A stretch of 36,376 bases of DNA from Candidatus Gastranaerophilales bacterium (GTDB lineage Bacteria; Cyanobacteriota; Vampirovibrionia; Gastranaerophilales; Gastranaerophilaceae): positions 1 through 36,376 of the forward strand of contig CALVAX010000017.1 in assembly GCA_944325605.1 (NCBI GenBank). The letters run 5' to 3'. A program made the translations under genes and the position numbers. Each line of letters starts with the position of its first letter. The stretch's first letter is position 1. Below the pieces are notes generated by a model that was not told the origin of the DNA, did no database searches, and saw only the letters and a list, made by a program, of their open reading frames with translations. Positions 1-36,376 of the stretch are shown here, piece by piece.

Positions 1-157
1 GTTTGTCATTCGGGAGTTTCCTTTGGTAACCAGCGCTACCAAACCTCTCACAAAACAATACTTAATTGTTTTGCTCGGCAGAGTGCCACGTCCCGATTTA
101 TTTATATTTTGTTTGTCATTCGGGAGTTTCTCTGGTAACCAGCGCTACCCGAAACTC
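1..157. repeat. Two copies of a hairpin-forming repeat
   Basis: Positions 1-47 and 111-157 share the first 20 bases exactly (GTTTGTCATTCGGGAGTTTC) and then diverge slightly. Both can fold around the same 8-base loop, ACCAGCGC. Copy 1 pairs TTTGGTA (22-28) with TACCAAA (37-43), plus GAG/CTC outside. Copy 2 pairs GGTA (134-137) with TACC (146-149) inside GAGTTTC (124-130)/GAAACTC (151-157). The stem bases differ between copies but stay paired. The similarity continues weakly downstream (GCAGAG and CCCGA motifs), so the true unit is perhaps 80-100 bp. Confidence 0.7.
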
Positions 158-295
158 TTGCCGCGCAGAGGAGTGTTATTCCCGAAATTGCCTGTTTCGC
201 TCAATTCAACAAATGTTGATACTGTACAAAACCTGACTTTGATGTGTCCGCAAGATTTTGTTATTTACAATCTTGACTCAATCGACACATTACAA

Positions 296-323
296 ATTCT
301 ATCACCTAAAATTTTATTGTCAA
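296..323 (-). promoter_or_regulatory. Candidate minus-strand promoter, no gene in view
   Basis: On the minus strand TTGACA (318-323) is followed after 16 bases by TAGAAT (296-301). It would start a transcript near 289 running leftward through the nested hairpin and both repeat copies. The 16-base spacing matches the tuf, uvrA and matrixin-like promoters in this window. No start codon with a ribosome site follows before the window ends. Confidence 0.4.
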
Positions 324-329
324 ATGAAA

Positions 330-923
330 CTAATCTTCTGACGTGTTAGGATTATTCTTTTTTATATCACTTCCGGAACGTGTGTATTTTTCCAGCATAA
401 GCTGCTTATCTTTCCGCTGAAGCGATGTGAATTGTCCATATTTTTCATAACACATTACACTGTCTTCGGTACACGGGCCGTAAATCTTATCCAGGCCCAA
501 GATGTAACCGATTTCTGGCAATAGATATTTGTACAGTTCGTCATTTGAAACAGGTTTGTTATCTTTATTAATCTTATAGATAACTAAATTTGCCCTGTTT
601 ATATATCCCTGATCCATATTTGTAAAATATCCGGTTGTTTCAAATCTTTTCGGATATATGATAAAATATGGTGTTTTTTCATTCAAAAACTGAATTTTTA
701 TCGGTGCATTATTTGAGAAGAACCTTGTTGAATTATAACGGAATTTAACCCGATTGTTAGATGCCTGCGCCCAGGTGCTGAAGGCTCTTTGTATCACCGA
801 ACTGTACTCGCTTTCGGGAAGATATACGTCAATGTTTGTTACTCCCCATCTTGGCATTGAATAGCCAAATGCACTGCTTGCGCCTAATAAAAATATTCCG
901 ATTGTTAATAATATCTTTTTCAT
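330..923 (-). CDS. Exported matrixin-like protein lacking zinc ligands
   Basis: This 197-residue protein starts with a clear Sec signal peptide (residues 1-20, Lys-Lys then a hydrophobic run ending Ala-Phe-Gly). The mature part has the layout of small matrixin/M10-type metalloproteases: a surface-strand opening (MPRWGVTNIDVYLP), a central domain, then the would-be catalytic helix. The family motif is HExxHxxGxxH. Here the equivalent stretch is residues 136-146 (PEIGYILGLDK), with Pro136, Tyr140 and Lys146 where the three histidines should be. Glu137, Gly143 and a Met-turn-like SVMCY (155-159) are kept. I infer an extracytoplasmic, probably non-catalytic member of the fold. The gene has no Shine-Dalgarno site, and a promoter lies directly before the start. 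It is divergent from the SEC-C gene. Function unknown. Confidence 0.75.
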   Translation of the reverse strand: MKKILLTIGIFLLGASSAFGYSMPRWGVTNIDVYLPESEYSSVIQRAFSTWAQASNNRVKFRYNSTRFFSNNAPIKIQFLNEKTPYFIIYPKRFETTGYFTNMDQGYINRANLVIYKINKDNKPVSNDELYKYLLPEIGYILGLDKIYGPCTEDSVMCYEKYGQFTSLQRKDKQLMLEKYTRSGSDIKKNNPNTSED

Positions 924-929
924 ATTTTA

Positions 930-957
930 ATTATAACATATAATTTCTATTTTTCAA
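930..957 (-). promoter_or_regulatory. Promoter touching the start codon (leaderless type)
   Basis: On the minus strand TTGAAA (952-957), a 16-base spacer and a perfect TATAAT (930-935) end 6 bases before the ATG at 921-923. Transcription would begin at or next to the A of ATG. No Shine-Dalgarno sequence exists upstream, so a leaderless mRNA is the simplest reading. Confidence 0.6.
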
Positions 958-1055
958 AATTTTAAATCACCCTGTTCAGGTCTTGAATTTTTTATTTGTT
1001 TTAATTATCCTTATTTCACGTCACAAGACTTTTTTAATATTAAGAGGGAGCTTCA

Positions 1056-2363
1056 ATGGTTATTCAAGATGAATTAAAATCAATTAACGATATAATTAAA
1101 GATTTGGCTTTGTTTATAAGACAGGATGAAGTTATTCAGCCGGATTTTGCAGAATACATTAAGACTATCGGCATTAACACTTCTTCATCAAGTATTCAAT
1201 TTCAGGCAGCATGCTTTAATTATATTTTCGAAAGAAGGCTCGGTGCACAACGCAAATCTGTTTTTGAGATTTATATTGAAAGAAAAGCTGACCTTTCTGA
1301 GGAATCTAAAACAATTGTTGAAGAACTTAAAAACTCAATTGCATCTGTTTTTGAGGTTAAAAGAGTTCTCAGACACGGATTTAGCCTTTATAATATTGTA
1401 AATGAAAAAATTTACGAAGCGCTTTCTCTTGTTAAAATGACTTCATTTAAAGGTATCGGATCCGGCCAGTTTGTTGTGGCAAGAGTATTTTATCACAATA
1501 ATTCCTGCTATTTGCTTGAAATATCCGGCGTGCTGGCTTCCTCAAAAAAAGACGAAGCTTACAGATATGCTGTTGCTAAAATCGTGCAGGAGCCGGAGCT
1601 TGTTTATCTTGATAACCCTGAAAAACAAAAAGAAATTGAGGATGAAGTCGAAAATATTTACACTAAATTTGTTGAATTTTTCGGCACTGATGAAGTTGTG
1701 ACGACTAACAAATTCGCTGATGATTTAATCGGGTTATTCAATGACTTTGAAGAATCCGGACAAAAATCCGATTTTAGCGACAAAATTCAGCTTCCGGAAA
1801 AATACAGATTTTTTGAAGTTAAAGAATTTAACAATAGTTACAATAATTTCCTTGAAAATTCTCTCGGCGGATTTTCTTCACATGAAGAAACTTACGATGT
1901 CGGGATAATTTTTGATAAAGAACTCGGGTTGTATGCGGTACCTTTCTATGGCACCTTTAACAAAATTTTTGAGGCTGAAAATATCAATGATGTTGAAAAT
2001 TTCGACAAATGTATTGAATACTTCTTATTGAATGACAAAATTTCGGCTAATTTAATCAAAAAAGTTGCTTCAAAGCATAAGAATTTTATGGAAATTGTAA
2101 ACAAAGTGCTCCAAAACAGCTACAGACTTGATGATATTTTGAAAAAATATAAAAACAAATATTTGCAAAATAAAATTTTCTCATCAACAACTGTTTTGTA
2201 TAAATCAAAAGCTTTCTCGCAAACTCTCGGGATAATCGAAGAGGCCGAAGAAAAACCGAAACTTGATTTGACACAAATTGATATTTCAAAGATTGGCAGA
2301 AACGATCCTTGTCCTTGCGGCAGCGGGAAAAAGTTCAAAAAATGCTGCGGTGCCAATTTATAA
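1056..2363 (+). CDS. SEC-C motif protein, N-terminal part unknown
   Basis: The 435-residue protein ends in a SEC-C zinc-binding motif (about residues 412-433: [19 protein letters not shown], a C-x-C-x8-CC pattern). This module is also found at the C-terminus of SecA and in YecA-like proteins, where it binds zinc and contacts partners such as SecB or the ribosome. The preceding 400 residues are acidic, rich in Glu, Lys and Phe, without signal peptide or membrane segment, and I do not recognise them. The protein is therefore probably cytoplasmic. The start is supported by GAGGGAG about 8 bases upstream. A hairpin with a short T run follows at 2398-2423. The role is unknown; a link to export or ribosome quality control is only suggested by the motif. 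Confidence 0.75.
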
Positions 2364-2397
2364 ACATAAATAATTTTAAGCTTTGACTATCCAACAT

Positions 2398-2423
2398 GGC
2401 AAAAATATTTTTGCCTGTGTTTT
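2398..2423 (+). terminator. Palindrome after SEC-C gene, weak terminator
   Basis: GGCAAAAATATTTTTGCC (2398-2415) is a perfect 18-base palindrome followed by TGTGTTTT. Only three G-C pairs hold the stem and the T run is short. It lies between two plus-strand genes, so it may be a weak terminator or attenuator before the HAD gene. Confidence 0.4.
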
Positions 2424-2431
2424 AAAATAAT

Positions 2432-3376
2432 ATGCGGGTAAACAGCGTAAATATCAATAGTAATAAAAATTCTAAAACAGCTCAACAGCCGGTATTTGGG
2501 TTGAGTTTAATTAATGCTGCCGGAAAAAATTTAAAAAATAATATAAAAATTGTATTTTCTGATATTGACGGTACTATAAGCAAGAACAGCGATTATTTAA
2601 CCGACAGAACGAAAAACGCAATAAATTATCTGCAAAGCCGGAATATACCGGTGGTTTTGATAACTGCGCGCTGTTATAATGATACTTTGCCAATTATTGA
2701 TCAGTTTGAACGAAAGCCTGAATATACAATTGTGCTTCAGGGTGGAGGTTTGATTGACAAATCTGGTAAATATTTGTATGAAAATTCAATATCTTCAAGG
2801 GCAGCCAAAAATCTTGTCAGATGGTTTAAGTCAATCAGGAAAAATGATAAAAATTCTCATCTGATTTTGTATTTTAATGACCAGCCATATTCTTTGAGTA
2901 AGATTCAGTTTCCCTGGAAAACTTGTACTCCTGTTAAAAATGTAAATTCTTATTCAGAACTTTTTGATGGAAACATGAAACTTAAAAAAGCGATTATTTA
3001 TAAAACTGATGCGTATAAAGCAGATTACAACAGTAATTCTGTAATTCAATCATTTAATTCCGCTCGAATATCGGAGCTTGGTATAAATTCGTCAGGTTCA
3101 AGTGTCTTAGAATTCCAGAATAAATGGGTTTCAAAAGATAAAGCAATTGATTTTCTGCTCCGTGCATTGAAAATTAGCCCTCAAAATGCAATGGTTATCG
3201 GCGATTCTGCAAATGATATTCCAATGTTTGATTTTTTGCGCAGACAAAACGGGCTTGCGGTTGCAATGGGTAATGCGGATAGTATTGTTAAAAAACATGC
3301 CAATGCATTTACATCTGATGTGAATAATGACGGTTTTGCAAATGCAATAGAGCATTTATTTGATATGGTTGTTTAG
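2432..3376 (+). CDS. HAD-superfamily (Cof-type) phosphatase
   Basis: A 314-residue cytoplasmic hydrolase. All four HAD motifs are visible: motif I SDIDGT (nucleophile Asp44, acid/base Asp46), motif II Thr78 in VVLITAR, the motif III lysine in the SKDKAIDFLL region, and motif IV GDSANDIPMF (257-266). The cap between motifs II and III and the final AVAMGNA segment fit the Cof/IIB subfamily, which removes phosphate from sugar phosphates or other small metabolites. The substrate cannot be read from the sequence. About 38 extra residues precede motif I, Asn/Ser/Lys-rich with a PVFGLSL segment. I have seen similar Phe-Gly-containing tags on unrelated proteins of this presumed lineage. No Shine-Dalgarno site precedes the ATG; TAAAAT lies 3 bases upstream. 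It is convergent with maf. Confidence 0.85.
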   Translation: MRVNSVNINSNKNSKTAQQPVFGLSLINAAGKNLKNNIKIVFSDIDGTISKNSDYLTDRTKNAINYLQSRNIPVVLITARCYNDTLPIIDQFERKPEYTIVLQGGGLIDKSGKYLYENSISSRAAKNLVRWFKSIRKNDKNSHLILYFNDQPYSLSKIQFPWKTCTPVKNVNSYSELFDGNMKLKKAIIYKTDAYKADYNSNSVIQSFNSARISELGINSSGSSVLEFQNKWVSKDKAIDFLLRALKISPQNAMVIGDSANDIPMFDFLRRQNGLAVAMGNADSIVKKHANAFTSDVNNDGFANAIEHLFDMVV

Positions 3377-3403
3377 TTTTGCAAATTTTACAGGACTATG
3401 CCT

Positions 3404-3967
3404 CTAGGTATTTTCGAGTAATTTAAGCGTGGTATCGCCGCATAGACCGATAATATTTTCAAGACTGCCTTCGTAACCTTTTATATAACCTTCAGGCATT
3501 TCCTGAATTCCGTAAGAGCCTGCTTTGTCGTATGGCTTGAAGTTTGTTATATAAAAATCTATTTGTTCATCTGTCAGTTTTTCAAACTCAACTCTGCTTG
3601 TAACAGAGCAGATTTTTTCTTTTCCGGAAGCTGTGTCGATTACCGCAATTGAAGTCACAACGTCGTGTTTACGTCCTGAAAGTTTTTTGAGCATGTCATA
3701 AGCTTCCATATAATCATGAGGTTTCCCTAAAATCTTTCCGTCCAGAACAACAACCGTGTCCGCCCCGATGATTACGGCAGCTTCTTTCACAAACGGCAAA
3801 ACAGCATGAGCCTTATTATAAGCAAGTTTCTCCACAAAAGAGTAAGAAAAATCCGTCACTGTGTGATCCTCCTGATACGGTGACGGCAATACTTCAAACT
3901 TTATATTATGTTGTTTTAAAATATCCGCTCTTCTTGGTGAAGAAGAAGCCAGGATTATTTTCCCCAT
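3404..3967 (-). CDS. maf: Maf nucleotide pyrophosphatase (dTTP/UTPase type)
   Basis: A 187-residue Maf/HAM1-fold protein, the usual length. The N-terminal ILASSSPRR loop (5-13) binds the substrate phosphates. Asp70 in GADTVVV is the catalytic/metal residue, and GKPHD (81-85) with the following LSGRKHDVVTS block is typical. AGSYGIQ near residue 150 fits the YhdE-like group, which hydrolyses dTTP, UTP and modified pyrimidine triphosphates to monophosphates and pyrophosphate. In other bacteria the family is tied to cell-division arrest and to cleaning the nucleotide pool. The start has GAGG 7 bases upstream, but that GAGG lies in one arm of a long hairpin (3975-4007). The gene follows the 80-residue unknown gene on the same strand. 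Confidence 0.92.
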   Translation of the reverse strand: MGKIILASSSPRRADILKQHNIKFEVLPSPYQEDHTVTDFSYSFVEKLAYNKAHAVLPFVKEAAVIIGADTVVVLDGKILGKPHDYMEAYDMLKKLSGRKHDVVTSIAVIDTASGKEKICSVTSRVEFEKLTDEQIDFYITNFKPYDKAGSYGIQEMPEGYIKGYEGSLENIIGLCGDTTLKLLENT

Positions 3968-3974
3968 TTCAATA

Positions 3975-4007
3975 CCTCTTTTTTACTATTTTAGTATAAA
4001 AAAGAGG
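3975..4007 (-). promoter_or_regulatory. Hairpin covering the maf ribosome-binding site
   Basis: Between the upstream small gene and maf, the minus-strand RNA can pair CCTCTTTTTT-AT-ACT with AGTAAAAAAGAGG across a 5-base loop (two bases bulged). The terminal GAGG of this hairpin (3975-3978) is the Shine-Dalgarno site of maf. It could hold down maf translation. The first arm ends in a U-rich run but is A/T-dominated, so termination efficiency is doubtful. Confidence 0.5.
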
Positions 4008-4018
4008 CATTTCAAACT

Positions 4019-4261
4019 TTAATATTGTGCGGCCGGGGATTTTTGGTATTTAGCCGTACGGGCATTTATTGCATAACAAGCGATGTTCAATTTTTGTTTT
4101 AGAACCATCATATTTCTTGCCATGCTGGCATAATCATTCATTGCACCCATCATTTTGTCAGGGTCAACCATTGATTCTGTGTTATCATGGTTATCAACTT
4201 TTTCTTCTGCGTATTTTTTGACTAACAACTGGTCAATATAGTCTTCAGCACCTATTGCCAT
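4019..4261 (-). CDS. Small protein of unknown function
   Basis: An 80-residue protein without signal peptide or membrane segment. The N-terminal part is acidic and probably helical (EDYIDQLLVKKYAEEKV). The middle is Met-rich (MMGAMNDYASMARNMMVLKQK), and the C-terminal tail is basic. A strong Shine-Dalgarno site (GGGAGGA, about 6 bases before ATG) makes it very likely to be expressed. Its stop lies 51 bases before the maf start, and the hairpin covering the maf ribosome site fills that gap, so the two may be cotranscribed. I do not recognise a family. Confidence 0.65.
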   Translation of the reverse strand: MAIGAEDYIDQLLVKKYAEEKVDNHDNTESMVDPDKMMGAMNDYASMARNMMVLKQKLNIACYAINARTAKYQKSPAAQY

Positions 4262-4513
4262 ACGTGTCCTCCCTATGAAATTTTCCTATTAATGTTTGTG
4301 TGTGAGATATCCGCGGGATATTTCCTTTCTCATATCCCATATATTCCTTATATATCTATTAAGTATTTCTTTCCCTGAAAATTGCCTAATTTTCCCGGTT
4401 TATTAAGAAATATTAAATTAAATTTATACATTTTCAAACCTGAATAGGTCTAAAACCCATATTTTACAAGCATTACAGACAATTATAAAAAATATCAGAA
4501 ACTTTATTTTTTT
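4262..4513. other. Divergent intergenic region
   Basis: It holds the upstream signals of the 80-residue gene (minus) and the U32-like gene (plus). A palindrome, GATATCCGCGGGATAT-like, lies near 4306-4322 and could be an operator or hairpin. A TATAAA at 4484-4489 with TTTACA at 4463-4468 is a possible plus-strand promoter. I see no gene in it. Confidence 0.4.
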
Positions 4514-4537
4514 ATGAAATATGCATATAATACTTTT

Positions 4538-6208
4538 ATGAAAGAAATTGTGGTTGTTTCACCGGTGAAAAAACCGGAAGATATAGAGCTTTTTTGCAGC
4601 AAGACGCATTGCAGAGATTATTACGTCTATTATAAAAAATTTCTTAATAATAATTTTGAATATGTCAATCAATTTGTAGAAATTGCAAAAAATAATGACT
4701 GCAGGATTTATATAAATTTCAAACACGATATTACGGAGGATAATCTTCCTGAAATAAAGAAGATGCTAAAGTTTCTTAAAACCTCCGGGATAGATGGAAT
4801 TTTTATAAACAGTTTTGCAATTCTGGAGGCTATAAAAGTATTCAAACTGCCTTTTAAAGTAATTGTGGATTCGTATTTTGATATACATAATCTTGCTGGA
4901 ATTGACTTTATCAGCAATTTCCATAAAGTTGATGAAATTATTATTACAGAAGAAATATATCTGAAAAACATTGCAAAAATTAAGAAATACACAAAACTTC
5001 CGCTGGCAATAGATTCCGACAATTTGCCCTGGTGCGCAGAGGATATAGAAAAATCAGGAGCTGTCGATAAAGTCGTTATAAAAGGCAAATTTGCAACGTC
5101 AGAAGAAATTCTGGAAGGGATTGAACTTGTTGAAAATATTCTCGCAAAACCTAAAATCTTTAAGAACCACAAACTGCCTTTCAAACATGTCAGAAAAAGT
5201 ATTTATCAGACAAATCATTTTACCGGCGACATGGTCTGTGCAGAAGGGAAAGACTTTAAATTCAGCCGCAACATAAGAACTTTTGAATGGGAAATTAAAC
5301 GGGCAAAATGCCTTAGTGAAATTAATTTTGAAAAAAGTGATGATTTTAAAATTAATCTTCGTCTTTCCGAACTTGCGCAGCTTAAGGAGCTTGAAAAATA
5401 TATAAAAAAAATCGGCACAAATCCTATTTATTCAATAGAATACGGTGAAATCCTTTCAACAAGCGACCTTTCGACAAGCAGTTTCAGCGAAATAATTACA
5501 AAAGTCAAAAAGTTCTGCAAAAAGCATGATATAAAATTTCAGCTTTCAACACCAAGAATTTTGATAGAACGTGATTTTGACAGGGTATACGAGTATGTAA
5601 AGCAGCTTCTTCTGGAAACTCCGGTTCCTGACAGCTTGATAATAAATAATATCGGATATTTCTGGGCAGTCATAAATGATGAAGATATCAAACATATTCC
5701 TATAGAAATCGGGCAGGGAATTAATCTTTTAAACAGCCTTTCAATAAAATGTCTGAACAATCTGGCTCCTATAAGTACAGTTGATTTCACGTCGTTTACG
5801 GATATGGAAAGCGCAATTAGAACTATAAAGAAGATAAAAAACATTATTCCAAACCGTAAATATACAATTGCAGGAAATATAAGAGTTCCGACGCTCGGGC
5901 TTTGTCCTTTGAACAATGATAGTGCAATTATTTCGAGGCTATCCTGCACAGCGCCATGCCACAGGGGCGGATTTGCGCTGAATGATCCGACGCTGAAAAA
6001 GATTTATCCATTTACCTGCGACGGATTTTGCAGAATGCACATGTTTGAGGACAAAATCCTTGAGGATTTTGATAACATTGATACCTTGCGCAATGCCGGA
6101 GTAAACGAATTTGTATTTGATTTCAGCGCACTTCATTCAAAATTTATACCCGTGCTGCTGAACAACTTCTTCCAAAGCCGGATGAAAGACCAACTTTTGA
6201 TAAAATAA
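4538..6208 (+). CDS. U32-peptidase-like protein with C-terminal Cys cluster
   Basis: A protein of 556 residues, or 564 if it starts at the upstream ATG at 4514. The N-terminal half has the alternating strand/helix run of U32 TIM barrels (CRIYINFKHDITEDNLPE, then a LKTSGIDGIFI segment). The second half repeats a U32-like pattern (SLIINNIGYFW, then GQGINLLNSLSIKCL, then AGNIRVPTLGLCPLNN). It ends with the family's cysteine-rich block: Cys456, 470, 474, 494 and 498 in short numbering, followed by a GVNEFVFDFS strand. U32 members include collagenase-like peptidases and the Fe-S tRNA or ubiquinone hydroxylases TrhP, UbiU and UbiV. The cysteines suggest a metal- or Fe-S-dependent role rather than proteolysis, but the substrate is unknown. 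I prefer 4538 because a TATAAT ends 6 bases before it and MKEIVVVSPV fits the family start; neither ATG has a Shine-Dalgarno site. Confidence 0.7.
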   Translation: MKEIVVVSPVKKPEDIELFCSKTHCRDYYVYYKKFLNNNFEYVNQFVEIAKNNDCRIYINFKHDITEDNLPEIKKMLKFLKTSGIDGIFINSFAILEAIKVFKLPFKVIVDSYFDIHNLAGIDFISNFHKVDEIIITEEIYLKNIAKIKKYTKLPLAIDSDNLPWCAEDIEKSGAVDKVVIKGKFATSEEILEGIELVENILAKPKIFKNHKLPFKHVRKSIYQTNHFTGDMVCAEGKDFKFSRNIRTFEWEIKRAKCLSEINFEKSDDFKINLRLSELAQLKELEKYIKKIGTNPIYSIEYGEILSTSDLSTSSFSEIITKVKKFCKKHDIKFQLSTPRILIERDFDRVYEYVKQLLLETPVPDSLIINNIGYFWAVINDEDIKHIPIEIGQGINLLNSLSIKCLNNLAPISTVDFTSFTDMESAIRTIKKIKNIIPNRKYTIAGNIRVPTLGLCPLNNDSAIISRLSCTAPCHRGGFALNDPTLKKIYPFTCDGFCRMHMFEDKILEDFDNIDTLRNAGVNEFVFDFSALHSKFIPVLLNNFFQSRMKDQLLIK

Positions 6209-6254
6209 ATTCTCTACCCTCCGGCTCCGCTTCATTCTAAATGATGCAAAATAG

Positions 6255-7097
6255 TTACAGAACGTACTTAACTACAGAATTTGAACCTTGAGAAGACACA
6301 TACAGAACATTTCCGGCAATATGAATACCATAAGGTTTTTGGACATTACCAAGAAGAATTGACACTTCACCTGTTGCGGAAACTTTTAAAACATTATTGT
6401 TGTTATAGTTTGCTATATAAATATTTCCTGCAGCATCGCTTGCCATACCGATAGGCCCGTTTACACGAACATCTTTAATAAAAACGATTTTTTGACCCTG
6501 CGGTGTAATCTTGTAAATTGTGTTGTTTGAAAACCCTGCAATATAAAGATTTCCCGCAGCATCGGTCGTAAGTCCGGTAGGGCTTGGAATATTATTATAA
6601 ACATCATTTGACTGCGGGATTTTAGTTTGTTTTTCTTTTTGAACTTTTTGTTCTGTTTTAATTGTCTGCATATCGGTTTGGAGCATATTTGCAAGCTTCT
6701 GGGCTTTAGGAGCGACATCTGCATTTTGCGGGATTAATGCAAGATAAGCTTTTGCATTATTGTTATCTCCGAGTTTAGAACTTAAAAGAGCTGCTTTATA
6801 GACAGATTCATAATCATCCGGCTTGCGCACTATTATCTGTTTGAATACAGTTAAAGCCGCGTCATATTGTTCAAGTTGTTCAAGAATTGTACCTAAATTA
6901 TAGTAGGCATCTATATAATTAGGTTCAAGAGCCACAGCTTTTTTGAAAGCTTCCATTGAGCGTTCAAATTCGCCCTGTTTGTAATATTCCACCCCTTGAT
7001 TATAGATAAGTTTAGCATCATTACCAGGCTCATCGGCGATTGCCGGCACACTTAACATTAAAATCAGCAGTAATAAAATAGAACTTTTTTTAATCAT
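6255..7097 (-). CDS. Exported TPR and NHL-repeat protein
   Basis: I start this gene at 7097 (280 residues). The resulting N-terminus, MIKKSSILLLLILMLSVPAIA, is a complete Sec signal peptide. A longer frame to 7172 would translate the terminator of the gene upstream. Residues about 30-130 are tetratricopeptide repeats (YNQGVEYYKQGEFERSMEAF, YYNLGTILEQLEQYDAAL), a protein-binding scaffold. After a Lys/Gln-rich linker, residues about 175-280 carry NHL/beta-propeller strands (PTGLTTDAAGNLYIAGFSNN, GIHIAGNVLYVSS), with fewer blades than a full propeller. It is likely periplasmic and may bind a partner or ligand. There is no Shine-Dalgarno site. TACAAT lies 12 bases before the ATG, so the leader would be only a few bases long. 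Confidence 0.75.
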   Translation of the reverse strand: MIKKSSILLLLILMLSVPAIADEPGNDAKLIYNQGVEYYKQGEFERSMEAFKKAVALEPNYIDAYYNLGTILEQLEQYDAALTVFKQIIVRKPDDYESVYKAALLSSKLGDNNNAKAYLALIPQNADVAPKAQKLANMLQTDMQTIKTEQKVQKEKQTKIPQSNDVYNNIPSPTGLTTDAAGNLYIAGFSNNTIYKITPQGQKIVFIKDVRVNGPIGMASDAAGNIYIANYNNNNVLKVSATGEVSILLGNVQKPYGIHIAGNVLYVSSQGSNSVVKYVL

Positions 7098-7136
7098 TTT
7101 TAATAATTTATTGTAGCATCTCTCACATATAATACA

Positions 7137-7158
7137 GGCGCCGTGCGCACACGGCGCC
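7137..7158 (-). terminator. Strong hairpin after 4-alpha-glucanotransferase
   Basis: GGCGCCGTG (7137-7145) and CACGGCGCC (7150-7158) form a perfect 9-bp, almost all G-C stem with a 4-base loop. It begins 23 bases beyond the stop of the glucanotransferase gene. The following U run is weak on either strand. It marks the end of that transcript or protects its 3' end, and it argues against the long N-terminal extension of the next gene. Confidence 0.6.
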
Positions 7159-7181
7159 TTATATTTATACATAATAACAGA

Positions 7182-9038
7182 TTATTCAATATTTGACAAC
7201 TCGTTAATTACATCTTGATGTTTTTCGGCAAAAGCCTTGCCTCTTGCGATAATTGCAAGTTTTAGAATTTTTGCAAGATTAATTGGCGTAAGCTCTTTAA
7301 AGTTGTCTGGAAGTCTGAGGCTCCAGTTTTCGTCACCCGAGGTGCCAGGTCTGTTGTAGACGTCGTAAATATTAAAGAAATCAGTAAAGAATATCTGAAT
7401 ATTTTCAGCCTTAGATGCAAATATTTCGACGAGTTTTGTTTGTTTAAGGAATTCTGCATCTCTGGTCATCTGCGTAATGATATCGTCTTTGTTATCGCAG
7501 TCTGCAAAGAGGTCTTCCACAAGGTTTTTAACATGCAAATATCCTTCGTGAGTGTTAATCATTGAATTTGCCCACATTGCAATAGGTTCGTTGTCGTGGG
7601 TGCCGACCATAGCCCAGCTGCGTGCGTCAATGTTGCGGCAGCGGTAAGGGTGTTCCGGCTTTTCAGGAACGACAAACTGTGTGAGGCGCATTCCCTGAAG
7701 CCCGTATTCTTTCATAACAGCTGCAACAGGATTTGTCAGAGTTCCCAAATCTTCACAAACTATTGCATCTTTATCAAGCCCTTCTTCTTCAGCGGCAGCA
7801 ATAACTATTTTTTCAATGAGTCTGCCGTAGCGGTGAATTTGTTCTTTAGAAAGAGTTTTTACGCGTTTTTCTTTATCAGCCTCAAGCTCCGGATCGAGAT
7901 CTTCAAGCCTTGCGATTGCATATTTTTTAAGTTCAGGGTGCTCCGGAGAAGAGTATAAGCGTCCGGCGCCCTGTTCAATGCGGGGCTTTTTGCCTGCTTT
8001 GTAAACCCATGGATCAATAAGACCTACAATATGGTCAATACGTACACCGCCAGGGTTTTCTTTAAACATTTTTTTGTAAAGGTTTTTGAGCAAAATACCG
8101 CCTTCATCAAGCGAACCGTCTTCATTATACATCCTGTCAGGATTCATAACCGGAAATCCCCATGCCTGACCGTCTTTAGAGAAATAATCCGGCGGACAGC
8201 CGAGCATCCAGCCTTCAAGGAATAACGATTGGTAAGCCCAGGTGTCACGGTCTGAGAAGGCTACCTGACGGTCTGCAATCATTTTAATACCGGCTTTTTT
8301 AGCATATTCTCCGGTCTTTTCGTTTTGTTTGTTAAGAACAAATTGCACAAATTTATATTGTTCAATTGTATCTGAATATTTTTTAGAAATTTCATTTATA
8401 CGTTTTGAATATTCAATTTTTTCTTCGTTAGATTTCGGATTAAAAAGGTTTTTGTCGGTTTCGGAATCCCAGAGCGGCCAGTAGTCATTTCCATGCTCGA
8501 TTGAGAGTGCTTCATAAAGGCTGTCTTTATCAAGCCAGTAATCATTTTCTAACTTGTAGCTCTCAAATTCTTTCTTAAGAGCGTCGCTTCCGTTTACCTT
8601 AAAATTATTCCATGCTTCTTCAAGCGCTTCGTTCTGGCGTTTGTAAATATAAGAATAAGCAGTTTTATTTGTATCTTTGTTAGGATTTCCTTCAACTATT
8701 TCGTTGTAAGTTTCTACAGACAGAATATTATTCCACTCCGGTGTAGTAAGCTGTTTAAGATCAATAAACAGAGGGTTGCCGGAAAAAATTGTACCGGTGT
8801 AAGGCGAAGAATCACAACTTTTTGTTTTACCTGCAGGGCCAAGCTGAATTGCGTTGAAAATTCCTTTAGCAAAGTCAATAACTTCTTTTCCTCCATTTGA
8901 ATTGATGGAGCCAAAGCCTGTATTTTCGCCCGGAGCAGCCGGAAAGCTTCCGCTGTGAATAATAAATGCAAAATTCTTTTTATCAAGAGTTTTAAGTGCT
9001 TTTTGAATTACATCGGTATAATTAAGTGTACAAACCAT
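7182..9038 (-). CDS. malQ: 4-alpha-glucanotransferase (GH77 amylomaltase)
   Basis: A 618-residue GH77 enzyme that transfers alpha-1,4-glucan segments between maltodextrins, in glycogen/starch or maltodextrin metabolism, in the cytoplasm. The three catalytic acids are visible: nucleophile Asp335 in GVRIDHIVG, acid/base Glu429 in VCEDLG, and Asp482 in GTHDNEP. The GMRLTQF segment (449-455) is also typical. The N-terminal loop is present in a divergent form (HSGSFPAAPGENTGFGS, 28-44). The enzyme is longer than the common ~500-residue MalQ because of a helical insertion around residues 110-250. The start has GAGGGAG upstream. It is divergent from the AsmA-like gene, and no other carbohydrate genes lie nearby. 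Confidence 0.92.
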   Translation of the reverse strand: MVCTLNYTDVIQKALKTLDKKNFAFIIHSGSFPAAPGENTGFGSINSNGGKEVIDFAKGIFNAIQLGPAGKTKSCDSSPYTGTIFSGNPLFIDLKQLTTPEWNNILSVETYNEIVEGNPNKDTNKTAYSYIYKRQNEALEEAWNNFKVNGSDALKKEFESYKLENDYWLDKDSLYEALSIEHGNDYWPLWDSETDKNLFNPKSNEEKIEYSKRINEISKKYSDTIEQYKFVQFVLNKQNEKTGEYAKKAGIKMIADRQVAFSDRDTWAYQSLFLEGWMLGCPPDYFSKDGQAWGFPVMNPDRMYNEDGSLDEGGILLKNLYKKMFKENPGGVRIDHIVGLIDPWVYKAGKKPRIEQGAGRLYSSPEHPELKKYAIARLEDLDPELEADKEKRVKTLSKEQIHRYGRLIEKIVIAAAEEEGLDKDAIVCEDLGTLTNPVAAVMKEYGLQGMRLTQFVVPEKPEHPYRCRNIDARSWAMVGTHDNEPIAMWANSMINTHEGYLHVKNLVEDLFADCDNKDDIITQMTRDAEFLKQTKLVEIFASKAENIQIFFTDFFNIYDVYNRPGTSGDENWSLRLPDNFKELTPINLAKILKLAIIARGKAFAEKHQDVINELSNIE

Positions 9039-9217
9039 AAAAATTCTCCCTCTTCCCTAATACAAAAAAATGGTATCATAAGCATTTTTTTTTTACAACA
9101 TGCAGGGCTGTATATCCTTCTGCGCCAATTGTGATGGAGGATAGCAAAAAAAATCCGACAAACCATTCAGCATAAACATTCACGAAAAAACTTCTTTCCA
9201 AACTGCAATATTTGTCG

Positions 9218-9223
9218 TATAAT
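9218..9223 (+). promoter_or_regulatory. Candidate -10 box of the AsmA-like gene
   Basis: A perfect TATAAT lies 11 bases before the ATG at 9235. No good -35 is visible at 16-18 bases. The transcript leader would be only about five bases (ending AAAAGGAA before ATG), so this gene would be nearly leaderless. Confidence 0.4.
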
Positions 9224-9234
9224 ACGAAAAGGAA

Positions 9235-12200
9235 ATGGGTATCAATAAAAAAATTATCATAAGTCTTTTGACGTTAACAGTGTTATACGGGGGATATTAT
9301 TTCGGGATTCCTGCTGTTTTGAACACCCCTGAAAGCGTCAATTTTTTAAAAAGTTATATAAAAAAAGAATTCGGCTTTGATACAAAAATTCAAAATCCCA
9401 AAATTAAAATGGGATATCTTCCATCTGTCTGGATTAAAGCTGACACCTTTGCAATTTTAAACAACGACGGATCCGCAGCCCTTGAATTTGGCGAAATATA
9501 CACAAAAATTAAACTGCTGCCTTTAGTATTCAGCAAGGCAGAAATAAGCAGTTTCAGCGGAAAGAATTTAATAGTTAACCTTACCTTTGACAAAAACTCC
9601 TGCCTGAAACTCGGGCAGTATCCGATTGTCGGAATATCTCAGCCAAAAATAAAACTCAACAAAGCGTCATTAAAACTCAAGAATTACAAAATAAATCTCA
9701 AAGACGAAACTGTTAACAAAAATATTACCCTGAATGGCCAGGATTTTATCCTGTACGATTTTACAAACAATAAGAGCGTAAAATTCTCAACCGGAAGCGA
9801 CCTTATTGTCGGAACAAAAACCGCATCAATTGCGGCAGATGTCGACGTAAAACTTCCGCTCAACAAAATTTCAGAAGATAAAATATTCATAAACGGAAAA
9901 ATTAAAGACCTTAATCTTTCTGACTTTTCGACTTATGCAAAATATCTTTCCCGCAACAAATTTGAAAAGCTTACAGGGATTGTAAACATTGACGTTGCCA
10001 CAACAACAGATAACGAAGGTCATAAAGAAATAAAAGGAAAAGCCTCAATCCAAAACTTCGGACTTCTGCAAAAAGACAAAGCCGCATCAATTTATTCCAC
10101 TGACACAATTAATATTAATTCTTCATTAAATATTATTAAAAACGGTATAGGCATAAACGAATTCAGCATAAAATCAAACGGCATAGATATGCTTTTCAAG
10201 GGAAATATTGAAAAGCTCAACACTCAAAAGCCTTTTATTGATATAAAAGCCGCGATTAACCCGTCAAAAATAGAAAATATAATTCCGATTTTACCGGGCG
10301 AAGAAAATCTTATAAGAGAAGCCAATCTATATTTGCTAAAGAAGTATCCCTATTACGGGAACATCATGGGCAACCTTGAAATTCGCGGGAATTTACCCGA
10401 ACCGTCTGTTAACGGAAACATTTTATCTACCGAAGGCTACCTTGTAAAGCCGATTCCAAACAATACGCCAAAAGCTACAATTAAATTAAAATTTAAAGGC
10501 GACACAACCGAACTTGATGCTGTTGTACCTGCAAGCACAACCCAGACTGTATTTGTAAAAGGCGATATTAATTTGTACAAAGACAGATCTGCGGATTTAA
10601 AAATCACAAGCACGAATAACGTTGATTTAAAAACAGCGCAAAATGTCTTAAATCCTCTGCACGAAATTTTAAGATTTGACCTCGGCCCTGTTCCGATTAT
10701 GGACATCAGAGGGAAAGGTAATATAGACCTCCACGTAGTAGGCACAGTTAAAGATCCGCATGCCTGGGGCGTTTTTAATTTTAGCAATACAACGGCCTCA
10801 TTTCTTGACATTCACAACATGACACTGACGAACGGAAAAGGCTCCCTGACTTTTGAAGATCAAAACACTCATTTTAAAACACAGACTGCCGTATTATACG
10901 GACAGCCGGTTTCTGTTGACGGAACCTGTACATTGCTCGGTGTACTTGATTTTAAGGTTTCAAGTCTTAACCAGAATTCTGCGAACCTGCTCAAGATTAT
11001 AAAAACCTCTCCGATGCTGAAAGATATTCAGACACTTCTTGCACCAGTACAGTCGGCAAGAGGATTGATGAATGTTCAGCTAAATCTTACAGGACAGGTC
11101 AAAGATGTTTATGACGTTGTATTCAACAAAAATATTTTTGCAAACGGCAGACTTGAATTGAAAGAAAACATCGTAAAAATAGACAAAATTCCTTCTGAAA
11201 TCAAAAACCTCACAGGATATGTAAATTTTGAAAACCTGAATGCAGACTTTAAAATGTCATCCGGAATTAATTCTTCACGGATAAATTTTGACGGCAAATT
11301 TAAAGACAACAATCTGGATGTAAAAGTTATCTCTGATAAATTCACAGTTGCTGATGCGGCTAAACTCGCACTTCCGGAAGGGAAAAAACTCCCGTTTTCA
11401 AAAGATCTTGCAGCAATCAACACAAGTTTTATAGCTGATTACAAAGGGCCTGTTGATGATATAAATTATAACAGCCTTAATGTCAAAGGCAAAATATACC
11501 CGAACAAAGAGAGTAAAAGCACGATTATCACCGAAGGAAGTTCTTTTACACTTAAAAATTCACACTTCAAACTCTCCCCGCTTCAGGGAAAATTCAAAAA
11601 TAACCCTTATATACTGACGGCTGATATCTCTAATATTATGAACAAAAATCAGGATATCAACGGGTATTTTTCAATGTCTGACTTCAATCTGGAAAATCTC
11701 GACAATCTAAAATTTCTGGATATTCACCCCGCAAACTTCAATCCGGATGATATTCAAGGTCTGAAAGGCGTTCTTGACTTAACAGCCCGAATCCGCCACA
11801 ACAATGTTTCGTTCTTTACAAAGCTTGATGATACAGAATTTATATATGTACCAAAACACTTAAAAGTAAAATTCAACAGCGGAAATATTCTTGTCCGCAA
11901 CAATGTGCTTTCGCTTAACAAAATCAACGCCTATGCCGGAGAAATGCCTGTTTTTATTGATGGAAAAGTGTTTAATTTCTACAAAAAACCTGAACTGGAT
12001 TTATACGTAAATGCAAAACCTACACAGGAATTTTTTGACCAATTTTTTAATAACAAAGCTGTTTATCCGATAAAAATTAAAGGCGACCTCAACGTCACTT
12101 CTAAAATTCAAGGAACTCAAGACAAAATTTCGACAAAAACCGATGTTAAAATAGAAGAAAATTCAAATATCTACTATATGGGCGCCACAATCGGCGATAT

Positions 12201-13680
12201 AGCAAATGCCGTGAAACTTAACATTGACGGGGTTTATACACCCACAGGCATCAAAGTAAATGATTTTAAATACGACAAAATTATAACATCTCAAAATAAC
12301 AAAAAATATTCAAATACCCAGTTAATCTCAAACGGCACACTGGAATTTTTGCCGGACAACAATGTCAGGTTCAAAAACTTCCGCGTAAAAACAGAAAACC
12401 CGACAGATGCAAAGATTTTTAATATTATATTCAGAAAGCCGTTTATGAAACAGGGAATTTTCACCTCCGATCTGTTAATAAACGGCACCTCGCAGGTTCC
12501 GAAAATTCTCGGCAGATTTGAGATTAATAGTATTGATATTCCATTCTTTGACTCTACAATTAATGATATCAGCCTGAATTTTAAACCTGATAAAATTCTT
12601 ATTAATTCAAAAGGTGTTGTTCTGACAAATCGTGTCGATGTGTCTGCTGAAATGACGAACAACCTTAAACCTCCATACAAACTTGATAAAATAAAAGTTA
12701 AACTAAACGACTTAAACATTAACAAGATAACCGACGCCATAAGAGATTATGAAAGCGATATTTATCATTCCAAATCAGCAACCGCACAGGCTGAAAACTT
12801 TAACCTGTCGCAGCTGGTAATAAAAGATGCACAAATAAATGCCGATACTGTCAAAATAAAAAATATAAATGCCGAAGATTTTTCAACAAATCTCAGTCTA
12901 AATGATAAAATGCAGCTTGATGTTAAGAATTTCCAATTCAAACTTGCAGAAGGTATTGTAAGCGGATCAGTCAAATACGATTTTCTAACAAACAGAGTTA
13001 GTCTTTTGATGCATATGCAGGATTCCAATGCCCAGATTATGTCAGAAACCCTGTTTGACCTTCACAATCAGTTATACGGCTCAATAACAGGTGATATTGC
13101 CTTAAGCTGCGATGCAAGAACTCACGAATCTTGTACAAGCTCTCTTGAAGGCAATGGTTCCTTCAATGTAGCAAACGGCAAAATGCCGAAATTAGGTTCT
13201 TTAGAATACCTTCTAAAAGCAGGCAACCTCTTGAAAGGCGGACTAACCGGATTATCAATAAACAGCATTATAGATTTAATAACACCGCTTAAGACAGGAG
13301 AATTCCAGAGTATAAGCGGTAATATGACTGTTAAAAACGGCATTGCCCAGAGTATAAATATTTATTCAAGCGGAAAAGACTTAAATATGTACCTTCATGG
13401 CACATATAATTTTGCAAACTCAAATGCTGATATGAATGTATATGGAACTCTTTCAAACAATATGACAAGCGTATTCGGCAAACTTAAGAATGCATCTTTG
13501 AATACACTTCTCAATACAATCCCCGGCATAAACAGAAATGAACTTGATCCTGCGATTATGGCGGAAATAAACAAAATTCCAAACATAAATAATCAAAATA
13601 TTTACAGGGTATTTCAGGCGGAAATCTTCGGGAATATTGACGGCACAAACTATGTCCGAAGCTTCAAATGGGTAAAATAA
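9235..13680 (+). CDS. Giant AsmA/YhdP-like envelope protein
   Basis: A 1481-residue protein with one N-terminal membrane helix (about residues 6-28) and no cleavable signal. The rest is a long run of repeated beta-strand segments with Asn, Lys and Asp turns. Near the C-terminus is an AsmA-type segment (about 1350-1450: GSITGDIALSCDA, later GNGSFNVANGKMPKLGSLEYL and SISGNMTVKNGIAQ). In the AsmA clan (AsmA, YhdP, TamB) such proteins are anchored in the inner membrane and form a long hydrophobic groove across the periplasm, moving phospholipids toward the outer membrane. This role is inferred from family architecture. Two cysteines in the C-terminal part (CDARTHESC) could form a disulfide. It is convergent with yidD and stands as a single-gene unit. 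Confidence 0.75.
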   Translation: MGINKKIIISLLTLTVLYGGYYFGIPAVLNTPESVNFLKSYIKKEFGFDTKIQNPKIKMGYLPSVWIKADTFAILNNDGSAALEFGEIYTKIKLLPLVFSKAEISSFSGKNLIVNLTFDKNSCLKLGQYPIVGISQPKIKLNKASLKLKNYKINLKDETVNKNITLNGQDFILYDFTNNKSVKFSTGSDLIVGTKTASIAADVDVKLPLNKISEDKIFINGKIKDLNLSDFSTYAKYLSRNKFEKLTGIVNIDVATTTDNEGHKEIKGKASIQNFGLLQKDKAASIYSTDTININSSLNIIKNGIGINEFSIKSNGIDMLFKGNIEKLNTQKPFIDIKAAINPSKIENIIPILPGEENLIREANLYLLKKYPYYGNIMGNLEIRGNLPEPSVNGNILSTEGYLVKPIPNNTPKATIKLKFKGDTTELDAVVPASTTQTVFVKGDINLYKDRSADLKITSTNNVDLKTAQNVLNPLHEILRFDLGPVPIMDIRGKGNIDLHVVGTVKDPHAWGVFNFSNTTASFLDIHNMTLTNGKGSLTFEDQNTHFKTQTAVLYGQPVSVDGTCTLLGVLDFKVSSLNQNSANLLKIIKTSPMLKDIQTLLAPVQSARGLMNVQLNLTGQVKDVYDVVFNKNIFANGRLELKENIVKIDKIPSEIKNLTGYVNFENLNADFKMSSGINSSRINFDGKFKDNNLDVKVISDKFTVADAAKLALPEGKKLPFSKDLAAINTSFIADYKGPVDDINYNSLNVKGKIYPNKESKSTIITEGSSFTLKNSHFKLSPLQGKFKNNPYILTADISNIMNKNQDINGYFSMSDFNLENLDNLKFLDIHPANFNPDDIQGLKGVLDLTARIRHNNVSFFTKLDDTEFIYVPKHLKVKFNSGNILVRNNVLSLNKINAYAGEMPVFIDGKVFNFYKKPELDLYVNAKPTQEFFDQFFNNKAVYPIKIKGDLNVTSKIQGTQDKISTKTDVKIEENSNIYYMGATIGDIANAVKLNIDGVYTPTGIKVNDFKYDKIITSQNNKKYSNTQLISNGTLEFLPDNNVRFKNFRVKTENPTDAKIFNIIFRKPFMKQGIFTSDLLINGTSQVPKILGRFEINSIDIPFFDSTINDISLNFKPDKILINSKGVVLTNRVDVSAEMTNNLKPPYKLDKIKVKLNDLNINKITDAIRDYESDIYHSKSATAQAENFNLSQLVIKDAQINADTVKIKNINAEDFSTNLSLNDKMQLDVKNFQFKLAEGIVSGSVKYDFLTNRVSLLMHMQDSNAQIMSETLFDLHNQLYGSITGDIALSCDARTHESCTSSLEGNGSFNVANGKMPKLGSLEYLLKAGNLLKGGLTGLSINSIIDLITPLKTGEFQSISGNMTVKNGIAQSINIYSSGKDLNMYLHGTYNFANSNADMNVYGTLSNNMTSVFGKLKNASLNTLLNTIPGINRNELDPAIMAEINKIPNINNQNIYRVFQAEIFGNIDGTNYVRSFKWVK

Positions 13681-13718
13681 ACCGGACAAATTTACTCCCG
13701 CTGCCGACCCATGATGAA

Positions 13719-13925
13719 TTAAGGCACAGGATCATATCCGCCGTCATTCCACGGATGACAGCGGCAAATTCGCTTAATTCCAAGCCATCCGCCTTTTCTG
13801 AGTCCGTACTTCAATATTGCCTGACGTGTATATTCCGAACACGTCGGATAAAATCTGCAAACAGATGGTGTGTACTTTGAAATTTTTTGATAAATTCCTA
13901 TTAAAAACAAAACAAAAGATTTCAT
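13719..13925 (-). CDS. yidD: YidD membrane protein insertion efficiency factor
   Basis: A 68-residue protein with the whole YidD signature: an N-terminal amphipathic/hydrophobic helix ([15 protein letters not shown]), then [15 protein letters not shown] (24-38) with its two conserved cysteines, [16 protein letters not shown] (44-59), and the terminal GGYDPVP. YidD assists YidC-dependent insertion of inner-membrane proteins. Its usual neighbours are rnpA, rpmH and yidC. Here it follows flhA by 9 bases on the same strand, so it is probably the last gene of the export operon. AAGGG precedes the ATG. Confidence 0.93.
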
Positions 13926-13934
13926 AACAAACCC

Positions 13935-16040
13935 TTACATAGCAAAACTTTCGCCGATAGTGTCGACTGCCTCAACCTTAATATCCGTGATAAGTTCCGA
14001 ATAAGAAATAACAACAATTGTCGGAATATGACGTTCCAGAAGCTGATACAAAGGAAGACGAATTCTTGGCGAACACAGGATAACAGGGTTTCTTCCGCAT
14101 GCCTGATGTGCACGCACCATAGTAGAAGCTGTTGTTTCAATCAATTCCTGCACCTGCATAGGATTTAAGAGGAACATCGTTCCAAGCTCTGTTCTCTGAC
14201 AGCTGTCATCCAGTGTTTTTTCCCACTCGGGAGAAAGCGTCAGAGCATACAAAACTTTGTCATCCTCAACATTTGCAAGACAGATTTGACGCCCGAGAGC
14301 AGCCCTCAAACGTTCAGACAAAATATCCGGCTCTTTTGAAAATCTTGCATAATCGCAAAGTCTTTCAAATACAAAAATAATATCCTTAATTGAAACCTTT
14401 TCTCTGATAAGGTTAACAAAGATTTTTCTTAAATCGCTTGTAGAAATAATCGTTGGGACAAGGTCATTGACCAACGTCGGGTCTTGCGAACGTACAAGTT
14501 CCATAAGTTTAAGCACGTCAGTCTTTGTCATAACTTCATCAACATGCTTTCTGACACATTCCTGAAGATGTGTTACGATAACATCGGTTGAATCAAAAGC
14601 CATAACAGAACGAACAGATTTGGCGTCATCCGGTGTAATCCAGTAAGCCTGAGTCTGATAAGTCGGGTCTATCCCGATAATCGCATCCTGAGGAACTTCT
14701 TTTTTAACAGCATCCCACTGGTCAGCAATAACCATAAGTCTTCCCGGATAAACGTATCCTGTGTCGACAGTGTTGCCGCGGATTTGAATCATATATTCAT
14801 TCGCATCCAGAGCAGAAGAATCCATAATTCTTATGTTCGGCAGAATGTAACCCAATTCATCCGTAACTCTTTGACGAAGAGCAGCAATTTTAGCAAGCAG
14901 CTGTCCTTCCTGATCAGGATCCGCGATTACAAGCAAGTTTGAACCGACCTGAAGGCTCAAAATATCAACACCCAAACGTTCATACATTCTGTTCGGGTTA
15001 ACAAGATCCTGCATATTCTGTCTGACGCTTTCCAACTGACCTAACTGGGATTGAACATCCGCATTGATAAGAGTTGAAAATCCGGTAATAGCAAGTCCTA
15101 TAGCAAAAAGGAAGAACGGTAAAAAAGGAAGCCCCGTCCCCTGCCAGAACCACGTATGACCGGTAAATGCCAGCAATAACAAGAACCCTGCAGACAAGAA
15201 CAAAGCATTCGGCTTACTTTTAATTTCAGCAGTAACATCAGAACCTAATGAATTTGCAGCGGACGCACGCGTCATAAAGATACCTGCCGCAATTGACATC
15301 AAAAGCGACGGAACCTGAGAGGCCAAACCATCACCGATAGTCAGGATTGTATATCTTGAAACTGCTTCTTCGACCGGCATCTGGTTCATCAAACACCCGA
15401 CGCACAAACCGCCGATAATATTGATAAGTACGATAATGATACCCGCAATTGTATCCCCTTTTACGAACTTCATCGCACCATCCATTGAACCGAAGAGGTT
15501 TGATTCTCTTTGCAAATCTTCACGTCTTTGGGTTGCTTCTTCAGGAGATATCAAGCCCGCGTTAAAGTCAGCGTCGATAGTCATTTGTTTACCAGGCATA
15601 GCATCCAAAGCAAACCTTGCGGAAACTTCAGCAATACGTTCCGCACCTTTTGTGATTACCATAAACTGTACAACTGTTATGATAAGGAAGATAACACCGC
15701 CGACAACCATGTTACCGCCGGTTACAAATGTTCCGAAAGCATGAATAACCTCTCCGGCTTCGCCTTTCGACAAAATCAACCTTGTTGATGCAATTGAAAG
15801 TACAAGCCTGAACATTGTACCGATAAGAATAATTGACGGAAATGCCGCAAGTTCAAGGGTCTTTTTTACATACAACGAAATCATCAAAAGCACAACGCCA
15901 AGTGTAATATTCAAACAAATAGAAACATTGACAACCCAGTTTGGAAGTTCAACCAATAAAAGAACAATAAGCAGCAATACGAATATCGCCATTGCGACTT
16001 CGCTTAAATTTGTGCTTCCTGCTGATCCCTGTGCTGCCAT
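13935..16040 (-). CDS. flhA: FlhA, export gate of flagellar-type T3SS
   Basis: A 701-residue FHIPEP-family protein, full length. The N-terminal half has about eight membrane helices and the conserved blocks AAFPSIILIGTMFRLVLSIAS, then FALDAMPGKQMTIDADFNAG, SMDGAMKFVKGDTIAGI and YTILTIGDGLASQVPSLLMS. The C-terminal ~350 residues form the cytosolic ring domain that receives export substrates and chaperones. FlhA and injectisome SctV share these motifs. VVQFMVITKGAER and MDGAMKFVKGD are slightly SctV-like, but the linked fliE and fliF favour FlhA. The start overlaps the fliH-like stop (TAATG), suggesting translational coupling. Confidence 0.9.
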   Translation of the reverse strand: MAAQGSAGSTNLSEVAMAIFVLLLIVLLLVELPNWVVNVSICLNITLGVVLLMISLYVKKTLELAAFPSIILIGTMFRLVLSIASTRLILSKGEAGEVIHAFGTFVTGGNMVVGGVIFLIITVVQFMVITKGAERIAEVSARFALDAMPGKQMTIDADFNAGLISPEEATQRREDLQRESNLFGSMDGAMKFVKGDTIAGIIIVLINIIGGLCVGCLMNQMPVEEAVSRYTILTIGDGLASQVPSLLMSIAAGIFMTRASAANSLGSDVTAEIKSKPNALFLSAGFLLLLAFTGHTWFWQGTGLPFLPFFLFAIGLAITGFSTLINADVQSQLGQLESVRQNMQDLVNPNRMYERLGVDILSLQVGSNLLVIADPDQEGQLLAKIAALRQRVTDELGYILPNIRIMDSSALDANEYMIQIRGNTVDTGYVYPGRLMVIADQWDAVKKEVPQDAIIGIDPTYQTQAYWITPDDAKSVRSVMAFDSTDVIVTHLQECVRKHVDEVMTKTDVLKLMELVRSQDPTLVNDLVPTIISTSDLRKIFVNLIREKVSIKDIIFVFERLCDYARFSKEPDILSERLRAALGRQICLANVEDDKVLYALTLSPEWEKTLDDSCQRTELGTMFLLNPMQVQELIETTASTMVRAHQACGRNPVILCSPRIRLPLYQLLERHIPTIVVISYSELITDIKVEAVDTIGESFAM

Positions 16041-16873
16041 TAAACTTCTTTCAGAGCCTCCTTAATTATTGCAAGCTGACTTTCAATCGTTGCATCTATT
16101 ACCCCATTGTTGGTTGATACAATACACCCGCCTTCTGTCACTGTTTCGTCAGGTAAAACAACTATTTTTGCATCTAAGCCTGCATCATTTAACATATCCG
16201 GAATTCCTTGTTTTGCAATGCCTGCCTGCGCAGGATTTACCCTTATCGTAACTTTTGGTTCTTCTTTTGAAAGTGTTTTTAAAATTTCCGTAATTTTTGT
16301 GATTACAACTTCCGGATTTTGTTTTATCTCATTCTTAATAATTTTTTGCGCTATATCAATACTTATTTCCAGAATATCCGGAGCAATATATTCAAAAACT
16401 TCCTGCGGAGCATTCATAAACGAGGCAAACGATTCTTTGATTTGTGCAATGTCTTCTGCGGCACGCTTGATACCGTCCTGATAACCTTCCTTATTAGCGG
16501 CTTCTCTTATGCTGTCAGCTTCTTCTCTTGCTCTGGAAATCAGATTTCTGTCATCTACACGTCTGAAACCGCGTCTGCGATCTCCACGCCTCCGCTCATG
16601 ACGCTGTTTAAAATCTATATTATCCAGATTAAACAAGTCAATTTCTTCCGGCTCCTGCGTCTGCGGGGGTTCCTGCTCTTCCGGCCGGTCTGCAGCTTCG
16701 GAAAGTTCTTCCTGTGTCATTTCAAAATTATCTTCTTCAAAAATTTGCCCGCCAAAAGACGGCTCAACTTCAGGAAGCGGCGCATATCCCAAATCATCCG
16801 CCTCCGGCTGAACCTTTGTGTTTTCCGGTTTGGAAATTTCAGGTTTTCCGGTAGTTTTTTTCTTAATAATCAT
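16040..16873 (-). CDS. fliH: FliH-like export-ATPase regulator
   Basis: A 277-residue protein. Residues 1-90 are acidic, Pro/Glu-rich and probably disordered. They are followed by a very basic stretch (QRHERRRGDRRRGFRRVDDR, about 89-108) and a helical region (REEADSIREAANKEGYQDGI). The C-terminal domain (about 160-277) matches the FliH/SctL pattern: LEISIDIAQKIIKNEI, then VTIRVNP, then VLPDETVTEGGCIVSTNNG and DATIESQLAII. FliH binds the FliI ATPase and controls substrate delivery to the export gate. No fliI is in the window. The gene lies 12 bases after the fliG-like stop and overlaps flhA by one base, so it is in the same operon. Confidence 0.8.
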   Translation of the reverse strand: MIIKKKTTGKPEISKPENTKVQPEADDLGYAPLPEVEPSFGGQIFEEDNFEMTQEELSEAADRPEEQEPPQTQEPEEIDLFNLDNIDFKQRHERRRGDRRRGFRRVDDRNLISRAREEADSIREAANKEGYQDGIKRAAEDIAQIKESFASFMNAPQEVFEYIAPDILEISIDIAQKIIKNEIKQNPEVVITKITEILKTLSKEEPKVTIRVNPAQAGIAKQGIPDMLNDAGLDAKIVVLPDETVTEGGCIVSTNNGVIDATIESQLAIIKEALKEV

Positions 16874-16885
16874 GATTTAATTTTA

Positions 16886-17947
16886 TTATACACTATGTTC
16901 CAGATGCGAGGCAATAACTGCTGCAACACGCGGGGACATTTTATAAAATTCGCCTTCCAGAGCATTAAAAACAAACCGCCGGACATTGGGTCTTTCAAGC
17001 TGTACCAGCGCTTCCAGCTTCTGTCTGTCCATCATAGAAGCCGTTGTTTTTACTCTTTCTACAAGTAAATTTGTATTAACTTCTGTTGCGGACGGAAGAT
17101 TTTTCCCGATATCTTCAAGCACTCGCATAGTAACAGACGGGTCAACTTTTTCTTCCAGATTGTCCACATACATATATCTTAAAACGGTTCCGGCATCGTC
17201 CTGTTCAAAATGATTTAAAATTGATTGAACCCTGTCATCCGTAACACGTTTTAAAAGAAGCGCAACAGCAACAAGTTTAAGCAGTTTAGGCGGTTTATAT
17301 TTTTCTATCGGTTTTGATATGTCAACAGGTGCAGCCGGTGCTCCTGCCGGAACCGGTTTTGCTCCACCCTGAGGCGCCTGTGCGGAAGGTTTATGTGCCG
17401 CTTGCGGCTGAGGAGCCGGCTGCGCTGCAGGCGGAGCCGGAGGTTCTTCCTGCATCTGCTGCATCATTGAGTCTATGTTTGACTGCTTAACCGCTTTTTC
17501 CATCAAGGCTTCATCTATAAGGTTTCTGTCTTTCAGTTCTTTTATAGATTCATCATAAGCTTTTTTTACATGGTGCTCAATAAGTTGTAATATCTGATCT
17601 TGCGGAAGATTTTGTTTAAAAGTCTGCTGTGCTATTTCAAAAATAGTATAGGCAATTTTCTGCATTATCGGATCCCAGAATTGCTGTGGGATACCGGATC
17701 TTATAAGGTCAACAGACTTGTGGAAAGACCACTCGGCAATAATCTGGGTTATCATCATTGCCTGATCGGCCGTAAATCCGCTCTCTTTGTCTTCTGAAAG
17801 GGCTTTTCCTGCCATATTTGAGAAGTTATAAAGAGTATTAACAACAAACTGCTTCTGGTTGTCGTTAAAATCAGCAGGAACTATCTCTTTTGCCTGATCT
17901 GTCAAATTTTTTGCGAATTCTTCGTAATTAAACCCTTTTATTGCCAT
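16886..17947 (-). CDS. FliG-position protein, divergent
   Basis: A 353-residue protein in the slot fliG normally fills (fliE-fliF-fliG-fliH). Residues 1-165 are a helical domain I do not recognise (FNDNQKQFVVNTLYNFSN, IAEWSFHKSVDLIRSGIPQQ). Residues 168-218 are a Pro/Ala/Gln linker. Residues 219-353 look like FliG armadillo-type helices (LLKLVAVALLLKRVTDDRVQ, ILNHFEQDDAGTVLRYM). They end in YKMSPRVAAVIASHLE, which resembles the NMSxRAA helix of the FliG C-domain. I cannot find the charged torque helix of motile FliG proteins. It may therefore be a scaffold that joins FliF to the export machinery without making torque. The assignment rests on position plus weak similarity. Confidence 0.55.
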   Translation of the reverse strand: MAIKGFNYEEFAKNLTDQAKEIVPADFNDNQKQFVVNTLYNFSNMAGKALSEDKESGFTADQAMMITQIIAEWSFHKSVDLIRSGIPQQFWDPIMQKIAYTIFEIAQQTFKQNLPQDQILQLIEHHVKKAYDESIKELKDRNLIDEALMEKAVKQSNIDSMMQQMQEEPPAPPAAQPAPQPQAAHKPSAQAPQGGAKPVPAGAPAAPVDISKPIEKYKPPKLLKLVAVALLLKRVTDDRVQSILNHFEQDDAGTVLRYMYVDNLEEKVDPSVTMRVLEDIGKNLPSATEVNTNLLVERVKTTASMMDRQKLEALVQLERPNVRRFVFNALEGEFYKMSPRVAAVIASHLEHSV

Positions 17948-17993
17948 TAAATTTCCTTTTTCCTTTTATTTTTACATCCGGTTAAATGTAAAA

Positions 17994-19640
17994 TTAAGTT
18001 TCTTCTATCCAGCTCTTAATCTTGTCAGCGGCATCTGCTTCGTTCGCTTCTGAAAGATTTGCAGACATATTTGCAAGAGTATTTACAAGATCATCTGTCG
18101 TATGAAGCGCCAGATATTCTTTCTGCTGCGCTTCAAGAAGCCCTTGTGCAAGCTCTGACTGGCGTTCCGTTAATTGTGCCGCACGGGCATTCATATCCTG
18201 AATAAGTTTGTCCTGCTCTGCCTCTTTTTGTCTGAGCATTGCAACTTCTTTTTCGTGTTCTTCCTGTGCTTTTCTCAACTTGCTGTGAACAGCTCTTGAT
18301 ACTGCTATCAATCCGATTACGCACAGTGCAATCGTAATCCACCACGGGTTCCCGCTTTCGTCAGGCTTTGGAAGATTGGCCTGTCTGTCGCCTGCAAGGT
18401 TAAGCTCTGAAGTATCAGAGTATGCAATTGTTACATTTTCCGGTAAAGCTTTCGGGCTTGCGGTACGGGCTATCAACTCTTTCAATTCTTCTTCTGTTGT
18501 GTTTGCAGGAAGTGCTGTTTTTTCCATTGTTACAGCAATTGAAATTTCTTCAATAACACCGGGTTTTATGTATTCATTTGTCTGGGTTTTTGTAACACCA
18601 TACTGGGTTTCTGTTGCAGAACGGGAGTAACTTCTGTCCTGTGTTGAATTCTGACCGCCTGCGGCAATGCCATTTGGAATATATACACTGACTGCATTCG
18701 GACTCTGGTTGCTGTCACGTGTTTGATCCCCCAAACCTTCTGTAAATGACTGCTCGGTAACAGCAGTTTTCTGATTAGGGTCATATTCAATCCTTGTTCT
18801 TTCCATCGGAGCCTGTCTTAAATATGTACTGACAGTTGCCGTATAATTGCCGGCACCTATCAGACGGTCAAGCTGCCTGGAAACTTTTTGCTGCATGTAT
18901 TTATCATTTTCCTGAAGCTTTGAAAGCAGCTCATCGTCAGCGTCTATCATACTGGAATAAACATTGCCGTTTGTATCCGTTATGGAAACATTGTCTGAAA
19001 CAAGTCCGCTGACACTTCCCAGAAGAAGGTTTGTGATTGCTTTAACTTTTAAAGGATCCAATTTATCCCCTGCCGGAATTGAAACCTGAACTGTTGCCGT
19101 TACAGGCTTCTGCATTGAGGTAAACATCGACTGTTCCGGAATAGAAATAAATACAGAAGCGTTTTCTATCGGAGGAATTTTTCTGATTAATCTTGACAAT
19201 TCACCGTTTATGGCACGGGCAAGACGAATTTTTTTATCCTCTTTTGTTGATGTAAAATCCCCTTTGTCAAAAATTTCAAGACCGACATTCTGATCCATCA
19301 AACCGCTCTTTACAATTGCCAGAAGAGCCTGATCACGCTGTGTCATTGTATAGGAATTCAAAAATATTGTAGATTTTGTACCCTCTGTTTTACGGCTGGC
19401 AACAATACCTTCCCTTGACAATAAGGCCTGAATTTCAATAGCTTTCCCGAGATTATCCGTTGTCAAAAGGTCAAGAGGTTCTTTTATAACCTTTTCGCTC
19501 ACAACTCTTGCGGCACCTTTGCTGTTCTTGCCGTTATTTACAACAATTCCGATTGTCGTAAAAAGAGCCAGCAGAATTACTATTATGCCTATAATCCCGT
19601 ATAACAAAGGTTTATTTTCCAGTATTTTTTGAAAGTCCAT
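17994..19640 (-). CDS. fliF: FliF, MS-ring protein
   Basis: A 548-residue inner-membrane ring protein. TM1 is at about 12-34, followed by ring-building motifs RBM1/RBM2 (LLTTDNLGKAIEIQALLSRE, LARAINGELSRLIRKIPPIE, ASVFISIPEQSMF, KVKAITNLLLGSVSGLVSD) and the RBM3 region with its long insertion (DPNQKTAVTEQSF, then TNEYIKPGVIEEISIAV). TM2 is at about 433-450. After TM2, a charged coiled coil (455-508) is followed by an acidic helix (DDLVNTLANMSANL...IKSWIEE), longer than I expect for the FliG-binding tail. FliF homologues form the membrane platform for the rotor and export gate. It follows fliE by 64 bases. Confidence 0.88.
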   Translation of the reverse strand: MDFQKILENKPLLYGIIGIIVILLALFTTIGIVVNNGKNSKGAARVVSEKVIKEPLDLLTTDNLGKAIEIQALLSREGIVASRKTEGTKSTIFLNSYTMTQRDQALLAIVKSGLMDQNVGLEIFDKGDFTSTKEDKKIRLARAINGELSRLIRKIPPIENASVFISIPEQSMFTSMQKPVTATVQVSIPAGDKLDPLKVKAITNLLLGSVSGLVSDNVSITDTNGNVYSSMIDADDELLSKLQENDKYMQQKVSRQLDRLIGAGNYTATVSTYLRQAPMERTRIEYDPNQKTAVTEQSFTEGLGDQTRDSNQSPNAVSVYIPNGIAAGGQNSTQDRSYSRSATETQYGVTKTQTNEYIKPGVIEEISIAVTMEKTALPANTTEEELKELIARTASPKALPENVTIAYSDTSELNLAGDRQANLPKPDESGNPWWITIALCVIGLIAVSRAVHSKLRKAQEEHEKEVAMLRQKEAEQDKLIQDMNARAAQLTERQSELAQGLLEAQQKEYLALHTTDDLVNTLANMSANLSEANEADAADKIKSWIEET

Positions 19641-19704
19641 ATTTTCCCCGGTCTGTTTTTATTTTTAAGTCTTGATTTTCCCTAATTAAACGTAGAATAT
19701 CATT

Positions 19705-20052
19705 CTACACCTGAATTTGCATAACTTTGTCATACGCCTGTATGACTTTTCCGGTAATCTGTGTTGCTACGTTTACACTGATTTCGGATTTTGCCATGGC
19801 TGTCATAACATCATGAATATCTATGTTGTTATTTCCGCTCATAACATCTTTCAAAAGGTTGTCGGGCGCATTCAATTCAGCATTCAGATTTTCTACAAGA
19901 CCGGAAAATACGGCTTTAAAATCTCCTGTTGAGGGAGATTCCATTCGCTCAAGCCTTGCCGGCGGCATTCCGTAAAGTCCGCTGTCCAGCTTTGTGTGCT
20001 GAATTCTGGCTTCTAAATCGTACTTTGGCATCCAGCCTGCATTGTATTCCAT
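19705..20052 (-). CDS. fliE: FliE, MS-ring/rod junction protein
   Basis: A 115-residue protein. The C-terminal half carries the FliE signature (DIHDVMTAMAKSEISVNVAT, 76-95, then a helix ending in YDKVMQIQV). FliE links the FliF ring and export gate to the rod in flagella, and it is specific to flagellar-type rather than injectisome systems. Residues 1-45 are an unconserved leader. It is the first gene of the minus-strand operon. GCAGGGA precedes the ATG. The 224 bases between it and the next upstream gene contain no convincing -10/-35 pair that I could find. Confidence 0.9.
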   Translation of the reverse strand: MEYNAGWMPKYDLEARIQHTKLDSGLYGMPPARLERMESPSTGDFKAVFSGLVENLNAELNAPDNLLKDVMSGNNNIDIHDVMTAMAKSEISVNVATQITGKVIQAYDKVMQIQV

Positions 20053-20276
20053 CTGATTCCCTGCCTTTCTTTTCTTATATTAACTTATACTTAGCGATTT
20101 TGTTAAGTGTTTTTACTTAAAATCAACCGTTTGATGTAGGCAAAATATAAGATTTCATACACATTGCTTAATGATTTTTAGGGAAAAGTCATGTGCCGGA
20201 ATATTTAAATATCAGGATTTTCTCTTTACTCAATCATAGTGCTTGCTATATCATTTTGTTGCATCTGTTTTATAAA

Positions 20277-20453
20277 TCAATAGCTTCTTCGCATTAAGTC
20301 TGATAATTTTACTTCTTTTTTAGGCTCAGCAGGCTTTTTCTTTAATGATTTTTCTATGGGTGTTGTACTCTTAAATTGAGTCAGCCCGACCTTTATACTA
20401 TCCTCGGTTTTAAGCATAAATATTTCTTTTAAAAATTTAACGATTTCGTTCAT
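20277..20453 (-). CDS. 58-residue small basic protein, unknown
   Basis: A short gene with ATG at 20451-20453 and TGA at 20277-20279. The protein starts MNEIVKFLKEIFMLKTEDSI (an amphipathic helix), then a basic, Pro/Lys-rich segment (EKSLKKKPAEPKKEVKLSD) and ends LMRRSY. An AGGAG lies 8 bases upstream and a TTGCAA-17-TATTAT promoter further up, so expression is likely. It lies upstream of fliE on the same strand, with a 224-base gap. I do not recognise a family. Confidence 0.6.
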   Translation of the reverse strand: MNEIVKFLKEIFMLKTEDSIKVGLTQFKSTTPIEKSLKKKPAEPKKEVKLSDLMRRSY

Positions 20454-20489
20454 AAAATTTCTCCTAACCGCTGGGGTTTATTTAACTAT

Positions 20490-20518
20490 ATAATACATTA
20501 AAACTTTCCGACTTGCAA
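20490..20518 (-). promoter_or_regulatory. Promoter of the 58-residue gene; possibly divergent
   Basis: On the minus strand TTGCAA (20513-20518), a 17-base spacer and TATTAT (20490-20495) precede the small gene. TTGCAA is its own reverse complement. On the plus strand the same six bases lie 19 bases before TATATT (20538-20543), upstream of the GTG at 20604. The two genes could therefore share or compete for this -35 element. Confidence 0.45.
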
Positions 20519-20603
20519 ATTTCATTATACTTTATGCTATATTAGTCTTACAAAGCTCTTTTTTATTGAATTTGAATTATCATTCAGACACGGAGATTAA
20601 AAA

Positions 20604-21317
20604 GTGGAAAAGACAGGATACTGCCGCACACCGGACGAAAACTTTAAACTGGCATGCAGCTTGATTGACAAAAATCAAAACCACAATGAATTAATCGCTA
20701 TGCTTAAAACCGGTAATATCGCAGAAAAACAGATTGCCGCACTCAAACTTGATACTTTATGCTCTAAAGATGAAGCGCAAACTCTTGTCGATAACCTCAC
20801 CGGACAGGATGGCAAAGTCAGAGAAGCCGTTTCTCTTAAAATTGCAGAATTTTCCTCAAATAAATCTTTGCTCCTGCTTTTTGAACCTGAAAAAAATTTC
20901 CGGATATTTCTTGATGCCGTAATTGATATTAACGGAAATATCTGCAGAAACATAATCCGCTCTGTTGAAAACTTCAAATCAATCAGCGGATTTTGTGAAA
21001 AGTTTTGCCCGGAACTTCTCGCAAGAACCCTCGCTATTACTGAAAAAGTCAAAGATTTTGATCTGAAAGAAGGCAAGTATAAAGTTAACAAAGAAGTTTT
21101 TAAGCTGTACTGGTATCTTGAAACAATATACCTCTTCACAGACTGCCTTGATATGGTTAAGCTAAAACAAATTCTGAATATTACAAAATCAATCAATGAT
21201 TACACAATAAGAGAAAAAACTGCAAAAATCCTAACTCTAAACCTTAATGATACGGAACTTGATAAAATCCGGCAACTGTTAAAAAATGATACAAATTATT
21301 ACGTAAGACGGTTTTAG
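20604..21317 (+). CDS. Helical-repeat-like protein, unknown
   Basis: A 237-residue protein starting at a GTG with GGAG about 10 bases upstream. It is almost wholly helical. The first 100 residues read like HEAT-type repeats (LIAMLKTGNIAEKQIAALKL, then a second helix pair VREAVSLKIAEFSSNKSLLLLF), and the final helices (DYTIREKTAKILTLNLND, LDKIRQLLKNDTNYYVRR) again resemble a repeat. No signal or membrane segment. HEAT-like proteins usually act as scaffolds. No catalytic motif is visible and the neighbours do not reveal a role. Confidence 0.6.
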   Translation: MEKTGYCRTPDENFKLACSLIDKNQNHNELIAMLKTGNIAEKQIAALKLDTLCSKDEAQTLVDNLTGQDGKVREAVSLKIAEFSSNKSLLLLFEPEKNFRIFLDAVIDINGNICRNIIRSVENFKSISGFCEKFCPELLARTLAITEKVKDFDLKEGKYKVNKEVFKLYWYLETIYLFTDCLDMVKLKQILNITKSINDYTIREKTAKILTLNLNDTELDKIRQLLKNDTNYYVRRF

Positions 21318-21471
21318 GTGTATAATAGTAAAAAGTGCATGTTTTATTAAGATATGTTACAGATTTTCACATTTTATCAATCTGTTTTGGCAATTTTTGC
21401 GAAAGAATATCCTTTATATATATAAGAGTTGCAAAACAGTTATCAGATGGGAAAATTAAAGGAGAAATTTT

Positions 21472-21660
21472 ATGGCCAGAGTACTTATTTCAATGCCGGA
21501 AAGATTTTTAGACGAGATTGACAATCTTGCACTTAATGAAAACCGCACCAGATCAGAGTTGATTAGAGAAGCTCTCCGAACTTATATGTATCGCAATCAG
21601 GTGCGCAATTCAAAAAGAGCAGAATCAAACGCTGAAATTCTTGACAACTTGCTCAGTTAA
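21472..21660 (+). CDS. CopG/ribbon-helix-helix DNA-binding protein
   Basis: A 62-residue ribbon-helix-helix protein. Residues 3-8 (RVLISM) form the DNA-contacting strand, followed by PERFLDEIDNLALNENRTRS (helix A) and SELIREALRTYMYRN (helix B), the standard CopG/Arc arrangement. Such dimers repress their own operon, often as the antitoxin of a toxin-antitoxin pair or as a metal regulator (NikR), but no metal-binding domain is present. It has a strong AAGGAG site. A second small gene follows after 47 bases and ends at a terminator, so the pair is probably bicistronic. The partner does not look like a known toxin. Confidence 0.85.
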   Translation: MARVLISMPERFLDEIDNLALNENRTRSELIREALRTYMYRNQVRNSKRAESNAEILDNLLS

Positions 21661-21707
21661 CATTAATAATATAGGGAAAAAGGATAAACAGATCAGGGGG
21701 AAAAATT

Positions 21708-21881
21708 ATGGAAAACTTAAACAAAGATTATATGATGTCATCTTTAGATGAATACTTCAATTTACTCGAAAAAGAAAATGCTAAACGTTCTGAAATGGTC
21801 GCTAAATCTTTGACTAAATATTTAAAAAATTCTCAAACTTACGGCAAATTCGACGAAATTCAAGCTGCTCAAGCCAACTAA
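21708..21881 (+). CDS. 57-residue protein downstream of CopG regulator
   Basis: ATG at 21708, TAA at 21879-21881, with AGGGGG about 8 bases upstream. The protein is a predicted single long helix with mixed charge (MENLNKDYMMSSLDEYFNLL, later MVAKSLTKYLKNSQTYGKFD), ending IQAAQAN. No signal peptide or membrane segment. It lies 47 bases behind the ribbon-helix-helix gene and just before a terminator hairpin. It could be a partner or target of that regulator. I do not recognise a family. Confidence 0.6.
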   Translation: MENLNKDYMMSSLDEYFNLLEKENAKRSEMVAKSLTKYLKNSQTYGKFDEIQAAQAN

Positions 21882-21905
21882 ATTATGACATATTATAAAA
21901 ATTGA

Positions 21906-21947
21906 AACAGCCTGTTTTTATAACTAAAACAGGCTGTTGTGTTGTTT
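21906..21947 (+). terminator. Terminator of the CopG/57-residue unit
   Basis: AACAGCCTGTTTT (21906-21918) pairs with AAAACAGGCTGTT (21926-21938) around a 7-base loop, 13 bp in all, followed by GTGTTGTTT. On the minus strand it also sits 14 bases after the stop of the convergent small gene, so it may work for both. Confidence 0.75.
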
Positions 21948-21960
21948 AAAACTTATTTAA

Positions 21961-22323
21961 TTACTTATATTTTTCAAGTAAATTTTCTCCGAGTTTTACA
22001 AGTTTTTCATTAAACATCCTGAACGTATTCATATCAAACGGCAAAATACCTTCTGCCAGTTTAATACGACCTTTAATTCTGCTTTTGGATCTGGAATTTG
22101 AAAATTCAGCATATGTTGAATTTGTTGTTATCTGAGTTCCATTCATCAGCCTGATCGGCTCGGATGAGATTGTAACGATATCAAACTGTGTATATTTTTT
22201 GCCGGCTCTAAAGTTTTTAACTGTTTTGTATTCACCTGGGGACAAGTTTTCTTTGAATTTGGCAAGAGCCTTTGGTGAAAATTTTCCGCAAAAGGAAGTT
22301 TGAGTGTTTTGATTAATTTGCAT
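21961..22323 (-). CDS. Small Phe-Gly-tagged protein, unknown
   Basis: I start this at 22323 (120 residues, MQINQNTQTSFCGKF...) because AGGAG lies 8 bases upstream. A longer frame to 22440 would run through the tuf terminator. The protein is basic and cytoplasmic. The N-terminal QTSFCGKFSPKALAKF tag resembles short tags I associate with this presumed lineage. The rest is beta-rich (YTQFDIVTISSEPIRLMN, then a TTNSTYAEFSNSRSKSRIK segment) and ends in a helix (RMFNEKLVKLGENLLEKYK). A TATAAT lies at 22343-22348 before the ribosome site. No family recognised. Confidence 0.6.
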   Translation of the reverse strand: MQINQNTQTSFCGKFSPKALAKFKENLSPGEYKTVKNFRAGKKYTQFDIVTISSEPIRLMNGTQITTNSTYAEFSNSRSKSRIKGRIKLAEGILPFDMNTFRMFNEKLVKLGENLLEKYK

Positions 22324-22384
22324 ATATATATCTCCTAAATTAATTATATTTAAATTAAACCATATAAATATATTTTTTGCTATT

Positions 22385-22419
22385 AAAAAAGAGTTTGCCT
22401 TAAATAAAGCAAACTCTTT
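22385..22419 (-). terminator. tuf terminator
   Basis: On the minus strand AAAGAGTTTGC (22409-22419) pairs with GCAAACTCTTT (22388-22398) across a 10-base loop and runs straight into a U tract, 25 bases after the tuf stop. It is a textbook intrinsic terminator. Confidence 0.9.
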
Positions 22420-22443
22420 CAAAGTTTCGCATTGTATCAAAAA

Positions 22444-23652
22444 TTATTCAATAATTTTGTCAACAACACCGGCACCAACTGTACGTCCGCCTTCACGGAT
22501 AGCGAATCTCATACCTTCTTCGATAGCAACCGGAGCGATAAGTTCAACTTCCATTACAACGTTGTCGCCAGGCATAACCATTTGACCGTCGAATTTGATT
22601 GAACCGGTAACGTCAGTTGTTCTGATGTAGAACTGAGGTCTGTATCCGGGGAAGAAAGGTGTATGACGTCCGCCTTCTTCTTTTGTCAAAACGTAAACGT
22701 TAGCTGTGAATTTAGTGTGCGGATGAATTGTTCCCGGTTTAGCAAGAACCTGACCGCGCTGAATATCAGTTTTATCAACACCACGGAGCAAAGCACCGAT
22801 GTTGTCACCTGCTTGACCCTGGTCAAGAGATTTTCTGAACATTTCAACACCGGTAACAGTTGTTTTCTTAGTTTCACCTAAACCAACGATTTCAACTTCA
22901 TCACCGACTTTTACGATACCACGTTCAACACGACCTGTAGCAACAGTACCACGGCCAGTGATTGAGAATACATCTTCAACAGGCATCAAGAACGGTTTGT
23001 CAAGGTCACGAACAGGTGTCGGGAAGTAAGAATCGATAGCATCCATCAATTCCCAGATTTTGTCAACCCATTTATCTTCGCCACGTTGAATTGAAGGATT
23101 TTTCTGAACAGCTTCAAGAGCTTTCAATGCTGAACCGTGGATGAACGGAATGTTGTCACCGTCGAATTCGTAAGAAGAAAGAAGTTCTCTAACTTCCATT
23201 TCAACAAGTTCCAACAATTCAGGGTCATCAACCATATCACATTTGTTCAAGAATACAACAAGGTTCGGAACACCAACTTGGCGGGCAAGAAGGATGTGTT
23301 CACGAGTCTGAGGCATTGCACCGTCTGTAGCTGCAACAACGAGGATTGCACCATCCATCTGAGCGGCACCTGTGATCATGTTTTTAACATAGTCAGCGTG
23401 GCCCGGGCAGTCAACGTGTGCATAGTGTCTTGCATCTGTTTCGTATTCTACGTGAGCTGTAGAAATGGTAATACCTCTTGCTTTTTCTTCAGGAGCAGCA
23501 TCGATTTCATCGAATTTTTTAGCCTGAGCTTTGCCGGCTGCTGCCATAACACCAGTAATCGCAGCGGTTAACGTTGTTTTACCGTGGTCTACGTGACCGA
23601 TGGTACCAATGTTAACGTGCGGTTTGGTACGTTCATACTTTTCTCTTGCCAT
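22444..23652 (-). CDS. tuf: Elongation factor Tu
   Basis: A 402-residue EF-Tu, full length. It delivers aminoacyl-tRNA to the ribosomal A site as a GTP complex. GTPase motifs: G1 GHVDHGKT (19-26), switch I RGITI (59-63), G3 DCPGH (81-85), G4 NKCD (136-139), G5 SAL (174-176). The beta-barrel domains 2 and 3 follow ([40 protein letters not shown]). It is transcribed alone rather than behind rpsG-fusA, from its own TTGACA promoter. The Shine-Dalgarno AAGGAG partly overlaps a small palindrome (GAGATTAATCTC, 23653-23664) directly before the ATG. Its exchange factor, EF-Ts, is encoded 6 kb away. Confidence 0.98.
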
Positions 23653-23715
23653 GAGATTAATCTCCTTTTTACTACTTATACTACTTACTAATTTGGTATT
23701 TTAAGCCATAGTATA

Positions 23716-23743
23716 ATAATATTTGCTCAATTTTTTTTGTCAA
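23716..23743 (-). promoter_or_regulatory. tuf promoter
   Basis: Minus strand: consensus TTGACA (23738-23743), 16-base A-rich spacer, TATTAT (23716-23721). The start point would be near 23709, giving a leader of about 55 bases with the AAGGAG site. The upstream nusA terminator (23784-23818) separates this unit from nusA. Confidence 0.75.
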
Positions 23744-23783
23744 GGTCTGCGCTTTCCTGCTGTTTTTGTGTTTATTGAACAGA

Positions 23784-23818
23784 TAAAAAAAGAGCCCCGT
23801 CTGCGGAACTCTTTTTTC
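23784..23818 (-). terminator. nusA terminator
   Basis: On the minus strand GAGTTCCG (23804-23811) pairs with CGGGGCTC (23792-23799) using two G-U pairs, loop CAGA, then a run of seven U. It begins about 18 bases after the nusA stop. Confidence 0.85.
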
Positions 23819-23835
23819 TTTTAAGGTTTAATATT

Positions 23836-25071
23836 CTACACTTCTTCGTCTTCGGAAGCTTCTTCAACCGGCTCGTCTGTCTGAATATCTTCTTCGTCGT
23901 AAGCCTGCTGGTTCATTTCTTCTTCTATTTCCTGTTTAAGTTCGTCGTCTTCCTCATCAATTTCATCTTCCTGAGGCTCTTCGTTGTAATTTTGAATATT
24001 CTGAGCTTCGGCTTTTTCCATTTGTGAAACGCTCTTGATATCTATTTTCCAGCCTGTAAGTTTGTGCGCAAGTCTTACATTCTGGCCTTCTCTGCCGATT
24101 GCAAGGCTCAACTGGTCATCAGGAACAACTACCATTGCATCATGGGCATATTCATCATCCGCTAAGATATCAACTGACACAACTCTAGCCGGTGAAAGCG
24201 CGTTTACAATATATTCAACAGGGTCTTCGGAGTATCTGACAATATCTATTTTTTCGTTCTTCAATTCGGAAACTATTGTCTGAATACGGCTTCCTCTTGG
24301 GCCTATGCATGCGCCGACAGAGTCAACTTCCGGATCATTTGACCAGACCGCAATTTTTGTTCTGTAGCCGGCTTCGCGGGAAATTGATTTAATTTCCACA
24401 ATTCCGTCTTCGATTTCCGGAACTTCAAGTTCAAAGAGTTCACGGACGATTTCTGCGTGTGCATGTGAAACTATTACCTGAGGAAGTCTTGTTGTTTCTT
24501 TTACGTTCAGAACAAAAACTCTGATACGGTTGCCGGGTTTATAGTATTCTCCGGGAATCTGCTCTTTCTGAGGCATAATAGCATCAATTTTACCGATATT
24601 TACGATAACGTTGCGGCTTTCAACTCTCTGGATAATACCTGTAACAAGAGTACCTTTTTTATCCATGAATTCCTGCAAAACCATATTTCTTTCGGCTTCG
24701 CGGATTCTCTGCGTAATAACCTGTTTTGCCGACTGTGCCGCAATTCTGCCGAACTGTTCCGGTGTTACTTCTATTTTAACTTCATCATCAACTTCCACAT
24801 CTTCATCAATTTCTTTTGCCTGTGCAAGTGAAATCTGTTCATCAGGATCCTCAACTTCATTCACAACAACTTTTGTTCTGAAAACGCCGATTTCGCCTGA
24901 CTGTTCATCCAGAATTGCTTCAATATTGGTGGATTCTTTAATTTTCATGTGTTTTTTGTAAGCTGCTACCATTGCGTCGCATAAAGATGATATCAAAACT
25001 TCTTTTGATATTCCTCTTTCGCGCTCCAGCTCTTCGCAAGCTTCAAATAATGCTGTTCCGATTTTGATCAT
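23836..25071 (-). CDS. nusA: Transcription factor NusA
   Basis: A 411-residue NusA that binds RNA polymerase and modulates pausing, termination and antitermination. The N-terminal RNAP-binding domain covers about 1-125, including the AAYKKHMKI segment. The S1 domain follows (GTLVTGIIQRVESRNVIVNI, about 138-195), then KH1 (about 220-285, SVGACIGPRGSRIQTIVSEL) and KH2 (about 295-350, LSLAIGREGQNVRLAHKLTG). The last 60 residues are almost pure Glu/Asp, replacing the C-terminal acidic repeats of E. coli NusA. AAAGGA precedes the start. nusA commonly follows rimP directly; here a 470-bp inverted-repeat element separates them. A TATAAT at 25089-25094, next to that element, might give nusA its own promoter. 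Confidence 0.96.
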   Translation of the reverse strand: MIKIGTALFEACEELERERGISKEVLISSLCDAMVAAYKKHMKIKESTNIEAILDEQSGEIGVFRTKVVVNEVEDPDEQISLAQAKEIDEDVEVDDEVKIEVTPEQFGRIAAQSAKQVITQRIREAERNMVLQEFMDKKGTLVTGIIQRVESRNVIVNIGKIDAIMPQKEQIPGEYYKPGNRIRVFVLNVKETTRLPQVIVSHAHAEIVRELFELEVPEIEDGIVEIKSISREAGYRTKIAVWSNDPEVDSVGACIGPRGSRIQTIVSELKNEKIDIVRYSEDPVEYIVNALSPARVVSVDILADDEYAHDAMVVVPDDQLSLAIGREGQNVRLAHKLTGWKIDIKSVSQMEKAEAQNIQNYNEEPQEDEIDEEDDELKQEIEEEMNQQAYDEEDIQTDEPVEEASEDEEV

Positions 25072-25097
25072 TTTATTTTCCTTTCGTTATTATAATT

Positions 25098-25138
25098 AGT
25101 GAATAAGTAAATAGGTGAATAAGTGAATAAGTGCGTTA
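25098..25138 (+). repeat. Left arm of 41-bp inverted repeat
   Basis: Reads AGTGAATAAGTAAATAGGTG and continues to GCGTTA. The internal units GTGAATAA, GTAAATAG, GTGAATAA, GTGAATAA are tandem 8-mers. It differs from the right arm at arm positions 8, 9 and 38 only. Confidence 0.95.
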
Positions 25139-25141
25139 CAT

Positions 25142-25501
25142 TCATATACCACCTGCATCTTTATTTAGATGCTTTTTTAAAGCAACCAATAAAGCATTTA
25201 CTTTATTAATTTGCGAGGTAATATCCTGAATCTCATTTATAAATTCCAGACGCTTTGCAATTAAAATCTGTGTATCCAATTCAGCCAAAGAACCTAAAGC
25301 AATTGAGAGAAACTTTAAAGTTTCTTTATTTGAAAATCTACCGCAGCCTTCAGCTATGTTAGACGGAATAGATACGGCACTACGACGCATCTGCGAAACC
25401 AATCCAAACATTTCTTCTTTTGGAAAAGTTTCTGTTAATTTATATATATTGAAAACTAAATCTATTGATTGTTTCCATACTTCTAAATCTTTATGATGCA
25501 T
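25142..25501 (-). CDS. Four-helix-bundle protein (23S rRNA IVS family)
   Basis: A 119-residue protein of the four-helix-bundle/IVS-encoded (S23) family. The opening HHKDLEVWKQSIDLVFNIYK, the central MRRSAVSIPSNIAEG (38-52) with the conserved Arg-Ser-x3-Ile-Pro-x-Asn-Ile-Ala-Glu-Gly core, and the FLSIALGSLAELDTQI helix are diagnostic. Members form a pentamer with a basic surface. They are encoded inside rRNA intervening sequences, in retroelement accessory genes (Avd) and as scattered chromosomal copies; the function is mostly unproven. The gene occupies nearly the whole element bounded by the 41-bp inverted repeats and has AAAGG 6 bases before ATG. It interrupts the rimP-nusA pair, which suggests arrival as a mobile unit. 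Confidence 0.92.
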   Translation of the reverse strand: MHHKDLEVWKQSIDLVFNIYKLTETFPKEEMFGLVSQMRRSAVSIPSNIAEGCGRFSNKETLKFLSIALGSLAELDTQILIAKRLEFINEIQDITSQINKVNALLVALKKHLNKDAGGI

Positions 25502-25526
25502 TCATACCTTTCTGTGCGAAGCACTT

Positions 25527-25567
25527 TAATGCACTTATTCACTTATTCACCTATTTACGGATTCACT
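25527..25567 (-). repeat. Right arm of 41-bp inverted repeat
   Basis: Its reverse complement reads AGTGAATCCGTAAATAGGTG and continues to GCATTA, matching the left arm at 38 of 41 positions. The outer end is 8 bases from the rimP stop codon. Confidence 0.95.
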
Positions 25568-25575
25568 TAACGTCC

Positions 25576-26058
25576 TTAATCAATGTACAACTTTGCAGAC
25601 TGGATGCTGCTTTTAGGGATTAAAAGCTCCTTTCCGTCGTCAAAACGGAAGAACTTCAGCCCTTCGTTTTCGTCAAAATCCAGAATTTCGCCTTTAAAAA
25701 CCTTTTCTTCTTCGCCTTCCAGCGGAGTTTTAAGCTTTACACTGACATTCCGGCCTTTAAAAATCAGAAATTCTTTATCCGACTTAAACTTACGCTCCAA
25801 TCCCGGTGACGACACTTCCAGATAATATTTCACCGGAATAAGTTCATCCAGAAAATCCGAGAGGCTTCGTGTAACCTTCTCGCAGTCATCAAGTGTAACC
25901 TCTTTTTCGGAAGAATAAAGGTAAATCCTCAAAAACCATCTGTGATTTTCCTTTGAAAAATCTACCTCTAGCGGAATGTAACCAAACCGCATGGCCGTGT
26001 TTTCAATTAACGGGCTAATTTTTTCAAGAATTTCGTGTCTGTTAATATCCTGTTTCAT
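25576..26058 (-). CDS. rimP: Ribosome maturation factor RimP
   Basis: I start RimP at the ATG at 26058 (160 residues, MKQDINRHEILEKISPLIEN). The sequence AAGGAAG just before it is a good ribosome site, and a GTG-started longer form (26076) would translate that site. RimP assists assembly of the 30S subunit. The N-terminal alpha/beta domain shows GYIPLEVDFSKENHRWFLRI and DCEKVTRSLSDFLDE, then YYLEVSSPGLER (the family's SPGxxR motif) and a C-terminal SH3-like barrel (RNVSVKLKTPLEGEEEKVFK). In the usual rimP-nusA order nusA would follow at once. Here the IVS-like element comes first. Confidence 0.95.
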   Translation of the reverse strand: MKQDINRHEILEKISPLIENTAMRFGYIPLEVDFSKENHRWFLRIYLYSSEKEVTLDDCEKVTRSLSDFLDELIPVKYYLEVSSPGLERKFKSDKEFLIFKGRNVSVKLKTPLEGEEEKVFKGEILDFDENEGLKFFRFDDGKELLIPKSSIQSAKLYID

Positions 26059-26114
26059 GGCACTTCCTTCCTTCACAAAAGAACCGCGGATACACCCGCA
26101 ACCCCTGATGATAG

Positions 26115-26142
26115 AAAAAGAACGGGGGTGCCCGTTCTTTTT
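26115..26142 (-). terminator. Terminator of the coiled-coil gene
   Basis: GAACGGG (26120-26126) pairs with CCCGTTC (26131-26137), loop GGTG, with A and T runs on both sides. It can therefore terminate in either direction. On the minus strand it follows the coiled-coil gene and precedes rimP, separating the two units. Confidence 0.85.
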
Positions 26143-26205
26143 TCTGTTATTATTATAATTTGTTAAAAATCAAAAGTAAAGTCTTATGTTACAATATGTA
26201 ATTTA

Positions 26206-27570
26206 TTAACCGAGTTCGGTTCCAAGAGCGGTGTGGCCGCTTACTGTGGTTGAGCCTGCCAGCTGATTATATTCTGCTACTTGTTTTGCATATTTATCCT
26301 GAAGTTTCTGTTTTTTGTCAGGATCTGTTTCTGACTGGTATTCTTTTGCATATTCTGCAAGCTGGCTTCTCATTGAGTTAAGTTTGTCAGCCTCTTTGTT
26401 TTCCATTTTTGTTAATTTCTGGCTGTATTTGCCTAAAGCATCTGTAACATCTTCTTTTTGTTCTGTCAATGTTTCAAGGCCCTGGCTGTTTGTTTTGATA
26501 TCATTGTTTGCTGTCTGGATAGTTTGTGTATATTCTTGTTTTGCGGTTTCCAATTCTCTAAGTTTTGTTTCTGCTTCCTGTTTTGCAGTTTCTGCATCTT
26601 TAATTCTCTGTTTTGTATTTTTAATATTTGTTCTAAGTTCTTTTATCTGATTTTGTACTCCTGCATAACTTAAAGATGTAGAATCCATTTTCATTGATTC
26701 CAGCTGTTTAAGAGTTGCCTCATCTGACTGAAGACTGCTCTGCCATTTAGTTATGTTGCTTGAGTATGTCTGAATATCTTTTTTAGTTGAAGAAATACCG
26801 TCTTCAGTTGTTTGAAGTTTTGCTTCTGCATCAGTTTTCAATTCATGAGATTCTTTGATTGTTTTATTTGCATTGTCAATTTTTGTATTAAGTGTGCTCT
26901 GCTGTGCGTTCAATTCGCTGATACCTGCCTGAAGTTCGGATGTTGTGTCAGCCTGTCTTAATTCATTAACTGTTGCATCAGTCGGTGTTTCAACTTTTGT
27001 AGACTGTTTAGCCTGAATAATTCCTGTTGCGATATTGCCAACCCCGAGAATACCTTGAGAAATATTGTTGAACATCTGTGCTGTGTCCATACATTTTGCT
27101 CTTTCCATCATTTTCTGATATTGCTGCTGCTGCCAGTTCAGAAAATCGTTGACAGGTTTCATTGCTCTGTCTTGTCCGCGGGATGTCAAACCGACATAAC
27201 CTGAGATTTCTCCCGGAATTACTGTTCTTACATTTTCTCTTTTATAATCTGACGGAGAAACAAATCTCATACCTTCAGTGTAAGGAGTTGTACCGATGTA
27301 TTTTCCGCCTTTGTATGATTCTCTAAATACACTTTCAGAAGTACTTGAGCTTATATTGCTTGACACCTGTTTAGCCATAGTGCTTTTTGCTTTAATAGGT
27401 GTTGCAGAAACAGTACCGGAAGTATTTGAAGTACCGGTTGTTTGTTTTGTTTCCTTAAGATCTGACAATACAGCTTTCAAGTTGTTTGAAGCTGTTGATC
27501 CTGAAGACAACTTAACGCCCGGCTTCTGCTTTTTGTAGATATTCGGTTGTGTTACTGCGCCTATACTCAT
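26206..27570 (-). CDS. Long coiled-coil protein, unknown
   Basis: A 454-residue protein with no signal peptide or classical membrane helix. Residues 1-100 are Ser/Thr/Lys-rich and probably disordered. Residues 100-160 contain a compact segment (YTEGMRFVSPSDYKRENVRT, FLNWQQQQYQKMMERAKCMD). Residues 165-185 are a mildly hydrophobic Gly/Ile/Ala stretch (ISQGILGVGNIATGIIQA). Residues 200-430 are an unbroken heptad-type coiled coil rich in Glu, Lys, Thr and Gln, with the first and last parts having complementary character. Structural or scaffold roles are possible. An alternating AT hairpin (27583-27616) and a GAGAG-type ribosome site precede the start. No family recognised. It ends at a strong terminator and is a single-gene unit. 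Confidence 0.6.
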   Translation of the reverse strand: MSIGAVTQPNIYKKQKPGVKLSSGSTASNNLKAVLSDLKETKQTTGTSNTSGTVSATPIKAKSTMAKQVSSNISSSTSESVFRESYKGGKYIGTTPYTEGMRFVSPSDYKRENVRTVIPGEISGYVGLTSRGQDRAMKPVNDFLNWQQQQYQKMMERAKCMDTAQMFNNISQGILGVGNIATGIIQAKQSTKVETPTDATVNELRQADTTSELQAGISELNAQQSTLNTKIDNANKTIKESHELKTDAEAKLQTTEDGISSTKKDIQTYSSNITKWQSSLQSDEATLKQLESMKMDSTSLSYAGVQNQIKELRTNIKNTKQRIKDAETAKQEAETKLRELETAKQEYTQTIQTANNDIKTNSQGLETLTEQKEDVTDALGKYSQKLTKMENKEADKLNSMRSQLAEYAKEYQSETDPDKKQKLQDKYAKQVAEYNQLAGSTTVSGHTALGTELG

Positions 27571-28166
27571 TTTTCACTCTCTTTATATACTTCTTATGTA
27601 TATATAAAGTATATAAGACTTAAATAATTGCTATTTTCATGGGGTTTTTGTTACAAAAGTTTACAATCGTTAAATGTGCACATGTTTTAATATTCCCGAT
27701 TTTTATAAAAATAATCAGTCATAGAATAAGGTTATTTGCGGTATTCAAACCTTTTTTGCTATCTCTTCCGAAAATTTAACATTCTTAACCTTTCATTTTC
27801 AGCTGAAAAATATCTGCACAAGACTTCTTCGGGGTTTTGCAATAGATTGTTGCTTTAACTTTACAAAAGTTATGTAAATTTTTTACGGGATTTTCTTTTT
27901 CTGTCCAAATTCAATCAAATTCCCGTTCTATGGATTTTTGGAAAAATTAATTGTAAAAAGATTGGCATGGAGTGTGACAAATACATTTCTTTTTTCAAAA
28001 TTTGTTCTATGATTAATTTACATCTTGGGAGGCGGGGATTAGAAAAATAAATCCTCTCCTTTGGGCTTATCAATCCATAGAACGATTAAAGGATTTAAAA
28101 AATCATTTAAAATATGGATAGGAATAATAATCTGATATTGTAGTTTTTATTCGGAGGTAGTAAGAA
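27571..28166. other. 596-bp gene-free region, possible RNA
   Basis: Between the divergent coiled-coil gene and cobO I find no credible coding frame. At its left edge TTATATACTT (27583-27592) and AAGTATATAA (27607-27616) form a 10-bp hairpin next to the coiled-coil gene start. In the right half a 13-bp perfect inverted repeat closes a 161-base stretch (listed separately). No cobalamin-riboswitch B12 box (GCCACTG-type) is present before cobO. The rest is AT-rich and unremarkable. Confidence 0.5.
27924..28084 (+). ncRNA. Candidate structured RNA upstream of cobO
   Basis: CGTTCTATGGATT (27924-27936) is perfectly complementary to AATCCATAGAACG (28072-28084). Inside, AAATTAAT can pair with ATTAATTT, and a 3'-side hairpin is formed by GGAG..GGATT and AATCC.CTCC (about 28028-28059). 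A long rod with a closing stem, an inner bubble and a small 3'-side hairpin recalls 6S RNA. There is no consensus sequence to confirm that, and the strand is uncertain. It could instead be a leader of cobO. Confidence 0.25.
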
Positions 28167-28700
28167 GTGTTAGAGCACGGTTATATTCAAATTTACACGG
28201 GAGACGGAAAAGGGAAAACAACAGCAGCGTTAGGTTTGGCACTCCGTGCGCTCGGACACGGCTGGAAGGTGCTTATCATCCAGTTCACTAAAGGCGACAG
28301 CGCAACTTCATACGGCGAAATTGTTTCTTCATCAAAATTTTTACCGAATCTTGATGTTGTACAATTCGGCATGGACAGAGTCTGCTACTCGCACAATGTG
28401 TGCATGGATGATTTTAAAGAAGCAAAAAGAGGATGGGAATTTGCAAAAAAAGCAATCCAATCCGGAGAATATCAACTTATCATTTTAGATGAAATCAACA
28501 TCTGCACAGCAATGAATATGATTAAGGTTTCCGAAGTTAAAGAAGCATTGATGAACAAACCGGAAAACCTTGAAATAGTTTTGACAGGACGCTATGCACA
28601 TCCTGAATTAAAAGCAATGGCTCATCTCGTGACGGAAATGAAACCGATTAAACACTACTTTGATATTGGTGTTATGGCCCGTCAGGGAATTGAGTATTAG
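28167..28700 (+). CDS. cobO: Cob(I)alamin adenosyltransferase (CobO/BtuR type)
   Basis: A 177-residue enzyme that attaches the adenosyl group of ATP to cob(I)alamin or cobyrinate, giving coenzyme B12. The P-loop GDGKGKTT (12-19), the strand KVLIIQFTKG, the helix EAKRGWEFAKKAI, the DEINIC box (99-104) and the VLTGRYAHPEL segment are all typical of this group. It starts at GTG with GGAGG 10 bases upstream; no ATG is available nearby. No other cobalamin genes are in view, so it may serve salvage of imported corrinoid. A terminator follows at 28786-28819. Confidence 0.92.
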   Translation: MLEHGYIQIYTGDGKGKTTAALGLALRALGHGWKVLIIQFTKGDSATSYGEIVSSSKFLPNLDVVQFGMDRVCYSHNVCMDDFKEAKRGWEFAKKAIQSGEYQLIILDEINICTAMNMIKVSEVKEALMNKPENLEIVLTGRYAHPELKAMAHLVTEMKPIKHYFDIGVMARQGIEY

Positions 28701-28785
28701 GGAGAAGAGAGAGGAAAGTTGGATTTTAAAAAGCAAAAAAAGACTTAAGTTAATGTAAATCCTTTTTGTTTCAGAAATGAAATAC

Positions 28786-28819
28786 CGGACTGACTTTAGG
28801 GGAGGTCCGATTTTTTTTT
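28786..28819 (+). terminator. cobO terminator
   Basis: CGGAC (28786-28790) pairs with GTCCG (28805-28809), followed by A and nine T. The loop is long (14 bases) but can pair partly inside. The position, 85 bases after the cobO stop, and the T run support termination. Confidence 0.75.
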
Positions 28820-28862
28820 GCAAAATTTCTTTACATTTTAAATATAAAACGTTCATATTAAT

Positions 28863-28893
28863 TTGATTAATTATGTTTTTGTAATATTATAAT
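28863..28893 (+). promoter_or_regulatory. rpsB-tsf promoter
   Basis: TTGATT (28863-28868) with TATTAT (28885-28890) at 16 bases, or an overlapping TATAAT (28888-28893) at 19 bases. Transcription would begin near 28899, giving a leader of about 155 bases. Confidence 0.6.
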
Positions 28894-28898
28894 AATGG

Positions 28899-29050
28899 TT
28901 ACACTGGTCTGATAGGTTTTGCCCTAGTTCAAAGGTGGCCGGAAGGCAGGATACAGACGCTTTAATACGGACAATCCGGAATAAAACAGTTTCTAACCGG
29001 CGAATGAGACAGTATAACCCGTAGTACTCAAGTTAAAAATAAAAGGAGAA
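28899..29050 (+). ncRNA. Structured leader of rpsB-tsf mRNA
   Basis: The leader is less AT-rich than its surroundings and rich in complementary blocks. GTCTG (28907-28911)/CAGAC (28954-28958) encloses TGCC (28920-28923)/GGCA (28945-28948). Then come CGGA/TCCG (28968-28978) and GTTTC (28989-28993)/GAGAC (29006-29010). rpsB leaders in several bacteria bind ribosomal protein S2 for feedback repression. This layout could serve that purpose, though I do not recognise a named motif. The Shine-Dalgarno GGAG lies at the 3' end. Confidence 0.5.
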
Positions 29051-29055
29051 AACCG

Positions 29056-29853
29056 ATGCCAGTAGCATCTATGATTGAACTTTTGGAAGCAGGTGTACAT
29101 TTCGGACACCAGACACAAAGATGGAACCCTAAAATGAAACCGTATATTTACGGTGCAAGAAACGGTATTTACGTATTTGATTTACGTAAAACCTCTGATT
29201 TGCTGGACAAAGCTTATGATGTAGTAAGAGAATTCGCAGCCCGCAATAAAAACATCCTGTTCGTTGGAACCAAAAAACAGGCTGCCGAAGTTGTTGCAGA
29301 AGAAGCTCAACGCTCAGGCGCATACTACATTAACAGAAGATGGCTCGGCGGTATGCTGACCAACTTTGACACTATCAGAGGCCGTGTTAATAAATTGAGA
29401 GAACTGGAAGACTTCCTCAACAGCGGTCACGCTGAAAAACTTCCTAAAAAAGAAATCGCTCAATTGAACAGACAGCTTGCTAAATTAAGCAAAACATTAG
29501 GCGGTATCAAGGAAATGAGAGGTTTGCCTGATTTAATCTTCGTTATTGACCAGAAAAAAGACGAAATCGCAATCCTTGAAGCTAAAAAACTCGGAATTCC
29601 GGTAATCTGCCTTGCTGATACAAATGCAGATCCTTCAAACGTTGATTATGTTATTCCGGGCAACGACGATGCTATCCGTTCTATTAAATTGATTACTTCA
29701 AAACTTGCTGATGCTGTTATCGAAGGAAAACAATTGAAAGAAAATAAAGCAAACACAACTGCAAAAATCGAAGAAATTAAACCGGAAGATGCAGGTGTTG
29801 CTGAAGAAGCTGAAACTGCAGCCAAAGAAGAAGCAGTTGAAGAAATTAAATAA
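29056..29853 (+). CDS. rpsB: 30S ribosomal protein S2
   Basis: A 265-residue S2. Signatures: [20 protein letters not shown] (9-28) with [37 protein letters not shown], and the second signature [20 protein letters not shown] followed by [20 protein letters not shown]. The last ~30 residues are an acidic Ala/Glu tail, common in S2. It starts with an AAGGAG-type site and is followed after 73 bases by tsf, the usual order. It probably belongs to one transcript with tsf and may be autoregulated through the upstream leader. Confidence 0.98.
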
Positions 29854-29866
29854 CATTATACGAACA

Positions 29867-29902
29867 AGCCGTCCTTATCGGACAAATTCTGTCTGGACGG
29901 CT
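29867..29902 (+). promoter_or_regulatory. Intercistronic hairpin between rpsB and tsf
   Basis: AGCCGTCC (29867-29874) pairs with GGACGGCT (29895-29902), and GACA/TGTC pairs inside (29881-29884/29890-29893). The following sequence is only weakly T-rich (GTTTAATAAAAA). It looks like an attenuator or an mRNA-processing or stability hairpin that could set the S2:EF-Ts ratio, rather than a full terminator. Confidence 0.6.
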
Positions 29903-29926
29903 GTTTAATAAAAATAGGAGAGAAAA

Positions 29927-30790
29927 ATGAACATTACAGCACAAATGGTAAAAGAACTCCGTGACAAAACCGGTGCAGGTATGATGGATGCCAAAAAAGC
30001 ACTTGTTGAAACTGACGGAGATATGGAAAAAGCTATGGATGTACTTCGCCAAAAAGGTATGGCTTCTGCTGACAAAAAAATGGGCAGAATTGCTGCTGAA
30101 GGCCTTATTGCATCAGCTATTGCTGACAATGCAGGCGCTATGGTTGAAGTTAACTGCGAAACAGACTTCGTCGCTAAAAACGAAGAATTCAAAGAACTTT
30201 CAAACTGTTTGGCTAAAGCTGTAGCTGAATCTAATCCTAAAGATGTTGAAACTTTTGTTGCTTCAACTTGCCCGAAATGCGGCAAAACTATAGAAGAAGT
30301 TATTAAAGAAAAAATTGCTTCTATCGGTGAAAAAATTACTTTCAGAAGATTTGTCCGCTATGAAGGAAATGTTGCAACTTACATTCACAACGGCAAAATC
30401 GGGGTTTTACTTCAGACAGATAAAGAAGATGCTGAATTGATGAATGATCTTTGTCTTCACATCGCATCTAACGCTCCGGAATTCCTGTCAAGAAACGAAA
30501 TTCCGCAGTCTGTAATCGACCACGAAACAGAAATCGAAATGGGCAAAGAAGATTTGCAGAAAAAACCTGAAAACATCAGAGCTAAAATTGTTGAAGGCAG
30601 AGTTAATAAACTTCTGGCATCAAAAGTTCTTCTTGAACAGCCTTTTGTTAAAAACCCTGATGTTACAATCGAACAGCTTATTGAAGGCAAACTGACTATT
30701 AAAGCTTTCACAAGATACGTTCTCGGCGAAGGACTTGAAAAACGCCAGGACAACTTTGCTGAAGAAGTTATGAGCCAAATTAAATGTTAA
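29927..30790 (+). CDS. tsf: Elongation factor Ts
   Basis: A 287-residue EF-Ts, the GDP-exchange factor of EF-Tu. The N-terminal UBA-like domain (MVKELRDKTGAGMMDAKKAL, 6-25) contains the family signature. EVNCETDFVAKNEEFKEL (74-91) contains the TDFV motif that reaches the EF-Tu nucleotide pocket. The dimerisation-type core continues with KIASIGEKITFRRFVRYEG and the C-terminal EQPFVKNPDVTIEQLIEG. One feature is unusual: ASTCPKCGKTIEE (about 112-124) puts a CPKC pair in the linker before the second core domain. A terminator follows at 30820. Confidence 0.97.
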   Translation: MNITAQMVKELRDKTGAGMMDAKKALVETDGDMEKAMDVLRQKGMASADKKMGRIAAEGLIASAIADNAGAMVEVNCETDFVAKNEEFKELSNCLAKAVAESNPKDVETFVASTCPKCGKTIEEVIKEKIASIGEKITFRRFVRYEGNVATYIHNGKIGVLLQTDKEDAELMNDLCLHIASNAPEFLSRNEIPQSVIDHETEIEMGKEDLQKKPENIRAKIVEGRVNKLLASKVLLEQPFVKNPDVTIEQLIEGKLTIKAFTRYVLGEGLEKRQDNFAEEVMSQIKC

Positions 30791-30819
30791 TAATTAAGTT
30801 TGCATAATAATAAACTTGA

Positions 30820-30851
30820 AAGACCGGTAAAAATTTACCGGTCTTAATTTT
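30820..30851 (+). terminator. tsf terminator
   Basis: AAGACCGGTAAA (30820-30831) pairs with TTTACCGGTCTT (30834-30845), a near-perfect palindrome followed by AATTTTT. Strong intrinsic terminator. Confidence 0.9.
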
Positions 30852-30938
30852 TGATTTCCTGGCAAAAAATATTTTTACACGTTTTTAGCATAAATGGGAT
30901 GTATATAGCAAAATTCCACCAAAAATTTTTAAAACAGC

Positions 30939-31005
30939 GTCATCCTGAGCGTTAGCGAAGTATCTAAATAAAAAAGATTCTTCGGACTAAAGTCCTCAGA
31001 ATGAC
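30939..31005. repeat. REP-like palindromic intergenic element
   Basis: GTCATCCTGAGCGTTAGCGA (from 30939) and the opposite arm ending CCTCAGAATGAC (31005) form an imperfect 67-bp inverted repeat. The right arm itself folds (GGACTAAAGTCC). The wording GTCATCCTGAGCG..AAGTATCT and GATTCTTCGGACT..CAGAATGAC is one I know from short palindromic repeats scattered through many bacterial genomes. I infer a REP/MITE-like element without genes. Confidence 0.7.
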
Positions 31006-31057
31006 TGGCTTTTATAGTATCTGTAGAATTTACTATATAAGTCCCGCATAAATAGGG

Positions 31058-31086
31058 TTGAAATTTACCTGAAAAACTGTTATTAT
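31058..31086 (+). promoter_or_regulatory. Promoter of the 47-residue gene
   Basis: TTGAAA (31058-31063), 17-base spacer, TATTAT (31081-31086). The start would be near 31093, followed by AAGGGA and the ATG at 31114. Confidence 0.6.
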
Positions 31087-31113
31087 GAATTGAAAATACA
31101 GAAAGGGATTGTG

Positions 31114-31257
31114 ATGAATCTGGAAATTAAAGAAATTACAAACTTTTTTGAAGACGGCAAAAACAAAACCCGTCTTGTTTTCAGCGAAAAAGACAAAGAA
31201 CGGGAAATTGTATTTGAAGGTACCGGAAAATTAAAAATGCCGGTTGCCGAAGCCTAG
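31114..31257 (+). CDS. 47-residue small protein, unknown
   Basis: ATG at 31114 (a GTG sits just before it), TAG at 31255-31257. The protein (MNLEIKEITNFFEDGKNKTR, later LVFSEKDKEREIVFEGTGKL) is acidic/basic mixed and beta-rich, with alternating hydrophobic residues like a small barrel or ribbon. It has its own promoter and an AAGGGA site. Its stop codon overlaps the stop codon of the convergent gene at 31254 (shared CTAG). No family recognised. Confidence 0.6.
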   Translation: MNLEIKEITNFFEDGKNKTRLVFSEKDKEREIVFEGTGKLKMPVAEA

Positions 31258-32909
31258 TAGGTATCCGGAAGCTCCAGTGGTGCAAGCGGAGTTTCGCTTG
31301 CAGCCGGCAATTCCGGAACTAGATTTTCAAATGAATCTGCACTGTGCCTTTTCAATGGTTTTGCAGCCACATTATTATTGTTTTGTATATTTGTATTTGT
31401 GTCAGATGTCTGATTAAAAGATTTTGCAGGAATTGTGTATTGTTCATTATCTATTTTTTCCGGAGATTCAATCTGTTTTTGTTCTGAGTCAGGAAGAGTC
31501 TGAACCTGTTCAGATTCTGACGATGCGGACGGATGTTCCTGAAGTGCGGGAAGATTATCCTTCACAGGCACTTCCGCTTGTTGTCCGGCATTAGGACTTG
31601 TTAAAATTGTTTGAACTTCTGTACTGTTTTCAGAGGCTTGAGGTTCAGAATTCTCCGGCTGAACCGTTTCTTTCATATTTTCTTCTTCAGCCGGCATTGA
31701 ATCTTCTACAGGCTGAAGCCTGTTTGTTTTTGAATTTTTACGGAGCTTAAGAATTTTTGACTGAGGCCTGAATTCTTCGACATTAGAGAACTCTCTGCCC
31801 GTGGAAGAAGGACTTGCAGCTTCTGTTTTTTCATCTGAAACCGGAGCCTGTTCTGCCGGAAGAGATTCAGCCGGCGCAGATTTTTCAGTGTCAGAAACCG
31901 GTTTTGACTCTAACAATGCAGGCTGCGGCCCAGCTTTTTCTTCTATATTTTTCTCCTGCTCCGGAGCTGGCATTGATTGCGCAGGCTGCAACAATTCTTT
32001 TGAGCTTTCCGACGGCGTACTATCTTCAAATTCTGTCTGTTTTTTAGCATCGGAACGGCCGAACCGGAAAGCAACCTCCTCCTGTTTTGCCGGCATATTC
32101 AAAACTTCAGCCTGCAAATCCTCAATAGTTACCCCGTATTCTTCTCCCGGAAGCGGTGCTTTTAAATTCATGCGCCGTTCTTTCTCTTCTTTAGATATAT
32201 CAGGTTCGGAAGCTGTTTCTTCGATTGCTTTTTCCTGAAATGCTGTATTTTCTTGCAGCAATCCGGCGTCAGGATTGTCAGGCAATTTTTCAGGGGCAGC
32301 GGCCGCCGAAATTTCCTGATTTTTATCTTTGTCATCATCTTTCAGCTTAAATTTGAGATAAAAAACCTGATCTTTTAAAATTACGATATCCTCACCTTTT
32401 TCCACATATGAAACCGGAGTACTCTCATAGACCGACATTGCGCTTGATTTAACCCTGTTGCCTTCTTCGTTTTTAACAGCACCTTCTACCGCAGCATAGC
32501 CGATTGAAAGCCCTTTTAAAAAGAAATTCCCGACACTCAAAGCTGCTGTTTTTGCGGCATGTTTATAATCAAACTTTGTTGTAAATTTGCCTTTAAATTG
32601 TTTTCCATCGGGCGGGATAATATGTCTTTGTCCATTGTTGTCAGTATATTCGGTCAGGACTATGGAAAAAGTTGCGTCGCGTTTCAATCTTTTTGGACTA
32701 ACCACATCAACCAGATTACCTTTCAGGATATAGCCATCCATAATCAAAAGTTCTTCATCCAAATCCATATCCGAAACAGCTTTAACCTCAATAGAGGCGG
32801 GCGGATTTTCCGTGTTAAATTCTGACAGAGCCTGAACTTGCAGTGTTTCAGCATTCACCGGCATTATACTTATTAACAAAATAACTGACAGCAACAATAT
32901 TTTTTTCAT
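31254..32909 (-). CDS. Exported protein with long low-complexity tail
   Basis: A 551-residue protein. The signal peptide is residues 1-20 (MKKILLLSVILLISIMPVNA), with no lipobox cysteine. Residues 21-210 form a compact beta-rich domain (DEELLIMDGYILKGNLVDVV, FKGKFTTKFDYKHAAKTAAL, IVILKDQVFYLKFKLKDDD). Residues about 215-551 are Pro/Glu/Ser/Gln/Ala-rich low complexity with repeated PAE-, SEP- and ENS-like words, probably disordered and periplasmic or surface-exposed. AAGGGA precedes the start. It follows the one-TM gene by 12 bases, so they are cotranscribed, perhaps from uvrA. I do not recognise the folded domain. Confidence 0.65.
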   Translation of the reverse strand: MKKILLLSVILLISIMPVNAETLQVQALSEFNTENPPASIEVKAVSDMDLDEELLIMDGYILKGNLVDVVSPKRLKRDATFSIVLTEYTDNNGQRHIIPPDGKQFKGKFTTKFDYKHAAKTAALSVGNFFLKGLSIGYAAVEGAVKNEEGNRVKSSAMSVYESTPVSYVEKGEDIVILKDQVFYLKFKLKDDDKDKNQEISAAAAPEKLPDNPDAGLLQENTAFQEKAIEETASEPDISKEEKERRMNLKAPLPGEEYGVTIEDLQAEVLNMPAKQEEVAFRFGRSDAKKQTEFEDSTPSESSKELLQPAQSMPAPEQEKNIEEKAGPQPALLESKPVSDTEKSAPAESLPAEQAPVSDEKTEAASPSSTGREFSNVEEFRPQSKILKLRKNSKTNRLQPVEDSMPAEEENMKETVQPENSEPQASENSTEVQTILTSPNAGQQAEVPVKDNLPALQEHPSASSESEQVQTLPDSEQKQIESPEKIDNEQYTIPAKSFNQTSDTNTNIQNNNNVAAKPLKRHSADSFENLVPELPAASETPLAPLELPDTY

Positions 32910-32921
32910 TAATATTCCCTT

Positions 32922-33329
32922 TTATCTTTCTTTTTGAGTAAAATCTTTACCTGATTTCAAATTACCGCAAAAATTTCTAATTTGATCCTTATATCTTGAT
33001 TCAAAGCTTGAGGGAAGATAAACTCTTTGCCCGTCGTTAAGCGTGATAACAGGATAATAGCAATGATATTTACGGCTTTTGTTGCCTGTCCTGCGGGTAC
33101 AGCGGCGGGTCAGACTTGACACTTCACACGATTGAACGTCCTGTACGGCAAACGCATTTAGCTCTTTTGAGCCTTTAAAAAGCTTGCAATATCCGTCAAC
33201 GCATTCCAATGTGGAATAAGGTCTTGGAAATGCATAATACAAAAAAGTTATCCCGACAAAAAGTATAATACCCCAGACAGAATTGCGCCCTCTTAAAAAA
33301 TAAGACAATAAATCAAAAATATAATTCAT
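32922..33329 (-). CDS. Membrane-anchored small protein, unknown
   Basis: A 135-residue protein. A single hydrophobic helix at about 17-35 (SVWGIILFVGITFLYYAFP) is followed by a cysteine-containing domain (TLECVDGYCKLFKGSKELNA, then VQSCEVSSLTRRCTRR, then KYHCYYPVITLNDGQRVYLP, ending with a NFCGNL helix). The six cysteines, the short basic region and the VITLNDGQRVYLPSS strand pair suggest a small beta domain. It lies 54 bases after uvrA and 12 before the next gene, all on the minus strand. No family recognised. Confidence 0.65.
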   Translation of the reverse strand: MNYIFDLLSYFLRGRNSVWGIILFVGITFLYYAFPRPYSTLECVDGYCKLFKGSKELNAFAVQDVQSCEVSSLTRRCTRRTGNKSRKYHCYYPVITLNDGQRVYLPSSFESRYKDQIRNFCGNLKSGKDFTQKER

Positions 33330-33383
33330 TAGCTCTGAATACCCCTTATCCTGTAAATATTAAAACATTATCCGCCTGTCATG

Positions 33384-36209
33384 TCAAGAAAACATAGGTT
33401 TAAGATACTGACCTGTGTAAGAATTTTTAACCTTTGCGACTTCTTTTGGCGAACCTGCCGCAACAATCTGCCCGCCTCCCGAGCCGCCTTCGGGGCCGAG
33501 ATCTATTATGTAATCGGCAACTTTGATTAAATCAAGGTTGTGTTCAATTATCAAAATGGTATTTCCCTGATCTGCAAGAGCGTGGATGATTTTAATAAGC
33601 TTGTCTAAATCCGCCCAGTGAAGCCCGACAGAAGGTTCATCCATAAGGTAAAGCGTCTTTCCGGTCGCGCGCTTGTTAAGTTCCGAGGCAAGCTTAATCC
33701 TCTGCGCCTCTCCGCCGGAGAGGGTTGTTGCGCTCTGTCCGAGTTTTATATAATCAAGCCCGACGTCATTAAGCGTTTGGAGTTTGTGCTTGATATTCGG
33801 AACATTTTCAAAGAATGCAAGCGCCTCTTTTACACTCATATCAAGAACATCGGCAATTGTTTTACCTTTGTATTTAACTTCAAGAGTTTCACGGTTGTAG
33901 CGTTTACCTTTGCAGACAGGGCATTTTACATAGACATCCGAGAGGAAATTCATCTCAATTTTGTTTACGCCGTCACCCTTGCAGGCTTCACATCTGCCGC
34001 CTTTGACGTTGAAACTGAAGCGGCCGGCTTTGTAGCCTCTGAGTTTGGCTTCGTTTGTTTTGGCGTACAAATCCCTTATATGTGTAAACAAATCCGTATA
34101 AGTTGCAGGGTTTGAACGTGGCGTTCTGCCGATTGGCGACTGGTCGATGTCAATAATTTTGTCAATATTTTCAAATCCGGTAATTTCATCCACTCCCTGC
34201 GGTTTTGGCTTATTTTTGCGGAGTTTGTGAACAGCGTATTCATAAATCAAATCCTGCATCAGAGTTGATTTACCCGAACCTGAAACGCCGGTAAGGACAA
34301 CTATTTTCCCGAGCGGAATTTTCACGTCTATATTTTTCAAATTGTTCAGATGCGCATTTTTAACGGTCAGAAAATGTCCGTTGCCTTCCCTGACTTTTTT
34401 CGGAATCGGAATATAACGTTCTCCGCTCAAATATTTTCCTGTCACGGATTTTGGAGCGTTTATAATGTCCTCAACGCTTCCGCTTGCGATAACTTCCCCG
34501 CCGAGAACTCCGGCCCCCGGGCCGATATCAACGATATAATCCGCATTTCTGATTGTTTCTTCATCGTGTTCAACAACAATCAAAGTATTGCCGAGGTTGC
34601 GGAGTTTTATAAGCGTCTTAATCAATCTGTCGTTATCTCTCTGGTGAAGCCCGATTGAAGGCTCATCCAGGACATACAAAACCCCTGACAGCCCGCTTCC
34701 GATTTGCGTTGCAAGCCGTATTCTCTGAGCTTCCCCGCCGGAGAGGGTTCCTGCCATACGGGAAAGATTCAGATAACTTAAACCTACGTCTTTTAAGAAT
34801 TTCAGTCTTGCTCTGATTTCGTCTAAAATCTGTTTTGCAATCTGGATATGGTATTCACTCAACTCCAGATACAAATCCGAAATAAAGTCATACTCATCAT
34901 CCACCGACATCAGAGTAAATTCGTAGATATTTTTTCCTTTAATTTTGACTGCAAGCGGAAAAGGTTTCAATCTTGCGCCATTGCAGGCTTTGCAGGGCGT
35001 CATAATCATATATTTTTCGATTTCTTCCCGCCAGTAATCCGCTTCTGACTCATGGTATTTTTTCATTAAATAAGGGATTACACCCGGATAACTGTGGTAG
35101 CGGGTTTCGTAGCGCTTTGTCGTGAAGCCTTTTATTTTCATTTTAATAATATCCGGCGCACCATAGAGAATTATGTCCTGCTGGTCTTTTGTAAGTTTTT
35201 CAAAAGGCTTATCCGCATCAATTCCGTAGTGGGAAGTTACGGCATCAAGCATATCTTTGTAATAAGTTGTTGATGACTTATCCCACGGATAAATCGCGCC
35301 TTCATTTATGGATTTTGTTCTGTCAGGCACGACTAAATCCGGCGAAATTTCATAGTCCACGCCGATTCCGGAACATCTTTCACAGGCTCCGTAAGGGTTG
35401 TTAAAAGAAAAAATCCTCGGCGCCAGTTCTTCAAAACTTATATTGCAATTAGGGCAGGCAAGTTTTTCGCTGAAAACGACTTCTTTGTCGCCTATAATAT
35501 CGACTATTGTAATACCGTCCGCTTTGTGAAGCGCAATCCCGACACTGTCCGCAATCCTCGACTGTGCCTCCGGTTTTACGACAATTCTGTCCACAACAAC
35601 AGAGATATCGTGTTTTTTGGTTTTTGCAAGTTCAATTTCGTCTTCATCCAGATTGTAAATCTCTCCGTCAACCTTGACTCTGACAAAGCCTTCCTGTCTT
35701 AATTCTTCAAAAGTTGAAGAATACTCGCCCTTTTTGCCTCTTACAATCGGGGCTAAAATCTGGATTTTCGTACCTTCCGGAAGTTTAAGAATAGAATTCA
35801 CAATCTCATCAATGGTCTGCGGCTTAATCTCAGCCCCGCACTCAGGACAATACGGAGTTCCGACGCGTGCATACAGAAGCCTTAAGTAGTCGTAAATTTC
35901 CGTAACCGTTCCGACCGTAGATCTCGGGTTGTTGCTTGTAGACTTCTGGTCAATTGAAATAGCAGGAGATAAGCCGTCTATATATTCGACATCAGGCTTG
36001 TCCATCTGCCCCAAAAATTGGCGGGCGTACGTCGAAAGACTCTCAATATACCGCCTCTGGCCTTCCGCAAAAATCGTATCAAACGCAAGCGAACTTTTGC
36101 CGGATCCTGAAACTCCCGTAAAAACAACAAGTTCGTTCTTCGGAATTTCGACCGAAACATCCTTTAAATTGTGTTCCTTTGCTCCCTTTATTTTTATTGT
36201 GTCTGACAT
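33384..36209 (-). CDS. uvrA: Excinuclease ABC subunit A
   Basis: A 941-residue UvrA, full length, the damage-scanning ATPase of nucleotide excision repair. Two ABC modules are visible. The first has Walker [10 protein letters not shown] (33-41), a signature [13 protein letters not shown] and [12 protein letters not shown]. The second has [26 protein letters not shown] and [12 protein letters not shown]. The zinc modules CPNC...CERC (first half) and CEAC...CPVC (second half) are complete. The start has no Shine-Dalgarno site. A TTGAAA-16-CATAAT promoter ends 6 bases before the ATG, suggesting a leaderless transcript. uvrA is first of a three-gene minus-strand run with two unknown envelope-type proteins. 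Confidence 0.98.
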
Positions 36210-36215
36210 AATTTA

Positions 36216-36243
36216 ATTATGGCACGTAAAGTTTATATTTCAA
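36216..36243 (-). promoter_or_regulatory. uvrA promoter touching the start codon
   Basis: Minus strand: TTGAAA (36238-36243), 16 bases, CATAAT (36216-36221), then 6 bases to the ATG at 36209. The geometry is the same as that of the matrixin-like gene promoter at 930-957. I did not identify an SOS box, but I cannot exclude a divergent lineage-specific one. Confidence 0.55.
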
Positions 36244-36262
36244 ATTTTTGTATGTTAAAATT

Positions 36263-36376
36263 TTACCACGCCGGATAATCCTTCTTCATTTCCCATCCAT
36301 CCTGCATAATGAGTGCTGCGCAGGCATCACCCTGCTTGCCGTCACTGCTTCTTGATGGATTGCAAGGTCTGTGAAT
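36263..36376 (-). CDS. C-terminus of a pilin-like protein (partial)
   Basis: The last 37 codons of a minus-strand gene whose start lies beyond the window, with TAA at 36263-36265. The visible part reads ...RPCNPSRSSDGKQGDACAAL then IMQDGWEMKKDYPAW. Ser/Gly-rich, with two cysteines 14 residues apart and a C-terminal Trp-rich DGW...DYPAW ending. I associate this type of ending with type IV pilin/pseudopilin-like proteins (prepilin-cleavage domain) in the presumed lineage. The diagnostic N-terminus is outside the window, so the family call is inferred; the frame itself is clear. Confidence 0.55.
   Translation of the reverse strand: MHRPCNPSRSSDGKQGDACAALIMQDGWEMKKDYPAW

Follow-up and report, generated by a model that had tools for sequence, protein, structure and literature searches.

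The gene at 330..923 on the reverse strand of the window (the whole stretch of 36,376 nucleotides of Gastranaerophilales DNA that was analysed) encodes a pseudo-matrixin, an exported protein with a predicted matrixin fold in which all three zinc histidines have been replaced, and the dead version is retained in its genus. The protein is very probably both catalytically dead and functional. The best explanation, with somewhat more confidence than doubt, is a pseudopeptidase that is exported, lacks zinc and acts by binding to a partner, which may be an active matrixin.

The open reading frame (197 aa, stop codon included in the coordinates) encodes a product that opens with MKKILLTIGIFLLGASSAFGYS. 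A signal peptide (residues 1-20; 864..923, reverse strand) was predicted by inspection from a KK pair, a hydrophobic run and an A-x-G/A site, the start of the mature protein being put near Tyr21; this region is alike in 12/12 rows of the genus, which agrees with the claim of the earlier note that the protein is exported. In an alignment with the active matrixins of the genus (HEIGHAIGLEH), the degenerate helix PEIGYILGLDK (residues 136-146; 486..518, reverse strand) stands in place of HExxHxxGxxH, with His1 replaced by Pro136, His2 by Tyr140 and His3 by Lys146, and with Glu137, Gly143 and Met157 retained. The Met-turn SVMCY (residues 155-159; 447..461, reverse strand) has kept Met157, which is present in 12/12 rows, and has gained Cys158. 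The reading from which the analysis started, namely replacement of all three zinc ligands beside a retained Glu137, Gly143 and Met-turn, was borne out in full by this alignment. The RFETTGYFTNMDQGYI loop (residues 93-108; 600..647, reverse strand) ranks with the best-conserved stretches of the family in this genus, and the C-terminal tail (residues 183-197; 333..377, reverse strand), which is of low model confidence, exceeds the length of that of a typical active copy. A family search assigned a single domain to the window protein and no second one.

Upstream of the gene lies a promoter-like site (930..957, reverse strand) with TTGAAA, 16 nt and a TG before TATAAT, a -35/extended -10-like arrangement with 11/12 matches. 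A TATG-TA-AAT-like box is found immediately upstream of the gene in 12/12 aligned intergenic regions, one of which has TGTG for TATG. Sites of the -35/extended -10-like kind as such are not rarer in the window than in shuffles (6 observed vs a mean of 5.0).

The window protein is predicted to have a matrixin fold. Pfam Matrixin (PF00413) covers residues 26-147 with 21 bits (E 3.4e-4), which is under the gathering cut-off of 24 bits, and the comparison by hhalign of 12 genus copies with eight active paralogues reached 98.4% (E 8e-15, 167 columns). An AlphaFold2 model built with the 12 complete genus copies showed a core pLDDT mostly of 86-97 and a pTM of 0.73, residues 5-26, 97-106 and 183-197 being below pLDDT 50. 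Foldseek against the PDB yielded 29 matches at E <= 0.001, the top one being 8b2n_C (3.7e-5), which is MMP-12 complexed with an inhibitor; with VIA-align the best match was karilysin (Z 13.6, rmsd 3.4, 136 residues, 21% identity), and MMPs gave Z values of 12.5-13.2. The fold is assigned because the model matches karilysin and the MMPs in these two comparisons, and a chance motif is ruled out by the predicted fold together with the profile match (VIA-align, hhalign). A sequence-based profile search of the PDB returned archaemetzincins alone (best E 0.0045) plus two unrelated chains, and a search of NCBIfam returned nothing relevant. The earlier note had staked its reading on a matrixin-like structure, and prediction and superposition gave one. 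Among the features of the Matrixin family M10A, the HExxHxxGxxH motif is missing, the Met-turn methionine is present and homology to the intact matrixins of the genus is present; as regards pseudopeptidases in general, catalytic residues have been lost in a peptidase fold that is retained under selection.

The gene was found in 13 of the 14 genomes of the genus, the window's own counted (the genus is labelled g1; the codes g1, g2, g11, g35 and f1 are nameless labels of genera and families). Twelve of these copies are complete and were used for all comparisons, and the thirteenth (G008) is interrupted by a contig end. The gene is absent from G004, an 87%-complete genome in which the SEC-C neighbour described below was likewise not found, and a true loss in this genome was therefore not accepted. 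The other 11 complete copies share 50-79% protein identity with the window protein. The frame is open in all 12, the window's among them, and no frame-disrupting decay was seen among the complete genus copies. Tyr stands at His2 in 12/12, and His3 has become Lys in 11 copies and Arg in the remaining one; His1 has been lost in 11 of the 12 and is kept in G001. The catalytic Glu is kept in 11 copies and is Gly in G010. The idea that the retained Glu137 points to conserved chemistry was rejected, because Glu has been lost in this one orthologue and in all dead copies of g2 and g11; on its own it is no sign of function. GYILGL, Cys151, Met157 and Cys158 are invariant across the 12 copies. Against an overall mean column entropy of 1.05 bits, the former zinc helix averages 0.48 bits, residues 93-108 average 0.44 and residues 21-35 average 0.42.

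The Nei-Gojobori dN/dS to the nearest relative was 0.127 (dN 0.139, dS 1.09), and closer genus pairs gave 0.13-0.20 at a dS of about 1, values which are rough at a dS of about 1 or more, near saturation, and which indicate constraint and not its exact strength. On the same rough scale the rate of the dead gene exceeds that of its active paralogue, for which the same nearest pair gave 0.058, the SEC-C neighbour giving 0.054; the median dN/dS at dS < 3 was 0.25 for the dead gene (62/66 pairs), 0.15 for the active paralogue (63/66) and 0.07 for the SEC-C gene (58/66). Judged by these rates, the dead version is kept under purifying selection in the genus. Its retention as a pseudoprotease, which the earlier note had preferred to random decay, is well supported by the intact frames, the dN/dS of 0.13-0.20 and the single clade and shared neighbourhood set out below, and the conservation in relatives that it had proposed to look for is traceable in four genera.

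For a wider survey, 26 dead copies were combined into a profile, which was run against 383 genomes of the family and which its own source copies match by construction. It gave 38 places above 170 bits, whereas the G008 fragment scored 135.5 and the best intact matrixin 129.7. The 38 places correspond to 37 distinct ones (G351 repeats the window), all without His2 and His3, and apart from G351 they belong to genera g1, g2 and g11; no match above 170 bits was found outside the family in 383 genomes sampled from the order (matches listed to about 83 bits). The copy in G351 (L039, G351:C74) encodes an identical protein, although that genome is placed in another genus. A 2.4-kb piece of its contig matches the window at 99.75% identity, so that this copy is probably a binning error and a gene transfer into G351 is the less likely reading. 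A fourth kind of dead copy, with HEIANALALKL or a similar helix, occurs in four genomes of g35. The assembled set of 135 rows comprises 41 dead copies, 85 intact ones, eight in which only the third ligand is changed and one fragment; His2 and His3 are missing from all 41 dead copies. The eight rows (L077, L092, L096, L100, L103, L110, L112 and L113) have HExxHxxG with Asp or Glu in place of the third His, were counted apart and not as dead, and are encoded on the strand opposite to adjoining intact matrixins. Two dead matrixins of g2 (L090 and L095) are without the Met-turn region, with the frame still open.

In a quick tree of 131 of the 135 rows, with the zinc helix removed, the dead rows lie on one side of a branch (SH-aLRT 93). 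A more careful tree covered 91 of the 135 rows after manual thinning, with three distant matrixins of one genome as the outgroup; in it 34 dead rows form a clade with support of 96/95, present in 95% of 200 bootstrap trees. A single origin of the dead copies is supported by these trees, but the tree by itself is no proof of it, because support drops to 84/87 once the columns from the helix past the Met-turn are also removed.

The neighbourhood of the gene agrees with a common origin of the dead copies in the four genera and lends that origin support. In the window the dead gene is divergent from the gene of a 435-aa SEC-C-motif protein (1056..2363, forward strand), which marks the locus. The same divergent arrangement is found in the genus (all 12 complete loci, and G008), at 12/12 loci of g11 and at 4/4 of g35. 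A symporter gene follows the dead gene at 12/12 g11 loci, at 9/10 g2 loci and at several g1 loci. On the upstream side, g2 has RsmH- and FtsL-like genes (10/10) and not SEC-C. Among these neighbour names SEC-C and Maf alone rest on a family search, and the symporter (SDF type), RsmH and FtsL are what we take these genes to be from their sequences. None of the 33 loci with active copies only carries a SEC-C, symporter, RsmH or FtsL neighbour within its short flanks. When the SEC-C protein itself was used as query, 92 of 97 genomes proved to carry it, and among the best 30 SEC-C loci a matrixin adjoins in 10, all of them in g1, g11 or g35. Elsewhere in the window, two copies of GTTTGTCATTCGGGAGTTTC followed by GGTAACCAGCGCTACC lie at the contig end (positions 1-40 and 111-149) and probably belong to a dispersed repeat at which the assembly broke off; positions 13935-19640 on the reverse strand hold flagellar export and basal-body genes (FHIPEP, FliH, FliF), which a YhdP-like ORF (9235-13680) adjoins.

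Two of the invariant residues, Cys151 (471..473, reverse strand) and Cys158, are proposed as disulphide partners. A pair of cysteines, lying from the end of the zinc helix to just past the Met-turn, is present in 24 of the 41 dead rows vs 0/93 others, namely in 12/12 rows of g1 and 12/15 of g11, and in none of g2 or g35. The first cysteine lies exactly at the His3 position in g11 (QAVGRALGVPC...GVMVC) and five residues after it in g1. Families of the VKOR and thioredoxin-like types make disulphides, and both domains occur together in one 416-aa ORF of the window genome (L171/L172, G000:C13:2711-3850), so that disulphides in exported proteins are plausible. A Cys151-Cys158 disulphide may have taken over the stapling role of the zinc in the window protein; judged by the g2 and g35 copies, which have no Cys pair, it is not a general replacement of the metal.

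As to what the dead protein does, action through binding to a partner is the moderately favoured reading, and an active matrixin is a tentative choice for that partner. The dead protein would then be specific to active matrixins and would control the exported intact ones in the role of decoy, inhibitor, chaperone or heterodimer subunit; of the specific explanations considered this one fares best, although it too falls short of an even chance. An observation in its favour comes from g35, in which an intact matrixin gene abuts the dead gene with gaps of 3, -1, 2 and 2 nt (4/4 genomes). Such close spacing is the usual sign of a co-translated pair, and the arrangement suggests a partnership of dead and intact matrixin. 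Active paralogues, for which the earlier note had suggested a search, were found: in the window genome, which is 99.8% complete at 2.15 Mb, PF00413 has five more matches above the cut-off, all with intact motif, and each of the 13/13 genus genomes with the dead gene holds 2-5 intact matrixins. This co-occurrence does not discriminate, however, because intact matrixins are also present in genera of the family that have no dead one (for example g24 and g8), and in g1 and g2 the dead gene does not adjoin an active one, the active matrixins of the window genome sitting on other contigs.

Only slightly less credible, and likewise tentative, is a stand-alone, adhesin-like binder of an envelope or extracellular ligand (a peptide, a glycan or a host matrix protein) that is unlinked to active matrixins. 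It is consistent with the Sec-type signal seen by inspection on a protein without a second domain, with the invariant ETTGYF loop motif and the conserved N-terminal PRW segment, and with the C-terminal tails of the dead copies, which have a median length of 16 residues in g1, 12 in g11 and 17 in g35 (3.5 in g2) vs 2 (range 0-17) in 90 active or active-like rows; the tail is, however, a low-confidence part of the model. A new enzyme, in which Arg93, Glu95, Tyr99 and Tyr140 (all invariant in 12/12) form a zinc-free active site with other chemistry, is improbable, as the dead copies that g2, g11 and g35 contribute to this clade do not share Tyr140 and ETTGYF. Least probable of all is a decaying gene without function, with which the lost zinc site, the faster evolution relative to the active paralogue and the g2 copies that lack even the Met-turn would fit, but random decay is rejected on the open frames in 12/12 complete copies at 50-79% identity and on the dN/dS of the closer pairs, and the -10-like box shared by 12/12 also speaks against it.

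For the preferred reading, a partner-binding pseudopeptidase, the following course is proposed. A single-domain exported matrixin would no longer bind the catalytic zinc and is predicted to be unable to cut by the matrixin mechanism, its fold being kept with the zinc ligands lost, as alignment and model indicate, and purifying selection has kept the dead version in the genus. According to tree and locus, one ancestral matrixin probably lost His2 and His3 before g1, g2, g11 and g35 split, His1 and Glu having been lost separately afterwards. In g1 and g11 a bridge between the two cysteines, from the end of the old zinc helix to the Met-turn, would replace the zinc and staple the lower half of the domain. 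Binding, we infer, would occur via a remodelled cleft face, formed by the kept helix surface, the ETTGYF loop and the N-terminal PRW strand, together with the C-terminal tail. Candidates for the partner are the active matrixins that the same cell makes, which the protein might serve as inhibitor, chaperone or docking subunit, and other proteins of the envelope.

Compared with karilysin and the vertebrate matrixins (MEROPS M10A, PF00413), the window protein is alike in its predicted fold, its Met-turn methionine and the position of the zinc helix, but it has no zinc ligands, no propeptide was seen, it carries a Cys pair about the Met-turn and a longer C-terminal tail, and it scores 21 vs 24 Pfam bits. 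The pseudopeptidase ADAMs (M12; ADAM11, 22, 23 and others) are likewise metzincins with substituted zinc ligands and general base and a kept Met-turn, and their pseudopeptidase domains serve protein-protein contacts, according to the available part of a 2024 review of pseudometallopeptidases (PMC11266112). They differ as multidomain membrane proteins of animals from another metzincin family, whereas the window protein is a single bacterial domain. The same part of that review highlights M12 and M14 and gives ADAMs as the only metzincin pseudopeptidases (PMC11266112). Zincins with a substituted HExxH, such as CLCA, resemble the window protein in having conserved substituted zinc motifs and no assigned function; such motifs are conserved in all domains of life, as stated in the accessible portion of Lenart et al. 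2013 (PMC3650047). They belong to another family in which Lys or Arg often replaces His1 and His2, and the Cys pair and shared locus of the window family are features not seen for them in that portion of the text (PMC3650047). A 2025 study of MMP phylogeny and gene transfer excluded sequences without HEXXHXXGXXH, as far as its available sections tell (PMC12587646), and because the zinc motif is used as a survey filter in this way, pseudo-matrixins escape view. Among the top results listed in searches of open-licence PMC texts, no description of a bacterial pseudo-matrixin was found.

Pseudopeptidases as such are already known; new here are the occurrence of the dead version in four genera with a neighbourhood in common, the order in which residues were lost, the pair of cysteines and the pairing of genes in g35. 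As a speculative generalization, gut Gastranaerophilales may hold a vertically kept zinc-free matrixin lineage, with a disulphide-held site in two branches, that partners intact matrixins. The evolutionary steps of such a lineage would still be readable, His2 and His3 having gone before His1 and Glu, with some members losing the Met-turn as well. One clade displays how a metal site was lost step by step while the fold persisted, and how a disulphide may plausibly have replaced the zinc; with dead and intact genes side by side in g35, it becomes testable whether bacterial pseudopeptidases regulate active relatives.
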